From an uncultured Bacteroidales bacterium (GTDB lineage Bacteria; Bacteroidota; Bacteroidia; Bacteroidales; Bacteroidaceae), in assembly GCA_902763885.1 (NCBI GenBank), contig CACWTU010000004.1, positions 1 through 64,000 on the forward strand: a stretch of DNA of 64,000 nucleotides, written 5' to 3'. Position 1 is the stretch's first letter, and each line of letters starts with the position of its first letter. The notes under the pieces were generated by a model. That model saw only the letters and a program-made list of their open reading frames with translations, was not told the origin of the DNA and made no database searches. Below, in pieces: positions 1-64,000 of this stretch. A program made the position numbers and the translations under genes.

Positions 1-2
1 AA

Positions 3-95
3 TCCTTCCAGCCGGCTTTGAACGGAATCATTGATTGGGCGCTGGCTAATAGAGATGCCCTGGCTCCGCATGATGCAACTAAGTCAGTCCGATAA
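3..95 (+). CDS. C-terminal fragment of an unidentified protein
   Basis: An open frame runs from the window edge (frame starting at base 3) to a TAA at 93-95, giving about 30 residues that end in ATKSVR. I do not recognise the family. It faces the lysis cassette on the other strand. It may be the tail of a gene beginning outside the window, or chance, since 30 codons is short evidence. Confidence 0.3.
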   Translation, partial: SFQPALNGIIDWALANRDALAPHDATKSVR

Positions 96-179
96 ATTCC
101 AATTTACAGGTCTGAACGATCTTATACAGTAAATTAAGAAGGGAGGTTGATGAATGCGCTGCGGCCATTTATTAGCCGC

Positions 180-219
180 CCCGTAATTATCGGCTTTCGT
201 GAAAGGCGATAGTTACGGG
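180..219. repeat. Imperfect 19-bp hairpin
   Basis: Arms 180-198 and 201-219 (starting CCCGTAATTATCGG) pair with two mismatches around a 2-base loop. It sits between the converging ends of the fragment at 3-95 and the coiled-coil gene at 246-557. It has no clean T-run, so it is either a weak bidirectional terminator or one more intergenic palindrome like those found elsewhere in the window. Confidence 0.5.
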
Positions 220-245
220 ACGGAACAGACGCGAAGCGGCTGATG

Positions 246-557
246 TTACGCAGGTGTTTGTGTCAGCTGCTTGCGCAGATCCTGGACTTCGGTTTTGAGT
301 TGGGCATTCTCCTTGCAGAGTTGATCTATGGAGGTCTTGAGCTCTCCATTCTCCTTACGCAGAGCTACAACCTCACGATTCACTGTGGTCAGGTCCTCTA
401 TGAGGCGTTTGTTCTCCAGACTGAGGATATCGATGGACTCCTGCATGTTCTTGAGGAAGTCATTGCGGCGCTTACGCTTGCCGGCAAGCCAGCCTGCGGC
501 TGCCGTTATCATCGGCACCAGGCAGTCTGTGATTAATGATATGGTTGGTGTTTCCAT
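246..557 (-). CDS. Small membrane-anchored coiled-coil protein of lysis cassette (holin-like candidate)
   Basis: This 103-residue protein has one hydrophobic segment at about residues 7-25, a basic stop-transfer patch (GKRKRRND), then a long heptad-rich coiled coil from about 35 to 98. It starts 13 bases after the stop of the GH24 endolysin gene and is last in the three-gene minus-strand cassette. Position beside an endolysin and a single N-terminal membrane segment fit a holin or accessory lysis factor, but a long coiled coil is unusual for a holin. Function is inferred from context only; a structural membrane-tethered protein is equally possible. Confidence 0.6.
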   Translation of the reverse strand: METPTISLITDCLVPMITAAAGWLAGKRKRRNDFLKNMQESIDILSLENKRLIEDLTTVNREVVALRKENGELKTSIDQLCKENAQLKTEVQDLRKQLTQTPA

Positions 558-570
558 GGTGATTCATCGG

Positions 571-996
571 TTATGAGTAATACAATTTGATTTCTTGTTC
601 TCTCCTCTTGATGAGTCCGGGGAGTTTCTGGTTTCCGGCATAGATCCAGCGGCGGAACTCATCGGCTATGGAGGGGTCGTTAGGGCCTTTCAGGATCTTC
701 TTGCGGATGGTGGAGACGTTGAAGCCCCGGGCTCCTATGTTGAAGACGAAGCTAATGAGGGCATCAAACTGTTCCTGAGTGAGGTCTGCGCCCATCTGGT
801 TGATACAGTGCTCGGCGTTGCGGATGTCCTGTTGAAGAAGCTCATCGGCTTTTTTTTCGGTTATTTGCATGCCTTGGTGGACGCCTGCGGTGTGGCCGTA
901 TCCGATGGTCCAGACGCCTGCCGGACAGAGGTATGAGTTGAGGCGTAGCTGCTCAAAACTCTTTATAAGTAAAAGTGCGTAATTTGTTGCTTTCAT
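571..996 (-). CDS. Phage-type GH24 lysozyme (endolysin)
   Basis: A 141-residue single-domain muramidase that would hydrolyse the MurNAc-GlcNAc bond of peptidoglycan. The motif ELxxY..PAGVWTIGYGHT is clear: E15 is the general acid, and T30 the third triad residue. The usual Asp is replaced by Cys24 (YLCPAGVW); Cys here is common in GH24 proteins, and in T4 lysozyme the equivalent D20C change keeps activity. No signal peptide or signal-anchor segment is evident, so export would need a holin. The C-terminus carries the family's GLIKRREQE segment. It lies 25 bases after the lipoprotein gene and 13 before the coiled-coil gene, in one transcription unit. Confidence 0.9.
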   Translation of the reverse strand: MKATNYALLLIKSFEQLRLNSYLCPAGVWTIGYGHTAGVHQGMQITEKKADELLQQDIRNAEHCINQMGADLTQEQFDALISFVFNIGARGFNVSTIRKKILKGPNDPSIADEFRRWIYAGNQKLPGLIKRREQEIKLYYS

Positions 997-1021
997 GGTT
1001 GTTATGGATTTATGTTAGTGT

Positions 1022-1534
1022 TTAAACGGTGTGTGTTTGGCGGATTACCAACTTCAATACTATGATGAAGATTGTGGCCGCTATGATTAGGATTATTAGG
1101 CGGTCGATGATGGGTGATGCTCGGGGTTGCTGGGTTTGCTTTTCTTGGTATTGGGTGTTTTGTGTGGTGGTTGTGTCTTGCTGCGATATGTGTGTTGTGG
1201 CGGTGGTTTCTGCCTGGTTGGTGGTGGATTGTTCCTCTATTATTAGGGTGCCTCCACCCTGCTCTATTAGCTGGGTGGTAAGATCCTGAAGGGTATTATT
1301 GGTTCTAGGGATTGGCAGGTCTGGTGAGGTTATCTGGAAACCTGGGATGTAGGTTATGGTGAGCTTATGGCTTTGGCTGGCCATTAGACGGTGTGCTGCG
1401 CTGTCTATGGCGTTCTGGGATATGGATGTAGTTGATGCGTGCGATGTGATGGCTTGCTTGCTGGTGCGGCAGGCGGGCATCAGAAGTATCATTGTTATGA
1501 TGCATGATAGTGTGATGATGTGCTTTGTTGTCAT
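1022..1534 (-). CDS. Lipoprotein with C-terminal membrane segment; candidate unimolecular spanin
   Basis: I chose the ATG at 1534, not the upstream one at 1618, because it gives a proper signal peptide and follows a -7 box at 1567-1574. The 170-residue product begins with a lipoprotein signal ending in LMPAC (Cys22). Its middle is rich in Thr and Gln, and a hydrophobic helix at about residues 144-163 ends near a short charged tail. An acylated N-terminus plus a C-terminal inner-membrane anchor is the architecture of unimolecular spanins, as in phage T1 gp11, which link outer and inner membranes in the last step of lysis. It is first in a cassette with an endolysin. No sequence family was recognised, so the role rests on topology and context. 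Confidence 0.6.
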   Translation of the reverse strand: MTTKHIITLSCIITMILLMPACRTSKQAITSHASTTSISQNAIDSAAHRLMASQSHKLTITYIPGFQITSPDLPIPRTNNTLQDLTTQLIEQGGGTLIIEEQSTTNQAETTATTHISQQDTTTTQNTQYQEKQTQQPRASPIIDRLIILIIAATIFIIVLKLVIRQTHTV

Positions 1535-1561
1535 GGTACATAGGGTGTTTTGTATTAGTAT

Positions 1562-1588
1562 TTGCACAAAGATAATGAATTTGTGCAA
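1562..1588. promoter_or_regulatory. Perfect inverted repeat overlapping lysis-cassette promoter (candidate operator)
   Basis: Arms TTGCACAAA (1562-1570) and TTTGTGCAA (1580-1588) are perfect reverse complements, separated by 9 bases. The left arm overlaps the minus-strand -7 box at 1567-1574, as a repressor-binding site would. Confidence 0.5.
1567..1574 (-). promoter_or_regulatory. -7 box of lysis cassette promoter
   Basis: The minus strand reads TATCTTTG, an exact match to the Bacteroidetes TAnnTTTG -7 box, 32 bases before the chosen ATG at 1534. A clear -33 TTTG was not found. Confidence 0.5.
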
Positions 1589-1732
1589 TCTGCGAAAGTG
1601 TATTTTGAATCTCAACAAATGGCCTTTATACTGGAGTCATTGAATCATTGAGAGTGAGAGTATGATAAGGACAAGTAAAAGATTATAAGGTTCGATGTTT
1701 GATTAGGACTGAAAATACAGTCTGGTTCAACC

Positions 1733-1762
1733 TTGATATGCCGAAGAAAGACCTTATCTTTA
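1733..1762 (+). promoter_or_regulatory. Candidate promoter of small RNA
   Basis: TTG at 1733-1735 and TATCTTTA at 1755-1762 are separated by 19 bases, the spacing of Bacteroides -33/-7 promoters. The last base of the -7 box is A, not G. Confidence 0.4.
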
Positions 1763-1768
1763 CATGGA

Positions 1769-1850
1769 TTTGGTACTGTAGTATCAGATTTTAGAATTGC
1801 ATTTGGTCCGGTGTTCTTCATACTTGAAGGGCGCCGGACTTCCGCTTTTT
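1769..1850 (+). ncRNA. Candidate intergenic small RNA
   Basis: Between the lysis cassette and tRNA-Arg there is no open frame of note, but a promoter-like site (1733-1762) is followed about 40 bases downstream by a very stable hairpin and T-run (1806-1850). A transcript of roughly 80 bases is predicted on the plus strand. No known RNA family was recognised. The start is estimated from the -7 box. Confidence 0.4.
1806..1850 (+). terminator. Rho-independent terminator of candidate small RNA
   Basis: Arms 1806-1820 and 1825-1839 form an uninterrupted 15-pair stem (including G-U pairs) with a 4-base loop, followed by a T-rich tail ending in CTTTTT at 1845-1850. Confidence 0.65.
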
Positions 1851-1880
1851 AGACCTTTAAAGAACGGTGAAGTTCAAAAG

Positions 1881-1902
1881 TGTTGGTACTTTGTTGGTAC
1901 TT
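1881..1902. repeat. Tandem 11-bp direct repeat
   Basis: TGTTGGTACTT occurs twice back to back (1881-1891, 1892-1902), just outside the tRNA-Arg terminator. Short direct repeats near a tRNA 3' end can be integrase arm sites, but no integrase is in the window. Confidence 0.6.
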
Positions 1903-1921
1903 TTTGTTTTCTTGGAAAAAT

Positions 1922-1955
1922 AAATCGGCCTCAGAAGTATCTCTGAGGCCGATTT
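1922..1955 (-). terminator. Terminator of tRNA-Arg
   Basis: Perfect 14-bp arms (1922-1935, 1942-1955; AAATCGGCCTCAGA) close a 6-base loop. The minus strand continues into a T-rich run, ending transcription from tRNA-Arg. Confidence 0.8.
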
Positions 1956-1959
1956 GTCG

Positions 1960-2033
1960 TGATTCCGCCGGGATTCAAACCCGGAACCTTCTGATCCGTA
2001 GTCAGATGCTCTATTCAGTTAAGCTACGGAACC
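1960..2033 (-). tRNA. tRNA-Arg (anticodon ACG)
   Basis: The minus strand folds as a 74-base cloverleaf: acceptor GGTTCCG/CGGAATC with one G-U pair, D arm, anticodon stem TCTGA/TCAGA with loop CTACGGA (anticodon ACG), and T arm CCGGG-TTTGAAT-CCCGG. Discriminator is A, and CCA is not encoded. The ACG anticodon is normally deaminated to ICG and reads CGN codons. A phage-type lysis cassette lies on its 3' side, the usual integration side for tRNA-targeting elements. Confidence 0.95.
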
Positions 2034-2124
2034 AAACCCTTCTTCTGTTAAAGCGGTGCAAAGATACCACATTATTTCTACAATCGCACACTTCATGACT
2101 TATTTTTTGCAAGAAATAACGTTT

Positions 2125-2898
2125 TTATTTCCGCAGAGCCTCATCCAAAGCATCAAATGCCTGATTAGCATCACCAAACTCCTCAAGCAACTGCACAAAC
2201 TTACTGCCAATTATGCATCCTGCAGCGTTTGCCTGGGCACTCTCCAGAGTCTGCTTGTTACTTATTCCAAAGCCAATCATGCGCGGATGCTTGAGCCCCA
2301 TCCCGTTCACGTGGTTAAAGTACTCCTGCTTTTTAAGGTCAAACTCCTTCTGTGCACCGGTGGTGGCGGCGCTGCTCACCATATAGATGAATCCGTCAGT
2401 GTTGTCGTCGATAAAGCGGATGCGCTCGTCGCTGGTCTCGGGTGTGATGAGCATGATTATACGCACGTCATATTTATCGGCCACAGGCTTTACCTGGCTC
2501 AGGTAGTCGTTGAACGGCAGGTCCGGAATAATCACGCCGTCTATGCCAATCTCGCTGCACTTCTTAAAGAACGCATCAAATCCGTACTGGTAGATGGGAT
2601 TCAGGTAACCCATAAGCACCAGCGGCATCTTTACGTCCATACGGATGTCGGAGAGCTGCTCAAACAGCAGTCTGAGCGTCATTCCGTTGCGCAGGGCTTT
2701 GGTGGCGGCGTCTTGGATTACCGGGCCGTCGGCCATAGGGTCACTGAAAGGTATGCCAATTTCTATCATATCCACGCCTTTCTGCTCAAGGGTGCGGATT
2801 ATCTGTGCGGTGCTGTCCAGTGACGGATGCCCGGCGCAGAAATAGATTGAAAGAATGCCTTGTTTCTTGGTGGCAAACAAATTATTTATTCTGTTCAT
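2125..2898 (-). CDS. trpA: Tryptophan synthase alpha subunit
   Basis: This 257-residue TIM-barrel enzyme cleaves indole-3-glycerol phosphate to indole and glyceraldehyde 3-phosphate, passing indole to TrpB. Catalytic residues are visible as E46 in VDMIEIGIPFSDP and D57 in MADGP, matching E49 and D60 of E. coli. It is the last gene of the trp operon, with a start overlapping the trpF end by 17 bases, so it is probably translated by coupling. In this operon trpA and trpB are at opposite ends, which is usual for Bacteroidales and unlike the adjacent trpBA of most bacteria. Confidence 0.97.
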   Translation of the reverse strand: MNRINNLFATKKQGILSIYFCAGHPSLDSTAQIIRTLEQKGVDMIEIGIPFSDPMADGPVIQDAATKALRNGMTLRLLFEQLSDIRMDVKMPLVLMGYLNPIYQYGFDAFFKKCSEIGIDGVIIPDLPFNDYLSQVKPVADKYDVRIIMLITPETSDERIRFIDDNTDGFIYMVSSAATTGAQKEFDLKKQEYFNHVNGMGLKHPRMIGFGISNKQTLESAQANAAGCIIGSKFVQLLEEFGDANQAFDALDEALRK

Positions 2899-3511
2899 AA
2901 TTACGTATGTTATTGATAAATAGACTCAATTTCGATATCTCTTTTAATGCTGGTTCAATCTCAAACCGGCTGTTCAGGTCAATGCCGTAGAACTGTGGAT
3001 GCCTTATACTGGCAATACTCTCTTCCATTCCAGGGCCGATGCCCCCGGCCAGAATGAACGGCTTGCTGCCTTTATAGCAGTCAAGGAGACTCCAGTCAAA
3101 ACTCTGACCACTGCCGCCCCACCCGCTGCATTTGGTATCAAACAGGAACATATCGACGGCATCTTCCTGTTGATATTCAGTGCATTGCTCAAAGTCTTGG
3201 GCTGACGCGATTGAAATGGCCTTCATCACAGGCAGTCCCGTAATAAGATGTATAATGCGGCAGAACTCAGCTGATTCATTGCCATGAAGCTGTATGCGGT
3301 TAAGGCTATACTCAGCAGCCTTGACCTGAACGTATTCAGGTTCAGAATTGACAAAGACCCCCACTCTGCACACATCGGGCAGATAATCAGGCTTAGAGCT
3401 CACATAACGTTTACTGCCCGGCCAGAACATGAACCCCATCATATCAGGATGCAGAGCCTCTACATCCCTGATATTCTTAGCGTCACGCATTCCGCATACC
3501 TTGATGATCAT
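2882..3511 (-). CDS. trpF: Phosphoribosylanthranilate isomerase
   Basis: A 209-residue TIM-barrel enzyme converting N-(5-phosphoribosyl)anthranilate to the carboxyphenylamino-deoxyribulose phosphate, the third step of tryptophan synthesis. The N-terminal IIKVCGMRD holds the catalytic Cys6, and FLFDTK carries the catalytic Asp. The LAGGIGP and YGIDLNSRFE segments form the phosphate site at the C-terminal end. It is separate from trpC here, unlike the fused enzyme of enteric bacteria. Its start overlaps the trpC stop by four bases. Confidence 0.96.
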   Translation of the reverse strand: MIIKVCGMRDAKNIRDVEALHPDMMGFMFWPGSKRYVSSKPDYLPDVCRVGVFVNSEPEYVQVKAAEYSLNRIQLHGNESAEFCRIIHLITGLPVMKAISIASAQDFEQCTEYQQEDAVDMFLFDTKCSGWGGSGQSFDWSLLDCYKGSKPFILAGGIGPGMEESIASIRHPQFYGIDLNSRFEIEPALKEISKLSLFINNIRNYEQNK

Positions 3512-4299
3512 ATGGCTTCAATGAATTTTTTAAGAGCCAGGCCCGGGTCCTTTTCTTTCATAAAACACTCACCCATAAGGAATCCGCGGAATCCTGCCTC
3601 ACGCAGTTGGCGTATGGTATCCGGATTGCTTATTCCGCTCTCACTCACTTTTACAGCCTCAGTATCCATCTTTTCCGCCATACGGAAAGAGTTGGCTACA
3701 TCAGTATGGAACGTACCCAGGTTGCGGTTGTTTATTCCGGCCATATCGGGCTCACACTCAAGATATTCCAGTTCCTCCTCACTGTGCATTTCAAGCAGCA
3801 TCTCAAGTTTAAGGTCATGAGCGGTACGGGTCAATGTGCGGCACTCATCCTTGGTGAGGTCTGCAGCAATGAGCAGTACAGCATCGGCACCGGCGTTACG
3901 GGCCTCAAAAAGCTGATACTCATCAATGATGAACTCCTTGCGCAGAATGGGTATATCTACTGATGGACGCACTTGAGGGATATACTCCAGTGTACCGCCA
4001 AAATACCTGCTGTCTGTGAGTATGCTAAGGGCCGATGCACCTCCGGCTGCGTACATGGGTACCACATCCATGGGCTTGGCATCCTCATGAATCCAGCCTT
4101 TTGAGGGGCTCTTACGCTTGAATTCAGCAATGATTCCATAAGGACTGTCGGCCAGAGCGCGGCTCATGCTGCGTTCTGCAATGCCGTCGGCCATAAGGCG
4201 CTCCACGCGGGCGTAGAGTTCTCGGGGCGGAACCAGCTGTTTCTGCTGCTCCAGCTCCACCCGTTTATGTGCTACTATTTCCTGTAGTATATCGGCCAT
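3508..4299 (-). CDS. trpC: Indole-3-glycerol phosphate synthase
   Basis: This 263-residue enzyme closes the pyrrole ring to make indole-3-glycerol phosphate, releasing CO2. The signature EFKRKSPSKG is present with E59 and K61 at the active site, and the INNRNLGTF segment follows. Length is normal for a monofunctional enzyme. The ATG overlaps the trpD stop in a TAATG arrangement, so translation is likely coupled. Confidence 0.97.
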   Translation of the reverse strand: MADILQEIVAHKRVELEQQKQLVPPRELYARVERLMADGIAERSMSRALADSPYGIIAEFKRKSPSKGWIHEDAKPMDVVPMYAAGGASALSILTDSRYFGGTLEYIPQVRPSVDIPILRKEFIIDEYQLFEARNAGADAVLLIAADLTKDECRTLTRTAHDLKLEMLLEMHSEEELEYLECEPDMAGINNRNLGTFHTDVANSFRMAEKMDTEAVKVSESGISNPDTIRQLREAGFRGFLMGECFMKEKDPGLALKKFIEAI

Positions 4300-5294
4300 T
4301 ACTGATTGATTTCTACGAATTTACGGAATGCCTGCAGGGCACGGCCGCTCTCCAATGACTCACGTGCCATGGCTACGCTGTCCTCAATGCTCATGTTGCG
4401 GTCCATGATACCTATTCCGCAGGCTGCGTTGGCTATGATCACGTTCTTCTGTGCGGTAGTTGATGTGCCGTTCAGCACGCTGTCAAATATGGCCGATGCG
4501 TCCGATATGCTTGCGCCACCGATAATCTCCTCGGGCGAAATGTAATCCAGACCCATATCCTTGGGGGTATAAACCTTCTCGTAGTAGTTTGTAACCACCT
4601 TGAATCCGCTGGTAAGCGAAATCTCATCATATCCGTCATAACTGGTAATGACGCCAAAGTTGTCGCCTATGCGCTGATGGATGTTAACATACAGACGCAG
4701 TTGAGCCTGTGTGGCGGTACCGTGCAGCGAGTTCTTGGGATGGCAGGGATTTACAAGCGGTCCCAGCAGGTTGAAGCATGTGGGTATGGCCAGAGCCTTG
4801 CGGGTGGGTCCTACAAACTTCATTCCGTATGCAAACAGCGGTGCGTGGAAGTAGCATACACCAGCCTCATCGAGTGAACGGCGCAGTATGTCAGGATTGT
4901 CGGTGAACTTTACTCCGTGCTCCTGCAGCACGTTGCTGGCACCGCTTACGCTGCTACTGCCGCCGTTTCCGTGCTTGGTAACCTTATATCCTGCACCGGC
5001 AATCACAAATGCTGAGCAGGTGCTTATATTGAATGTGTTCTTGCCGTCGCCGCCCGTACCAACTATGTCAAGCGTGTTCTCCTGGTCCAGGTCTATGTGC
5101 TTACCGGTCTCCAGCAGGCCCTGGCGCAGGCCAAGAAGCTCATCTACAGTCACTCCGCGTGCCTGTATTGCCATAAGCAGAGCGGCTATCTGCTGGTCGT
5201 TGTACTTGCCGTCAATAATGTTCAGCATGATGCTGTGTGTCTCCTCCTGAGTCAGTGTGGCACCGTCAATAAGTTTTAAAAGATACTGTTTCAT
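4299..5294 (-). CDS. trpD: Anthranilate phosphoribosyltransferase
   Basis: This 331-residue enzyme joins anthranilate to PRPP, the second step of the pathway. The diphosphate-binding loop GTGGDG (residues 79-84) and the KHGN motif (107-110) are intact, and the helical N-terminal domain is complete. It is not fused to trpG, which is the next gene upstream with a 13-base gap. That gap is the only non-overlapping junction in the operon. Confidence 0.97.
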   Translation of the reverse strand: MKQYLLKLIDGATLTQEETHSIMLNIIDGKYNDQQIAALLMAIQARGVTVDELLGLRQGLLETGKHIDLDQENTLDIVGTGGDGKNTFNISTCSAFVIAGAGYKVTKHGNGGSSSVSGASNVLQEHGVKFTDNPDILRRSLDEAGVCYFHAPLFAYGMKFVGPTRKALAIPTCFNLLGPLVNPCHPKNSLHGTATQAQLRLYVNIHQRIGDNFGVITSYDGYDEISLTSGFKVVTNYYEKVYTPKDMGLDYISPEEIIGGASISDASAIFDSVLNGTSTTAQKNVIIANAACGIGIMDRNMSIEDSVAMARESLESGRALQAFRKFVEINQ

Positions 5295-5307
5295 ATAGCA
5301 ATGTTAT

Positions 5308-5877
5308 TTATTTGTTATTCAACCAATTATTAATTATTATCTTACCTTGGGGAGTCAGTACGCTCTCGGGATGGAACTGAATTCCGCGTACATCGTACTC
5401 GCGGTGTCTCAAGGACATGATATAACCGTCATCGCTGCGGCTGGTCACCTCAAGGCACTGCGGAAGGTCCTTGTCATCGACCACCCACGAGTGGTAACGC
5501 CCTACCTCAAGGTCCGATGCAAGACCCTCAAACAGATAATCCTGTGCCGTGAGATGTGCCGGAGTAGCCACTCCGTGTACCACATTACCTATATTGAGCA
5601 ACTTGGCACCGAATGCTTCGCCAATGGCCTGATGTCCCAGGCAGATGCCTAAGATGGGCTTGCGTCCTGCATACGCCTTGATAACCTGAGGCATAAGACC
5701 TGCCTCGCTGGGAATTCCGGGACCCGGTGACAGGACAATCTTGTCAAACTGCTCCAGATCCTCAATGCGGAACATGTCGTTACGCACTACGGTCACATCG
5801 GCCCCGAGCTCCTTAAGCAGGTGGCTCAGGTTGTATGTGAATGAGTCATAATTGTCTATTATTACGGTCTTTATCAT
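5308..5877 (-). CDS. trpG: Anthranilate synthase glutamine amidotransferase component
   Basis: A 189-residue class I glutamine amidotransferase that hydrolyses glutamine and channels ammonia to TrpE. The triad is complete: C79 in GICLGHQ, with H169 and E171 in QFHPESV. The PGPG oxyanion loop lies at about 51-54. It could also serve para-aminobenzoate synthesis as PabA, but its place inside the trp operon supports TrpG as the main role. Its start overlaps the trpE stop by four bases (ATGA). Confidence 0.95.
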   Translation of the reverse strand: MIKTVIIDNYDSFTYNLSHLLKELGADVTVVRNDMFRIEDLEQFDKIVLSPGPGIPSEAGLMPQVIKAYAGRKPILGICLGHQAIGEAFGAKLLNIGNVVHGVATPAHLTAQDYLFEGLASDLEVGRYHSWVVDDKDLPQCLEVTSRSDDGYIMSLRHREYDVRGIQFHPESVLTPQGKIIINNWLNNK

Positions 5878-7274
5878 AACTTTTCTGCCATTTGTATTGC
5901 CTTGCGCAGGGCGCCCAGCTTGTTGTTAACCTCCTGTAATTCATACTCCACATCGCTCTTGGCCACAATGCCGCCGCCGGCCTGGAACCACAGCTCACCG
6001 TTACGGCTCACAAATGTGCGTATGGTGATGGCCTGGTTCAGATCACCGTTAAAGCCTATAAAGCCGATGCAGCCGCCGTAGGCACCGCGGTTATGCGGCT
6101 CATACTCGCTTATAAGCTGCATGGCACGTACCTTTGGGGCACCGCTGAGCGTACCTGCAGGGAATGTGTCAATGAATGCACGTACTGGGTCAGCGCCTTC
6201 ATCGAGTGTGCCCGATACACGGCTAACCAGGTGTATCACATGACTGTAGTACTGCATGTCTTTGTAAAAGTCAATGTGTACGTTATGGCAGTTGCGGCTC
6301 AGGTCGTTGCGGGCCAGATCCACCAGCATCACATGCTCGGCATTCTCCTTTGGGTCATTCTTAAGGTACAGGGCGTTCTCACGGTCCTGCTCGGCATTAC
6401 CGGTCCGCTTGGTGGTACCTGCAATGGGATCAATGTATGCCTGACGGCCCTGTATTCGGCAGTGAGTCTCGGGGCTTGATCCGAATATCCTGAATCCGCC
6501 AAAGTCAAAGTAGAACAGATACGGACTGGGATTTATGCTGCGCAGAGCACGGTACAGTTGGAAATCATCACCTGTGTATGACTGCTTGAAACGGCGTGAG
6601 AGCACAATCTGGAATACATCACCGCGCTTGCAATGGGCAATTCCGCGGCGTATGTTCTCGCGGTGTTCATCATCGGTCAGGGTGCTGGTGCAGTCACCTA
6701 CGGCACGGAATCCGAATGTGCGGAATGTATGTGAACTGAGGCTGTGCTCAAACTTGTCAAGTGAGCTCTCCTCGCCTTCACTCAACAACTCAATGAGTGT
6801 GAGTTCGTTACTGTAATGGTCAAATACCGCGATGCTCTTAAAGAGCGTGTACTGCATATCGGCCGCATCATTTTCCACCTGAGTCTCATCCTTGATGTTT
6901 ATGTTTTCAAAGTAGCGTACGGCATTGAAAGTGGTGAATCCGTACAGCCCGCAGTAGTTGCTGCCCTCACCCTCTATGCTAAACTGGCTCAGGAAATCAT
7001 TTATGAGCCTGGCTGCGTCATAATCGGCACTGATGGCGTGCTCCTGCGTGGTTCCGTTTGGGAAAAGCATGGTACCTACTCCATGGGCAATGCTGACTGT
7101 GGCAATGGGATTGATGGCAATGAATGACTTGGAATTCTCGACGCCGTGATAATCAGAACTCTCCATAAGTACGCTCTGTGAGTAGAGGTCACGTACGTTA
7201 AGGTATGCCGTTACGGGAGTGAGCAGGTCACCTGCCACTTTACGGCTGGCTGTAAGGTATTTAAATAGCTTCAT
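5874..7274 (-). CDS. trpE: Anthranilate synthase component I
   Basis: This 466-residue chorismate-utilising enzyme makes anthranilate with ammonia supplied by TrpG, the committed step of the pathway. The C-terminal chorismate-binding domain shows [11 protein letters not shown], a LVDLARNDL segment and [12 protein letters not shown]. Near the N-terminus, LMESSDYHG resembles the LLES feedback site for tryptophan, so allosteric inhibition is likely. The start overlaps the trpB end by 14 bases. Confidence 0.96.
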
Positions 7275-8463
7275 AATCTATTTCGTCTTTATGTTTAAGG
7301 TATATTGTAAGGTCTTTGTCGCCGCGGCCGCTTACGGTAAGCACAACCACATCGTCTTTCTTGAACTTCATCTTGGGCAGCATGGCCAGCGCGTGGCTGC
7401 TCTCCAGTGCCGGGATGATTCCCTCAAGCCTGGTCAGTTCAAATGCAGCCTGCAGAGCCTCATTGTCGTTTACGGCCATCACCTGTGCACGTCCGGTCTT
7501 GTATAGATTGCAATGGATAGGTCCTGTGCCGGGATAATCCAGACCGGCCGATATTGAATAGGGCTCAATGATCTGACCGTCAGGAGTCTGCATCACCATG
7601 ATACGGCTGCCATGCAGTATTCCGGGAGTTCCAATCTCCATCGATGCGGCTGTCTGCGGGGTATCTATTCCCATGCCTCCGGCCTCGCCCAGAACCAACT
7701 TAACGCGCTCATCATCAATATAATGATAGATTGTTCCTGCAGCGTTGCTGCCTCCGCCTACGCAAGCCATCAGGTAATCAGGGTAATCACGGCCCTCCTT
7801 TTCCTGCAACTGCTCCTTGATTTCGGCCGATATCACACTCTGCAGTCTTGCTACCATATCAGGATACGGATGCGGGCCAACGGTACTTCCAATAATATAG
7901 AAGGTATCAGAAGGATTGCAGCACCAGTCGCGGATAGCCTCGTTTGTGGCATCCTTAAGGGTCTTGTTGCCGCTGTAAACCGGCATCACCTCAGCACCCA
8001 GCATACGCATGCGCTCCACGTTCACAGCCTGGCGCTCCACGTCAAGAGCACCCATGTAAACCCTGCAGGGCATATTCATAAGTGCACAAACAGTTGCGGT
8101 TGCCACGCCGTGCTGTCCGGCACCGGTCTCTGCAATGATACGGGTCTTGCCCATGCGCTTGGCCAGCAGGATCTGCCCTATTGAATTGTTTATCTTATGG
8201 GCACCGGTATGGTTCAGGTCCTCACGCTTAAGATAAAGTTTGCAGCCGTACTTCTGGCTCATGCGTGATGCGTAATACAGAGGGCTAGGACGTCCTACAT
8301 AGTCGCGCAGCAATGCGTGGTACTCTTTCTTGAACTCCTCACTCTCAATAATGGGCAGGTAGTTTTCCTTAAGCGTTTCAACGGTCTTGTAAAGTATCTC
8401 GGGGATGTATGCACCTCCAAACTCTCCGTAGTAACCGTTACTGTCAATCTGATAAGTATTCAT
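7261..8463 (-). CDS. trpB: Tryptophan synthase beta subunit
   Basis: A 400-residue PLP enzyme that condenses indole with serine. K90 in HTGAHKINN forms the Schiff base, and the [10 protein letters not shown] loop binds the PLP phosphate. The sequence is of the canonical TrpB1 type that partners TrpA. It is the first gene of the operon, about 160 bases after a leader peptide and 36 bases after a terminator hairpin, so all seven structural genes should be under attenuation control. This gene order (B-E-G-D-C-F-A) is characteristic of Bacteroidales. Confidence 0.97.
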
Positions 8464-8499
8464 ATTATTATGTTGTTTATTATTCGTTGTTGGAACTCA

Positions 8500-8534
8500 T
8501 AAAAAAAGGCCCCTCGTGAGTACCGAAGAGCCTT
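8500..8534 (-). terminator. trp attenuator terminator
   Basis: On the minus strand an 11-pair stem (8524-8534 with 8506-8516) with a 7-base loop is followed by eight T residues and then AT, 36 bases before trpB. Its upstream arm can instead pair with bases 8561-8575 at the end of the leader peptide gene, forming a competing antiterminator. The two structures cannot coexist. Confidence 0.85.
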
Positions 8535-8570
8535 TGTATGATGTTCATTTATGGATATATGGCTTCTACC

Positions 8571-8621
8571 TCACGATTTTATGTATCCTGAGTTCTGCCA
8601 CCACCAAAATGAAACGTTCAT
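8571..8621 (-). CDS. trpL: trp operon leader peptide
   Basis: A 16-codon gene encodes MNVSFWWWQNSGYIKS with three consecutive Trp codons. It lies between a promoter (8648-8680) and a terminator (8500-8534) ahead of trpB. The stop codon lies inside the 5' arm of the antiterminator (8561-8575). A ribosome stalled at the Trp codons would leave that arm free and allow readthrough; one reaching the stop would mask it and let the terminator form. This is the classic attenuation design and explains regulation by charged tRNA-Trp. Confidence 0.85.
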   Translation of the reverse strand: MNVSFWWWQNSGYIKS

Positions 8622-8647
8622 TACCATATTTCTTTCTTTTTGCGCTA

Positions 8648-8680
8648 CAAAGTTATGCGTTAATATCAATACGCTCCAAA
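8648..8680 (-). promoter_or_regulatory. trp operon promoter
   Basis: The minus strand has TTTG (8677-8680), 21 bases, then TAACTTTG (8648-8655), an exact Bacteroidetes promoter match. Transcription should start near 8641, about 20 bases before the leader peptide ATG. Confidence 0.75.
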
Positions 8681-8736
8681 TAATTTCTGATTTTTTTTGG
8701 AAACTTTTTAGTAACCGTATCAGGGACCCAAGCACC

Positions 8737-8929
8737 GCAGGACTATCCCTTTTGGGGACACAACGCTCCGAGGCTACTCCGCCTCCCTTCCGGACCCTAA
8801 ACGCCGAACTCGTCCTCATAGTCCCCTTCGGGGCCTAACGTTCCTCGAACAAGCGGCGTTCTTAACGGGATCCTCCAGGGGGCTACGCTTACGCCTCTCC
8901 ACGATGGTCCCCAAAAGGGATAGTCCTGC
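8737..8929. repeat. 193-bp element with perfect 23-bp terminal inverted repeats
   Basis: The ends 8737-8759 and 8907-8929 are perfect reverse complements beginning GCAGGACTATCCC. The GC-rich inside holds no convincing gene. It lies between the trp promoter and the HAD gene stop. It looks like a MITE or REP-type insertion; no target duplication was identified. Confidence 0.7.
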
Positions 8930-8940
8930 TACTGCAAAAG

Positions 8941-8967
8941 GACACAGAAGGAACAGTTCCCTGTGTC
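8941..8967. repeat. Short palindrome GACACAG...CTGTGTC
   Basis: Arms GACACAG and CTGTGTC enclose a smaller GGAAC/GTTCC palindrome. It directly follows the 193-bp element, lies 46 bases beyond the HAD gene stop, and may act as its terminator. Confidence 0.5.
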
Positions 8968-9013
8968 ATGAAACTGAAGATTCGGCGTGCAGTAGTTTCC
9001 GATATCGATACCC

Positions 9014-9631
9014 TTAAAAGACTCGTTTGTCAAGGAGTGAATACAGAATGGGAATCAAGTCTTGCGCGCTGCCGGGATAGACTATGCCACTCATTCCTAA
9101 TGCCTTTGCAGCATCGACGTTGTCTTTGCGGTCGTCAATGAATACGCATTCCTCGGGGTTGAGATTGTACTTGGATAGCAGAAGTTGATAGATGGCCGGT
9201 TCGGGCTTGGCCAGGTGGACGGAGCTTGACACTACGTAGTTGTCTATGCTGCCGATGGTTTTGAAACGGCGGCGGGCCTCGGTAAATGTGGTAGCAGGCC
9301 AGTTGGTAAGGCCGAATATGCCGTAGCCTTTCCGTTTGAGGTCCCGGATTATATCAAGCATGCCGGGAATATCTCCGTGACACATATCGAACCAGCGGTC
9401 GCGGAACAGCGCTATGGCATCGGCATATTCTGGGTGCAGGGCCTGGAGCTCGGCTACACATACATCCATGCTCTCACCTCGGTCCATTCGGGTGAACCAT
9501 TCACGGTTGCAGATGTGGTCGGTAAAGAACCGGCACTTTTCCTCATCACCGTTAAAAACAGGAAGGAACAGGTAGGCCGGATTCCAGTCAACCAGAACGT
9601 TGCCGTAGTCAAATATTACGTTTTTAATCAT
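9014..9631 (-). CDS. HAD superfamily phosphatase (YihX-like)
   Basis: A 205-residue HAD-IA hydrolase. Motif I is VIFDYGNVLVDW, with nucleophile D8 and Gly in place of the second Asp, as in the YihX glucose-1-phosphate phosphatase subgroup. Motif II is the Thr of GLTNWP, motif III the Lys of LAKPEP, and motif IV FIDDRKDN. A helical cap is inserted after motif I. The substrate is probably a small phosphorylated metabolite and cannot be read from sequence. The start overlaps the M23 peptidase stop by eight bases, placing it last in the ligA-dapA operon. Confidence 0.88.
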   Translation of the reverse strand: MIKNVIFDYGNVLVDWNPAYLFLPVFNGDEEKCRFFTDHICNREWFTRMDRGESMDVCVAELQALHPEYADAIALFRDRWFDMCHGDIPGMLDIIRDLKRKGYGIFGLTNWPATTFTEARRRFKTIGSIDNYVVSSSVHLAKPEPAIYQLLLSKYNLNPEECVFIDDRKDNVDAAKALGMSGIVYPGSAQDLIPILYSLLDKRVF

Positions 9632-10909
9632 TTGATTGCAAGTTTGTTATGGTGTCCGATGCAATGGAATTTATCTGTACGCTGTCAGGAACAGCGAGCC
9701 CCACTTTCCTCATGTATCCGCTTATGGAGTTTATGTACTGCGGCATATCGGCAGGGGCGATTGGATCAACGGCCGGCAGGTCCATACGCAGAGGGTCTAT
9801 GGCGGTGCCGTTCTTGAATACACGGTAATCAAGGTGCGGACCTGTAGCAGTACCGGTCATGCCTACATATCCTATCAGCTGGCCCTGTGAAACATGAGTA
9901 CCTACGCTGATGCCGCTGGCAAAACCCTTAAGGTGCATATACTCAGTGGTATAGGTGGAGTTGTGCTTGATCTTTATGTAGTTGCCGCCGCCTTTGCTGT
10001 CCCAGGCGCGGGCCGTTACCACACCGTCGCCCACAGAATAGACCGGCGTACCCGAAGGTGCCGCATAATCCACTCCGTGATGTGCACGTACTATCTTCTT
10101 GATGGGATGCAGACGTGCCTCAGAGAATCTGGAGCTGATACGGGAATAGCTGAGCGGTGCCTTGAGGAATGCGCGCCTCAGGCTGGTGCCCTGCTCGTCA
10201 AAATACTCGCCGCGCTCATTATGATATGCATATCGGAAAGCATAATGGTTGTGGCCACCCGTAATGAAATTGGCGGCCAGGATATCACCTGTGGCTACTC
10301 TCGCGGAATCAACATGATACTCCTGATAATAGACCGCAAAGGAGTCATTCTTCTGGATGCCGAAGAAATCTATCGTCCATGAATATACATCGGCCAGCAT
10401 TCCGGCCAGATCGGCCGAGGCCCCCTGCTCTATCATGGCATTCCATAGTGATGACCGGATGCTTCCGCTTATATAGTTCTCCACCGTATCAACGGGTAAG
10501 GAGCCACGATAGCTGTAAATGCTGTCAGTAAGCGAATAGACGGCATAATCGGTATTGTTTATGTCATAGACAAAGTAGCGTGCTGTAGCCAATGAATCAC
10601 GGTCACGGATTATATGATATGGCTTGCCTGACTGAATCTTGCGGACACTCCACGTACTGTCAGACGAACGGTCCAGATAGTGAATTACCTGAGCCGATAC
10701 TCCATTGTTGTACAGGATGCTTGAGAGCAGTTCGTTGCGCCCTATAATACCGTCCACGATATCCAGGCTGTCAATGTTTACACCCCAACGGTAAACCGGC
10801 TGCGGAAGAACCTCAACGGGCTCATCTGCAACCGGATCTACGGGTTGGCTATTCTGCTTGCAGGATATAATAATGCCGGCTGAAAGGATGGCGTATTTAA
10901 GGAATCTGC

Positions 10910-10913
<4 letters not shown>
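9624..10913 (-). CDS. M23 family metallopeptidase, probable lipoprotein
   Basis: This 429-residue protein starts with a signal peptide ending IIISCKQ, so it is probably lipid-anchored. A large N-terminal region of about 270 residues precedes a C-terminal LytM/M23 domain that would cut peptidoglycan cross-links. The first metal motif HHGVDY (HxxxD) is intact. The second reads GPHLDY, so the usual HxH is HxD; Asp may still bind zinc, but this departs from the consensus. The start overlaps the dapA stop by four bases, an apt neighbour because DapA feeds diaminopimelate for peptidoglycan. Confidence 0.9.
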
Positions 10914-13868
<2,955 letters not shown>

Positions 13869-13880
13869 TCATAAAATTTG

Positions 13881-13888
13881 TATTTTTG
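13881..13888 (+). promoter_or_regulatory. -7 box of trmD promoter
   Basis: TATTTTTG is an exact TAnnTTTG match 27 bases before the chosen trmD ATG. It supports the start at 13916, because the alternative ATG at 13886 lies inside this box. Confidence 0.55.
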
Positions 13889-13915
13889 CGGACAGAAACG
13901 GTACAATGTGCGTAT

Positions 13916-14590
13916 ATGCGTATAGATATTCTTACAGTATTTCCTGATATGCTTGAGGGCTTCTTCAACTGCTCAATGATGGCACGTGCCCAAAAGGCCG
14001 GCCTGGCCGAGATACACCTGCACGACATCAGGGATTACACTACTGATAAGCACCACAAGACTGATGACTATCCCTTTGGCGGCTGTGCCGGTCTTGTAAT
14101 GAAAATTGAACCCATTGACCGTCTCATAACAGACCTCAAGTCACAGCGCGATTATGATGAGGTAATCTACACCTCACCTGATGGCGAGCAGTTCAATCAA
14201 AAGACAGCAAACAGCCTCTCGTTGCTTGAGAACGTGATAATCCTGTGCGGTCATTATAAAGGAATTGACTACCGCATCCGCGAGCACCTTATTACCCGAG
14301 AGATAAGCATAGGTGATTACGTACTCACCGGAGGTGAACTAGCCGCCGCCGTAATGACAGACAGCATAGTACGTCTCATTCCCGGCGTCCTCTCTGATGA
14401 ACAGTCCGCCCTCTCCGACTGCTTTCAGGACAACCTGCTTGCTCCACCAGTCTACACTCGTCCCGCCGAATACAAAGGTTGGAAAGTCCCCGAAGTCCTC
14501 CTCTCCGGCAACCAAGCCCTAATAGACGACTGGGAATTCCAACAATCAATGGACCGCACCAAACGCCTCCGCCCCGACCTCCTAAAATGA
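13916..14590 (+). CDS. trmD: tRNA (guanine-N1)-methyltransferase
   Basis: A 224-residue SPOUT-class enzyme that methylates G37 of tRNAs next to the anticodon, preventing frameshifts. [12 protein letters not shown] is the usual N-terminus, which fixes the start at 13916 over an upstream ATG at 13886. The trefoil-knot SAM site shows [10 protein letters not shown] and [16 protein letters not shown]. Usually trmD sits in an rpsP-rimM-trmD-rplS operon; here it stands alone, divergent from ligA, as in many Bacteroidetes. Its stop codon is immediately followed by a palindrome. Confidence 0.96.
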
Positions 14591-14617
14591 TACAAAAGGG
14601 GTCAGACCCCTTTTGTA
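14591..14617. repeat. Perfect 27-bp palindrome after trmD stop
   Basis: Arms TACAAAAGGGGTC and its reverse complement flank one central base, starting at the base after the trmD stop. Related GGGG/CCCC palindromes lie at 24126, 27044, 30751 and 54346. It could also act as a terminator. Confidence 0.75.
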
Positions 14618-14623
14618 CTAAAA

Positions 14624-14807
14624 TAGGTTTCCATTTGCACCAAGTAAAACGTAATCCCGTCAGCAAAGCGTTGACGGGATTATGTTTTACCCGGCCTGGA
14701 AGGCCGGCAGAGTGTAGCAGGACATTGTCCTGCGGAACGGGTTTGGGGCGTCGCCGCCCCAAACTAAAAAAATGTCGTGTACCTAATATGCAGATAGGAT
14801 TCCATCC
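14624..14807 (+). repeat. Mosaic palindromic element, copy 1
   Basis: The element has fixed blocks shared with 48877-49029: TAGGTTTCCA at the start, AGTAAAA and TTTTACCC enclosing a variable hairpin, CCCGGCCTGGAAGGCCGG, AAACTAAAAAAA, and GCAGATAGGATTCCATCC at the end. Between them are hairpins unique to this copy, including 14652-14682 and GCAGGAC/GTCCTGC. No coding capacity is evident. Confidence 0.7.
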
Positions 14808-14880
14808 AACGACTTTTGAGGCGAAGCCAAAAAAGTCAAAAAAAAGCCGAGCCGCAAAGCGGCGAGTACCCGCCGGATGG

Positions 14881-15792
14881 TCAGACTTCCAGCTTTCCAA
14901 TAATTTCCTGAACGGAGTTGAAGTTGTGGCGTTGCAGATAGTCTGCAATACCATCAACAACTTTCTCCGATATCGAGGGATCAATGAAGTTTGCGGTGCC
15001 AATCTGTACGGCCGATGCACCCGCAAGAAGGAACTCGACAGCATCAGTAGCGCTACAGATACCACCCAGTCCGATGACAGGAATTTTTACCGCCTTGGCG
15101 GTCTGCCAGACCATACGCAGGGCAACAGGTTTCACGGCGGGTCCGCTCATGCCGCCGGTGATGGTAGAGAGTATTGGCTTGCGCTTCTCGGCATCAATGG
15201 CCATACCTAACATGGTGTTTATGAGCGATACACTGTCAGCGCCGGCACCCTCTACGGCACGGGCTATCTCGGTAATATCAGTAACGTTAGGTGACAGCTT
15301 TACAATCAGAGTCTTATCATAAGCCTTGCGGACAGCAGTCACAACCTGTGCGGCGCTTTCGGGCTTTACTCCGAACGCCATTCCGCCCTGTTTTACGTTA
15401 GGGCAAGAGATATTGAGTTCAATGGCCGGTATGTCATCGAGAGTATTGATGATGCCGGCAGTCTGAACGTAATCATCAATACATGAACCGGAAACGTTCA
15501 CAATTATATTTGTATTGATTTTTCTAACCTCAGGGTAGATGTGATCCACAAAGTAATCAACACCTTTGTTCTGTAAGCCTACGGCATTGAGCATTCCCGA
15601 TGGGGTCTCAGCCATGCGTGGATATGGATTACCCTGACGGGGATTGAGAGTAGTACCTTTTACTATTATGGCGCCCAAACGGCTGATATCCATGAAGTCA
15701 GCATATTCCGTTCCGTACCCGAATGTGCCCGATGCGGTCATTACGGGGTTCTTAAGCTCCAGTGAGCCTATCTTTGTATTCAGTTGAACCAT
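14881..15792 (-). CDS. pyrD: Dihydroorotate dehydrogenase B, catalytic subunit
   Basis: A 303-residue FMN-containing TIM barrel that oxidises dihydroorotate to orotate in pyrimidine synthesis. The active-site base is the Cys of [11 protein letters not shown], which marks class 1B enzymes that use NAD+ through PyrK. The C-terminal [17 protein letters not shown] segment binds the FMN phosphate. Its start overlaps the pyrK end by 13 bases, confirming the heterotetramer-type partner. Confidence 0.96.
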
Positions 15793-16559
15793 TTCAGTCT
15801 GTCAATTGTGAAAACCGGACCTTCTTTACATACACAAACGTTGCCCTGATCAGCAGTATCCTCAACACAGCACAGGCAGGCGCCTATTCCGCAAGCCATA
15901 CGGTGCTCCAGTGATACCTCACAAGCCGTCTCGTGCTCCTTCGCCCATCGGGCCACCGCCTTGAGCATTGGTGTAGGACCGCAGGCATATATGCGGTCAA
16001 ATGACTCACTGTCCATAAGCAGGCTGTGATTGGTAACAAAACCCTTCTCTCCAGCTGAACCATCCTCAGTGGTCATGAACAGGTCACCGTATTTGGTAAA
16101 CTCCTCTTTACGAAGTATAAGATCCTCAGTACGGCCTCCTAACAGGAATGTGGGGCGGATTCCATGTTCAGCCAGTTCCTGACCCAGAAACAGGAGAGGT
16201 GCCACTCCCACTCCGCCACCGACCAGCAGCGGACGCGCCACATGAGTTGTGCGGTAACTGAAACCGTTTCCAAGCGGCAGCAGTACGTTGACTTTATCGC
16301 CCTGCTTGAGCTCTGCAAGTGACTGAGTTCCTTCACCGACAATTTGGATAAGAAACTCCACAAAGTTGTTTACACGATCTATAGCATGAATGGAGATAGG
16401 CCTACGCAACAACACTTTGGCGCTTGGCACCAGCAATTCTGCAAACTGACCGGCTATCATATCAGGTAAATCGCCGGGATATTGCAGAGTCAGAAGCGTA
16501 GCACAGGGGCCAACCATACGGTTGCTGACCACAAGCATATCTGTTTGGAACTTTTTCAT
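15780..16559 (-). CDS. pyrK: Dihydroorotate dehydrogenase B, electron-transfer subunit
   Basis: This 259-residue subunit carries FAD and a [2Fe-2S] cluster and moves electrons from PyrD to NAD+. The flavin motif is RRPISIH, the nucleotide site [12 protein letters not shown], and the cluster ligands are the Cys residues of [11 protein letters not shown] and NVCVC. I place the start at 16559 (MKKFQTDM), because the upstream ATG at 16601 lies inside the terminator of the next gene. Confidence 0.94.
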
Positions 16560-16588
16560 ACGTCGTTCAATTTCAACGCGAAGGTAAT

Positions 16589-16618
16589 AAAAAAGGTGCA
16601 ACCCCGAAAGGCTGCACC
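16589..16618 (-). terminator. Terminator of LRR lipoprotein gene
   Basis: On the minus strand a 9-pair stem with outer arms GGTGCA and TGCACC (16595-16618) is followed by six T residues. It separates the gene at 16646 from pyrK. Confidence 0.75.
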
Positions 16619-16645
16619 CAGGTTAGTTATAGGTTCAATTCTTAA

Positions 16646-17572
16646 TTAGTATTCCTGTACATTCTTGAAGTCTCTCCACTCCAGACGTCTCTTATAGTTG
16701 AACATTTGGCCTCTAGGTACATACAGCTTGGCGTTCTGCTTTGTGGCATCGTCAAATACAGTGGGGCTGTTGTGAGGCGGGAATAAACCGCGAGCGTTGA
16801 TAAGTGAGAGCTTGGGGCAGTTCTTGAATGATTCGGCACCAATGATTCTCACATTACCACCTAACTCTACTTCTTCCAGAGAGGTGCAGTTCTTGAATGT
16901 AAAGTCACTGATAGCAGTTACAAAGTTTCCTACAAATACCTTTCTCAAATAGGTGTTATCCATAAATGCACCAGTGCAGATAAATGAAACATCCTCAGAG
17001 ATAACGTAATCAGTCAACTGTTTCTTAGCCGGATACTTGATAAGCATCTTGTTATCCTTGCTGAAGAGAACTCCGTCAACATCCTTGTATGACTGGTTGT
17101 TCTCATTAACAGTAAACTTCTTGATACCAGAACAGCCTGAGAAAGCATCATTGACAATACGCATCACGCTGAAAGGTATGTCTATCGATGTCACCTCTGT
17201 GCATCCAAAGAATGTATTCTGGTCAATTTCAACTACACGGAAAGTGAAGTCATCATTAACACCCGTGGTAATGAAAGACGGGATGCTGATGTCACCTTTG
17301 TATGAACTTGGGCCATCATCAAAGTTCTTGCGCCCATTTGTTCTGTCCCAAGTGAGGGATACATTACCAAAGTTATCCAGGATCTTGTAGCACAGGGTAG
17401 TGCCGTTGTTATACTTTACGGTGATAATCTGGTCATTAACCTCTGCCTCAAGCTGCTTAACAATCAGTGTCTGCCAAACTTCGTTCTGATTTGATTTAGA
17501 TGCTTCTTTACTTGAACGGCATCCGGTCAGACAGAGCGCGGTCAAAAGGATTGCAAATAGATATTTTTTCAT
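16646..17572 (-). CDS. BspA-type leucine-rich repeat lipoprotein
   Basis: A 308-residue surface protein with a lipoprotein signal ending in LTGCRSS. After a region with KYNNGTTLCYKIL come BspA-type LRR_5 repeats, such as VTSIDIPFSVMRIVNDAFSGCSGIKKF and a later LEEVELGGNVRIIGAESFKNC unit. In Bacteroidetes such proteins sit on the cell surface and bind host or environmental ligands. The ligand here is unknown. It is a single gene with its own terminator. Confidence 0.85.
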   Translation of the reverse strand: MKKYLFAILLTALCLTGCRSSKEASKSNQNEVWQTLIVKQLEAEVNDQIITVKYNNGTTLCYKILDNFGNVSLTWDRTNGRKNFDDGPSSYKGDISIPSFITTGVNDDFTFRVVEIDQNTFFGCTEVTSIDIPFSVMRIVNDAFSGCSGIKKFTVNENNQSYKDVDGVLFSKDNKMLIKYPAKKQLTDYVISEDVSFICTGAFMDNTYLRKVFVGNFVTAISDFTFKNCTSLEEVELGGNVRIIGAESFKNCPKLSLINARGLFPPHNSPTVFDDATKQNAKLYVPRGQMFNYKRRLEWRDFKNVQEY

Positions 17573-17641
17573 AGCCTTACATTAATTGGTTTGTTTTGAG
17601 CAAATATAAACATCAAATCTGAAAAAATCAAAAAAACCGTA

Positions 17642-18121
17642 TTATTTTTTTAATTCCGAAGAAAATTTTTGATAAGTACCGTCCTCAAAGAATATCACCA
17701 CCTCTTTTATTCTCTTTTGAGTCTTGTCGGAAACATTATCAAAATTTGAGTTAACTCCCTTATTGTTAGCTCTTTTACGTGTGTTTGAAGGACTCTTTTC
17801 CTCTTTGACGTTTGAAAATTCAGAATTATCCTTACCTTGGTTAGAGAAAACCGTGCTCTCCATGCCCGGAAATAGGGGATAATCCTGATTCTGGCTGTCA
17901 TTTTGCTGCATTACAGGTATGGCATATCCTTTTCCGTTCAAAAGCCATTCAAGCTCTACATCCGGATACTTGGAATGAATGGCCATTATTATTTTAAGAC
18001 TTGCCTCGTTTCTTCCGCTAAGTATATGCTGAAGCGTGGTTCTTTGGATCCCAATCTCATTTGCAAATTGAGTTGGAGTCAAATTCAACAGTTGCATCAA
18101 TTCTTCTAGTCTTTCCTTCAT
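17642..18121 (-). CDS. XRE-family transcriptional regulator
   Basis: A 159-residue protein with an N-terminal helix-turn-helix of about 60 residues (LTPTQFANEIGIQRTTLQHILSGRNEAS) and a polar, probably disordered tail ending in VVIFFEDGTYQKFSSE. The domain layout matches XRE-type proteins with a small C-terminal domain, often of phage or stress origin. Upstream are four copies of a TACAAATGTA-type site, one covering its -7 box, so it probably represses itself. The region is much more AT-rich than its neighbours. Confidence 0.85.
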   Translation of the reverse strand: MKERLEELMQLLNLTPTQFANEIGIQRTTLQHILSGRNEASLKIIMAIHSKYPDVELEWLLNGKGYAIPVMQQNDSQNQDYPLFPGMESTVFSNQGKDNSEFSNVKEEKSPSNTRKRANNKGVNSNFDNVSDKTQKRIKEVVIFFEDGTYQKFSSELKK

Positions 18122-18147
18122 AGAAAATGTGTCATTTTTGTTGTTGT

Positions 18148-18235
18148 TACAAATGTATCAACAAAATTTGAATTCATCAATACACAAATGTAAAATACAA
18201 TATCTCATTACAAATGTAAAAACGACTACATTTGT
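18148..18235. promoter_or_regulatory. Cluster of operator-like TACAAATGTA sites over XRE promoter
   Basis: Sites at 18148-18157, 18183-18192 (one mismatch), 18209-18218, and inverted at 18227-18235. On the minus strand the first site contains TACATTTG, a perfect -7 box, with TTG 20 bases further upstream. Repeats over a regulator's own promoter suggest autoregulation. Confidence 0.55.
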
Positions 18236-18616
18236 CACGTATTTGAATCAGGAATGGTTGTATACGTTCTTAAACCGGGTGTTTTTGATTGTAAAATGGT
18301 TTGGGTTGTAAATCTAAAACATTGGAAAATAGTATTTTATACTAATTTTTTTATCGTTAAAACGGACATTTTGATTGTTTTGTATAAAAGTTTGAATCAG
18401 GACGAACCTTTCCTTTAGTTTTTATAATATAAATAGGCTGATTTAAAGTAATTTACTATCAAAAATCAATTTTGTATCTTTTTTCGCATATTGTAAACCC
18501 ACAGTTTGTAGCTTCGTGATTGAGTAAAGTTGCCAATATACAAATGTGCGTAAATCCTCTTTTTTAGCCTTAAATACAATTGTAATATTGCGCTAATTTT
18601 TACAATTGTAATAGTT
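18236..18616. other. AT-rich intergenic stretch
   Basis: No gene is evident in this stretch. Two perfect TACAATTGTA palindromes lie at 18575-18584 and 18601-18610. They resemble the XRE operator sites and may be further binding sites. Confidence 0.5.
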
Positions 18617-18652
18617 AATAAAAATTAAAGGCCACCTTAGGGGTAGCCTTTA
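18617..18652 (-). terminator. Terminator downstream of holA
   Basis: On the minus strand the stem TAAAGGC/GCCTTTA with inner pairs is followed by AATTTTTATT. It lies 117 bases beyond the holA stop. Confidence 0.65.
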
Positions 18653-18768
18653 AAACATGTAATCGCTGAGATTTTAAAATTTGGAAGAAACTCCTATCCT
18701 AACCCGTAAATTTTGAAATTTCAGAAAAACGGACTTTTTGAATCAAAAACAGGTAGAATATCCTAAAA

Positions 18769-19818
18769 TCAGTGTAGTATCAAATACAACAATTCTTTCA
18801 ACAGCCCCTCTCCTGTATTTGCAGTAGCATCTACTCCTTTTGATTTGGCATCGTATTTACGGATAGTGCATATTATCTGCATGGTTTGTGTAGCTGTATA
18901 GTTTCGCATACCGATTATGTAGTCCTTTACTCCCCAGGTGCTCTTGAGGTCGAGTTGTTCAGCAATACCCTTGTCAGTCTTGTCAGGGGCGTAAAAAGCG
19001 AGCATAAGATTGGCAAAATACGGGAATATGGCGGCTGTAACCAGTTGCATCGGGTACATTTTGGGGTTGCTCTCATAATAGGCGGCAATCTGATTGGCCT
19101 TAAGTACGTTCTTATTTATAATTGCATCCTTGAATTCAAAGATATTGAAGTCCTTGCTTATACCAACATGCTCCTCAATGAATTCAGGAGTTATCTCCTG
19201 CTGTCCTTGCGGGAGAGCTGTAATAAGCTTGTTCAATTCATTGACCATGCGGCTCAAATCAGATCCTACAGACTCACACATCATTGATATGCCCTTGGAG
19301 CTCATCTTTAGTTTCTGTTCACTGATGAACTCTTCTACAAACTGTGGCAGAGCATCGTCTTTGATTTTCTTTGATTCAAATAAAACTCCGTTTTTCTCTA
19401 TTACAGCGGTTATTTTCTTGCGTTTGTCAAGTGAACCGTTCTTATGACAGAATACCAGAATAGTACTTGGCTGGGGATGTTGGAGATAAGCTGAAAGAAT
19501 CTCAGAAGGCGATGTGGGTCCGCTTTCGGCATCCTTTTTCATAAGGTGCTGGGCCTCTTTTACAATTATCACCTGCCTATCAGCTCCCATGGGGTATGAA
19601 CGCGCCCTTTGGATAACATCATTCATAGTGGTCTCATTGCCGTAGACTACCATCTGATTAAAGTCACGGGCCTCTTCAGGGAGTGCGTTGTCTCTTATAT
19701 AATCGGATATGGTATCAATAAAAAACGGTTCATCGCCCATCAGGTAATAAACGTTTTTATATATCCCGTTTTCAAGATCCTTAAGGATCTGTCTGTATAT
19801 TGAGCTTGGCGTTGCCAT
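18769..19818 (-). CDS. holA: DNA polymerase III delta subunit
   Basis: A 349-residue clamp-loader subunit that opens the beta clamp. The N-terminal region has YYLMGDEPFFIDTI, the characteristic start of HolA; the middle shows FCHKNGSLDKRKK. Later segments include GISKDFNIFEFKDAI and the helical collar domain at the C-terminus. It is divergent from the orphan HsdR_N gene, with 67 bases between starts. Confidence 0.93.
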   Translation of the reverse strand: MATPSSIYRQILKDLENGIYKNVYYLMGDEPFFIDTISDYIRDNALPEEARDFNQMVVYGNETTMNDVIQRARSYPMGADRQVIIVKEAQHLMKKDAESGPTSPSEILSAYLQHPQPSTILVFCHKNGSLDKRKKITAVIEKNGVLFESKKIKDDALPQFVEEFISEQKLKMSSKGISMMCESVGSDLSRMVNELNKLITALPQGQQEITPEFIEEHVGISKDFNIFEFKDAIINKNVLKANQIAAYYESNPKMYPMQLVTAAIFPYFANLMLAFYAPDKTDKGIAEQLDLKSTWGVKDYIIGMRNYTATQTMQIICTIRKYDAKSKGVDATANTGEGLLKELLYLILH

Positions 19819-19885
19819 TTCAATTCATTTTATTAACTTCGCCCCAATACTGAAAAACAGTATTTGAATTGCGTTATACAAAGAT

Positions 19886-20338
19886 ATGACTCATAATCTG
19901 AATTTGCCACCATTTGAGCCAAAAATATCCGAACGGGATGATAAGTTTTTTGTCTGGGACCCCGTTCGCAAGCTATGGGCCGCATTCACACCTGAGGAAA
20001 ATGTTCGCCAATGCTTTGTGTCATACTTAGTTAACTATAAAGGCTACCCAATTTCACATATTGCCAATGAACAAGGCATAGAATTGAATGGCATGAGCCG
20101 CCGATGTGACTCTGTGATATATGATAAGTCCGGGCAGCCAAAGGTTATTGTTGAGTATAAAGCCCCTACTGTTACTCTTACGCAGAAGGTGTTTGACCAG
20201 ATAGCCCGATACAACCTGGTTCTTCACGTTGACTACCTGATTGTAAGCAACGGCCTCAAGCACTACTGCATAAAAATGGAATATCCCACAGGAAGCTTTA
20301 CATTCCTGCAGGATATTCCCAATTATGCTGATCTTTAA
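19886..20338 (+). CDS. Orphan type I restriction R-protein N-terminal domain (HsdR_N) protein
   Basis: A 150-residue protein consisting only of an HsdR_N-like PD-(D/E)xK nuclease fold. The motif is present: Asp in RRCDSVIYD, then VIVEYKAP (ExK). It lacks the helicase motor and has no HsdM or HsdS partner here. Small proteins of this kind are common in Bacteroidetes as stand-alone genes, and their role is unclear. Convergent with the zinc-ribbon gene, only one base apart at the ends. A restriction function is not supported by context. Confidence 0.8.
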   Translation: MTHNLNLPPFEPKISERDDKFFVWDPVRKLWAAFTPEENVRQCFVSYLVNYKGYPISHIANEQGIELNGMSRRCDSVIYDKSGQPKVIVEYKAPTVTLTQKVFDQIARYNLVLHVDYLIVSNGLKHYCIKMEYPTGSFTFLQDIPNYADL

Positions 20339-20339
20339 A

Positions 20340-21164
20340 TCAATCTTCGTCAGCAGCAGCCTTGCGAGAGCGACGCTTAGGAGCCTCTGCAACTTTAACC
20401 TCCTCCTTTACACCTGCAAGCTCAGGATCTATCATGATACGTCCGCAATACTCGCAAACGATGATTTTCTTACGCATGCGGATATCGAGCTGGCGCTGAG
20501 GCGGAATCTTGTTGAAGCAACCGCCGCATGACTCACGCTGCACGTAAACGATACCCAGACCGTTGCGTGTATTGTTGCGGATACGCTTGAATGACTGGAG
20601 CAGACGGGGCTCAATATTCAGCTCAAGAGCCTTGCATCTTTCACGCAGTCTCTCCTCCTCCTGACGGTTCTCCTCAATAATCTCCTGGAGTTCAGACTTC
20701 TTAATCTCAAGATCCTGCTTCTTCTCCTCAACCAGAGCCTTGTTATTCTCTATCTCCTCCTTCTTGGCATTGATGGCGTATGTAAACTCACGGATACGCT
20801 TCTCAGCAAGTTCAACCTCAAGGTTCTTGAACTCAATCTCCTTGTTGAGTGAATCAAACTCACGGTTGTTGCTTACATGATCCTGCTGCTCCTGATATTT
20901 TGCAATCTGAGCTTTTGATACTTCAATCACATTCTTGTTCTCAGCAACGCCCTTGGTCATCTCAACGACATCAGAACTAGCCTTCTCAATACGTGTGGTC
21001 AAGCCGGCAATCTCATCCTCCAGGTCCTGAACCTCAAGAGGAAGCTCACCGCGCAATGTCTTGATCTTGTCAATCTCAGTCAGCATTGTCTGAAGCTGAT
21101 ACAGAGACTGAAGTTTCTCCTCTACTGAGTACTCACTCGGGTCTTTCTTAATGTTTGTAGCCAT
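20340..21164 (-). CDS. C4-type zinc-ribbon coiled-coil protein
   Basis: A 274-residue protein with a long coiled coil (about residues 10-180) and a C-terminal zinc ribbon, CGGCFNKIP...CEYCGR. The family is annotated as zf-RING_7/CdsZ-like and is found next to Nif3-like genes in many bacteria, as here. Proteins of this class have been implicated in ribosome or RNA transactions, but no exact role can be read. The C-terminus is rich in Lys, Arg and Ala (PKRRSRKAA), suggesting nucleic acid contact. It follows the Nif3-like gene by 21 bases. Confidence 0.88.
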   Translation of the reverse strand: MATNIKKDPSEYSVEEKLQSLYQLQTMLTEIDKIKTLRGELPLEVQDLEDEIAGLTTRIEKASSDVVEMTKGVAENKNVIEVSKAQIAKYQEQQDHVSNNREFDSLNKEIEFKNLEVELAEKRIREFTYAINAKKEEIENNKALVEEKKQDLEIKKSELQEIIEENRQEEERLRERCKALELNIEPRLLQSFKRIRNNTRNGLGIVYVQRESCGGCFNKIPPQRQLDIRMRKKIIVCEYCGRIMIDPELAGVKEEVKVAEAPKRRSRKAAADED

Positions 21165-21185
21165 AATTATATGTGTTTATGTTTG

Positions 21186-21968
21186 TTATCCTATGTAATA
21201 GTTGATTGGATTCGTTTTGTTTGTGGTCTTTATGACCTTAAGTTCCGGGAATGATTCCTTAAGGATATCGGCTATGAGATCTACCGTAAACTGCTCACTC
21301 TCAAAATGACCGGTCTCAATCAGTTTTATCACGCCGTCATAACCAAAGAAACGGTGATAACCTATCTCACCTGTCATAAATGCATCAGCCCCCTGCTCTA
21401 CGGCTTTGTCGGCCAGGAAAGCCCCTGCTCCACCGCATACGGCCATACGGCTTATCTTGCGGCCCAGTTCTCCGTTATGTCTGATGCATGTTACGCCGAA
21501 CTTTTCCTTGATGAGAGCCAGAAGCTCCTGCTCACTCATGGGCTCCTTAAAGAGTCCGATGATGCCGGCCCCGTTGCCGTCAGGCTGCTCATCAAGCGGT
21601 TTAACATCAGTCAGTCCCAGAACGTTTGCGATGCGCATATTGACACCCTTAGAAGCATTATCGAGGTTTGTGTGGCTTGCGTAGATGGTTATTCCTGCAC
21701 GTACGGCATCAATCACAATACTTCCGATATTATCATCGGTAAGCCTCTTGAGCGGGCGGAACAGAAGCGGATGGTGTGAAACAATCATATTGCATCCGTT
21801 CCGCTTGGCCTCATCAACAACCTGACGGGTCACGTCCAGACACAATAAAACCCCTGAAACTTCGGTCTCTGTAGTTCCAACCTGCAAGCCTGAATTGTCA
21901 TAATCATCCTGCAGTGGCAGAGGCGCGAATCTCTCAAGGGCATCAATTATTTCCCTGATGTTCATCAC
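21186..21968 (-). CDS. Nif3-like dinuclear metal-centre protein
   Basis: A 260-residue member of the NIF3/GTP cyclohydrolase I type 2 family. Metal ligands appear in IVSHHPLLF and YASHTNLDNA and near the C-terminus in IETGHFESEQF. The family forms hexameric toroids, and its true reaction is unsettled. It pairs with the zinc-ribbon gene downstream, an arrangement seen widely in Bacteroidetes. Confidence 0.92.
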   Translation of the reverse strand: MMNIREIIDALERFAPLPLQDDYDNSGLQVGTTETEVSGVLLCLDVTRQVVDEAKRNGCNMIVSHHPLLFRPLKRLTDDNIGSIVIDAVRAGITIYASHTNLDNASKGVNMRIANVLGLTDVKPLDEQPDGNGAGIIGLFKEPMSEQELLALIKEKFGVTCIRHNGELGRKISRMAVCGGAGAFLADKAVEQGADAFMTGEIGYHRFFGYDGVIKLIETGHFESEQFTVDLIADILKESFPELKVIKTTNKTNPINYYIG

Positions 21969-22041
21969 CTTTTGCTAAGTGTGCTGCAAAGGTACAACAA
22001 TTTGCAGAAATCGCAAACGGGAAGGTACTTTTTGTGTTTTA

Positions 22042-23121
22042 TCACGGACATACTGTACATGTGAACATACCGATACTACGGGAGACATTTCGGAGACAAA
22101 TACTATTACTGTCAAAATATAACATCCATGCGTTGTCTGGTATTATAGTGTCAAGCGTGCTTGACCAATAGCAACCTATTTTCTCCGTAGGAGGATCTAT
22201 ACTATTGCTATTACCTGTAACAGGCAAAAATATAGAACGGTTTTTAAAGCCGCGTTTATTACTTGTTATCTTATATCCAGAAACACCATCTCTGGTGGTC
22301 CAGGTCCAGGTGCAGTTGTCTATCAGTTCCTGATATTCGGCTTTTGTAGGCATACGCCCACTTTCACCCAAGCTCATATGTACATCATCCTCGGGATTAA
22401 GCGTTGTCAGGCCATCGATATAACTTTGATAACCATATATGCTATCCGTACAGTACTTGGTGATTGTTGTGGCAGAACCTTTACAGAATTGGTAGGTTGA
22501 CCAGTCAAACTTGGTTTTAAAATCAGTTTCTCCCCAAGCATAATAGACGATTCTATTACTATTGGCAGATGACCATTTTACACTCAATCCAAGGTCCACA
22601 AAATCAAGTATTTCCTTTAGAGTCTTACGATACATCCGATCAAAGCGCATGACGGACATCCCCAATATATGCTTCTCTTCTTTTTCTTTTGTGAAATATC
22701 CTTCACTGCAATATGTCCTACCATACTTAATTCGGAAATAACGCCATATTTTATATACCCCATTATCTCCCATATTGATAGCAAAGTAATATTTCTTTCC
22801 TTTTTTTATGCTATAATCTATTTTTTCACCTGTTGCCTGAAGTTCTTTCTGCCAATCCTGATCTTCCTCAACCCAATACCAGAAATGATGCATTACTTTG
22901 ATTGTATCTGGAAAGCCCTTACCAAAATCGTCCAAGACCTTTATTGTGAATATGGTGTTATTCTTATATGGGCCATCAAAGCAATCTTCCTGATTCAGGA
23001 CTATGCCTTTTACGGTCGTACAAAAAGTCAAAGGTGAAAAAAACGGTATCCAATATCTACTGCTAGAAAAGGCCGATATTGACCATGCAATCATAAACAG
23101 GATGGAAAGGACTCTTCTCAT
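22042..23121 (-). CDS. Exported protein with NTR-like and Fib_succ_major-like regions
   Basis: A 359-residue protein with a signal peptide (RRVLSILFMIAWSISAFSS). The first half has Cys residues and a beta pattern resembling NTR/TIMP-like domains (FCTTVKGIVLNQ...YYFAINMGDNGVY). The second half begins FVDLGLSVKWSSAN, followed by YYAWGETDFKTKFDW, RMPTKAEYQELI and a YWSST segment. That set is typical of Bacteroidetes surface proteins of the Fibrobacter-paralog/DUF1566 type. Ligand and role are unknown. The AT-richer base composition than its neighbours suggests recent acquisition. Confidence 0.7.
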   Translation of the reverse strand: MRRVLSILFMIAWSISAFSSSRYWIPFFSPLTFCTTVKGIVLNQEDCFDGPYKNNTIFTIKVLDDFGKGFPDTIKVMHHFWYWVEEDQDWQKELQATGEKIDYSIKKGKKYYFAINMGDNGVYKIWRYFRIKYGRTYCSEGYFTKEKEEKHILGMSVMRFDRMYRKTLKEILDFVDLGLSVKWSSANSNRIVYYAWGETDFKTKFDWSTYQFCKGSATTITKYCTDSIYGYQSYIDGLTTLNPEDDVHMSLGESGRMPTKAEYQELIDNCTWTWTTRDGVSGYKITSNKRGFKNRSIFLPVTGNSNSIDPPTEKIGCYWSSTLDTIIPDNAWMLYFDSNSICLRNVSRSIGMFTCTVCP

Positions 23122-23272
23122 ATTTGAAAGGTTTATTCAGTATGAAATATATGAATAATCTATTTGATTTAAAAATCAGAAAGGCATAATGACACCCTCG
23201 AGCACTGGCAAATCAACACCGGGATTAATACCAACAGGACTCTTGACACTTTCATAACTTTACCCTCTTTCA

Positions 23273-24046
23273 TTATCTTGCGTTATTCTTTTTGCTTGTC
23301 ACTTCAAGTACGCCATTGGCTCCCCTGTTACCCCATTTTTTCGTTGCCGCTGTATTCGTAAGAATTGAGATGTTTTTTATTTGATCAGACTCTATACCTA
23401 GTAATTCGGCCACTTTATCTTTGGAGAAGGAGTCAGTGGTAAAATCAAAATCATTAAGCTTGTCTCTATCCAAATTCATCACGTTACCATCTAGTATAAT
23501 TAACGGATTTCCGTCTTGTGGGTATTGAGGACCGTATGCACGGGCGCGCATCCCCTGATACCTGTCTTCACGGATAATAAGGGGGACTGCAGCTTTAAGG
23601 ATACTGTCAATTTCATTGTTTATCAGTAAGGTGTCAACGACCAATGTTACCTCCATAGCATTGCCGGTAAACTCACTTACGGCTGTATGGTATCCTAAAT
23701 TGATTATCTCCAGACGGTCAGCCGGATCTACGAGTTTAAAACTGAAGTTTCCGTCAATATCAGTGATGGCATGAGCTACAAGGCGGTTTTCGGAATCCTT
23801 CTCCTCGACACGCGCCATCATCATCGGCCCTTCGGAATTGCAAACACGACCTGTTATCATGTCACCAGCAGCCGGTTTGGGGCCTGAAACCTCTACCTTT
23901 GAACGGGAATTGTTTATGCTGGCAGAATCAGATACCGTCTGGGCATTGGATTTGACAGACAGCAATGAGAATACAAACAATGACACACTGTACAGCACGT
24001 TTCTCCAGCCACGTGACAAAATGATCCTAAAGGTTCTGAATTTCAT
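23273..24046 (-). CDS. Carboxypeptidase-regulatory-like plus TonB-plug-only protein
   Basis: About 257 residues, with a long signal peptide (VLYSVSLFVFSLLSVKSNAQT). A CarboxypepD_reg-like domain follows (TGRVCNSEGPMMM...GNFSFKLV), then a short stretch resembling the plug of SusC receptors (PLIILDGNVMN...ISILTNTAATKKWGNRGANGVLEVTSK). No beta barrel follows, so it cannot be a channel. Such plug-only proteins occur in Bacteroidetes; this may be a signalling or scaffold protein, or a relic of a receptor. The start at 24046 is preferred to 24070 because it shortens the n-region. Confidence 0.75.
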   Translation of the reverse strand: MKFRTFRIILSRGWRNVLYSVSLFVFSLLSVKSNAQTVSDSASINNSRSKVEVSGPKPAAGDMITGRVCNSEGPMMMARVEEKDSENRLVAHAITDIDGNFSFKLVDPADRLEIINLGYHTAVSEFTGNAMEVTLVVDTLLINNEIDSILKAAVPLIIREDRYQGMRARAYGPQYPQDGNPLIILDGNVMNLDRDKLNDFDFTTDSFSKDKVAELLGIESDQIKNISILTNTAATKKWGNRGANGVLEVTSKKNNAR

Positions 24047-24125
24047 ACTCTTGGCGTTTACGATGCTCAAAAGTACTTGTCAAATCAACAAAAGACAAGG
24101 ATCAGGCGCTGCAAATCTGTTGCAA

Positions 24126-24194
24126 TTGACCCAAAAGGGACAGTCCCCCTGTGCCATGCGAGATGACACAGGGGGACTGTCCCTTTTGAGTCAA
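24126..24194. repeat. Long palindrome at pncB stop
   Basis: 28-bp arms (about 24126-24153 and 24167-24194) match at 27 positions around a 13-base loop, with AAAAGGGACAGTCCCCC at their core. The right arm contains the pncB stop codon. It belongs to the GGGG/CCCC palindrome group and may terminate pncB. Confidence 0.75.
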
Positions 24195-25390
24195 ATCAAG
24201 CCCAGTATGACTTTGTAAGAATGAACCTCATCGGGATCGCCAAGCTCCTTGCCCGGGGTGTCGGACAGCTTTACGCAGCGATAGACGTGCTGGCGGGGGT
24301 TGACCTGGAAGGTCTTGAGTTTCATTACGATGTTCAGGGGCGTTACCGTACCTACATCGTTTGTGAGGTTGGTGCCGATACCGAACGATACCCTGATACG
24401 TCCCTCGAAATACTTCTGGATGGCCAGAGCGCGGTCAAAATCAAGCGCATCACTGAACACGATTGACTTTGTCATGGGGTCTATGTGGTATGACTCGTAT
24501 TTGGCAATGATCTTGTCGCCGAACTCGAACGGATCACCGCTATCGTGACGTACGCCATCGTACAGCTTGGCCATATCGAGCGAGAAGTTACGCAGGAACA
24601 CACGTGTGGTGAAGCAGTCAGGCAGCATGGTACCCATATTGCCGCCGTAGATCTCTGCCCAGTGGCGCATCACGTAGTAGTTTGCCTCCTTGGGGCCCAT
24701 GAATGCGGCCGTAGCCATCATAAGCTCATGTGCCATGGTGCCTATCGGCTTAAGGTCCGGACGGATGGACTGGTATTTCATTGCAAAATAGACAGTTGAT
24801 GAGCCGATGAAATACTTGGCGTGACGTGCCAGATACTCGGTTACATGAGCCTCAACCTCATGTGAATAGCGGCGGCGCATACCGAAGTTGGCAAACTTGA
24901 GCTTGTTATCATTTGATATGGCAACTTTCTTCTCAAGCTGGCTGTCTATGAATGCCCAATCCGGCTCAGTCTTCTCATAGGTACGATAATATACCTCCGA
25001 TACGGTACTCAGGATGGGAATTTCATAAAGGGTAACCTTATAGATAAGGTCTGTAGCCTCTATGTGCAGGTGTCCCTCATCATCCAGTGAGATCTGGATG
25101 ATATCGGGGTTGAACCTGAATCCCATGAGCCACTCAAAGTAGCACTGGGGTATGAAATAGATATTATCATGGCACCAACGGAATTCCTCCTCCGTCAGGG
25201 CAAGCGTGGACAATTTCCTGAACTCGCTTTTGAGAAGGTCCACAAACTCTTGGGTGAACTTCTGGCCATTGCGGTCAGTGAAACTGAACGTACCTATCCC
25301 TTCAGGGGTTGTACGCTGGTAATAGTATGACATCGAGAACTTGTAGAGATCGTTCTCAAGCATACTTATTACAGTGGTGCCATTATCCAT
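24191..25390 (-). CDS. pncB: Nicotinate phosphoribosyltransferase
   Basis: A 399-residue enzyme joining nicotinate to PRPP to form nicotinate mononucleotide in NAD salvage. The phosphorylatable His sits in LYDGVRHDSGDPFEFG, and the FGIGTNLTND loop lies in the barrel. Full length for the PncB family. It follows the nicotinamidase gene by seven bases, so the two salvage steps are co-transcribed. The stop codon lies inside a long palindrome. Confidence 0.95.
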   Translation of the reverse strand: MDNGTTVISMLENDLYKFSMSYYYQRTTPEGIGTFSFTDRNGQKFTQEFVDLLKSEFRKLSTLALTEEEFRWCHDNIYFIPQCYFEWLMGFRFNPDIIQISLDDEGHLHIEATDLIYKVTLYEIPILSTVSEVYYRTYEKTEPDWAFIDSQLEKKVAISNDNKLKFANFGMRRRYSHEVEAHVTEYLARHAKYFIGSSTVYFAMKYQSIRPDLKPIGTMAHELMMATAAFMGPKEANYYVMRHWAEIYGGNMGTMLPDCFTTRVFLRNFSLDMAKLYDGVRHDSGDPFEFGDKIIAKYESYHIDPMTKSIVFSDALDFDRALAIQKYFEGRIRVSFGIGTNLTNDVGTVTPLNIVMKLKTFQVNPRQHVYRCVKLSDTPGKELGDPDEVHSYKVILGLI

Positions 25391-25397
25391 AATATCC

Positions 25398-26036
25398 TTA
25401 TTTATAAATCTTTATGTTATTCTCGTTCATGTAGGCAACCAGCGGATCAACTGTCTCTATGCTGGCTACGCCCTCCAAATATACAGAGAGCTCAAAACCT
25501 ACCTCCTTGCTCAGGCGAACCAGATTCTTGAGAGTCTCAAGAACGCAGTACTCGGCAGCGATACCGCATACAACAACGTTATCACCCTTTACAAAGAGAT
25601 CCTGGTCATCGGCCTTAGTGTTCTCAAACTGACCGTACTCCTCCTTGTCCTGAGCCTGGCCCTTGGGCAGGAAACGTACGTTATTAATATCCAGGTTATC
25701 CAGAATGCCGTCAGGCAGAGCTGCACCTACAGTGTAGCGTACGCAGTGCTGCGGCCAGATTCCTCCGTTAGCCTTGAATGAACAGTGGTTCCATGGGTGC
25801 CAGTCAAGGGTAAAATAAACCTTGTCAAATTTGGTAAGAACACTCTTTACGGGCTCCACAACACGGGTTCCGTCAGTAGCGGGCAGGTTGCCGTCAATGA
25901 AATCCTTCTGGAGGTCAACCACTACCATAATGTTTGCGGGTTCACGGTCTGTCATAACTTTCTGTGTCTTTTTTCCTGTGCAAGCTACCATAGTCATAAC
26001 CATGGTTGCAGCTGCAAAAAACTTTAATACTTTCAT
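25398..26036 (-). CDS. pncA: Nicotinamidase with lipoprotein signal peptide
   Basis: A 212-residue isochorismatase-fold enzyme deamidating nicotinamide to nicotinate. The triad is D41 (VVVDLQKDF), K125 (FLPKGQ) and C164 (AAEYCVLET); the metal site uses D78, H80 and H84 (TLDWHPWNH). Unusually, the N-terminus MKVLKFFAAATMVMTMVAC is a lipoprotein signal with Cys19, so the enzyme should be in the periplasm or outer membrane, while PncB is cytoplasmic. The start at 26036 gives a cleaner signal than the one at 26054. The pair form an operon. Confidence 0.9.
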   Translation of the reverse strand: MKVLKFFAAATMVMTMVACTGKKTQKVMTDREPANIMVVVDLQKDFIDGNLPATDGTRVVEPVKSVLTKFDKVYFTLDWHPWNHCSFKANGGIWPQHCVRYTVGAALPDGILDNLDINNVRFLPKGQAQDKEEYGQFENTKADDQDLFVKGDNVVVCGIAAEYCVLETLKNLVRLSKEVGFELSVYLEGVASIETVDPLVAYMNENNIKIYK

Positions 26037-26067
26037 TTCAATAACAAATAACAATCATTTCAGTGTG

Positions 26068-26075
26068 CAAAGTTA
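26068..26075 (-). promoter_or_regulatory. -7 box of pncA-pncB promoter
   Basis: The minus strand reads TAACTTTG, an exact -7 match 32 bases before the pncA ATG at 26036. No good -33 was found. Confidence 0.5.
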
Positions 26076-26133
26076 GTGATAATAATAGATTCTTTTCTAT
26101 CTTTACCAAATTAATAAAGACACCTAACCAATT

Positions 26134-27045
26134 ATGACACTTGTAGGTATTCTGTTTCTGATTATTGCGACCATCTGCGCCGCAATGTTCTCCATCTCAT
26201 TCAAGATATTCCAACGTTTCAACATAGACTCCCATCAGGCCATATTCTTCAACTATATGACCGCGTTCATACTGGGAGTCTTATTCTCGCTCAATGGTGA
26301 GATAGTGGTCAACCCCATAAAGGCCGATTGGTTTATCCCGGTAATCTTCCTCGGGCTGATTTTTATGGCCGGAATGGTGGTTCTCTCCGACTCCACCCGC
26401 CGTGTAGGTGTTGCAATATCAACGGTTTGCAGCCGTGCATCGATGGTAATACCCATAATCGTCACGTTCCTGTTGATTGAAGGCAGCGCCAAGCCCAAGT
26501 GGCTTATCATTGCCCTTGTATTGGTTGCCATGAGTATGACCATATGGAAAGGCAAGTCCGATGGTGCCGGCCACAAGCTGTCTCTGCGCGACATACTGGC
26601 TCCCGTAACCGTTTTCCTGTCATTTGGTTTGAGCAATTCGGCCATGAAGGTTCTCCAGTATCATATCACCACATCCAACGCCGGACGCCCTGAGCACGAG
26701 ATAAACAGCGAGATATCACTTGCTACGGCTGGGATATTCTTCTTTGCAATGCTCATTTGCAGCTATTCGTTCTTTAAAAAGGGTCCCGATGGTAAGAGAG
26801 TTCCGGTATCATTTAAAAATATTCTAGGAGGCGCTTCACTGGGTGTAATAAACTATGGTTGTACATACACCCTGATGCTTTCCATGAAGACAATTGACTC
26901 CTCACTCCTGTTCCCCATCCATAACATCGGAATTGTAGCCATTGGAGCTATTGTAGGCTGGTTGGCATACGGTGAAAAACTAAGACCGCACCAAGTACTT
27001 GGTATCGTACTCGCTGCGGTCTCAATAGCATTACTCTGTATCTAA
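26134..27045 (+). CDS. EamA/DMT-family transporter
   Basis: A 303-residue integral membrane protein with ten predicted hydrophobic helices arranged as two EamA-type halves. The second half begins near ILAPVTVFLSFGLSNSAMKVL. Drug/metabolite transporters of this kind export or import small molecules; the substrate cannot be read from sequence. It is divergent from the pnc genes, a weak hint of a pyridine link. Its stop is inside an 18-bp-arm palindrome shared with the converging receptor gene. Confidence 0.85.
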   Translation: MTLVGILFLIIATICAAMFSISFKIFQRFNIDSHQAIFFNYMTAFILGVLFSLNGEIVVNPIKADWFIPVIFLGLIFMAGMVVLSDSTRRVGVAISTVCSRASMVIPIIVTFLLIEGSAKPKWLIIALVLVAMSMTIWKGKSDGAGHKLSLRDILAPVTVFLSFGLSNSAMKVLQYHITTSNAGRPEHEINSEISLATAGIFFFAMLICSYSFFKKGPDGKRVPVSFKNILGGASLGVINYGCTYTLMLSMKTIDSSLLFPIHNIGIVAIGAIVGWLAYGEKLRPHQVLGIVLAAVSIALLCI

Positions 27046-27084
27046 AAAAGTACAATTGGGGTCAGGCCCCAATTGTACTTTTTT
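27044..27084. terminator. Bidirectional terminator palindrome between convergent genes
   Basis: 18-bp perfect arms (27044-27061, 27067-27084) with A- and T-runs at both ends overlap the EamA stop (27043-27045) and the receptor stop (27083-27085). It matches the GGGG/CCCC palindrome group (core ACAATTGGGG). Confidence 0.8.
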
Positions 27085-30000
27085 AGTCGAAAATCAGTTT
27101 TATTCCCAGCTGGAGGTACCAGCAGTTGGTGTTGGATTTATCCATATCGAAGGTCTTGGAAACAAGGCCTTCTTTGTTTGTGGCCATCGTGAACTGCGGA
27201 CGTCCCTCTGCATCCAATATAGGCTTACCCTGATTGTCTGCATACATAGTCAGAATCTTGCCGTTGTTGCAGGCTGCAGGAGTCTGCATGACGCCCCAGC
27301 TGCTATTGAGCAGGTTGCCTACGTTCATGATATCCAGAGAGAGCTGGAGGGTCTCGTTGCTGCGTTTGGAGCCTCTCAGTGCAGCTATGTTGAAGTTCTG
27401 GGCCAGATGCAGGTCAAAACGGTTGAGCCAAGGCATGCGGGCAGCGTTTGCATCGGCATACTCACCCTTATGGCTGCTCAGATAACCGTCCTGGTTTACA
27501 AAGTCCCAGAAAGCCTGCTGCTGTGCCTCTGCGGTGATTGAACCATTGGCCACGAACCTGATATCCTCCTTGTTTGCAGGGATCCAGATCAGGTCATTGG
27601 CGATACCGTCACCATTCATGTCATTTGTATAGGTGTAGCTGTAAGTGCCTGCCGAATAACCAGTGTAGAACAGACCTGCCTCAGTGCTCATGAACCTGTT
27701 TCTGGAGTATCCGAATCGGTATGTTACCATTGCCGAAACCTTATCGGGAATGACATAGGCCGACGGACGCAGAACCAGTTCGTTGGGGCTGTTTACGTTG
27801 GGAGTATTGCCCCATGCGGAATTCAGTGCAGATCCCTTCATATCCTGAACCGACATGGAGACCTGGTGTATGTATGAAATCTCCGTCTTAAGGTTGTTTA
27901 CAGGCTCAGCCTTTAGGGTTGCTCCTAATGACCAGCTGTATCCCTTGTCGGTGTTGCTTATGACCATTGCACCACCCGATTTTGAAACGGTAGAATTTAC
28001 AGGAGCTACAGTGTTGTAGTTAAATCTATTATCGGCACCATTAAAGCGCGATGCGGCATTTTCGTCCGGAAGATTGTAGTTCTCTATATACACAGCATTG
28101 ATATCCTTGTTGTAGATACCCTCAACCGATACTGTCAACGGAAATGCCAGGTCTGGCTCATAATCAAATGCAAGAGAGGTCTTGAATACCTGCGGAAGCT
28201 TGAAGTCACTCTCGATACCAGTTATTGAAGCGCCTTTGAGGACAGGATTGGGGTTGGCGGTCATGGGAAGTCCTTGCTGCTGAATATAGTTCCTAAGTGA
28301 TGACTCCGTGTAGAGGAAATTGTTCTTAAGCCCGTTCAGGAAAGCGTCACCCTCATTAGTGAACATTACAGTGTTCTGCAACATGCCGCTGCTGTTGGGG
28401 ATTGTGGCAAAAAACACCAATGGGATCCTACCTGTGAACAGACCGGCACCGCCGTGCATTTTAAGGGTGCGCTCGTCATTGATATCCCAGTTGAATCCTA
28501 TGCGCGGTGATATCTGGATGTTTGATTTCGGCCATTTGCCGTTGTCAATAACAGGTGAACTGTAATCGGCAGGAGCCTGTCCGGGTGCGTAGAAATGACC
28601 GGTCCAGTCAAGAGCCTTGAAAGACTCGTTGGTTTCAAGAGGTTCATAGTACTGCATATGGTCTGCTCTGAGTCCATAAGTCAATGTAAACTTGTCAGTT
28701 ATGTGTGACTCAGCCTGTAGGAATGCAGCCGTCTGACCGAATGATGTACGTGATGCGGGATCATCAACTCCGTCATAGGTGTAGGTCATACCGAATGCCG
28801 CCGGTGCTGCCTGGTTTACGAAATCCTCAAGTGAATTGTATCGGTAGTAGCTTGTGCCGTACATGCGGTAGTTGGTGGCGCCCTTCTGGTACTGATAGCT
28901 CAAACCCGCCGTAATGGTGCTGTGAGCCAGTGTCCAGCGTATATGATCACTCATATTATATGTACGTACATAGTTTCCGGTACCGTTGGTGAACAGTTCG
29001 TAACCGGCACTCATAAATGCATCCCCGTCCTTGCGGATGTCAATATGTGGAAACCAATCCGATTCCGACCCGCGCAGATTACTTACGTCCGATACGCTGG
29101 CAGAGAATTTATTGCTCATCTTTCCGCTCAGACGGCTGTTCAATTCAGCTACAGCTGACCATGCGTTGTCATTGATGGTATAGCAGTTGTTCAGGAATAC
29201 GTATGAATTCTTTGATATACGCTCTGATGCAGCCTTGGCTCCCACTGTACTTCTTGCATTGGGAGCGCTCCACTGCTTGTTGCCGGTCCAGTTGTAACGC
29301 AACATCAGGTTGTGGTTGTTATTGATGTTCCAGTCCAGACGAGCCAGAACCTTGGTATTGGTCTGGTCGCCGTTGGTAAGGTCATAACCACCGGCATCGT
29401 AGCCGTAAGCCTTGAGGGCAGTTGCGAACTGCTCCATATCGGCAGCCGTTACGCGGCTCACCTTTGAAGCATCATCTCCTACTCCGTCATCAGAGAGCTT
29501 GTACTCGGTTATTGGACCGGGAGTTGTAACATATTCAGCATTGACAAAAAAGAACAATTTATCCTTAACGATAGGGCCGCCCAACGTTAATCCTACCGTA
29601 GTTTTACTGTTGCTTACCCTATCGCCCAGGTCTATGCCGTCAATTGTATTGCCACGCATCTTCTCGTTATGGAAGTATGAGTATGCAGTTGCCTTAAGTG
29701 TGTTTGTTCCGGATTTGGTGATGACGTTTATACCGCCGCCGGTAAAGTTACTCTGACGCACATCGTATGGTGCAATGGCCACCTGCATCTCTTCAACCGC
29801 ATCGATGGATATAGGTGTACCTGCTCCGGGAAGGTCGGCAGAGAGACCGAAACTGTTATTCATAACAGCGCCGTCAATGGTAAGCGTGGTACCGCGGCCG
29901 TCACGCCCTGCCATAGCATTCTCAATGCCGCTGTAAGGCGACAGACGGGTGTAATCCAACATGCTGCGGTTAACTGACGGCAGCAGCGCCATGCTCTCAC

Positions 30001-30529
30001 GGTTCAGGTTGTATGTCTGGCCGGTACGTGTCTCATTGAAATGTGTGCTCTCACCGCGTATGGTAACGACCGGAATACTCAGCGCCTCCTCCTTAAGTAT
30101 CACATTGAAATTGTAATCCTTACCCATAGAGAGCACTACGTTGTCATAAGCCACATCCTGATAACCCAGGAACGACACCGTCACCAGATACTTGCCGGGC
30201 TTAAGTCCCGACAGAGAGAATACGCCGTACTTATTGGCTACAGCGCCATAGAAAGCGCCCGTCTCATTGTTTGTAACTACAACGGATGCTGCCTGGAGAG
30301 GCTCACCCTCGGAATCTTTCACTGTACCGCTTATGGATGCGGTAGTGTTCTGTGCCGATGCACCCACGCTGGCAAACAACAACACGCATAGGCACACAAA
30401 CCTGATGAGTCTGAATGACATACTGCCGGCCATAGCCGAAAAACTGAACTCGGATGTCTCATTCACGCCCTTGGCACAAATGAGTTTTGCAGGCGCGATA
30501 ACACCTGACAGGACTGTTTTGATACTCAT
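27083..30529 (-). CDS. TonB-dependent receptor under FMN riboswitch control (candidate flavin receptor)
   Basis: An Oar-like outer-membrane receptor of about 1148 residues. After a signal peptide (MSFRLIRFVCLCVLLFASV...ASAQ) come a carboxypeptidase-regulatory-like domain (ASISGTVKDSEGEPLQAAS...GYQD), a plug domain (LTIDGAVMNNSFGL...GGINVITKSGTN), and a large beta barrel ending in LGIKLIFD. An FMN aptamer (30530-30642) directly precedes the ATG at 30529, which has GGGAG eight bases upstream. That start puts 36 extra residues before the signal peptide; an alternative start at 30421 removes them but lacks a ribosome site. Control by FMN points to flavin uptake; this is inference. Confidence 0.85.
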   Translation of the reverse strand: MSIKTVLSGVIAPAKLICAKGVNETSEFSFSAMAGSMSFRLIRFVCLCVLLFASVGASAQNTTASISGTVKDSEGEPLQAASVVVTNNETGAFYGAVANKYGVFSLSGLKPGKYLVTVSFLGYQDVAYDNVVLSMGKDYNFNVILKEEALSIPVVTIRGESTHFNETRTGQTYNLNRESMALLPSVNRSMLDYTRLSPYSGIENAMAGRDGRGTTLTIDGAVMNNSFGLSADLPGAGTPISIDAVEEMQVAIAPYDVRQSNFTGGGINVITKSGTNTLKATAYSYFHNEKMRGNTIDGIDLGDRVSNSKTTVGLTLGGPIVKDKLFFFVNAEYVTTPGPITEYKLSDDGVGDDASKVSRVTAADMEQFATALKAYGYDAGGYDLTNGDQTNTKVLARLDWNINNNHNLMLRYNWTGNKQWSAPNARSTVGAKAASERISKNSYVFLNNCYTINDNAWSAVAELNSRLSGKMSNKFSASVSDVSNLRGSESDWFPHIDIRKDGDAFMSAGYELFTNGTGNYVRTYNMSDHIRWTLAHSTITAGLSYQYQKGATNYRMYGTSYYRYNSLEDFVNQAAPAAFGMTYTYDGVDDPASRTSFGQTAAFLQAESHITDKFTLTYGLRADHMQYYEPLETNESFKALDWTGHFYAPGQAPADYSSPVIDNGKWPKSNIQISPRIGFNWDINDERTLKMHGGAGLFTGRIPLVFFATIPNSSGMLQNTVMFTNEGDAFLNGLKNNFLYTESSLRNYIQQQGLPMTANPNPVLKGASITGIESDFKLPQVFKTSLAFDYEPDLAFPLTVSVEGIYNKDINAVYIENYNLPDENAASRFNGADNRFNYNTVAPVNSTVSKSGGAMVISNTDKGYSWSLGATLKAEPVNNLKTEISYIHQVSMSVQDMKGSALNSAWGNTPNVNSPNELVLRPSAYVIPDKVSAMVTYRFGYSRNRFMSTEAGLFYTGYSAGTYSYTYTNDMNGDGIANDLIWIPANKEDIRFVANGSITAEAQQQAFWDFVNQDGYLSSHKGEYADANAARMPWLNRFDLHLAQNFNIAALRGSKRSNETLQLSLDIMNVGNLLNSSWGVMQTPAACNNGKILTMYADNQGKPILDAEGRPQFTMATNKEGLVSKTFDMDKSNTNCWYLQLGIKLIFD

Positions 30530-30642
30530 AAATTCTTCTCCCATCCAGACTATACTGTCGGTACCGTAATCGCAACGGTTCAACCTTTCGGCTCGCGGAC
30601 TCTACCGCCGGTCGGGGAATTGCGCCCCACCCTGAAAAATTT
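30530..30642 (-). promoter_or_regulatory. FMN riboswitch (RFN element)
   Basis: The minus strand carries the RFN landmarks in order: AGGGTGGGGCGCAATTCCCC, GACCGGCGGTAGAGTCCGCG, CGATTACGGTACCGACAG and TAGTCTGGATGGGAGAAGAA. The closing stem P1 pairs AAATTTTTC (30634-30642) with GAAGAATTT (30530-30538), nine pairs. The 3' strand of P1 touches the ATG at 30529 and holds the ribosome site, so FMN binding should block translation of the receptor. Confidence 0.95.
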
Positions 30643-30710
30643 CGACTGCAAATTTCCGCTTTCTAGATGACTCCAGCAAGCATTTTATGCTAAAAAAGGT
30701 AAAGTTTAAA

Positions 30711-30742
30711 CAAAGAAACCGCTCCTCCTAATAGAGAAGCGG
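30711..30742 (-). terminator. Probable aspS terminator
   Basis: On the minus strand CCGCTTCTC and GGAGGAGCGG pair with one mismatch, followed by TTTCTTTGTTT. It lies between aspS and the FMN aptamer. Confidence 0.5.
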
Positions 30743-30750
30743 CTAAAGTA

Positions 30751-30778
30751 GTACAATTGGGGTCTGTCCCCTTTTGTA
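30751..30778. repeat. Hybrid palindrome at aspS stop
   Basis: The left arm GTACAATTGGGG matches the palindrome at 27044, and the right arm CCCCTTTTGTA matches that at 14605. The arms therefore pair imperfectly, as if built from two members of the family. It abuts the aspS stop (30779-30781). Confidence 0.6.
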
Positions 30779-32533
30779 TCATTTTACATCAACCTTGAGC
30801 TGAAGCTCATCAAGCTGGGACTGATCCAGAGGACCGGGGGCATCCAGCATGACGTCGCGACCTGAGTTGTTCTTGGGGAATGCGATGCAGTCACGGATGC
30901 TGTCCAGGCCTGCAAAGATGCTTACAAAGCGGTCAAGACCGAATGCCAAACCACCGTGAGGAGGTGCACCGAACTTGAAGGCGTTCATCAGGAAGCCGAA
31001 TTTGGCCTGAGCCTGCTCCGGTGTAAAGCCTAAGATCTTGAATATTGTAGCCTGAAGCTTGCTGTCATGGATACGGATAGAGCCACCACCAACCTCGATA
31101 CCGTTAATAACCATATCATATGCATTGGCGCGAACACTTGCGGGATCGGTATCAAGCAGAGGAACATCCTCAGGTTTGGGGCTAGTGAACGGATGGTGCA
31201 TAGCCATGAGACGGTTCTCCTCATCACTCCACTCGTACATCGGGAAATCAATAACCCAAAGGCATTTGAACTGGTTCTTGTTGCGAAGACCCAACTCGTC
31301 GGCAACCTTGAGGCGTAATTCGGATAGCTGTTTGCGCGTTTTCATTGCGTCATCACCGCTCAGAATCAGTATAAGGTCACCGGCCTCAGCGTTCATGGCA
31401 GCCTTAAGCTGCTGTAGAACCTCCTGACTGTAGAATTTGTCAACGCTTGATTTTACAGAGCCGTCAGCCTCAACGCGAGCGTAAACCATACCCTTGGCAC
31501 CTATCTGAGGACGCTTTACATACTCAGTAAGAGCATCAATCTGCTTGCGTGTATATGTAGCCGCACCCTTTGCACAGATACCGCCTATGTATGCGGCACT
31601 GTCAAATACGCCGAATCCGTAGCCCTTGAGCACATCCATGAGCTCTACAAAGTGCATGTCAAAGCGCAGGTCAGGTTTATCACTGCCGTAGTATTTCATT
31701 GCATCCTGCCAGGTCATACGCTGGAAGGGCTCCTTGAAATCAATGCCAAGAATGCTCTTGAACAGGTGCTTGGCCATAGCCTCAAATATCTGGAGTATAT
31801 CCTCCTGCTCCACAAATGACATCTCGCAGTCAATTTGGGTGAATTCAGGCTGACGGTCGGCACGCAGGTCCTCGTCACGGAAGCACTTGGCTATCTGGAA
31901 GTAACGGTCAAAACCTGATACCATAAGCAACTGCTTAAGGATCTGGGGGCTCTGAGGCAGAGCATAGAACTGACCGGGATTCATGCGTGAAGGAACCACA
32001 AAGTCACGAGCACCCTCAGGGGTTGAGTTGATAAGAATAGGAGTCTCAACCTCCATAAAGTTCAGGTCATCCAGGAATTTGCGTATCTCCATAACCATCT
32101 TGTGGCGCAGCTCAAGGTTCTTGCGTACACACTGGCGGCGCAGGTCAAGATAGCGGTATTTCATACGCAGGTCATCACCGCCGTCGGTCTCATCCTCAAT
32201 GGTAAAGGGAGGCGTATCGGCAGCATTGATAACGTTCAGATTATCAACCAGTATCTCTATATCACCTGTAGGGATCTTGGAGTTCTTGCTTGAACGCTCG
32301 CTTACCTTTCCGGTCACCTGGATAACGTACTCGCGTCCCAGACGGCTGGCCTGCTCGCAAAGTGCGGCATTGGTAGCATCGTCAAATACAAGTTGGGTTA
32401 TGCCGTAGCGGTCACGCAGGTCAACAAAGACCATTCCACCCATTTTCCTTACTCTCTGCACCCATCCGGCCAGCGTAACAACAGTGCCGGCATCGGTTAG
32501 GCGTAACTCTCCACAAGTTTTTGATCTGAACAT
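30779..32533 (-). CDS. aspS: Aspartyl-tRNA synthetase
   Basis: A 584-residue class IIb enzyme charging tRNA-Asp. The N-terminal OB fold ([18 protein letters not shown]) binds the anticodon. The catalytic core has the QSPQ flipping loop, motif 2 [18 protein letters not shown] and motif 3 GLDRFVS. The GAD insertion domain (about 290-410) is present, so this is the bacterial long form. It is a single gene with a -7 box at 32559. Confidence 0.97.
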
Positions 32534-32558
32534 ATAGTCAATTCCTTAAAAAGACCTG

Positions 32559-32566
32559 CAAATTTA
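32559..32566 (-). promoter_or_regulatory. -7 box of aspS promoter
   Basis: The minus strand reads TAAATTTG, an exact -7 match, 26 bases before the aspS start. No -33 was seen. Confidence 0.45.
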
Positions 32567-32673
32567 CCCTTTTGTTTGATAATTGCATAACAGAAACCTC
32601 TTATTGATGGAAAATTATTAACTTCGCCCGGTTTTTATATATAATTAAGGTATAAACTAACAAAGCCATTATA

Positions 32674-33033
32674 ATGAAAAAGAGCTATTTCCGCTTGTCA
32701 TTGGTACTTATTGCTGTACTTGTCATGTTTTCAGGTTGCCGTAAGGATGAATATGATGAAGATCTGTTGATAGGTTCATGGAGTACCAGTACCTGGAGCT
32801 ACGTCTTTCATGACAACCATACAGGTTCTCGTGAACAGAGAGGTAGAAGACAAGATTTTACCTGGAGGTTGGATGATGATGAACTTGAACTCCAATTTGA
32901 AGGCTACGAAATAGGTGAATCCGAAATAGTTGCTTTCACTGTTTACATTGTCAAGGAGCTTAAAGAAACCAGAATGGAAGCTTATGACAGAGCAGATGAT
33001 TCTAAGACGATAATAATATTCACTAAGAAATAA
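32674..33033 (+). CDS. Small lipoprotein, lipocalin-like
   Basis: A 119-residue protein with a lipoprotein signal ending in FSGCRKD. The mature part starts LLIGSWSTSTWSYVF and continues with alternating beta strands, a pattern like lipocalin-type lipoproteins of Bacteroidetes. The stop overlaps the start of the AsmA-like gene (TAATG), so the two are translated together. Function is unknown. Confidence 0.7.
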   Translation: MKKSYFRLSLVLIAVLVMFSGCRKDEYDEDLLIGSWSTSTWSYVFHDNHTGSREQRGRRQDFTWRLDDDELELQFEGYEIGESEIVAFTVYIVKELKETRMEAYDRADDSKTIIIFTKK

Positions 33034-36000
33034 TGAAACCTATATTGAAAAAGACCCTTAAGATCTCAGGAATAACCTTGGGTTCTATTGTAGGTTTGTT
33101 ACTCATAGCAGTCCTGCTGGTCTGCATATTGGTGTTTACCTCTTCCGGTCTGACAAATGTCGCGCAGAAAGCCATTGACAAATATTCCCCTGCCCGCGCC
33201 AAGCTTGATTATGTTGATCTTAAGCTTGTCAAATCATATCCATTCCTGGGATTCCGTCTTAATGGTCTTGTAGTATATGATGACATGGAGAGTTCTCCGT
33301 TTGATACTCTTGCCGCCATTGACGAATTTACGGTAACCGTTGATTTCAAGACCCTCTACAAGGAGAACAAGATCATTCTCACCAATCTGTTCATTGACGG
33401 TGTTGAAGCCAACCTATTCACAGCAGCCGACGGCAGTTCCAACCTGGACGTATTTGGCAGTTCTGATAAGGAAAAGCCAGAAAAAGAAGAGAGCGGAATG
33501 GATATCTATGCTGATTTGCAAAAGATATCCATCAATCGCATCAATGCCGCCTACAAAGATCTGTCATCAGGCATAGATGCCGGAATCAAAGACCTTGGAT
33601 TAGATGTAAAAGGGCTTATCAATTATGACAGCCTTGATGTAAAGACAACGGTAAAACTGGCATCGGTCAACGCCGCCATCAAGAATGATTCAATTGACGT
33701 AAGCGCATACCTCAACAATTTCAAGGTAAATGCCGAACTTTCAAAATATGACAAAGAAGTTAGCGCAGAACTCACCTTGGACCTTAAAGAGACACAGGCA
33801 ACAATGGACAACATCCAGGCAAGCCTCAACAATCTCAAACTTGTTCTGAACAATGCAAACTGCTGTTTGGGAGATAAAGGTTTAAAGGATCTTATGGCCG
33901 GTTTACGCATCACTGCTACAGATCTTAGATACTCAACTGATGGTATGGTTACAAAGACCGGGAACATAGAAATCAAGACCGACAAGGCAATGATTGCAGG
34001 TGACAGTGCCAATATATCCGGATTTTCTTTTGATTCCCGTAACATTACGCTCCAAATGGAGGATTCCATCGGAACAACGACCAAAGCCAGTATAGAAAAA
34101 CTGCTATTAGGTCTTGAGGGTGCCCTTAAGCTTGATATGAGCAATCTCAATACCGATGTAACCGTTGATATTGAAGGAACAGTCTATGACCAGGATGGCC
34201 AGGATCCAAAGAATGTCATTTCAGACAAGCTCTCATTCAAGGCTAACGGCAGCATCCAGGGTGAAGATATTTCACTGCTTTCAGAGCTCTATACCCCGTC
34301 AGTAAAGGTGGAAATGGATAGCAACCTGCTTGTTCCCGGGTGGTCTGTCGGTTTGACCCTACCTGTTGAAACCAACAAGAAGATAACCCGATTCAATATC
34401 AAAGAAGGTGCCAATGTCAGTATTGACGGCCAACAGATTGCATTCAACGCCAACGGCACTTTGGGCGGAAGCAGCAAGGTTGCCGGACGCGCAAGAATCA
34501 ACACCCCGCGTGAACTGAGTATTGATCGACTCATATCAATGATACCTGAATCATTCCAGAGTGCACTTGATGGAATTGACGTTCACGGCAATGTGGGACT
34601 GGACATCAACGTTAAGGGCGCTTTAGCCGATAACGGCCCGGTGTTGGACAATGCCATGGCCAACATTTCACTTAAGAATCTTGAGGCCAGCGTAAATGAT
34701 TCCCTCAAAGCATCTTCGGGTAATTTATCTCTGCAAGCCACATATCCAAGCCGCATAGCTGTTGACAAAAAACGCCAGACAGCCGATGTCACTGTCAAAG
34801 CCTCAAATCTTGATGTATCTATGGTTGACTCCACCACAATAAACGCATCATTTGATAACCTCAGCCTGAGTGCCTCTGCAGCCGGTTTGAACGAACAGGT
34901 AGATAAAATGAATGTCCTTGTTGACCTTAGTATAGATAAGCTTGAATGTGATATGGATACCATATTCGGCTCCATCAACAAACCCGTAATCACACTTAAC
35001 ATGGCACCGGCCGATGGCACTATAGCAATGAAGGCTGACATAGGATTTAACGGATTATCGGCTACTATGGGAAGTGCCCTGTCTGCAACATTGGGTTCAA
35101 CCTCGTTACAGACTATGGCACAATATGACTCAACAAAGGTTGAGATCCTGAATAAATGGAATCCTCAAGTCAAAATGATGCTCAATGACGGCCAGTTGGA
35201 AATGTTTGAATCTCCCATATGTCTCAAGACGCTTGATTTTGACTTCTCCTTAGGCCGATTCTACATTAATGAATGTCGTGCTGAAATTGATGATTCCGAC
35301 ATTCAGTTATGGGGAGACATATATAACATAGGTGAATTCTTTGATGAAAAAGGACTGCTGACCGGTGAGTTATATCTGGAATCTGACCACATGAACCTGA
35401 ACAGACTTATGGCACTGACAGGCGATTCCGAAGAATCTGAAACCGTTCAAGACGCCGTACAGGATATTGAAGCCGGTAAGGATACAATCAGTACGGGACC
35501 TATCATGATACCTAAAGGCATAGATCTCACCCTTTATACCAACCTGTCCAAGATTGATTTCAATGAACATACATTCAATAACGTAGGCGGTGACGTTTCA
35601 ATCAAGGACGGCGTAATTACGCTTCAGGAACTTGGATTCTCATCCAAGGCTGCCGAGATGCAACTTACAGCAATCTACCGTACACCTAATGTTGAAGACC
35701 GTTTCATGGAACTTGACTTCCATCTGCTGGACATTGAGATAGATGAACTCATTGACCTTGTTCCTGCTGTTGATTCAATCGTTCCTATGTTGAAGGCTCT
35801 TTCAGGTAAGGCACAGTTCCATCTGTCTGCCCAGACATATCTGGAACCGGATTACATTACGCACGGACCTCTCTATCCGGAGATGTTCACCCTGATAGGT
35901 AACGCTGTAATTGAAGGTGCAGACCTCGTTGTACTTGACTGTGAGATGTTTGACGGTATCAAGCGCAAACTGCTTATGAGCAAGGATGCAAAACCTGTCA

Positions 36001-36386
36001 TAGACAGTTTGGATGTTGAACTTCAGGTACTTGACGGTAAGGTTGACCTCTATCCTACCCGCATCAAGATGGACCGCTATGAAGCAATTATCAGTGGCCG
36101 CCACAATATCGATGCCGGCCTGAGTTGCAACTACAATATCTCACTTACCAAGTGTCCGTTGCCATTACGATTAGGTGTAACCATAAGCGGACCGCTTAGT
36201 GATATTGCAGCATTCCCGATTCGTCATATTAAGGTGGGACGTGCTCAGTATGACAAGATGTATACTCCTGCAAAGGGCAAGGCAGAAGAAGCTATCCTGC
36301 GCCGCAAGAACGCCATTATGGAAGCTGCCCGCTCTAACGTGCGGCCCCGCTCATCGTTCAAGCACGTGGCTAAAGGTAATAATTGA
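33033..36386 (+). CDS. AsmA-family protein
   Basis: A 1117-residue protein with one N-terminal membrane helix (about residues 9-33), then a very long repetitive beta-rich domain, and a C-terminal AsmA-like segment (NYNISLTKCPLPLRLGVTISGPLSDI). AsmA-type proteins span the periplasm as grooved bridges and are linked to lipid transport to the outer membrane. The ATG overlaps the stop of the lipoprotein gene by one base. The TGA stop lies inside the first ATTGAGA unit of a repeat array. Confidence 0.88.
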   Translation: MKPILKKTLKISGITLGSIVGLLLIAVLLVCILVFTSSGLTNVAQKAIDKYSPARAKLDYVDLKLVKSYPFLGFRLNGLVVYDDMESSPFDTLAAIDEFTVTVDFKTLYKENKIILTNLFIDGVEANLFTAADGSSNLDVFGSSDKEKPEKEESGMDIYADLQKISINRINAAYKDLSSGIDAGIKDLGLDVKGLINYDSLDVKTTVKLASVNAAIKNDSIDVSAYLNNFKVNAELSKYDKEVSAELTLDLKETQATMDNIQASLNNLKLVLNNANCCLGDKGLKDLMAGLRITATDLRYSTDGMVTKTGNIEIKTDKAMIAGDSANISGFSFDSRNITLQMEDSIGTTTKASIEKLLLGLEGALKLDMSNLNTDVTVDIEGTVYDQDGQDPKNVISDKLSFKANGSIQGEDISLLSELYTPSVKVEMDSNLLVPGWSVGLTLPVETNKKITRFNIKEGANVSIDGQQIAFNANGTLGGSSKVAGRARINTPRELSIDRLISMIPESFQSALDGIDVHGNVGLDINVKGALADNGPVLDNAMANISLKNLEASVNDSLKASSGNLSLQATYPSRIAVDKKRQTADVTVKASNLDVSMVDSTTINASFDNLSLSASAAGLNEQVDKMNVLVDLSIDKLECDMDTIFGSINKPVITLNMAPADGTIAMKADIGFNGLSATMGSALSATLGSTSLQTMAQYDSTKVEILNKWNPQVKMMLNDGQLEMFESPICLKTLDFDFSLGRFYINECRAEIDDSDIQLWGDIYNIGEFFDEKGLLTGELYLESDHMNLNRLMALTGDSEESETVQDAVQDIEAGKDTISTGPIMIPKGIDLTLYTNLSKIDFNEHTFNNVGGDVSIKDGVITLQELGFSSKAAEMQLTAIYRTPNVEDRFMELDFHLLDIEIDELIDLVPAVDSIVPMLKALSGKAQFHLSAQTYLEPDYITHGPLYPEMFTLIGNAVIEGADLVVLDCEMFDGIKRKLLMSKDAKPVIDSLDVELQVLDGKVDLYPTRIKMDRYEAIISGRHNIDAGLSCNYNISLTKCPLPLRLGVTISGPLSDIAAFPIRHIKVGRAQYDKMYTPAKGKAEEAILRRKNAIMEAARSNVRPRSSFKHVAKGNN

Positions 36387-36524
36387 GAATTGAAAATTGA
36401 AAATTGAGAATTATAAAAAGGGTTCGGAAAAATTCCCGAACCCTTTTTAATGTCGCGGGAATTACACAGGAACTAATTACGCAGGTGCATGTAATTTTCA
36501 ATTTTCAATTCTCAATTCTCAATT
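36382..36524. repeat. ATTGARA inverted-array element 1
   Basis: Four ATTGARA units (36382-36409) face four inverted units (36493-36524, YTTCTCAAT type). Between them a 13-bp-arm hairpin (36415-36427/36436-36448, AAAAAGGGTTCGG) acts as terminator for both converging genes, and a conserved TGTCGCGGG...CGCAGGTGC segment follows. The element fills the entire gap between the AsmA and Na/Pi genes. Confidence 0.8.
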
Positions 36525-36528
36525 AACA

Positions 36529-38283
36529 TCACGCATTCAGTCCCGCCAGAGCCTGAGAGATATTAATCATAAAGTCACCCATGGTCTCCAGTTCCTGTAT
36601 CAGGTCAAAGTAATAAACACCTGCGGTGTAATCATATGATTTGACCTCCATATTCTTGAGGTGCTCCTCACGCAGACGGTCACGCATTACGTTAATGTCA
36701 TCCTCGGCCTGATATGCGTTTGATATGTCTGTTACGTTTGACATAGCCAGATTGGCATTCATAACGTTATAGGCATTCTGCATGGTGTCAAGCATCTCAT
36801 CAATGCGCTTTATCATAAGTTCGTTGAATACCTTGCTGTGGTCGCGCTTACGCTGCAGCAGACGTGAGATTGCTTCACCTGAATCACCTAATGACTCCAG
36901 TTCACCTATTATCTTGAAATAAGCCTTAACCTGCATACGTGCCTGCTCGGATATATCATTCTGGCTTACCTGGTTTAGATATGAAGCTATTTCAAACTCA
37001 ATGCGGTCTGTAATCTCCTCATATTTTACAAGTTTCTGCCTCAAATCCTCAAAATTGTCAGTCTCGGACTCATGGATAGCCTCGCGTACATATCCAAAAC
37101 CTTTGGTGCAGATTTCCGCATAATGGTTAATCTCCTTACGGGCTTCGGTAACGGACAATTCGGCCAGATTGGCGTTGCCCTTGCCGATATATACCAGATG
37201 GAACACCTCTTTCTCCTCTTCCTTGTTGGGCACCATCTTCATAACCAGTTTCTCCAGCTGCGGTATAAACCATACCAGGATAAGGGTTGTGATAACGTTG
37301 AACAGGGTGTGTACTATAGCCACGCTGTATGGCAGACTGCTGGCAAGTGCCGTCTGTGCCTTGAGAGCCTCGCCCTGCAGGCCTGTCTGGGAGAGTATGT
37401 TGAAATCGGCCGTAAGAGGATTGGGGAATCCGAAAGCCTCAACTATATACGCGTTAAGCATCATATACGGCCTGAACAATGCGATTACCAGTATTGAACC
37501 GAACAGATTGAATACCAGGTGCGCACGTGCCGTACGCTTGGAACTGACATTGGTTGACGTGGCGGCAAGGTTTGATGTAATTGTGGTGCCGATGTTCTCA
37601 CCCAATATGAATGCCACGGCATTGGGGAATGTAATCACGCCGCTTGACAGCAAAAGCATTGCAATGGTTGTAGCAGCGGCCGATGACTGAAGGCAGAATG
37701 TCATGACAGCACCTATAACGATGAAAATCAGTGTACTGAACGTGGTATGTGTCAATGGGGCCAGGAAATTGGTGACACCGTCACTGCGCAGTAACGGATC
37801 GGCATAACCTTTTACCATGCTTAATCCCAGGAACAAGAGTGCAAATCCTATCAGGAACGAACCGAAATCCTTGGTTTTCTGTTTCTTGAAGAAAGATGTA
37901 AGTACAAATCCTATAAATATGAGCGGGATTGCAATAGCTCCCAGGCTGAATGAACCGTCCATGCTGACAGCAAAGAGCCATGCCGTAACCGTGGTACCGA
38001 TATTGGCACCCATAATCACGCCAATGGCACTGCGCAATGTCATGAGTCCCGCATTTACAAAACTTACAAGCATAAGTGTAGTTGCGGTCGATGACTGCAC
38101 CAGAACAGTCACTAAAAAACCGGTAAACAGGCATTTACCGGTATTTGACGTCATCTTCTCAATAAATGAACGCAGGCCCTTGCCCGCAAATCTCTGAAGG
38201 CTGCTGCTCATCAGGCTCATACCCCAAAGGAAAAGGGCAAGACAGCCAAGAATAGTTAGAATTTGGTAGAATAATGTATTCAC
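36529..38283 (-). CDS. Na+/phosphate cotransporter with PhoU-like domain
   Basis: A 584-residue protein. The N-terminal half has two Na_Pi_cotrans repeats with the QSS motifs VLVQSSTATTL and FCLQSSAAATT and several helices. The C-terminal half (about 350-580) is cytoplasmic and helical, like PhoU. It imports phosphate with sodium or controls its flux. It is a single gene with a -7 box at 38345, ending beside the repeat element at 36382. Confidence 0.92.
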   Translation of the reverse strand: MNTLFYQILTILGCLALFLWGMSLMSSSLQRFAGKGLRSFIEKMTSNTGKCLFTGFLVTVLVQSSTATTLMLVSFVNAGLMTLRSAIGVIMGANIGTTVTAWLFAVSMDGSFSLGAIAIPLIFIGFVLTSFFKKQKTKDFGSFLIGFALLFLGLSMVKGYADPLLRSDGVTNFLAPLTHTTFSTLIFIVIGAVMTFCLQSSAAATTIAMLLLSSGVITFPNAVAFILGENIGTTITSNLAATSTNVSSKRTARAHLVFNLFGSILVIALFRPYMMLNAYIVEAFGFPNPLTADFNILSQTGLQGEALKAQTALASSLPYSVAIVHTLFNVITTLILVWFIPQLEKLVMKMVPNKEEEKEVFHLVYIGKGNANLAELSVTEARKEINHYAEICTKGFGYVREAIHESETDNFEDLRQKLVKYEEITDRIEFEIASYLNQVSQNDISEQARMQVKAYFKIIGELESLGDSGEAISRLLQRKRDHSKVFNELMIKRIDEMLDTMQNAYNVMNANLAMSNVTDISNAYQAEDDINVMRDRLREEHLKNMEVKSYDYTAGVYYFDLIQELETMGDFMINISQALAGLNA

Positions 38284-38344
38284 TTTTGTGTTGTTTTTGC
38301 ACCCAATTAGTGCGTCAAATAAAATAACCTCTAAAAAATCGAGA

Positions 38345-38374
38345 CAAAGGTAATATTTTCTTGTGGACTACAAA
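38345..38374 (-). promoter_or_regulatory. Promoter of Na/Pi cotransporter gene
   Basis: The minus strand has TTTG (38371-38374), 18 bases, then TACCTTTG (38345-38352). The -7 matches exactly; spacing is one base short of the usual 19-21. Confidence 0.55.
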
Positions 38375-38380
38375 ATATAA

Positions 38381-38590
38381 ATTGAGAATTGAAAATTGAA
38401 AATTAATACACAGAACCTGCGTAAAATGCCACGCACCGCATGGCCAATTAACTTCGTTGATTTTTGTCGCGTTCAATGGTCTTTACACCCCCTTCGGTTC
38501 CCCCGTTATCGGGGGACAGAAACGGCCAAACAAGCAAGCTTGATGGCTCTCACTGTTTCAATTTTCAATTCTCAATTCTCAATTCTCAAT
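38381..38590. repeat. ATTGARA inverted-array element 2
   Basis: Three ATTGARA units (38381-38401) face five inverted units (38556-38590). The inside is longer and different from elements 1 and 4, but carries CCTGCGTAA, the reverse complement of their TTACGCAGG, and TGTCGCG. The right array holds the stop codon of the MBL hydrolase. Confidence 0.75.
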
Positions 38591-39343
38591 TATTATTGTC
38601 TGCCCGTCGTAGGCAAACTGTACGTGGGGCGGGAATTTTGCATTCATGATTGCGTGCATGCCGGCGCGATGGCTCATGTGCACAAAATATGTCTCCCTTG
38701 CACCTACTCTCTCGGCAAACAGAACTGCCTGGCGCACATTCTGGTGTGTGGGATGTTCCTTGGTATGAAGCGCGTTTACAATGAGCGTCTCTGTGCCTTC
38801 AATGAGCTTGAAACTCTCGTCGTCAATGCTTTTCATATCCGTGATATATGTGAGACTGCCTATCCTGAATCCAAGTATGGGCAGATTGCCGTGCATAACG
38901 CGTATGGGCAATATTTCCAGGTCACCCACCTTAAACTTATTGCCGGGTTGAATTTCACGTAATTCCATATGAGGTACACGAGGGCTGATTTCACGGCTGA
39001 AACAATACGGCATACTCTGCATGATATGACTTATCACGTTTCTCTCGGCATATATCGGAATGGTAGTCGTGGTGCAGTACGGACGCAGGTCATCAAGGCC
39101 TCCTATATGATCATAATGCTCATGCGTAACAATCACAGCATCAAGCTTTTCTAAGCCTGTCCTTAAAGCCTGTTGACGGAAATCGGGGCCACAGTCTATT
39201 ATGACTGTAGTGGTGCCGGTTTCTAAAAGGGCCGATGTGCGCAGACGCTTGTCATGAGGGTCTGTTGACTGGCAGGTCTGGCAATGACAGCACATTTCAG
39301 GCACGCCGATTGAGGTTCCTGTTCCAAGAAAAGTAAGTTTCAT
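38579..39343 (-). CDS. MBL-fold metallohydrolase (PhnP-like)
   Basis: A 254-residue protein. The metal motif THEHYDHIGG (HxHxDH) is present, with a DCGPDF segment before it and FVHMSHR later. Near the N-terminus, MCCHCQTCQS adds a Cys pair like PhnP cyclic phosphodiesterases. The substrate could be a cyclic phosphate ester but is not proven. The last residues I-E-N and the stop codon are encoded by the ATTGAGA repeat. The start overlaps the murB stop by four bases. Confidence 0.88.
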   Translation of the reverse strand: MKLTFLGTGTSIGVPEMCCHCQTCQSTDPHDKRLRTSALLETGTTTVIIDCGPDFRQQALRTGLEKLDAVIVTHEHYDHIGGLDDLRPYCTTTTIPIYAERNVISHIMQSMPYCFSREISPRVPHMELREIQPGNKFKVGDLEILPIRVMHGNLPILGFRIGSLTYITDMKSIDDESFKLIEGTETLIVNALHTKEHPTHQNVRQAVLFAERVGARETYFVHMSHRAGMHAIMNAKFPPHVQFAYDGQTIIIEN

Positions 39344-40341
39344 ATGTAGTTAACCTCAGTAGTGAGAGTTATTCCGAATTTCTGTTTTACATCTTCAATA
39401 ATGGTGTCAGCCAGACGTTTGACATCTACACCGGTGGCACCACCCTTGTTTACAAGCACAAGCGCCTGTTTTTCATATACGGCGGCAGGGCCCAATGAAC
39501 GGCCTTTCCAGCCTGTTTTCTCAATGAGCCAGCCCGCAGGAACCTTGACCATTCCGTCCGGTGCGGGATATGACGGGACATCGGGATAGTTACTCCTTAT
39601 TATATTGAACTCCTGCTCTGATATTACCGGATTCATAAAGAAACTGCCGGCATTGCCAAGTAGCTTGGGATCAGGCAGTTTGCTTTCGCGTATTGCAATA
39701 ACCGCCTTGCGTATGTTCTCAAGTGTGGGGCCACCCAGACGCTCAACCTCCTGTGCAATGGCACCGTAGCCAAGTTTGGGCTGCGCAACCTTGGAGAGAG
39801 TGAAGATAACGTATGTGACGGCATATTGCCCTTTCAGTTCATTCTTGAAAATACTCTGACGGTATGCATAACGGCACTGCGCATTGGTAAAGTCACGCTC
39901 GCTGCCATCGGCCAGGCAGATGGTCTGGACAGTATCTATAACATCCTTTGCCTCAACACCGTATGCACCTATATTTTGGACTGCGCTGGCTCCCACCTCA
40001 CCGGGAATGGCAGAGAGATTCTCTACACCCCAGTATCCGTTTATGGAACACCATGCAACAAAATCATCCCATACTACACCGGCTCCGACCCTGACATGGA
40101 CGTGGTCTGAATCGCCACCTATTACCTCTATCGATGATATGGTTGAGTGAAGCACGGTACCTCTGAAATCACCCATAAACAGCAGATTGCTGCCGCCTCC
40201 TATCATGAGAATGGGCTGTTCAATATCATGCAGAACGTTTTTCAGCTCATCTGTTGAGGCCCAGTCAATCAGGCTGTCTGCCCTAATGTCCATACCGAAA
40301 GTATTCCTGTCGGCAAGTGAACAATTGTCTCTTATTGTCAT
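39340..40341 (-). CDS. murB: UDP-N-acetylenolpyruvoylglucosamine reductase
   Basis: A 333-residue FAD enzyme reducing UDP-GlcNAc-enolpyruvate to UDP-MurNAc for peptidoglycan. The FAD-binding segment ILMIGGGSNLLF is present, the proton-donor Ser is in LGNAGSFFMNP, and the C-terminal Glu lies in TTEVNYI. The length and Tyr-containing loop fit the type I enzyme, as in E. coli. It is divergent from pheS. Confidence 0.96.
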   Translation of the reverse strand: MTIRDNCSLADRNTFGMDIRADSLIDWASTDELKNVLHDIEQPILMIGGGSNLLFMGDFRGTVLHSTISSIEVIGGDSDHVHVRVGAGVVWDDFVAWCSINGYWGVENLSAIPGEVGASAVQNIGAYGVEAKDVIDTVQTICLADGSERDFTNAQCRYAYRQSIFKNELKGQYAVTYVIFTLSKVAQPKLGYGAIAQEVERLGGPTLENIRKAVIAIRESKLPDPKLLGNAGSFFMNPVISEQEFNIIRSNYPDVPSYPAPDGMVKVPAGWLIEKTGWKGRSLGPAAVYEKQALVLVNKGGATGVDVKRLADTIIEDVKQKFGITLTTEVNYI

Positions 40342-40363
40342 GCTGCAAAATTACTCAAACAAA

Positions 40364-40394
40364 TTGGTGTTACGCGTCTTTTTTGCTATTTTTG
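40364..40394 (+). promoter_or_regulatory. pheS promoter
   Basis: TTG (40364-40366), 20 bases, TATTTTTG (40387-40394): a full Bacteroidetes promoter match 23 bases before the pheS ATG. It rules out the upstream ATGs in the same frame. Confidence 0.7.
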
Positions 40395-40417
40395 CACCTC
40401 GAAAAAAAGCATCAGAG

Positions 40418-41437
40418 ATGATTGAGAAAATTGAACAGTTAATCAGTGAGATAAACAATCTTAAGGCACAGTCAGCCGAAGAGCTTGAATCACTTAGACT
40501 TAAATATTTGAGCAAGAAGGGCGCCATCAATGACCTTATGGCCGATTTCCGTAACGTGCCTGCCGAGAGCAAGCGTGAGGTTGGCCAGAAACTCAATGAG
40601 CTCAAGAACCTGGCTCAGGAGAAGATCAACAGCCTTAAGGAGGCTTTTGAGGCCAAGAAGGCTGTCGATGAGAAGCCAGACCTGACCCGTACCGCCTATC
40701 CCGTTGAGCTTGGCACACGTCATCCGCTCAATATTGTCAAGAATGAGATAATTGAGATTTTCTCACGCTTGGGTTTCGTCCTTGCCGATGGTCCTGAGGT
40801 TGAAGATGACTGGCATGTATTCTCAGCCATGAACTTTGCAGAGGATCACCCCGCACGTGACATGCAGGATACATTCTTCGTAGAGGCACATCCCGATATC
40901 ATCCTGCGCACACATACATCATCAGTTCAGAGCCGCGTAATGGAGGTTACACAGCCCCCTATCCGCATCATCTGCCCGGGTCGTGTATATCGTAATGAGG
41001 CCATCAGCTATCGCGCACACTGCTTCTTCCATCAGGTTGAGGCCCTTTATGTAGATAAGAACGTAAGCTTTACAGACCTCAAGCAGGTACTGCTCTACTT
41101 TGCACAGCAGATGTTCGGCCCCGATACCAAGATACGTCTGCGCCCCAGCTACTTCCCGTTCACGGAGCCGTCAGCTGAGATGGACATCAGTTGCAACATC
41201 TGCGGCGGTAAGGGTTGCCCCTTCTGCAAGGGTACCGGTTGGGTTGAGATCCTGGGTTGCGGTATGGTACACCCCAATGTGCTGGAGCTCAACGGCATAA
41301 ACAGCAAGGAATATACCGGTTTCGCTCTTGGTATGGGTATAGAGCGCATAACCAACCTTAAATACCAGGTCAAGGACCTGCGCATGTTCTCTGAGAACGA
41401 CGTACGTTTCCTCAAGGAGTTTGAGGCAGCAAACTGA
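40418..41437 (+). CDS. pheS: Phenylalanyl-tRNA synthetase alpha subunit
   Basis: A 339-residue class II subunit charging tRNA-Phe with PheT, which is not in this window. The N-terminal coiled coil (IEKIEQLISEINNLKAQS) is normal. Motif 2 is CPGRVYRNEAIS, motif 3 is ALGMGIERITNL. A Cys-rich segment (CNICGGKGCPFCKGTGW) may bind zinc. The start at 40418 is set by the promoter at 40364-40394 and by family length; earlier ATGs would extend it over the promoter. Confidence 0.96.
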   Translation: MIEKIEQLISEINNLKAQSAEELESLRLKYLSKKGAINDLMADFRNVPAESKREVGQKLNELKNLAQEKINSLKEAFEAKKAVDEKPDLTRTAYPVELGTRHPLNIVKNEIIEIFSRLGFVLADGPEVEDDWHVFSAMNFAEDHPARDMQDTFFVEAHPDIILRTHTSSVQSRVMEVTQPPIRIICPGRVYRNEAISYRAHCFFHQVEALYVDKNVSFTDLKQVLLYFAQQMFGPDTKIRLRPSYFPFTEPSAEMDISCNICGGKGCPFCKGTGWVEILGCGMVHPNVLELNGINSKEYTGFALGMGIERITNLKYQVKDLRMFSENDVRFLKEFEAAN

Positions 41438-41449
41438 TAACACTTCCCT

Positions 41450-42085
41450 ATGAAAAAAAGGGAACTATATGATTTATGCAGCCAGAGGCTGGCCAAGGAA
41501 TATCCAGCAGCCGCCACTGAGCTGCATTTTTCATCTCCATATGAGCTGCTTGTGGCAGTGATGCTCTCAGCGCAATGCACCGACAAGCGTGTCAATATGG
41601 TAACCCCAGCCCTTTTCAAGGCATTCCCCACAGTTCAGGATATGGCCGCCGCCACGCCGGGACAGATATTTCCGTTTGTAAGAAGTGTTTCATATCCAAA
41701 TGCCAAATCGGAGCATCTTGCCGAGATGGCACGTATGGTATGCGAGCGGTTTAACGGTGAGATTCCGCAGACCATGGATGAAATGGTTTCACTGCCTGGC
41801 GTAGGCCGCAAAACAGCCAATGTAATGCTTGCAGTGGCATTCGGAGGACAGGCAATGCCTGTTGACACTCATGTATTCCGCGTAAGCCACCGCATAGGTC
41901 TTGTGCCCGAAAGCTGCACCACTCCGCTTAGTGTTGAAAAGGAACTTGTAAAATACTTTCAGCATGACAGACTCTCTGATGCCCATCATTGGCTCATACT
42001 CCACGGCCGCTATGTCTGTACTGCCCGCGCCCCCAAATGCGCCGCATGCTGCCTGAACGATATCTGTCGCAGTAGCAATTATTAG
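41450..42085 (+). CDS. nth: Endonuclease III
   Basis: A 211-residue base-excision enzyme removing oxidised pyrimidines. The HhH motif LPGVGRKTANVML holds the catalytic Lys, VDTHVFRVSHRIG holds the Asp, and four Cys spaced C-x6-C-x2-C-x5-C near the C-terminus bind a [4Fe-4S] cluster. All key residues are intact. It follows pheS by 12 bases. Confidence 0.96.
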   Translation: MKKRELYDLCSQRLAKEYPAAATELHFSSPYELLVAVMLSAQCTDKRVNMVTPALFKAFPTVQDMAAATPGQIFPFVRSVSYPNAKSEHLAEMARMVCERFNGEIPQTMDEMVSLPGVGRKTANVMLAVAFGGQAMPVDTHVFRVSHRIGLVPESCTTPLSVEKELVKYFQHDRLSDAHHWLILHGRYVCTARAPKCAACCLNDICRSSNY

Positions 42086-42129
42086 AAATAATTGACGCTC
42101 CAAATAGGCTTATTTTGAGCGGATTTATG

Positions 42130-42137
42130 TAATTTTG
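42130..42137 (+). promoter_or_regulatory. -7 box of serine acetyltransferase promoter
   Basis: TAATTTTG, an exact -7 match. It overlaps the first ATG of the frame at 42135, so translation must begin later, at 42147 or 42156. No -33 at correct spacing was found. Confidence 0.5.
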
Positions 42138-42146
42138 CAGCCAATT

Positions 42147-42983
42147 ATGAAGGCAATGGAACAGAAAGATATATTTGAAAGCATCAGAGACGTCAAAAAA
42201 GCTCTGCAGAAAGCTGATAAATACATTCCCAAAGTTGAGGAGCGTTCAATAGACCGCGCTGAGATAAAGGAGGCTGTCAAACTATTCCGTCATGTGGTGT
42301 TTGGCAACTTTTTCGGTGCGCTTGATCTCTCCACTTCACTGAGCCGCCTCTATTCAATCCTGTCACATCAGATAGGTTATATAGGCCGCATATTCCATGA
42401 GCCCCTTCCATGTTGTGCTGAGGATATGGCCCAGCAGTTCATTGAGAGCATTCCTGAACTGCGCCGTCTGCTTGGTACTGATGTCAAAGCTATATTTGAT
42501 GGTGATCCCGCAGCCGTAAGCCATGAGGAGGTAATACTGTGCTATCCTTCACTTGTAGCCATGGTGCACTACCGTATGGCACATCGCCTGCTTGAGATAG
42601 GTGTTCCTATCCTGCCCCGTGTCATCACGGAACTGGCACATTCACTCACAGGTATAGACATCCATCCGGGAGCACAAATCGGCGAGTATTTCAGCATAGA
42701 TCATGGTACCGGCGTGGTTATCGGAGAGACTGCAATCATAGGCAATCATGTTCAACTCTATCAGGGAGTTACGCTTGGCGCCAAGAGCTTCAAGTTTGAT
42801 GAGAACGGCAATCCCATCAACATACCGCGTCATCCCATCATTGAGGATAATGTGGTAATCTACTCAAACACTTCAGTACTTGGCCGCGTAACCATCGGAC
42901 ATGATTCCATAATAGGCGGTAACGTATGGCTTACGCTTGACCTGCCGCCCCACTCCAAGTTTTTTCAGAACAGAGAGAAATAA
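42147..42983 (+). CDS. cysE: Serine O-acetyltransferase (EpsC/CysE family)
   Basis: About 278 residues. A helical N-terminal domain precedes a left-handed beta helix with hexapeptide repeats (GVDIHPGAQIGEYFSIDH...GVVIGETAIIGNHVQLYQGV). It transfers acetyl from acetyl-CoA to serine, the first step to cysteine. The IDHGTGVVIGE segment holds the catalytic Asp-His pair. The C-terminus ends early (PPHSKFFQNREK). I rejected the ATG at 42135, which lies in the -7 box; 42156 is also possible. Confidence 0.9.
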   Translation: MKAMEQKDIFESIRDVKKALQKADKYIPKVEERSIDRAEIKEAVKLFRHVVFGNFFGALDLSTSLSRLYSILSHQIGYIGRIFHEPLPCCAEDMAQQFIESIPELRRLLGTDVKAIFDGDPAAVSHEEVILCYPSLVAMVHYRMAHRLLEIGVPILPRVITELAHSLTGIDIHPGAQIGEYFSIDHGTGVVIGETAIIGNHVQLYQGVTLGAKSFKFDENGNPINIPRHPIIEDNVVIYSNTSVLGRVTIGHDSIIGGNVWLTLDLPPHSKFFQNREK

Positions 42984-43010
42984 CATTAACCATTAAATAA
43001 CAGAATTACT

Positions 43011-44261
43011 ATGACAATTGACAAATTCAACTTCGCTGGAAAGAAGACTTTCGTGCGCGTTGACTTCAACGTTCCTGTTGATGAGAACTTCAACATCACC
43101 GATGATACCCGTATCGTCGCTGCTATGCCTACCCTCAAGAAGATCATCGCCGATGGCGGTCGTCTGATCATCGCTTCACACATGGGTCGTCCCAAGAAGA
43201 ACCCGGATCCCAAGTACTCACTCAAGCACATCCTGAAACACGTTTCAGAGTGCCTTGGCGTTGATGTAAAGTTCGCTGAGGACTGCGCTAAGGCTCAGGA
43301 GCAGGTTGCCGCTCTTAAGGACGGTGAGGCTCTGCTGCTTGAGAACGTACGTTTCTACGCTGAGGAGGAAGGCAAGCCCCGTGGCATTGAGAAGGAGGAT
43401 CCCGCATACGATGCTGCCAAGAAGGAACTCAAGGCTGCCCAGAAGGAATTTGCCAAGACTCTGGCTTCATACGCTGACGTTTATGTAAACGATGCATTCG
43501 GTACCGCTCACCGCAAGCACGCTACCACAGCTGTTATGGCTGACTTCTTTGACGCTGACCACAAGATGTTCGGCTACCTCATGGAGAAGGAGGTTGTAGC
43601 TGTTGAGAAGGTTCTGAACAACTCTGTTAAGCCCGTAACCGCTATCATCGGTGGTTCAAAGGTATCTTCAAAGATCACCATCATCGAGAACCTGCTGCAG
43701 AAGGTTGATAACCTGGTTATCATAGGTGGTATGGCTTACACATTCGTTCTTGCCAAGGGCGGTAAGGTTGGTAACTCACTTTGCGAGCCTGATCAGGTTG
43801 ACGTAGCTCTGGCAGTTCTCAAGAAGGCTGAGGAGCTGGGCGTAAAGATCGTTCTGCCCGTTGACTGCCTTGCAGCCGATAAGTTTGACAACAACGCCAA
43901 CACTCAGGTTGTTGACAACAACAACGTACCCGATGGTTGGGAAGGTATGGATATAGGTCCTGCTTCAGCCAAGGCTATGGCAAGCGTTATCGAGTCATCC
44001 AAGACCATCCTTTGGAACGGTCCTGCCGGTGTATTTGAGTTCAGCAACTTCCAGGCCGGTACAAAGGCTATCGCTACTGCAGTTGCCAATGCAACCTCTA
44101 AGAACGGTGCATTCTCACTCGTAGGTGGCGGTGACTCTGTAAGCGCTGTAAAGCAGTTCGGTTTTGCCGATAAGGTATCATACGTATCAACCGGTGGCGG
44201 TGCCCTGCTCGAGGCTATTGAGGGCAAGATTCTGCCGGGTATCGCAGCTATCAAGGGATAA
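43011..44261 (+). CDS. pgk: Phosphoglycerate kinase
   Basis: A 416-residue glycolytic enzyme moving phosphate between 1,3-bisphosphoglycerate and [11 protein letters not shown] is the substrate site, ASHMGRPK follows, and [10 protein letters not shown] binds the nucleotide. Codon use is strongly biased, as expected for a highly expressed gene. It follows cysE by 27 bases and ends before a strong terminator at 44307. Confidence 0.97.
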
Positions 44262-44297
44262 TCTGCAACTTAGCAGGTTATATCCGCGAAATATTTG

Positions 44298-44305
44298 TAA
44301 ATTTG
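44298..44305 (+). promoter_or_regulatory. -7 box of TPR gene promoter
   Basis: TAAATTTG, an exact -7 match. It lies directly before the pgk terminator, so a transcript starting about 44312 would begin inside the hairpin region. Confidence 0.4.
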
Positions 44306-44306
44306 G

Positions 44307-44332
44307 AACCGCAGGAGTTTTTTCCTGCGGTT
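44307..44332 (+). terminator. pgk terminator
   Basis: Perfect 10-bp arms AACCGCAGGA/TCCTGCGGTT with a 6-base loop, followed by TCTTATTTTA, 46 bases after the pgk stop. Confidence 0.75.
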
Positions 44333-44347
44333 TCTTATTTTACCAAG

Positions 44348-46480
44348 ATGGTTGTTGAAACGGATTTGAAGAAGCGTGCAGAGCGCATAAAGGAACTCTT
44401 GCTCAGTTCATCCCTTAAGGAGGCTCTTGAACAGATTCAGGCACAGATGGCCGGTGTTACGGATTGGTCTATCCTGTCCCGTTTTGAGGATATAGACCGA
44501 TCATACAAGTATATGCTGCAGTATTTCAGCCAGGGTTCACCTGATGACCATCGTGACAGCGTATATCACCAGCTTGTACGCCGTTCACTCATCCTTAACG
44601 ATGATGTGCTCCAGGCGCGTCTGCAACCTGAGTCCATGCTTCTTTACTATCAGCATCTTCGTTCACGTCTTTCAAGCAGCGAGACTATCGAGAGCCTCAG
44701 GGCTGAACTTGAATCATTCGTAGATACTCATGACACCAGCCTGCATGAACACACCCTCACTCAGCTGTTTGACCTGATATGGACTAACGGCCAATGGAGT
44801 TCACAAGATTCAACCTTGTTATTGGAACTCATTGATTCTCCGTTGGTTATAGATGATGATTCTGCGCTCGTGGTAAGTGCAGTCACGCTGTCACTCATGG
44901 AACGTTTTGATCCGCTTAAATGCATGTTCCTGTGTCAGGCGGCAGAGAACCTAAGTCTTGCGGTCTCTATCCGCGCCTTGACAGGCCTGGCCGTCTCACT
45001 GTTGGGTTATAAGGATGTCCTGCCCTATTTCCCGGAAATAAAAGACCGCATAACGCTGTTATCGGATGTACCGGGTATACGTGAGCGTATGCTTAAGGTG
45101 CAGATGGCGCTGCTTCTGTGCCGTGAAACCAAGGAGATAGACCGCCGTATGCGTGAGGAGTTCATTCCCACCATGCTGCGTAACCCCAAACTCGGTGACC
45201 TGATGCGTGAGGAACTGGAGCGTGATGATGTCAGCCCAGACTGGATGGAATGGATTGAGAAACCTGAAATCAAGGACAAGCTTATGCAGATGTCGGAACT
45301 CCAGATGGAGGGTGCCGATGTCTATATGAGCACATTCTCAAACCTCAAGAACTATCCGTTTTTCCGTTCCATATCCAACTGGTTCCGCGTTTTCAGCATG
45401 GACCAGCCGGATGTAAAGAGTGCATTCGGAACTGATGGAGTTACTTCAACCATCGGCAAATCAATGCTCTCAAGCCATATATTCTGTAATTCAGACAAGT
45501 ATTCATTTGCCCTTACATTCTCACAGATACCGCGTGAACAGCGTGAGATGATAACAGGCCAGCTTAATGATGAAGCCATTGAATCAATGAATGAAAAGGA
45601 TTCAAGCCCGTCGCCCGTTGATGTTACCGAGACATTCTCCGCCCGGCAATATACTCAGGACCTGTACCGTTTCTTCAATCTATTCTCACGCCGTCACGAG
45701 TTTAGGGATCCCTTTGCTACAGACTTTAACCTGCTCATAGATACACCATTATCCATACTTCTCCAAACTGATGAATCAGAACAGAAGATAGCGGCTTGGC
45801 TTTTGCAGAAGAACTATTTTGAGGAGGCCGTAAACGTATTCAGGCTTATGGAGAAACATGCCAACTCCTATTCAACTGACTACAGGTTCTATCAGCAGTA
45901 TGGTTATGCCCTGCAACGTACACAATCCTATAAGGATGCGCTTGAGGCCTATCGCCGATCGGATATACTCCAGTCAAACAACAACTGGACCATGCGCCAT
46001 TCGGCACAGTGCTTGAGGATTCTCGGAGAGCCGGAGGAAGCCCTTAAACTACTCCTGGAGGCTGAGAAGAACAGCGCTGACAACCTCTCGCTGCAGATTC
46101 AGATAGGCGATTGTCTGGTTGACCTTAAACGCTACGAGGAGGCACTTACACGCTTCTTCAAGGTGGATTATCTCAAGCCAGATTATCCCAAGGCTTGGCG
46201 TGCCATCGGCTGGTGCGCCTTCCTGGCAGGCCGATATGACCGCGCCATAGAGTACTACAGCAAGCTTCTCAGCTCAAAACCCACAGGTAATGATTGCCTC
46301 AATGCCGGTCATGCATATCTTGTCAGCCATAACATCCAGATGGCTGTTTCTCTCTACAGGCAGTGCAGCAGTATTATGGGTAAGGATGAGTTTGAATCTG
46401 AATTTGACAAGGACCGTTCCATCCTCATAAGCAAGGGTATATCGGAACAGGATTTTCCTCTTCTGCTTGATCTGATTTGA
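44348..46480 (+). CDS. TPR-repeat protein
   Basis: About 710 residues. The N-terminal two thirds are helical with no recognised family. TPR-type repeats start near residue 500 (EEAVNVFRLMEKH, YGYALQRTQSYKDALEAYRR, GEPEEALKLLLEAEK, AWRAIGWCAFLAGRYDRAIEYY). No signal peptide is evident, so it is probably cytoplasmic. The start at 44348 avoids the terminator that the ATG at 44303 would cross. TPRs suggest a scaffold for protein contacts; function unknown. Confidence 0.8.
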   Translation: MVVETDLKKRAERIKELLLSSSLKEALEQIQAQMAGVTDWSILSRFEDIDRSYKYMLQYFSQGSPDDHRDSVYHQLVRRSLILNDDVLQARLQPESMLLYYQHLRSRLSSSETIESLRAELESFVDTHDTSLHEHTLTQLFDLIWTNGQWSSQDSTLLLELIDSPLVIDDDSALVVSAVTLSLMERFDPLKCMFLCQAAENLSLAVSIRALTGLAVSLLGYKDVLPYFPEIKDRITLLSDVPGIRERMLKVQMALLLCRETKEIDRRMREEFIPTMLRNPKLGDLMREELERDDVSPDWMEWIEKPEIKDKLMQMSELQMEGADVYMSTFSNLKNYPFFRSISNWFRVFSMDQPDVKSAFGTDGVTSTIGKSMLSSHIFCNSDKYSFALTFSQIPREQREMITGQLNDEAIESMNEKDSSPSPVDVTETFSARQYTQDLYRFFNLFSRRHEFRDPFATDFNLLIDTPLSILLQTDESEQKIAAWLLQKNYFEEAVNVFRLMEKHANSYSTDYRFYQQYGYALQRTQSYKDALEAYRRSDILQSNNNWTMRHSAQCLRILGEPEEALKLLLEAEKNSADNLSLQIQIGDCLVDLKRYEEALTRFFKVDYLKPDYPKAWRAIGWCAFLAGRYDRAIEYYSKLLSSKPTGNDCLNAGHAYLVSHNIQMAVSLYRQCSSIMGKDEFESEFDKDRSILISKGISEQDFPLLLDLI

Positions 46481-46520
46481 ATAGATTAGAAAAAAGGCTC
46501 GTTCAGACTTAACTTTTTGC

Positions 46521-46528
46521 TATTTTTG
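46521..46528 (+). promoter_or_regulatory. -7 box of GH43 gene promoter
   Basis: TATTTTTG, an exact -7 match, 76 bases before the GH43 ATG. Confidence 0.45.
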
Positions 46529-46603
46529 TAATCTAATTAAAGGCAGACCATAAATCTGCCCTAATGAATATAACCTAAAACCAATAATAACTAATAACTT
46601 CAA

Positions 46604-48751
46604 ATGAAAGCCAATAGACTTTTTGTCGGAGCATTGCTTCTGTCTTGCTCCGTAGTCCTGTCAACACAGGACGCATCCGCTGCGAAAAAGGTCCAGGAAG
46701 GCCAGGTAAAAGCTTCACAGCGATTTGTTCATAACTATGGTGGTCGTGGTAACCCCTATCTGCCTCTTTGGGAGCATGTTCCAGATGGCGAGCCCAAGGT
46801 ATTTGAGGATCCTGACCGTCCTGGTCATTACCGTGCATACATCATCGGTTCACACGATGTAAGTGCCAACCGTTACTGCGGTCCCGATATCCGCATCTGG
46901 TCAGCACCTATCGAGAACCTGAATGAGTGGCGTGATGACGGTCCTATTTTCACTTATCAGGCCTCCAATGGACGTTGGGACGTAATGTACGCTCCTGACC
47001 TGGTTGAGGTTATCGAGAAGGATGATAAAGGCAAGGACAAGAAGGTTTATTATCTCTATCCCCACAGCCGTGGTCCCCGTCGTGAGGCTATGGTCTGCAA
47101 GGGTGATCGTCCCGATGGCCCCTTCACTCCGCTCAACCTTGATGAGAATGAGGCTGCAATAGCAGGTAGCTGCATCGGATTTGATCCTTCTGTTTTCATT
47201 GAGAAGATAACTGACAAGAATGACCCCGACTATGCAAAGGGCTTCCGCGCATACGCTTACTGGGGCTTCCAGCACTCAACAGGTGCCCAGCTTGACCAGA
47301 ATACCATGTACTCTGTACGTCCCGGCACACAGGCTGTAGATCCCCTGCTCCCCGCCAGCTCAAGCTACGGCCGCGTACGTGACCGTCAGGGAACAGTCTA
47401 TACAGCTCTTGCAGAGGGTCAGGATCCCGGTGAGTTCAACTTCTTTGAGGCTTCATCAATCCGTCAGGTAGGTAACAAGTACGTCATGATATTCTCAGGT
47501 TACTCAGGTCCTGACTACGGTCTGGGCTCAACCAACTCAGCTCTGCGTTACTGCTATGCAGACTCTCCTCTGGGTCCCTGGAAGAGCGGCGGTGTAGCTG
47601 TTGACTCACGTGGTGTAACCCTTAATGAGGATGGAACCAAGCTCATGACCAGTAACTTTGCCCACAATACTCACGGTAGCATCCAGCAGATTGGTGACCA
47701 GTGGTACATTTTCTACCATCGTCCTCCAAGAGGCAACGGTAATGCCCGTCAGGCTATGGTTGCACCTATCAAGATTGAGTGGGATGAGAAGCCTGTATCA
47801 GAAGGCGGTAAGGTTAAGATCCACGGCTATGACCCCTATGCTCCCGATGAGATTTGGGAGGCTAAGGCTTCAAACGGTGACTGCTACAGCGGTGCAGAGG
47901 TAACATCTGAGGGATTCAATATCTACGGTCTGCCCCCCTACGCTTACTATTCAGCAGGTTATGCTTGCGTTTTCATGAACAAGGACGGCGGCCAGAACCG
48001 CAACTCACTTCAGGATACCTGGGACATCTGGCACAACGAGCAGATATGCAATGTTGACGCTGGTGATATTATCGGTTACAAATACTTTGGCCTGGGCGGT
48101 CTTAAGAAAGACAGCAAGGGTGTTGAGGCTTTTGACGGTACAACCTCAAAGCAGCATTCATCATTCAACGTATGGTTCAAGCGTACATCCGGTGAGGGCG
48201 GTATCAACATCAAGGTTATGATGGACGGCCCATGGAAGAATGACGTTTGGAACGGCAAGGAGATCGGTAAGATCAAGATTCCGGCCAACTCACCCGTTGA
48301 CAAGTTACAAAAGTATACCATTGATGTATCAGAGTTTGTAGATGATGTTGAGGGCAAGCATGCCATCTATCTGGTATTCGATGCTGCTACTGATGGCGCT
48401 ATCGGCCAGTTCTACGGTTGCGGTTTCAACAACAAGACCACATCACTCAAGCGCCCCGAACCTCCTACACTTAATGTCAAGATTGGCGGTAAGGAGATTG
48501 AGCTTCCTGCAGAGCCCGTTCACTCAAATGACAACAACGGCTACACTGACAACACTCATTATGAGATGGACTACAAGCTGGAGCCCGGTCAGAAGTCAAA
48601 GGTATCTGTAGAGTGCCTCTGGTCAACCATGCAGTTCTGGGTAGAGCAGATCAAGGGTGATGAGGGCACAGCCGTTATCACTGCTGAGTATCTGTTCCCT
48701 GGTACTACTAGCAAACAGACCAAGGTTTACAAGATCAATATCTCTAAGTAA
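46604..48751 (+). CDS. GH43-like glycoside hydrolase with CBM6-like domain
   Basis: A 715-residue secreted enzyme. A signal peptide (MKANRLFVGALLLSC...ASA) precedes a five-bladed propeller domain. Likely catalytic residues are the Asp in FEDPD, the Asp in MYAPD, and the general acid Glu in FFEASSI. A C-terminal region (about 440-590) with YKYFGLGG...FYGCGF resembles CBM6. GH43 enzymes act on arabinans, xylans or galactans; substrate cannot be read here. It is a single gene rather than part of a visible polysaccharide locus. Confidence 0.87.
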   Translation: MKANRLFVGALLLSCSVVLSTQDASAAKKVQEGQVKASQRFVHNYGGRGNPYLPLWEHVPDGEPKVFEDPDRPGHYRAYIIGSHDVSANRYCGPDIRIWSAPIENLNEWRDDGPIFTYQASNGRWDVMYAPDLVEVIEKDDKGKDKKVYYLYPHSRGPRREAMVCKGDRPDGPFTPLNLDENEAAIAGSCIGFDPSVFIEKITDKNDPDYAKGFRAYAYWGFQHSTGAQLDQNTMYSVRPGTQAVDPLLPASSSYGRVRDRQGTVYTALAEGQDPGEFNFFEASSIRQVGNKYVMIFSGYSGPDYGLGSTNSALRYCYADSPLGPWKSGGVAVDSRGVTLNEDGTKLMTSNFAHNTHGSIQQIGDQWYIFYHRPPRGNGNARQAMVAPIKIEWDEKPVSEGGKVKIHGYDPYAPDEIWEAKASNGDCYSGAEVTSEGFNIYGLPPYAYYSAGYACVFMNKDGGQNRNSLQDTWDIWHNEQICNVDAGDIIGYKYFGLGGLKKDSKGVEAFDGTTSKQHSSFNVWFKRTSGEGGINIKVMMDGPWKNDVWNGKEIGKIKIPANSPVDKLQKYTIDVSEFVDDVEGKHAIYLVFDAATDGAIGQFYGCGFNNKTTSLKRPEPPTLNVKIGGKEIELPAEPVHSNDNNGYTDNTHYEMDYKLEPGQKSKVSVECLWSTMQFWVEQIKGDEGTAVITAEYLFPGTTSKQTKVYKINISK

Positions 48752-48770
48752 TTTGATTCTTTAGCAAAGG

Positions 48771-48799
48771 AAAGGCGGCCAATTTAAGGTCGCCTTTCT
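48771..48799 (+). terminator. GH43 gene terminator
   Basis: AAAGGCGGCC pairs with GGTCGCCTTT, followed by CTTTTT, 20 bases after the stop. The TTAAGGTCGCC of its right half recurs in the mosaic element downstream. Confidence 0.7.
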
Positions 48800-48876
48800 T
48801 TTTCCATGCGGCGGAGAAACTCGCTGCTTCGCATTGCTCGAATTTTGCGCTTTATGGCCTTCGGCCTTAAGCGTCA

Positions 48877-49029
48877 GGATGGAATCCTATCTGCGTACTA
48901 GAAACAACCTTTTTTTAGTTTCCTTCTGGAAACACGCTCCGTTACACTTCGCTTGCCGGCCTTCCAGGCCGGGTAAAAATTATGGCGACCTTAAGGGCGC
49001 CTTAATTTTTACTCCAAGCTGGAAACCTA
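48877..49029 (-). repeat. Mosaic palindromic element, copy 2
   Basis: The minus strand shows the same order of blocks as 14624-14807: TAGGTTTCCA, AGTAAAA...TTTTTACCCGGCCTGG, AAACTAAAAAAA and GCAGATAGGATTCCATCC. The enclosed hairpins differ from copy 1. A further partial CCTATCTGC block lies near 49050. No coding function is evident. Confidence 0.7.
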
Positions 49030-49132
49030 CTGCAAACGTGAATCACGCACAGGGATACCTATCTGCACTGAGGACCCGTGCCATAGCGAACGGTAGTGAG
49101 CGTATTTGCGGAGCAAATTAAAAAAAGGTTAG

Positions 49133-49176
49133 GTTGACCTCACGGGTCCGGGGGTTCGAATCCCTCTTCTTCCGCA
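49133..49176 (+). pseudogene. Inverted partial copy of tRNA-Ser
   Basis: This 44-base stretch matches the 3' part of tRNA-Ser (bases from GTTGACC to CCGCA, covering variable arm, T arm and acceptor 3' strand), with one base missing. It is on the opposite strand to the tRNA, 32 bases away. It lacks the acceptor 5' strand, D arm and anticodon, so it is not a functional tRNA. Confidence 0.85.
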
Positions 49177-49181
49177 TAAAA

Positions 49182-49209
49182 AAACAGGCTCCCTATTGGA
49201 AACCTGTTT
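49182..49209 (-). terminator. tRNA-Ser terminator hairpin
   Basis: AAACAGG (49182-49188) and CCTGTTT (49203-49209) pair just beyond the tRNA-Ser 3' end. On the minus strand a T-run (complement of 49178-49184) follows. Confidence 0.6.
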
Positions 49210-49210
49210 G

Positions 49211-49295
49211 CGGAAGAAGAGGGATTCGAACCCCCGGACCCGTGAAGGTCAACGGTTTTCAAGACCGCCGCATTCGACCACTCTGCCATCCTTCC
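49211..49295 (-). tRNA. tRNA-Ser (anticodon TGA)
   Basis: An 85-base cloverleaf on the minus strand: acceptor GGAAGGA paired to the 3' strand, D arm, anticodon loop CTTGAAA (anticodon TGA), a long variable arm (GACCTTCACGGGTC) typical of serine tRNAs, and T arm GGTTCGAATCC. Discriminator is G; CCA is not encoded. Its 3' half is duplicated in inverse orientation at 49133-49176. Confidence 0.95.
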
Positions 49296-49418
49296 AAACT
49301 CATTACGGCTTTCTCTCCGTTTGAGCGGTGCAAAGGTGGATATTTTTTTTGGAAACAGCAAACACTATCCAACTTTTTTGATTACTTTGCAGAAAAATAA
49401 ATTACCAGTATTTATAAT

Positions 49419-50777
49419 ATGGACAAAAACAAGGTAATCGAATTCATTAAACATAGAGTTCTGGAGAGATTCGCTCTTGGAGCCGATGCCGCATCACAGG
49501 AGGAGGTTAACTCCAATGTGCATAAGGGAATAATGATACGTGGCACAAACCTTTGGGTTCTCATCTTCGCCATATTCATTGCTTCTCTTGGCTTGAACAC
49601 AAACTCAACGGCCGTAATCATCGGTGCCATGCTCATATCCCCGCTTATGGGTCCTATAATCGGTATGGGCTATTCAATGGGCGTATATGATTTCAACCTG
49701 CTTAAGGAATCGCTACGTAACTTCCTGATAATGATTGTGGTAAGTTTGATAACATCGGCCATATTCTTTACTCTTCCGCTAATCTCATCAACGCAGAGCG
49801 AGCTGTTGGCACGTACCCAACCTACTACATATGATATCCTTATAGCTTTGTTTGGCGGTCTGGCAGGAATGGTAGCACAGACGCGTAAGGACCGTACCGG
49901 TACAGTGATTCCGGGTGTGGCCATTGCAACAGCTCTTATGCCCCCACTCTGCACCGTAGGCTATGGCTTGGCCACATTCCAGTTCAAATTCATGCTGGGT
50001 GCCTTATATCTTTTTACCATCAACTCCATTTTTATTGCTTTGGCATCATTCATCGTGACCAGGGTAATGAAATTCCAGATGATTGGTGAATTGGAGCCGC
50101 TTAAGCTCAAGAAACTCAAGAGCATCATGATTTCAATCATTGTTCTTGTTACATTCCCCAGTATCCTGATTGCTATTTCAATCATACAGAGATCCGCTTT
50201 TGAGGCCAACTACAAACACTTTGTCGATGAGGCTTTCAATTATGACAACACGTTTGTGGTTGAGTCATCGGCCCAATATAAAACCGGACGTAAAAAGCAA
50301 TCAGTCATAGAAGTACGTCTGTTTGGCGAACCTCTGTCAGAGAATGTGGTAAACAATATCCGTGGCCAGATGTCAAGCGTTTACCATCTGCCCAAGGTGG
50401 ACCTGGTGGTGCGTCAGGCCAATCAGGAGGATGGCGGGATAGCCATTACGGCCTTGCAGAGCAACTATACGGAAATGCTGAACGAGAAGAACCGTCAGAT
50501 ATCACGTCTGCAGGAGCAGCTGGCATCTGTTCGTACTGCCGATACACTTGCAGTAAGCAGTATGTCACGTGAACTTGGCATCTTTGTCCCGGAGATAAAA
50601 GATATGTCACTACAACGCCACATCTCATACAATATTGACGGAGTTCCTACTGACACCACATATCTCTGCATCATCTCCTTCAAGGAAGATATGGAGAAGG
50701 AACCCGATTTAGACCTGATCAAACATTGGCTGAACAACCGTACTGGTGTAAGCGATATCAGATTATTGTTTGAATAA
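49419..50777 (+). CDS. DUF389 membrane protein
   Basis: A 452-residue protein. Its N-terminal 250 residues form about six membrane helices in the DUF389 arrangement (SLGLNTNSTAVIIGAMLISPLMGPIIGMG). The C-terminal 200 residues are soluble with a short coiled coil (EKNRQISRLQEQLASV). No function is established for the family. It is 11 bases upstream of mutS2. Confidence 0.9.
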   Translation: MDKNKVIEFIKHRVLERFALGADAASQEEVNSNVHKGIMIRGTNLWVLIFAIFIASLGLNTNSTAVIIGAMLISPLMGPIIGMGYSMGVYDFNLLKESLRNFLIMIVVSLITSAIFFTLPLISSTQSELLARTQPTTYDILIALFGGLAGMVAQTRKDRTGTVIPGVAIATALMPPLCTVGYGLATFQFKFMLGALYLFTINSIFIALASFIVTRVMKFQMIGELEPLKLKKLKSIMISIIVLVTFPSILIAISIIQRSAFEANYKHFVDEAFNYDNTFVVESSAQYKTGRKKQSVIEVRLFGEPLSENVVNNIRGQMSSVYHLPKVDLVVRQANQEDGGIAITALQSNYTEMLNEKNRQISRLQEQLASVRTADTLAVSSMSRELGIFVPEIKDMSLQRHISYNIDGVPTDTTYLCIISFKEDMEKEPDLDLIKHWLNNRTGVSDIRLLFE

Positions 50778-50788
50778 CAGATTCTCAC

Positions 50789-53326
50789 ATGATTTATCCT
50801 GACAATTTTGAACATAAGACCGGTTTTGATGAGATAAGGCAGATGCTTGCTGACCGTTGCATCTGTCCACTCGGTGTGCAACAGGTTGAGGAGATGCAGT
50901 TTCAGACCGATTTCCAGCCCATTGAAAAAGCTCTTGATGAGACAATGGAGTTTGTCAGGATACTCACTGAAGGCAAATCATTCCCTGATCAGAACTACCA
51001 TGACCTGCGTGAAGCTCTGGCCCGCATCAAAGTGGTAGGCACATGGCTTGATGAGGCTGAGCTGTTAGGCCTGTGGCGCTCCTTAGAGACCATCAGCGGC
51101 ATAGTGGAGTTCCTGTCCAAAGAGGAAAACCAGGGGCTCTACCCCAACCTCACGGAACTGGCAGGGAGTGTGGCCGTGTTTCCCGTCATAACCCAAGGGA
51201 TAGCACGCATTCTCACCAAATTCGGTAAACTTAAGGACAATGCATCGCCTGAGTTATACCGCATCCGGATGGATCTGGCCAACACATCTTTCAGCATATC
51301 ACGTATTCTTAACAACATACTGCGTCAGGCACAGACAGATGGTGTGGTTGACAAGGATGCAGCTCCCACCATGCGTGACGGTCGTCTGGTACTGCCGGTA
51401 GCGCCTGGATTAAAGCGTAAGATACGCGGTATTGTGCATGATGAGTCCGCATCGGGCAAGACCGTGTTCATTGAGCCGGAGGAGGTCGTAGAGGCCAATA
51501 ACCGCATCCGTGAGCTTGAGGCCGATGAGAAGCGTGAGGTTACGCGAATCCTGATTGCATTCACAGACACCATACGCCCTGAAATCCCGTCAATACTTGA
51601 GTCATACGGATTCATGGCCAAGATTGATTTCATACGTGCCAAGGCCCGCCTTGCGCTTGATTTTGACGCCTGCAAGCCCATTCTTGAACGCAAGACTTTG
51701 GTTGACTGGGTACAGGCCGTGCATCCGTTGTTAAAGCTGTCTCTCGCCAAGCATGACAAGACAGTGGTACCTTTAGACATAGACCTTGACTCCAAGAACA
51801 GCATACTGCTTATATCGGGCCCCAATGCCGGCGGTAAATCAGTCTGTCTTAAGACTGTAGGCCTTCTGCAGTATATGCTGCAGTGCGGAATACCCGTTCC
51901 GATGCGCCCCAACAGCCATGCCGGCATATTCAAGAGCATTTTCATTGACATAGGTGATGAGCAGAGCATCGACGATGACCTGAGTACCTACTCCAGCCAT
52001 CTGCTCAACATGAAGAACATGCTCAAAAATGCCGATAACCGCAGTCTGATACTGATTGATGAGTTTGGAAGCGGAACGGAGCCCGGTATAGGCGGCGCAA
52101 TAGCTGAGGCTGTTCTGTCCCGTTTTAACCGTGGCCGTGTATTTGGCATAATAACAACACATTATCAGAATCTCAAGCACTTTGCTGATGGCAATGAGGG
52201 CATACGTAACGGTGCCATGCTCTATGACCGTCATCTCATGCAACCGCTATATATATTGCAGATAGGTAATCCCGGCAGCTCATTTGCTGTTGAGATAGCC
52301 CGCAAGATCGGTCTTCCTGAGGATGTCATTGAAGATGCCACCCAGATTGTAGGCCGTGATTATGTAAATGCTGACAAGTACCTGCAGGATATTGTACGTG
52401 ACAAGCGTTATTGGGAGAACAAACGTCAGAACGTGCATCAGCTTGAGAAACAGTTGGACCAGCAGATTGAGCAACATCGCCAGGAATTGGAATCACTGCA
52501 AAAAGAACGCAAATCAATCATCCGTGAGGCCAAGGAGAAAGCTGACCAGCTTATCCAGGACTCCAACGCCATGATTGAGAACACCATACGCACCATTAAG
52601 GAGGCTCAGGCCGATAAGGAACTGACCCGCCTGGCCCGTCAGGAACTGACAGAGTTCAAGGATACTCTTGATGACCGTCAGAACAGCGAGGAGGAGCTCA
52701 AGATACAGCGTAAGATGGAGCGCATCCGTCAGAGTCAGGAACGCCGTGAACAGCGCAAACGTGATAAGGCTATGAATCCCCACTCCGTACCCTCTGAGCG
52801 AAGCGAAGAGAATTCTCAATTCTCAATTCTCAATTCTCAATTAAAAGCCTCCTCTAAGCAGTCTTTCAAAGTGGGTGACACTGTCCGCCTCTCAGGTCAG
52901 ACCCAGGTCGGTGAGATAATCTCAATAAACAAGAATGACATTACTGTTGCTTTCGGCCATATAACCAGCATAGTTAAAGCAAACCGTCTGGAGCCTGCTG
53001 AGGCTGTTAAGGTGCAGGATGTACGCTCCGCTACTTACGTAAGCAAGCAGACTCATGATGACATCTACAACCGCAAACTGGCCTTCAAACCTGATATTGA
53101 TGTACGAGGCATGCGCGGTGATGAGGCCATCCAGACTGTGATGCACTTTATTGATGACGCCACGCTCATCGGCATGAGCCGCGTGCGCATCCTTCACGGC
53201 ACCGGTAACGGCATACTGCGCAACCTGATACGCCAGTACCTGCACACCGTTCCCGCCGTCAAGGACTACCACGACGAGCATATACAGTTTGGCGGGCATG
53301 GAATCACGGTCGTTGATATAGGATAA
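50789..53326 (+). CDS. mutS2: MutS2 endonuclease/ribosome-rescue ATPase
   Basis: An 845-residue protein of the MutS2 family, which resolves recombination intermediates and acts on collided ribosomes in some bacteria. The MutS core and Walker A (GPNAGGKSV, near residue 345) and Walker B (LIDEFGSGTEP, near 425) are intact. A coiled coil (about 530-660), KOW-like segment and C-terminal Smr domain (DVRGMRGDEAI...RILHGTGNGIL) complete it. In the linker before KOW, four TCTCAAT repeats encode NSQFSILNSQL in frame, an insertion that the gene tolerates. Confidence 0.95.
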   Translation: MIYPDNFEHKTGFDEIRQMLADRCICPLGVQQVEEMQFQTDFQPIEKALDETMEFVRILTEGKSFPDQNYHDLREALARIKVVGTWLDEAELLGLWRSLETISGIVEFLSKEENQGLYPNLTELAGSVAVFPVITQGIARILTKFGKLKDNASPELYRIRMDLANTSFSISRILNNILRQAQTDGVVDKDAAPTMRDGRLVLPVAPGLKRKIRGIVHDESASGKTVFIEPEEVVEANNRIRELEADEKREVTRILIAFTDTIRPEIPSILESYGFMAKIDFIRAKARLALDFDACKPILERKTLVDWVQAVHPLLKLSLAKHDKTVVPLDIDLDSKNSILLISGPNAGGKSVCLKTVGLLQYMLQCGIPVPMRPNSHAGIFKSIFIDIGDEQSIDDDLSTYSSHLLNMKNMLKNADNRSLILIDEFGSGTEPGIGGAIAEAVLSRFNRGRVFGIITTHYQNLKHFADGNEGIRNGAMLYDRHLMQPLYILQIGNPGSSFAVEIARKIGLPEDVIEDATQIVGRDYVNADKYLQDIVRDKRYWENKRQNVHQLEKQLDQQIEQHRQELESLQKERKSIIREAKEKADQLIQDSNAMIENTIRTIKEAQADKELTRLARQELTEFKDTLDDRQNSEEELKIQRKMERIRQSQERREQRKRDKAMNPHSVPSERSEENSQFSILNSQLKASSKQSFKVGDTVRLSGQTQVGEIISINKNDITVAFGHITSIVKANRLEPAEAVKVQDVRSATYVSKQTHDDIYNRKLAFKPDIDVRGMRGDEAIQTVMHFIDDATLIGMSRVRILHGTGNGILRNLIRQYLHTVPAVKDYHDEHIQFGGHGITVVDIG
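52814..52841. repeat. TCTCAAT repeat array inside mutS2
   Basis: Four perfect TCTCAAT units, the complement of ATTGAGA, lie within coding sequence. They belong to the same heptamer family as arrays at 36382, 38381 and 62731. Upstream is CTCTGAGCGAAGCGAAGAG, a possible partial palindromic arm. Confidence 0.8.
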
Positions 53327-53362
53327 AATGCTATATGCAGATAACTCCGCTAAGTGAGTATA

Positions 53363-53490
53363 GGAAAAAAGGGTTGTTGGCAGGAAAAACCATGGCCGCC
53401 CGTGGGCTTGTGAACGGGAGGGGCCCGCTGCGAAGCAGTGGGAGGGATAGCGCGAAGCGCGTAGTTTTTACGTCAATAACCCTTTTTTCC
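53363..53490. repeat. Palindromic element with constant core, copy 1
   Basis: Outer arms GGAAAAAAGGGTT (53363) and AACCCTTTTTTCC (to 53490) are inverted. The core 53389-53427 (ACCATGGCCGCCCG...) and 53448-53467 (TAGCGCGAAGCGCGTAGTTT) match the copy at 54430-54546 base for base. It lies between mutS2 and nfo. Confidence 0.75.
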
Positions 53491-53511
53491 GGTGTTTAAA
53501 TAAATTGAAAT

Positions 53512-54345
53512 ATGAAAAAGATTGGACCTCACGTATCAGCATCAGGGGGTGTTTTCAACGCTCCGATAAATGCAATGGCAGTTGGCGCTACGGCATTCGC
53601 CTTGTTCACCAAGAACCAGCGCCAGTGGTTTGGCTCACCCCTGCAACAAAGTGAAATAGAGCAATTTAAGGCTCAAGTATTAAAGTCTGGCATTGAGGCT
53701 AAGTATATACTTCCGCATGACAGTTATCTGATCAATTTGGGTAGTCCCGATGCTGATGGGTTGGAAAAATCACGTGACTCATTCCTGGAAGAGATGCAGC
53801 GCTGCGAGCAGCTTGGACTCACCATGCTCAACTTCCACCCCGGCAGCCACCTCAAGCAGATTACCCCAGAGGAATGCATTGACCGCATAGCCGAGAGCAT
53901 CAATCTGACTCTGGAAAAGACCAAAGGCGTAACAGCTGTTATTGAGAACACTGCAGGCCAAGGCTCAAACATAGGATTCGCATTCTGGCAGATAAAACGT
54001 ATAATAGACGGCGTGAAAGACAAATCGCGCGTTGGAGTATGCATAGACACCTGTCACACCTATACTGCCGGCTATGACCTAAAGAATGAATATGAGCGTG
54101 TCTGGCAGGAATTTGATGATGAGATAGGCATGAATTACCTGCGTGCCATCCACCTCAACGACAGCAAGAAGGAGTTAGGTTCACGCGTGGACCGTCACGA
54201 TTCCATCGGCAAAGGTTTCTTAGGGCTTGATTTCTTCAAAAAGATCATGCAGGACTCCAACCTGAACCACATCCCCTTCATCCTTGAAACGCCCGACGAA
54301 ACCCTCTGGGCCGAAGAAATCACTCTCCTCCACTCCCTGGAATAG
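53512..54345 (+). CDS. nfo: Deoxyribonuclease IV (AP endonuclease)
   Basis: A 277-residue TIM-barrel enzyme cutting DNA at abasic sites. Metal residues are seen in [36 protein letters not shown] and RHDSIGKG, and the C-terminal LETP is present. Full length for the family. It is flanked by two palindromic elements sharing a core. Confidence 0.96.
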
Positions 54346-54618
54346 AGGGGCACAAAGGGGACGGTTCTTTTTGTGCCCTTATGATGATAATTCAAGGTGC
54401 ACAGAACTTTTGGGGTATCGGTATCGGAAACCATGGCCGCCCGTGGGCTTGTGAACGGGAGGGGCCCGTGCCTAAGAAAATGCTCTGGAAGGTAGGAGTT
54501 TACTCATGCCTTTCAGAGCGTTTTAATAGCGCGAAGCGCGTAGTTTCAGATACTGATACCCCAAAAGTTCTCCTCAAAAAGAGGGGCACAAAAAGAACCG
54601 TCCCCTTTGTGCCCCTCT
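54346..54618. repeat. Palindromic element with constant core, copy 2
   Basis: Outer arms of about 35 bp (54346-54378 and 54583-54618; AGGGGCACAAAGGGG...) are inverted copies of each other and each is a hairpin. A second inverted pair lies inside (54403-54425/54549-54571), and the core at 54430-54468 and 54527-54546 matches that at 53389. It fills the convergent gap between nfo and the HTCS gene. Confidence 0.8.
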
Positions 54619-54620
54619 AT

Positions 54621-57600
54621 TCACTGAGCTTTCTTTTCTTCTTCAGCTTCTATCTGCTTAATGTACTCCGTGGGGCTAACGCCGTAGTATTGCTTGAAGG
54701 TAGTAGAGAAGTGCGTCTGTGATGAGAATCCCACGCTATAGGCTATCTGAGACACATTAACCCTCTTCTCTTTGAGCAGTTTCATAGCCTGCTGCATACG
54801 GATATTCTGCAGGAACCTTGCAGCGGAGAATCCGGTAAGCTCCTTTAGCTTACGATGCAGTTGCGTGCGGCTCATTCCCACCTCATCAACCATGAGAGAT
54901 ATATTGAACTCGCTGTTGGAGATGTTCTTGTTGACGATAGACATGACACGCTTCATGAACAGCTCGTCACTTGATTCAAACTGTACGGGAGCCACCTGTT
55001 CCGCCTGTTCCTGCTGGCCGGAGTACTTGCCCTTAACGATGAGGCGGTTATTGATGAGGTTAGCCATAAGTGATTTAAGCTCACTGATATAGAAGGGTTT
55101 AGGCAGATAACTGTCTGCACCTGTGTCAAGTCCAAGTGTACGGTCCTGAAGCTTATTCTTTCCTGACAGCATGATGACAGGAATATGACTTACCAATGAG
55201 TTGCCCTTAAGGGCTTTAACCAGCTGGATACCATCCATCTCAGGCATAACCACATCAGTTACGATAATATCAGGAATCTGTGATACGGCAATCTTGAGCC
55301 CCTCCTTACCATTACGAGCGGTAATCACCTTGTAGCTTTGCTTGAGGCTGTCTGACAGATAATCAAGCATTGAATCATCATCATCCACAACCAGCACTTT
55401 AAATGTACCCTTAGTCTGGTTGGTCTCTTCTGATTCATCCATATCCATACCCACTCGGTTCCTATCCAACTGCAGACGTACTGTATCCTGCGGATCAGCA
55501 ATATCATCCTTTGATATATGACTGTTTCCAAGCGGCAGGCGGAATGAGAACACACTACCCTTCTGTCCGTCCGTACGATTGCCAGCCTTAATGGTCCCGT
55601 TATGCATGTTTATGAGCATCTGACTGTAATTCAGTCCGATACCCATTCCCATTGTAACAGATGTCACATCATTGTCTGCCCTATAGAAACGTTGGAACAC
55701 CCTGTTTACATCATCCTTATCCAGGCCGATGCCGGTATCACTTACAGAAACCTCAACATAATTGTGCAACGGGCCGCTCTCATGGTCATCGGTACCTACC
55801 TCAACATCTATTTCAATCGTACCGTCATCGGGCGTGTATTTGAAAGCATTTGATAGAAGGTTCATCATAACCTTGTCAATGCTGTCACGGTCAATCCAGA
55901 CAGGCTGCTCTACCATAGTATGGTTGAAACGGAAGTTAATGTTACGTTTCTCTGCCGTCTGCGTGTATAGCTCAAACGGGCCCATAAGGAAGTTTATGAG
56001 GTCAGTCTCAGCAAAATGAAGCTGCATCTGGCCCTCATCATACTTACGCATATCCAGCAGCTGGTTTATGAGCGACAGAATTCTGGTGGAACTCTTGTGC
56101 ATCTGACGCAGGTTAGGCAACATCGCGGATGGAGTACTTTCATCGCGTATCATATCCTCCAACGGTGATATCACCATGGTCATAGGGGCACAAATCTCAT
56201 GAGCCACATTGATGAATGACTGGAACTTGGCCTCATCCATCTCCCTTTCACGTGATTTGCGGCGAAGCTTGAAGATAACCATCAGAATGGCCAGGACAAT
56301 AATCAGATAAATACATACTGCAAGAGATGTGGCATACCAAGGTGCTTCAATCTTGATGTTGTAAGTCCTTGGTTCTGAGACGATATCATTCAGTCTGGCT
56401 CTGACGGAGAGCGTGTATCGGCCAAATCCAAGCCTGGAGAATGTGAACCTGTTAACACCAGCAGGATTGCTCGTCCACTCCCTCTTGTCAGGGTTAAGTG
56501 AATATTCATAAATCAGACTGGCCTCATCACCGTAATTAAGCGTACTGAATTCAAGTGTAAAGGAGTTGTCCCTATATGCCAGCCTGAACTGGTCAGACAT
56601 ACTCAGCGGGTTCTCTGAGATACGTTTTCCGCCCGATAGTGACTCATGGGTAATCTGCTCGCCGTTAAGATAGAACCCTGTCATAATCACTTGGTTTACC
56701 TTGGATCCGGTTGTTATGTTGTATGGACTGAAAGCCGTAATACCTGCATTACTTCCAAAATATGCCCTTCCGTCAATTGCAGAAAACGCTGATACCCTGT
56801 TAAATGCCTTCTCCTCCGTATAGAAACGGCTTATCTCCAGATTATCGGAATTGATACGGTTAAGGCCGTTCGGGGTTGCCACCCATACATATCCGTCATT
56901 ATCCTTGATCATACCGCGGATATCATCATTGGAGAGCCCCTTGGAGGTATTCAGAAGGCGTGTTTCACCATTTGTGGAATCATATATGATTATGCCTTTG
57001 GTAGTTCCGAACCACATTATACCGTTACCCTCTTCAAGAATACAGGTACAACCCGATGTACCCATGGTGGCCAATATCTTATTATTGGGCAGGAATATAT
57101 TGTGGTCAATGTCAAAGCAGTCAACACCGTTGTCATGCCCAATCCAGAGCCTGTTCCACTTGTCAATCAACAAGGTATGTATCCAGTCATTGCTTAGCCA
57201 TTGGCCGTTCCTGCCGCTTTGGGCAAAACTTGTGTAAAGCTCCGGTTTCATATCAGACGGATTTAACCGGCTGAAACCGCTTCCAAGTTCCGAATAATAG
57301 ATACGTCCCTGCAGATCCTCTGCTATTGATGAGACATTTGAGTACTCATTAGTCATAACCGGACGCAATCTCCCTGTTCCGGTATCAAGTATGGCCAAAC
57401 CTCCGTTGGGATAACCCACCCATATCCTGTTACGGCTGTCACGGAACATACAGCTGATGTAAACTGAACCTTTGCCAGCCTTCAACACCTTACCTTCATT
57501 TGACATACAGGTCAGGCTGTTGTTGTTGTATCCTATCCAGAGACGTCCCTCGGTATCAGTAATCATCGCGGTGACATTTCCAGATACATCTTCCTGATAA

Positions 57601-58601
57601 TCAGAGAATTTCCAATAGTCAAACTCATTCCTGTCCTTTGTCACAAGGATATAATCTGACAGGAAACACCCTATCCAGATGTTATCGGCCTTATCACGGT
57701 AATAAGCACTGACATCAAGTTTTTCCAGACTGCGGTCATATGGCTTAAGCTCCACCCTCTCAAGTTTCCTCTCATTTGTGAGTGCAAGAAGTCCTTTTCC
57801 GCGTATGGATATCTTAAGTCCTTCCCTGTCAATGAATGAATGGGTTATTTCCCAGACACCTTCACTGGGAGTAAGCCTCGTAAGAGTACGTCTGGCAGAA
57901 TCCCACATATAAAGATGGTTATTTGTGGTAATATAGACATTGCCGTTTTCATCCTTGTTGATACCTGTAATGTCGTGGTCAATCAATTCCGGACGGAACT
58001 CAGTTATCTTGTCTGTTTTGGGGTCATAGAGAAGGACTCCTGATGTAGTTCCAAGCCATATCGTCCCCTCCTGATCTTCAAGCAATGCGCGGAATACCCT
58101 CTGTGTTGTAGAAAATGTATTGACGCTTACTACGCTGTTGGCCTGCACGGGATCCATGGGATCGACCCAGAAAACGCCGTTACCACGTGCGGCTATCCAT
58201 ATGTTTCCGTCACTGAACTGACTTATTTTCTCAATATAAGGTGTCCGGCTTCCGGGAAACGGAACCGTATGGAAACTTTTCTCGCTCGGCTTGAGATATT
58301 GCAGACCGCGGTTTGTTCCTATCCATAATGTTCCGTCAGAATCTATATAAAGACTTCTCACATAATTGCTAAGAAGTGAAAGTGAATCATTGTCGTCATG
58401 GAAGAACTGATGGAAATTGTATCCGTCATAACGGTTAAGACCGTTCTCCGTACCTATCCACATGAAGCCTGACAAATCCTCACAGATAGCATGGAAACGG
58501 TTGTCAGAAACCTGCCCTATCGGGAAATGGTATATTCTTTGTGCGTTTGCGGTTATGGCGATACACAATCCGGTCAGCAATGCAATAATTGGTTTACGCA
58601 T
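54621..58601 (-). CDS. Hybrid two-component system sensor/AraC regulator (HTCS)
   Basis: A 1326-residue one-protein regulator. A signal peptide is followed by about 14 two-bladed propeller repeats (GLNRYDGYNF, WIGTNRGLQYL...), a YYY-type domain, one membrane helix (about 756-777), and a histidine kinase (H in VAHEICAPM, near 799; ATP-binding G boxes). Then come a receiver (TDVVMPEMDG near 1113) and a C-terminal AraC helix-turn-helix. Such proteins sense oligosaccharides in the periplasm and switch on glycan-use genes. I chose the start at 58601 for its signal peptide. Confidence 0.95.
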   Translation of the reverse strand: MRKPIIALLTGLCIAITANAQRIYHFPIGQVSDNRFHAICEDLSGFMWIGTENGLNRYDGYNFHQFFHDDNDSLSLLSNYVRSLYIDSDGTLWIGTNRGLQYLKPSEKSFHTVPFPGSRTPYIEKISQFSDGNIWIAARGNGVFWVDPMDPVQANSVVSVNTFSTTQRVFRALLEDQEGTIWLGTTSGVLLYDPKTDKITEFRPELIDHDITGINKDENGNVYITTNNHLYMWDSARRTLTRLTPSEGVWEITHSFIDREGLKISIRGKGLLALTNERKLERVELKPYDRSLEKLDVSAYYRDKADNIWIGCFLSDYILVTKDRNEFDYWKFSDYQEDVSGNVTAMITDTEGRLWIGYNNNSLTCMSNEGKVLKAGKGSVYISCMFRDSRNRIWVGYPNGGLAILDTGTGRLRPVMTNEYSNVSSIAEDLQGRIYYSELGSGFSRLNPSDMKPELYTSFAQSGRNGQWLSNDWIHTLLIDKWNRLWIGHDNGVDCFDIDHNIFLPNNKILATMGTSGCTCILEEGNGIMWFGTTKGIIIYDSTNGETRLLNTSKGLSNDDIRGMIKDNDGYVWVATPNGLNRINSDNLEISRFYTEEKAFNRVSAFSAIDGRAYFGSNAGITAFSPYNITTGSKVNQVIMTGFYLNGEQITHESLSGGKRISENPLSMSDQFRLAYRDNSFTLEFSTLNYGDEASLIYEYSLNPDKREWTSNPAGVNRFTFSRLGFGRYTLSVRARLNDIVSEPRTYNIKIEAPWYATSLAVCIYLIIVLAILMVIFKLRRKSREREMDEAKFQSFINVAHEICAPMTMVISPLEDMIRDESTPSAMLPNLRQMHKSSTRILSLINQLLDMRKYDEGQMQLHFAETDLINFLMGPFELYTQTAEKRNINFRFNHTMVEQPVWIDRDSIDKVMMNLLSNAFKYTPDDGTIEIDVEVGTDDHESGPLHNYVEVSVSDTGIGLDKDDVNRVFQRFYRADNDVTSVTMGMGIGLNYSQMLINMHNGTIKAGNRTDGQKGSVFSFRLPLGNSHISKDDIADPQDTVRLQLDRNRVGMDMDESEETNQTKGTFKVLVVDDDDSMLDYLSDSLKQSYKVITARNGKEGLKIAVSQIPDIIVTDVVMPEMDGIQLVKALKGNSLVSHIPVIMLSGKNKLQDRTLGLDTGADSYLPKPFYISELKSLMANLINNRLIVKGKYSGQQEQAEQVAPVQFESSDELFMKRVMSIVNKNISNSEFNISLMVDEVGMSRTQLHRKLKELTGFSAARFLQNIRMQQAMKLLKEKRVNVSQIAYSVGFSSQTHFSTTFKQYYGVSPTEYIKQIEAEEEKKAQ

Positions 58602-58628
58602 AAGGCCAATGTATAATCTGTACAAAGG

Positions 58629-58636
58629 CAAAGATA
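58629..58636 (-). promoter_or_regulatory. -7 box of HTCS promoter
   Basis: The minus strand reads TATCTTTG, an exact -7 match, 27 bases before the HTCS ATG. Confidence 0.5.
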
Positions 58637-58818
58637 CTCCAATATTTCTAAATGTTCCATAGTTAATGTACGCTTTTGGAACAAATCTTAATATATGGAA
58701 CAGATGAAACAATTACGGATATGTTTCCTTTGAAATCAAATCAGGAATAGTGTTTGATGCAATGCTGTTTTTCATGTAGTATTTACGGTTTTGTTTTCAT
58801 CAAAACACTCTTTTTATA

Positions 58819-58826
58819 TACCTTTG
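58819..58826 (+). promoter_or_regulatory. -7 box of SGNH hydrolase promoter
   Basis: TACCTTTG, an exact -7 match, 39 bases before the ATG at 58866. Confidence 0.5.
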
Positions 58827-58865
58827 AAAAAGATTTCCGATATTAACAACCAAAACTATAAAACT

Positions 58866-60065
58866 ATGAGAATTAAAAGTGCATTACTTACAGTAGTCCT
58901 GTCATTTTTGACAATCAGTTCAGCCTGCGCAAAAAAGCATTGGGTAGCTACATGGGCCACCGCAGAGCAGGTGGTTGAGCCCCACAACTGCCCCCCAGCC
59001 CCAGGCCTTGGCAACAATTCAATACGTCAGATAGTACAGACGTCCATCAGCGGCAAGGAAGTCCGCGTAAAGTTCTCAAATGAGTTCAGCCAGGGTCCTG
59101 TAACCATCAACGCAGCAGAGATAGCACGTGCAGCCACAGCCGGCAGCAGCAGTGACATCATTGCCGGAACAGAGGTAAGCCTCACATTCGGTGGCAAGAA
59201 ATCAGTTACCATAGAGCCCGGTAAACTCGTTACGTCAGATCCAGTCAAGTTCCCCATGGGTACACGTGAGAATGTTGCCATCACCATGCATCTGGGTGAG
59301 GCTTCATCAACCAGCGTGACAGGCCACCCCGGCTCACGTACTGATTCATATCTTATTGAAGGTCAAGGCTCAGACTTCACAAATGCTGTAAAGACCGCCC
59401 ACTGGTACATCATTAACGCCATTGAGATCAAGGCAGAGAAAAAGGCCCGCGCCATAGTAGTCCTGGGCAACTCCATTACTGATGGCCGTGGTTCAACCAC
59501 CAATGAGCAGAACCGTTGGACCGATAACCTGTCACGCCGTCTGCTTGCCAATAAGAAGACCAAACGCGTATCAGTACTGAACATGGGCCTTGGAGGAAAC
59601 TGCATACTTAACGGCGGCCTTGGACCTACAGGCAAGAGCCGTTATCCGCGTGACCTGTTCCAGCAAGAGGGCGTTAAGTACATCATCCTGTTTGAGGGCG
59701 TCAATGACCTGGGCGGTTATGGTGATGCAACCGCAAAAGCAAAACAGATCATAGAAGTTTACAAACAGATCATAGATGAGGCACACGAGCGCGGCATTCT
59801 TGTTTACGGTGCTCCCGTAATGCAGTTCAAGGGTAACAACTATTACAGTGAGAACCATGAGGCAGGACGTCAGCAACTCAACCAGTGGATCCGCAACGGA
59901 GGTTATTTTGACGGTGTCATTGACTTTGATGCAGCCATGGGTAATCCCGATGACCCCGCACAGCTCAACCCCAAGTATCTGTTTGAGAACGATTATCTGC
60001 ACCCCAATGCAGAAGGCTATGTGCAGATGGGCAACTGCATAGACCTCAAGTTGTTTGAGAAATGA
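58866..60065 (+). CDS. Secreted SGNH/GDSL hydrolase
   Basis: A 399-residue protein. A signal peptide ending in SACAKK precedes an N-terminal beta domain (about 40-190) and a GDSL esterase domain. Catalytic S203 lies in VVLGNSITDG, the Asn block in EGVNDLGG, and D376 and H379 in DYLHPNAEGY. Such enzymes often remove acetyl groups from polysaccharides. It diverges from the HTCS gene, so it is a plausible target of that regulator. The start at 58866 gives a proper signal peptide. Confidence 0.9.
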   Translation: MRIKSALLTVVLSFLTISSACAKKHWVATWATAEQVVEPHNCPPAPGLGNNSIRQIVQTSISGKEVRVKFSNEFSQGPVTINAAEIARAATAGSSSDIIAGTEVSLTFGGKKSVTIEPGKLVTSDPVKFPMGTRENVAITMHLGEASSTSVTGHPGSRTDSYLIEGQGSDFTNAVKTAHWYIINAIEIKAEKKARAIVVLGNSITDGRGSTTNEQNRWTDNLSRRLLANKKTKRVSVLNMGLGGNCILNGGLGPTGKSRYPRDLFQQEGVKYIILFEGVNDLGGYGDATAKAKQIIEVYKQIIDEAHERGILVYGAPVMQFKGNNYYSENHEAGRQQLNQWIRNGGYFDGVIDFDAAMGNPDDPAQLNPKYLFENDYLHPNAEGYVQMGNCIDLKLFEK

Positions 60066-60089
60066 GGTAACTTAATATAAAAACTAATT

Positions 60090-60130
60090 AAAAGGGGATG
60101 TTCCGACAGTTTACAGGAACATCCCCTTTT
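60090..60130 (+). terminator. Terminator after SGNH hydrolase gene
   Basis: Perfect 15-bp arms (60090-60104/60116-60130; AAAAGGGGATGTTCC) 24 bases after the stop. On either strand the T-run makes a good terminator. Confidence 0.8.
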
Positions 60131-60192
60131 GAGTTATTGATTTAACTTTTGACGATTCAAATGATAATCTATATATAAATCATAACGTACAT

Positions 60193-61938
60193 ATGTCATT
60201 TAAGTCAGTCAGAAAATTTCTTATAATCGGTGCAGTAGTCTTATTGCCCTTGACAGTGTGTTCACAGTTTCCCGGTGGAGGATTTCCCGGAGGTGGCGGA
60301 GGATTTCAGGGAGGCGGTTTTCCAGGTGGCGGATTCCCCGGTGGTTTTGGCGGACGTTTCCCCGTTCAGGATCAGGAAGGAGGCCAGATGCCAGGCGGTT
60401 TCCCCGGCGGAGGCGGATTCGGAGGCTTTGGCGGCGGCTTTGGAATGGGTACGGAATATGACCCTACCACAACCCGTAATGATGTGGAGTTTACATCATC
60501 AAACCTGCCTATCGTGATTATCCAGACAGAGGGCAAGACACTCACCAACAGGGAGAAGTCTGGTGCCACAATGAAGATCATTGACAATGGCAAGAAACGC
60601 AATAAAATAACTGATCCGGCTAACGGATATGACGGAAACATCAAGATAAAGCTTCGCGGAAATTCATCACTGTTCTTTGATCAGAAGCGTTTTACATTTG
60701 AGACAGTAACCTCTGAAGGCAAGGCCAATGATGTGGAACTTTTAGGCATGCCGGCCGATAATGACTGGGTGCTGCTGGCTCCATATAATGACGTCTCAAT
60801 GATGCGTGACGCGTTTGCATTTGACATGTGGAATAACATGGGCCATTGGGCACCGCACACACGCTATTGTGAGGTAGTCATGAACGGCAAGTACATAGGC
60901 GTTTACACACTTTGTGAAAAGATCAAACGCGGCAAGAACCGCATTGACATAGCCAAGCTCACCTCTAAGGATACCACAGGTATCGATATCACAGGTGGTT
61001 ACATAGTACGTGTTGACCCGCCCGATGAAGGTGAGAAATCATTCACGTCGGACGTCCCCGGCATAATGAACACCGCAGCTGGTGGTATGTTCGGCGGATT
61101 CGGAGGCGGAATGGGCGGCTTTGGAGGCGGTTTTGGCGGCAGGGCTACCGTAACATGGACCATCTTATACCCCAAGGCCAGCAAGATGACCGATAAGCAG
61201 CAGGAGTATATCGCCAATTACGTAAATACCGTTGAGAAGGTAATCCAGAGCGATGAATTTGCAGATCCGGTTAACGGTTACGCCAAATACATTGATGTGG
61301 AGTCATTTGTGGATTACTTCATTCATACTGAGCTCAGCCTTAATGCCGATGGCCTCAAGCGCAGTACCTATTTCTATAAGACCAAGCAGAATGAGGACGG
61401 TACTGGCGGTAAACTGCATGCCGGCACAGTATGGGATTACAACCTGGCATACGGCAACTGTAATTTCGCCAATGCCAACAATATTGAGGCATGGGTGTAT
61501 GAAGGCAGCGAGACCAACCCCACCCCCGCTATGTGGAAACGCCTCACAGAGGATCCCGCTTTCATGGCTAAGGTCAAGGCACGCTGGAAAGAACTCCGCA
61601 AGGACTATCTGAGCATTGAAAGCATAAACCGTTTCATTGATGAGCACGCCGCTCAACTTCAGGAGGCTCAGGCCCGTCAGTACACAAAATATTCAGATCT
61701 GCTGGTTCCTAAGAGAGAAGATGGTCAGAATGTCCAGGGACAGCAAAATGGCGGATTTGGTGGATTCGGCGGCTTTGGAGGAGGATTCCCCGGCGGTGGA
61801 GGATTCGGAGGTTTTGGTGGCGGCGGAGCAGCGGGAATGTTCTCTGCATACACCGTATCCAGTTACGATGAGGAAATAGGCATACTCAAGAAATGGTTTG
61901 CTGACCGTATAGCTTTCCTTGATAAAAACTGGAAGTGA
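60193..61938 (+). CDS. CotH-like kinase with glycine-rich insertions
   Basis: A 581-residue secreted protein. The signal peptide ends in TVCSQ. A CotH-like core is seen in IKLRGNSSL, GKYIGVYTLCEKIKRGKNRID and the metal motif WDYNLAYGN. In Bacillus, CotH phosphorylates spore-coat protein; in Bacteroidetes its target is unknown. Glycine-rich FPGG/FGGG tracts lie at the N-terminus (about 25-90), middle (about 295-315) and near the C-terminus (about 515-555). The next gene encodes a similar glycine-rich protein. Kinase activity is inferred from the family. Confidence 0.85.
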   Translation: MSFKSVRKFLIIGAVVLLPLTVCSQFPGGGFPGGGGGFQGGGFPGGGFPGGFGGRFPVQDQEGGQMPGGFPGGGGFGGFGGGFGMGTEYDPTTTRNDVEFTSSNLPIVIIQTEGKTLTNREKSGATMKIIDNGKKRNKITDPANGYDGNIKIKLRGNSSLFFDQKRFTFETVTSEGKANDVELLGMPADNDWVLLAPYNDVSMMRDAFAFDMWNNMGHWAPHTRYCEVVMNGKYIGVYTLCEKIKRGKNRIDIAKLTSKDTTGIDITGGYIVRVDPPDEGEKSFTSDVPGIMNTAAGGMFGGFGGGMGGFGGGFGGRATVTWTILYPKASKMTDKQQEYIANYVNTVEKVIQSDEFADPVNGYAKYIDVESFVDYFIHTELSLNADGLKRSTYFYKTKQNEDGTGGKLHAGTVWDYNLAYGNCNFANANNIEAWVYEGSETNPTPAMWKRLTEDPAFMAKVKARWKELRKDYLSIESINRFIDEHAAQLQEAQARQYTKYSDLLVPKREDGQNVQGQQNGGFGGFGGFGGGFPGGGGFGGFGGGGAAGMFSAYTVSSYDEEIGILKKWFADRIAFLDKNWK

Positions 61939-62000
61939 TTAAACCAAAAAGGCTGAATGGAGTCTAATAGGAAATTAGAACTCTAACCCGGTAAATTACT

Positions 62001-62729
62001 ATGCCCGATATGAACCTCAAAAGAACCATTACACTGTTTTTTATACTGATGATTTCTGTTGTAACCTTTGCTCAGCGTGGCGGAGGCGGCGGAGGTGGCT
62101 TCGGTGGAGGCGGTGGTATGGGCGGAGGCGGCGGCTTCGGCGGCGGTATGGGCATGGGCGGCGGAGGCGGCTTTGGAGGCGGTGGAGGCCGTGGCGGTTT
62201 CGGCGGTGGCGGATTCGGCTGGGGCGCATCTGTCATCAATGACAGCACAGCTCTGGAAAGGACCAGTGCCAACCTTACATTCGTAGAGGGCCGTGGTGCA
62301 GGCAACGCTATCCGTGACGATGATTTGAAGCAGCTTCTGGATTCCGTTCAGTTTGAAAAATTTGATGCCGCCCGCAAAAAATTCATTAAGGCTGACAATA
62401 AGGAAACCATAGGTACAATTATGATTGTTCCTACTGCAATCCTTACACTTATAGCGGCAACTCACAGGTCAGATGATGACCCTGGGCTATCTGAAAAGCT
62501 ATACATCATTTCTGGAGCTTTAGCCGTACCTGCACTAACCTTCTATTGTTGGGGTCGAATAGGCAGAGGCAAAGCTAAACGAGCGATAGAAAAAATAGCG
62601 GATGAATACAACCATGAGCTTGAATTAAGGCAGGCCGCCAAACTCCTGCAATTTGAGTTTGAACCCACAGTATTCCTACCTACCGATAAGTCCCCCGCTT
62701 TTGGACTCACGGTAAGCTTGGACTTTTAG
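62001..62729 (+). CDS. Exported glycine-rich protein
   Basis: A 242-residue protein with a signal peptide (TLFFILMISVVTFAQ) followed by a 45-residue glycine-rich tract (RGGGGGGGFGGGGG...). The C-terminal part has two hydrophobic segments (TIMIVPTAILTLIAA and LYIISGALAVPAL) and then a polar tail. The family was not recognised. It follows the CotH-like gene by 62 bases and shares its repeats, so it may be a substrate or partner. A second ATG at 62010 is also possible. Confidence 0.7.
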   Translation: MPDMNLKRTITLFFILMISVVTFAQRGGGGGGGFGGGGGMGGGGGFGGGMGMGGGGGFGGGGGRGGFGGGGFGWGASVINDSTALERTSANLTFVEGRGAGNAIRDDDLKQLLDSVQFEKFDAARKKFIKADNKETIGTIMIVPTAILTLIAATHRSDDDPGLSEKLYIISGALAVPALTFYCWGRIGRGKAKRAIEKIADEYNHELELRQAAKLLQFEFEPTVFLPTDKSPAFGLTVSLDF

Positions 62730-62730
62730 A

Positions 62731-62859
62731 ATTGAAAATTGAAAATTGAAAATTGAAAAATATAAGAAAGGGTTCGGAATTATCCGAACCCTTTCTTAAT
62801 GTCGCGGGTATTAACGCAGGTGCTTGTTAATTTTCAATTTTCAATTTTCAATTTTCAAT
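62731..62859. repeat. ATTGARA inverted-array element 4
   Basis: Four ATTGAAA units (62731-62758) face four TTTCAAT units (62832-62859). A 15-bp-arm hairpin (62764-62778/62783-62797) and the segment TGTCGCGGG...CGCAGGTGC match element 1. The right array contains the stop codon of the GH115 gene. Confidence 0.8.
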
Positions 62860-64000
62860 TCTCCCTGACGTACGGAGACTCCGGCATGAAGAGATAGCTC
62901 TTAATATACCCGCCAGCATCAATCACCACCTTCTCAAATACAGTACCCGGTTCAATGGGACGGATAGTAAGTGTATGCTCACCCTTGGCCGCCTTGCCCA
63001 GCTGTACGCGGTCATCCTTGACACGGGTAGCAACTGTGGGATAGTAAACTGAGTAAATGTTACGCTGATCCTCATTCAGACGCTCATTGAACACAACTTC
63101 AACCTCCTGACCGCCATCCAGGCTTACCATGTAGCGGTGTCCCTCAAGACGGTAGAATGTCAATGTGGCATTAACTGCAATCACAGCTGAGAGATTCTCA
63201 ACATCATCAGTAAGATTGAACTTATAGGTCATGCTGGCGCCATCGGTAGGCTGGCTGTAAGGCATCAAAGCCACGCCTGACAGTGTTCGGCCCATGAAAG
63301 GAATTGTAGTCCACTTGGCTGAACCGGTGGTAACTGCATTTTGTGAATAGTAGTGCTCAGCCTCCATGGCAACAACGCCATCCTTCTGAGTGAAAACGTA
63401 TCCTCCATTCTTCTCTCCCACCTCAACGCGGCTCACGCGCGGCTGTGTATCGGCACGGAAATTATCGTTCCATGATGTGTAGCCTATGTGCTTCTGGATC
63501 ATCATGCCGTTCCACTTTCCGCCGGCCATCTCCTTGTTGTAATATGCGCACAGCTCGGCATCACGCTTAAAGTCACGCTCGCAACGCTCTGCCCAGTAGT
63601 TCGCAGCAGGATCATTGTTGCGTACCAGCTTCTGGTTCATAGCCTGGCTGTAATACATGTCATAGATGTTTCCCATAGCCTGTACGGGGAACAGGATTAT
63701 CTGCTGATAAGCGTCACGATATTCTGGTTTCAGTTTCAGATACTGACGCAGGGCCTCAGCCTCCAGGCGTGCATAATCGTCGCAAACCTGCTCAAACTCA
63801 CCGGTCTCAAGTGTGTAGTACTGACGTGCATCAAGCATCTCGGCGCTGATACGGCCGTTGTACTTACAGCAAAGATTCAGGATGCGTGCAGCCTCTTGGG
63901 CCTCTTCTTCACCGAAGAACTCCTTGCAGAACTCGTATGTGTGGTCCAGCAGGTTGTCAACAGTGAATGATGTGGGGTTCCAGGCCATATCCAGGAACAG
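62855..64000 (-). CDS. C-terminal part of GH115 glycoside hydrolase (partial)
   Basis: The frame runs off the window end (LFLD before the first Met at 63988), leaving about 381 residues. The sequence matches the C-terminal part of GH115 alpha-glucuronidases: a helical region (LEAEALRQYL...FPVQAMGNIYDMYYSQAMNQKLV), the QKHIGYTSWNDN segment, and a final beta domain (VVAMEAEHYYSQNA...YIKSYLF). GH115 enzymes remove glucuronic acid from xylan. The last residues E-N and the stop are encoded by an ATTGARA repeat. The catalytic region is outside the window. Confidence 0.9.
   Translation of the reverse strand: MFLDMAWNPTSFTVDNLLDHTYEFCKEFFGEEEAQEAARILNLCCKYNGRISAEMLDARQYYTLETGEFEQVCDDYARLEAEALRQYLKLKPEYRDAYQQIILFPVQAMGNIYDMYYSQAMNQKLVRNNDPAANYWAERCERDFKRDAELCAYYNKEMAGGKWNGMMIQKHIGYTSWNDNFRADTQPRVSRVEVGEKNGGYVFTQKDGVVAMEAEHYYSQNAVTTGSAKWTTIPFMGRTLSGVALMPYSQPTDGASMTYKFNLTDDVENLSAVIAVNATLTFYRLEGHRYMVSLDGGQEVEVVFNERLNEDQRNIYSVYYPTVATRVKDDRVQLGKAAKGEHTLTIRPIEPGTVFEKVVIDAGGYIKSYLFMPESPYVREN

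Follow-up and report, generated by a model that had tools for sequence, protein, structure and literature searches.

FMN riboswitches ahead of candidate outer-membrane flavin importers in Bacteroidales predicted to be riboflavin auxotrophs

Riboflavin transporters known to be controlled by FMN riboswitches include RibU, PnuX/RibM, ImpX, RibN, RibXY, RfuABCD, RibZ and RibV, which are carriers, permeases and binding proteins according to PMC4418817. No outer-membrane receptor is found among the FMN-controlled transporters named in the available parts of PMC3766115, PMC4418817 and PMC6593275. For other ligands, outer-membrane receptors controlled by B12 and TPP riboswitches have been described, such as btuB and omr (PMC2211319). 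Our searches of open-access papers turned up no case in which an outer-membrane receptor is controlled by an FMN riboswitch, nor did these papers describe a receptor devoted to carrying flavin across the outer membrane.

Here, we analyzed a window of 64,000 nt from an uncultured Bacteroidales bacterium, in which an FMN aptamer precedes a predicted importer. It shares this order, here in a predicted riboflavin auxotroph, with the RibU-type systems, but the importer is an outer-membrane receptor. As for btuB and omr, a cofactor riboswitch lies ahead of a TonB-dependent receptor; the present switch, however, responds to another ligand, FMN, and by NCBIfam its receptors belong to families other than that of btuB. 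We consider it probable that FMN represses the translation of an outer-membrane flavin importer which replaces the lost biosynthesis in this riboflavin-auxotrophic bacterium. We are less sure of flavin transport by the Oar-like receptor found here than by a second kind of receptor, called type-7, that occurs in relatives.

The FMN riboswitch aptamer (RFN element) extends from 30529 to 30643 on the minus strand. The initial annotation had placed a full RFN aptamer at 30530-30642 ahead of an Oar-like receptor and had suggested running Infernal with the FMN model on the region. The cmscan search of the window recovered the complete element at 104.5 bits (RF00050, gathering cut-off 66.2, E 3.3e-23), spanning model positions 1-138 of 138, and Pfam barrel matches mark the protein encoded behind it as a receptor. 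Beyond the window aptamer, no second RF00050 match was found in the same genome.

The likely start codon, ATG at 30529-30527 on the minus strand, overlaps the aptamer match by one base, its A. The program-made reading frame (27083-30583) opens at a TTG within the aptamer; starting from the ATG yields a receptor of 1148 amino acids. In all 26 aptamer loci of the genus, the ATG lies 10-13 nt past a conserved GGATG. The predicted fold includes a closing helix, P1, which pairs bases adjoining the start codon and hides GAAGAAUUU beside the AUG. The aptamer seems to double as the expression platform. Just 5′ of it lies the promoter-like element TTTGC (30648..30652, minus strand), which we take to be a Bacteroidota -7 type motif. 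By raw count, uncorrected for background, 24 of the 26 loci carry TTTG[CT] at most 40 nt ahead of the aptamer.

From this arrangement the following course can be proposed. Transcription would begin close to where the aptamer itself begins. Ample FMN would let P1 close and bury GAAGAAUUU, which touches the AUG, so that translation would be blocked and receptor synthesis shut off; with scarce FMN, this stretch would be free and the receptor translated. Flavin (riboflavin, FMN or FAD) would then enter through the TonB-dependent outer-membrane receptor, driven across the membrane by TonB energy, and be taken on by a putative inner-membrane carrier. The flavokinase (RibF) would finally convert the imported flavin to FMN and FAD.

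The receptor gene (27083..30529, minus strand) encodes a TonB-dependent outer-membrane receptor and candidate flavin importer, which we presume to be Oar-like, a name taken from the initial annotation. The Pfam domains CarboxypepD_reg, OMP_b-brl_4 (146.4 bits) and TonB_dep_Rec_b-barrel (32.4 bits) were all found above their cut-offs. The plug domain PF07715 was not reported for this protein at E 0.001; in another Oar-like protein (L219) it reached 23.7 bits against a cut-off of 23.9. Foldseek matched the AlphaFold2 model to TonB-dependent receptors including FusA and YddB, and the model aligned to plugged receptors over about 1000-1100 columns. The Oar-like receptor had no NCBIfam match and the type-7 receptor only weak local ones. 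In sequence searches of the PDB, the type-7 receptor had no match and the window receptor a single short one, to a designed protein.

PqqU, a TonB-dependent receptor solved with PQQ (PDB 9c4o), ranked 15th among the matches of the window model (E 6e-20). The identity in the fold alignment is 10-11%, and the window protein differs from PqqU in its CarboxypepD_reg domain at the N-terminus and in the greater length of its barrel region. The cargo of PqqU is the redox cofactor PQQ; for the window receptor, flavin is the candidate cargo. Closer in sequence are the Oar-like proteins of Bacteroides, Prevotella and Parabacteroides (L080-L094), which are homologous over the full length with 38-43% identity and fall in the same tree clade. 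Unlike the window gene, they lack an FMN aptamer, and the three whose starts were inspected (L080, L084, L086) lack the leader described below.

Upstream of the aptamer lies aspS (30779..32533, minus strand; Pfam tRNA-synt_2), which is the upstream neighbor in many congeners whether the aptamer is present or not. Downstream follows a convergent gene for an EamA-type transporter (26134..27045, plus strand; Pfam EamA). A role of this neighbor as the inner-membrane partner was not supported, since aptamer-less loci have it next to them as well.

We identified an aptamer of this kind in 26 of 37 genomes of the same genus; most of the named relatives are metagenome assemblies. The gene behind it encodes an Oar-like receptor in 21 genomes, including the one studied here, and a type-7 receptor in five, a recurrence which argues that the arrangement is more than chance. 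Within the genus, a single riboswitch locus is thus followed by either the one receptor or the other. Oar-like receptors are encoded in 31 of the 37 genomes and type-7 receptors in five, never both together. A single genome (G220, 86% complete) has neither, which counts against our main reading. Genes for lumazine synthase (ribH) and DHBP synthase (ribB) were detected in none of the 37 genomes, with 14 of 14 controls positive, and flavokinase was present in 36. By this gene content the genus is predicted to be auxotrophic for riboflavin, and the source bacterium seems unable to make vitamin B2.

The expectation that RFN elements would precede orthologues of the receptor was borne out only in part. 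An aptamer lies ahead of 21 of the 28 congeneric Oar orthologues with readable upstream DNA and is absent from the other seven (G214, G213, G206, G070, G210, G050, G088). The Rfam scan also found none at any of 18 less closely related Oar-like loci (38-43% identity). That the seven auxotrophic congeners retain the Oar gene without the switch also counts against the main reading.

In a sample of the order Bacteroidales, we classified 84 further FMN riboswitch sites from 16 families, taking the ribH states of the genomes by eye from the results table. Forty-five sites precede ribD or ribBA, all of them in ribH-positive genomes, and 38 precede receptors, 37 of these in ribH-negative genomes; one site is cut off by the contig end. 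Both states occur within each of three genera. A ribH-positive genome with a receptor site (G439) counts against the main reading. When only the family was sampled, all 13 receptor sites fell in ribH-negative genomes and both of two rib sites in ribH-positive ones. Furthermore, the FMN-controlled rib operons of three prototrophs (G498, G553, G403) end in a receptor. In three genomes, we noticed apparent TGA codons within ribH; in the two that were read in frame (G495, G406), this was an ordinary stop, and the translation of the third was out of frame.

The initial annotation had proposed the receptor as a candidate outer-membrane flavin importer under FMN control. The predicted auxotrophy of the genus with flavokinase kept, the distribution of the two kinds of FMN sites by ribH state, and the receptors at the ends of rib operons lend support to this proposal. 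Since synthesis genes and receptors replace each other almost cleanly as FMN targets, the question can be tested directly, and the FMN-receptor arrangement could serve as a marker of vitamin B2 auxotrophs among uncultured Bacteroidales. Its occurrence in many relatives with apparent loss of B2 synthesis points to an undescribed outer-membrane entrance for flavin. With somewhat less confidence than for the window itself, we favor the view that Bacteroidales possess an undescribed FMN-riboswitch-run import of flavin across the outer membrane, consisting of a type-7 receptor, in some cases joined by a second or Oar-like receptor and by a pyrophosphatase, which replaces the rib operon behind the FMN aptamer where biosynthesis was lost, and in which the receptor was swapped in the window genus.

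The first codons of the gene bear on this exchange. A hairpin common to type-7 and Oar-like loci (30490..30507, minus strand) is supported by covariation: 98.1% of the cells in the alignment (22 distinct rows) are paired, 20 cells are changed on both sides, and none of 500 shuffles was equally high on both pairing and double changes. Codons 8-15 differ in the close group by 28 synonymous and no nonsynonymous changes. The hairpin is probably part of the expression platform. The gene moreover begins with an extra leader of ~35 codons ahead of the signal peptide (30425..30529, minus strand), which is similar to the start of the coding region in type-7 genes. The window leader resembles the type-7 gene of G024 (p=0.004); among the ten leaders compared, six reached the floor of 0.002 and two (G208, G189) showed no resemblance. 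The leader is missing from the seven congeneric Oar genes without an FMN aptamer. Over its full length, nonsynonymous codon differences (183) outnumber synonymous ones (102), which counts against the main reading. The window genus offers a case of receptor exchange beneath a fixed riboswitch: riboswitch, start codon and first-codon hairpin were probably kept, so that the new receptor would carry the old 5′ coding end as its leader. The aspS tree used for dating the exchange was noisy and badly rooted, with its three type-7 genomes scattered, and does not firmly order the events.

The same features could result if recombination had placed the riboswitch and the type-7 leader before an unrelated receptor, so that only type-7 imports flavin and FMN control of the Oar-like receptor, with another substrate, is a by-product. 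The likeness of the leader to type-7, the Oar genes retained beside aspS in congeners lacking the aptamer, and the aptamer-less Oar genes of the same clade in Bacteroides, Prevotella and Parabacteroides fit such a graft. We nevertheless regard it as unlikely, because the graft is maintained in 21 genomes together with a covarying hairpin, a full-length type-7 gene is absent from the rest of the genome in all 21 auxotrophs, and Oar-like receptors gained FMN control in other lineages, too. Elsewhere, Oar-like receptors under FMN control follow a type-7 gene in six loci, follow the aptamer directly in G372 and end the rib operons of G498 and G553, and in the tree of Oar proteins they lie on different branches. 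Two further observations count against the main reading: the window Oar is not orthologous to the tandem FMN-controlled Oars, and same-clade homologs occur in riboflavin-synthesizing genomes. In one of these (G054), ribH is present and ribBA is under FMN control, and the Oar-like gene has no aptamer.

It is considerably less probable that the receptor imports another cargo wanted at low flavin, such as an iron compound, haem or a peptide, with FMN signaling the redox or iron state. Cross-talk between iron and riboflavin is described in PMC6041382, and the solved folds closest to the window model include, among others, receptors that take up iron sources, but the tie to ribH loss and the receptors that end rib operons favor flavin itself. 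It is hardly credible that the aptamer is merely a degenerate remnant from a rib operon or type-7 gene and has ceased to control the receptor: it was lost in some congeners and P1 has mismatches, judged by eye, in several loci, but all 26 aptamers of the genus score above the RF00050 cut-off and touch the ATG at near-constant spacing, with the covarying hairpin following.

In some FMN-receptor operons, a further receptor or a nucleotide pyrophosphatase is also encoded. The pyrophosphatase, which may split FAD, occurs at 8 of the 35 long FMN-receptor loci and at none of the 24 long FMN-rib loci, and in Prevotella it directly follows two Oar genes of the window clade, in line with the main reading. 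Its absence from 28 loci of the window genus counts against that reading. A nucleoside permease gene was observed as a neighbor at a single type-7 locus (L211).

The window carries a complete FMN aptamer on the minus strand (30529-30643; 104.5 bits for RF00050, gathering score 66.2), the sole FMN aptamer match in this genome, directly followed by a gene for a TonB-dependent receptor of 1148 residues (Oar-like). Judged from the sequence, the FMN riboswitch that the initial annotation placed before this receptor is close to certain. The likely receptor start is the ATG at 30529-30527 (minus strand), so start codon and aptamer are in contact. An AlphaFold2 model of the receptor (23 input sequences; mean pLDDT 74.8, pTM 0.72) resembles solved TonB-dependent receptors; the first matches are FusA (query-normalised TM-score 0.48) and YddB (0.49), and PqqU and BtuB come lower in the list. 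The 13 nearest named loci, of 82-99% identity, bear the titles Bacteroidales, Bacteroidaceae or Prevotellaceae and are mostly metagenome assemblies; several titles name the ruminant stomach.

Folding placed GAAGAAUUU, located before the AUG, within P1, the closing helix of the aptamer (unpaired probability 0.00-0.14), and freed it when the 5′ strand of P1 was omitted (0.67-0.96). A few bases upstream of the aptamer lies TTTGC, a promoter-like element; TTTG[CT] occurs in 24 of 26 aptamer loci of the genus. From the folding and this nearby element, the simplest reading would be that P1 itself controls translation.

Among the 37 genomes of the genus, 26 possess an FMN aptamer, always with an ATG 10-13 nt 3′ of the conserved GGATG. 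The gene behind it encodes an Oar-like receptor in 21 loci (the G221 copy is spread across two contigs) and a smaller, different receptor, type-7, in the other five (G024, G119, G215, G217 and G225). The G225 type-7 gene (L058) matched as two pieces with separate open frames and may be interrupted or misassembled. Where flanks were readable, both kinds of locus usually occupy the same site, behind aspS or before an EamA gene. Strong type-7 matches were limited to the same five genomes and strong Oar-like matches occurred in 31, the two together in none of the 37. Ten of the 31 Oar genes lacked an FMN match: the contigs of G201, G207 and G216 do not reach the gene start, and a scan of the DNA upstream of the other seven returned no FMN match.

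Lumazine synthase (ribH, PF00885) and DHBP synthase (ribB, PF00926) were each found in 0 of the 37 genomes, eight of which are ≥90% complete and ≤5% contaminated, and in 14 of 14 control genomes. Flavokinase (PF01687) was detected in 36 of the 37, the miss being G216 (79% complete), with 10 of 14 controls positive. Since both synthases are missing and flavokinase is kept, the genus is predicted to need preformed flavin. One such predicted auxotroph, G220 (86% complete), yielded no type-7 receptor, Oar-like receptor or FMN aptamer.

The FMN target largely follows the ribH state beyond the genus. In the family sample, 15 of 201 genomes have an FMN site; 13 sites precede a receptor, all in genomes with ribH missing, and two precede ribBA-ribH in ribH-positive genomes (G054 and G106). 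Both target kinds occur within one genus, g2 (receptor in G001 and G031, ribBA-ribH in G054 and G106). The order sample gave FMN matches in 84 of 393 genomes (83 above cut-off), with 311 of the 393 ribH-positive; for every listed site the first downstream gene was classed by blastx against references gathered in this analysis. Of 84 sites other than our own, 32 lie before ribD and 13 before ribBA, every one of them in a ribH-positive genome. At 37 the first gene is a type-7 homologue, with 36 in ribH-negative genomes (one of the 37, in G509, is an incomplete aptamer that opens its contig and scores below cut-off). One further site, in the ribH-negative G372, precedes an Oar-like receptor, and one, in G487, runs off the contig. 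The sole receptor-type site in a ribH-positive genome (L261 in G439) has a short first receptor frame, behind which lie a full-length receptor gene and one for a nucleotide pyrophosphatase; the other FMN site of that genome precedes ribD. Fisher's exact test for target versus ribH gave 7e-23, the sites not being independent. The receptor state spans 16 families and 23 genera and the synthesis state 22 families, with both in three genera (g146, g38 and g105). In g105, a receptor gene closes the FMN-rib stretch of G403; over the 598 residues compared, its product is 91% identical to the second of the receptors that follow the FMN site in the ribH-negative G300. This suggests that the target swap can arise by loss of the rib genes between aptamer and receptor. 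Flavin import by the type-7 family is well supported.

Most FMN-linked Oar genes of the genus, with G189 as an exception, have ~35 extra codons before the signal peptide (leader; window 30425..30529, minus strand), and the seven FMN-less ones start without a leader at an ordinary-looking signal peptide. Compared over the first 62 nt with the type-7 gene of G024, six of ten leaders reached the floor of 0.002, the window leader gave 0.004 and that of G212 0.024; G208 and G189 showed no significant similarity. Three FMN-less Oar starts resembled none of the five type-7 genes. In our reading, this is a regulatory graft, in which the riboswitch and the first type-7 codons came to precede an Oar gene. 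In each of the 21 Oar-like loci the leader frame stays open over the sequence examined. Within it lies a hairpin common to the type-7 and Oar-like loci; over 22 distinct rows, paired cells make up 98.1% and 20 cells are altered on both sides, values each reached by 0 of 500 shuffles; the number of pairs with two-sided changes was matched by 33 of 500. When 11 close sequences are compared, synonymous and nonsynonymous differences number 28 and 0 in the hairpin codons and 102 and 183 in the whole leader, so conservation of the leader seems to concern its RNA more than its peptide.

In the Oar tree (100 of 116 rows, after removal of 12 named duplicates and four short or partial rows), the window genus groups with switch-less Oars of Bacteroides, Prevotella and Parabacteroides. 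A separate starred clade unites five of the six FMN Oars in tandem with type-7 and a single Oar from a rib operon; L214 stands alone. From these separate positions, the window receptor is no orthologue of the tandem FMN Oars, and Oar-like receptors appear to have come under FMN control on at least three occasions, which supports their link to flavin. Flavin import by the window receptor is probable, if less firmly so than for type-7. In the type-7 tree (quick method, midpoint root), 24 non-FMN homologues form one clade (99, starred) separate from most FMN-linked receptors; the FMN-linked first receptors of L209 and L261 and five second receptors side with it.

Three kinds of gene recur in the order sample's 38 receptor loci: an Oar-like receptor behind type-7 (six loci), a second receptor of the plug type (five), and a type I phosphodiesterase/nucleotide pyrophosphatase (seven loci, plus one fragment). 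In L211, the type-7 gene is followed by a nucleoside permease gene (TIGR00889). The pyrophosphatase matches PF01663 (1.5e-88) and the solved ENPP1 (4e-76). Among long loci it is present in 8 of 35 with an FMN-receptor arrangement and 0 of 24 with an FMN-rib arrangement; the 24 loci with non-FMN type-7 homologues and the 28 own-genus loci gave none. Four of 65 other Oar loci contain it. Three of the four belong to the Oar clade of the window: in L080 the gene is upstream and oppositely oriented, in L082 and L083 it comes directly behind Oar. Enzymes of this type can split FAD, a hint that the receptors of some lineages may carry flavin nucleotides.

FMN targets named in the literature consulted are carriers, permeases and binding proteins (PMC4418817, PMC3766115, PMC6593275), and one of these studies reports that it found no FMN regulons among Bacteroidaceae (PMC3766115). 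For B12 and TPP, switches that precede btuB-like receptors are known (PMC2211319); the window receptor is likewise behind a cofactor riboswitch, but one for FMN. The open-access literature searched held no earlier description of an FMN riboswitch on an outer-membrane receptor, and the pairing is therefore a new variation on a known theme.

Downstream of the receptor, nicotinamidase-like (isochorismatase fold) and nicotinate phosphoribosyltransferase genes (24191-26054, minus strand) form a pair that recurs beside the locus in congeners, so that NAD salvage would adjoin flavin salvage. At 23273-24070 (minus strand), a 265-aa protein matches CarboxypepD_reg weakly, under the curated cut-off, and matches no barrel domain. 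SAM-II riboswitches occur in 5 of 13 scanned Oar-homologue loci (L085 3858-3917, L089 2774-2833, L087 9475-9541, L091 1041-1100 and L135 205-263), those of L085 and L089 within ~150 nt of the Oar gene and on the strand opposite to it. An sRNA of the FopS family (RF04319; L080 5351-5426, plus strand) lies ~220 nt behind a Parabacteroides Oar homologue.
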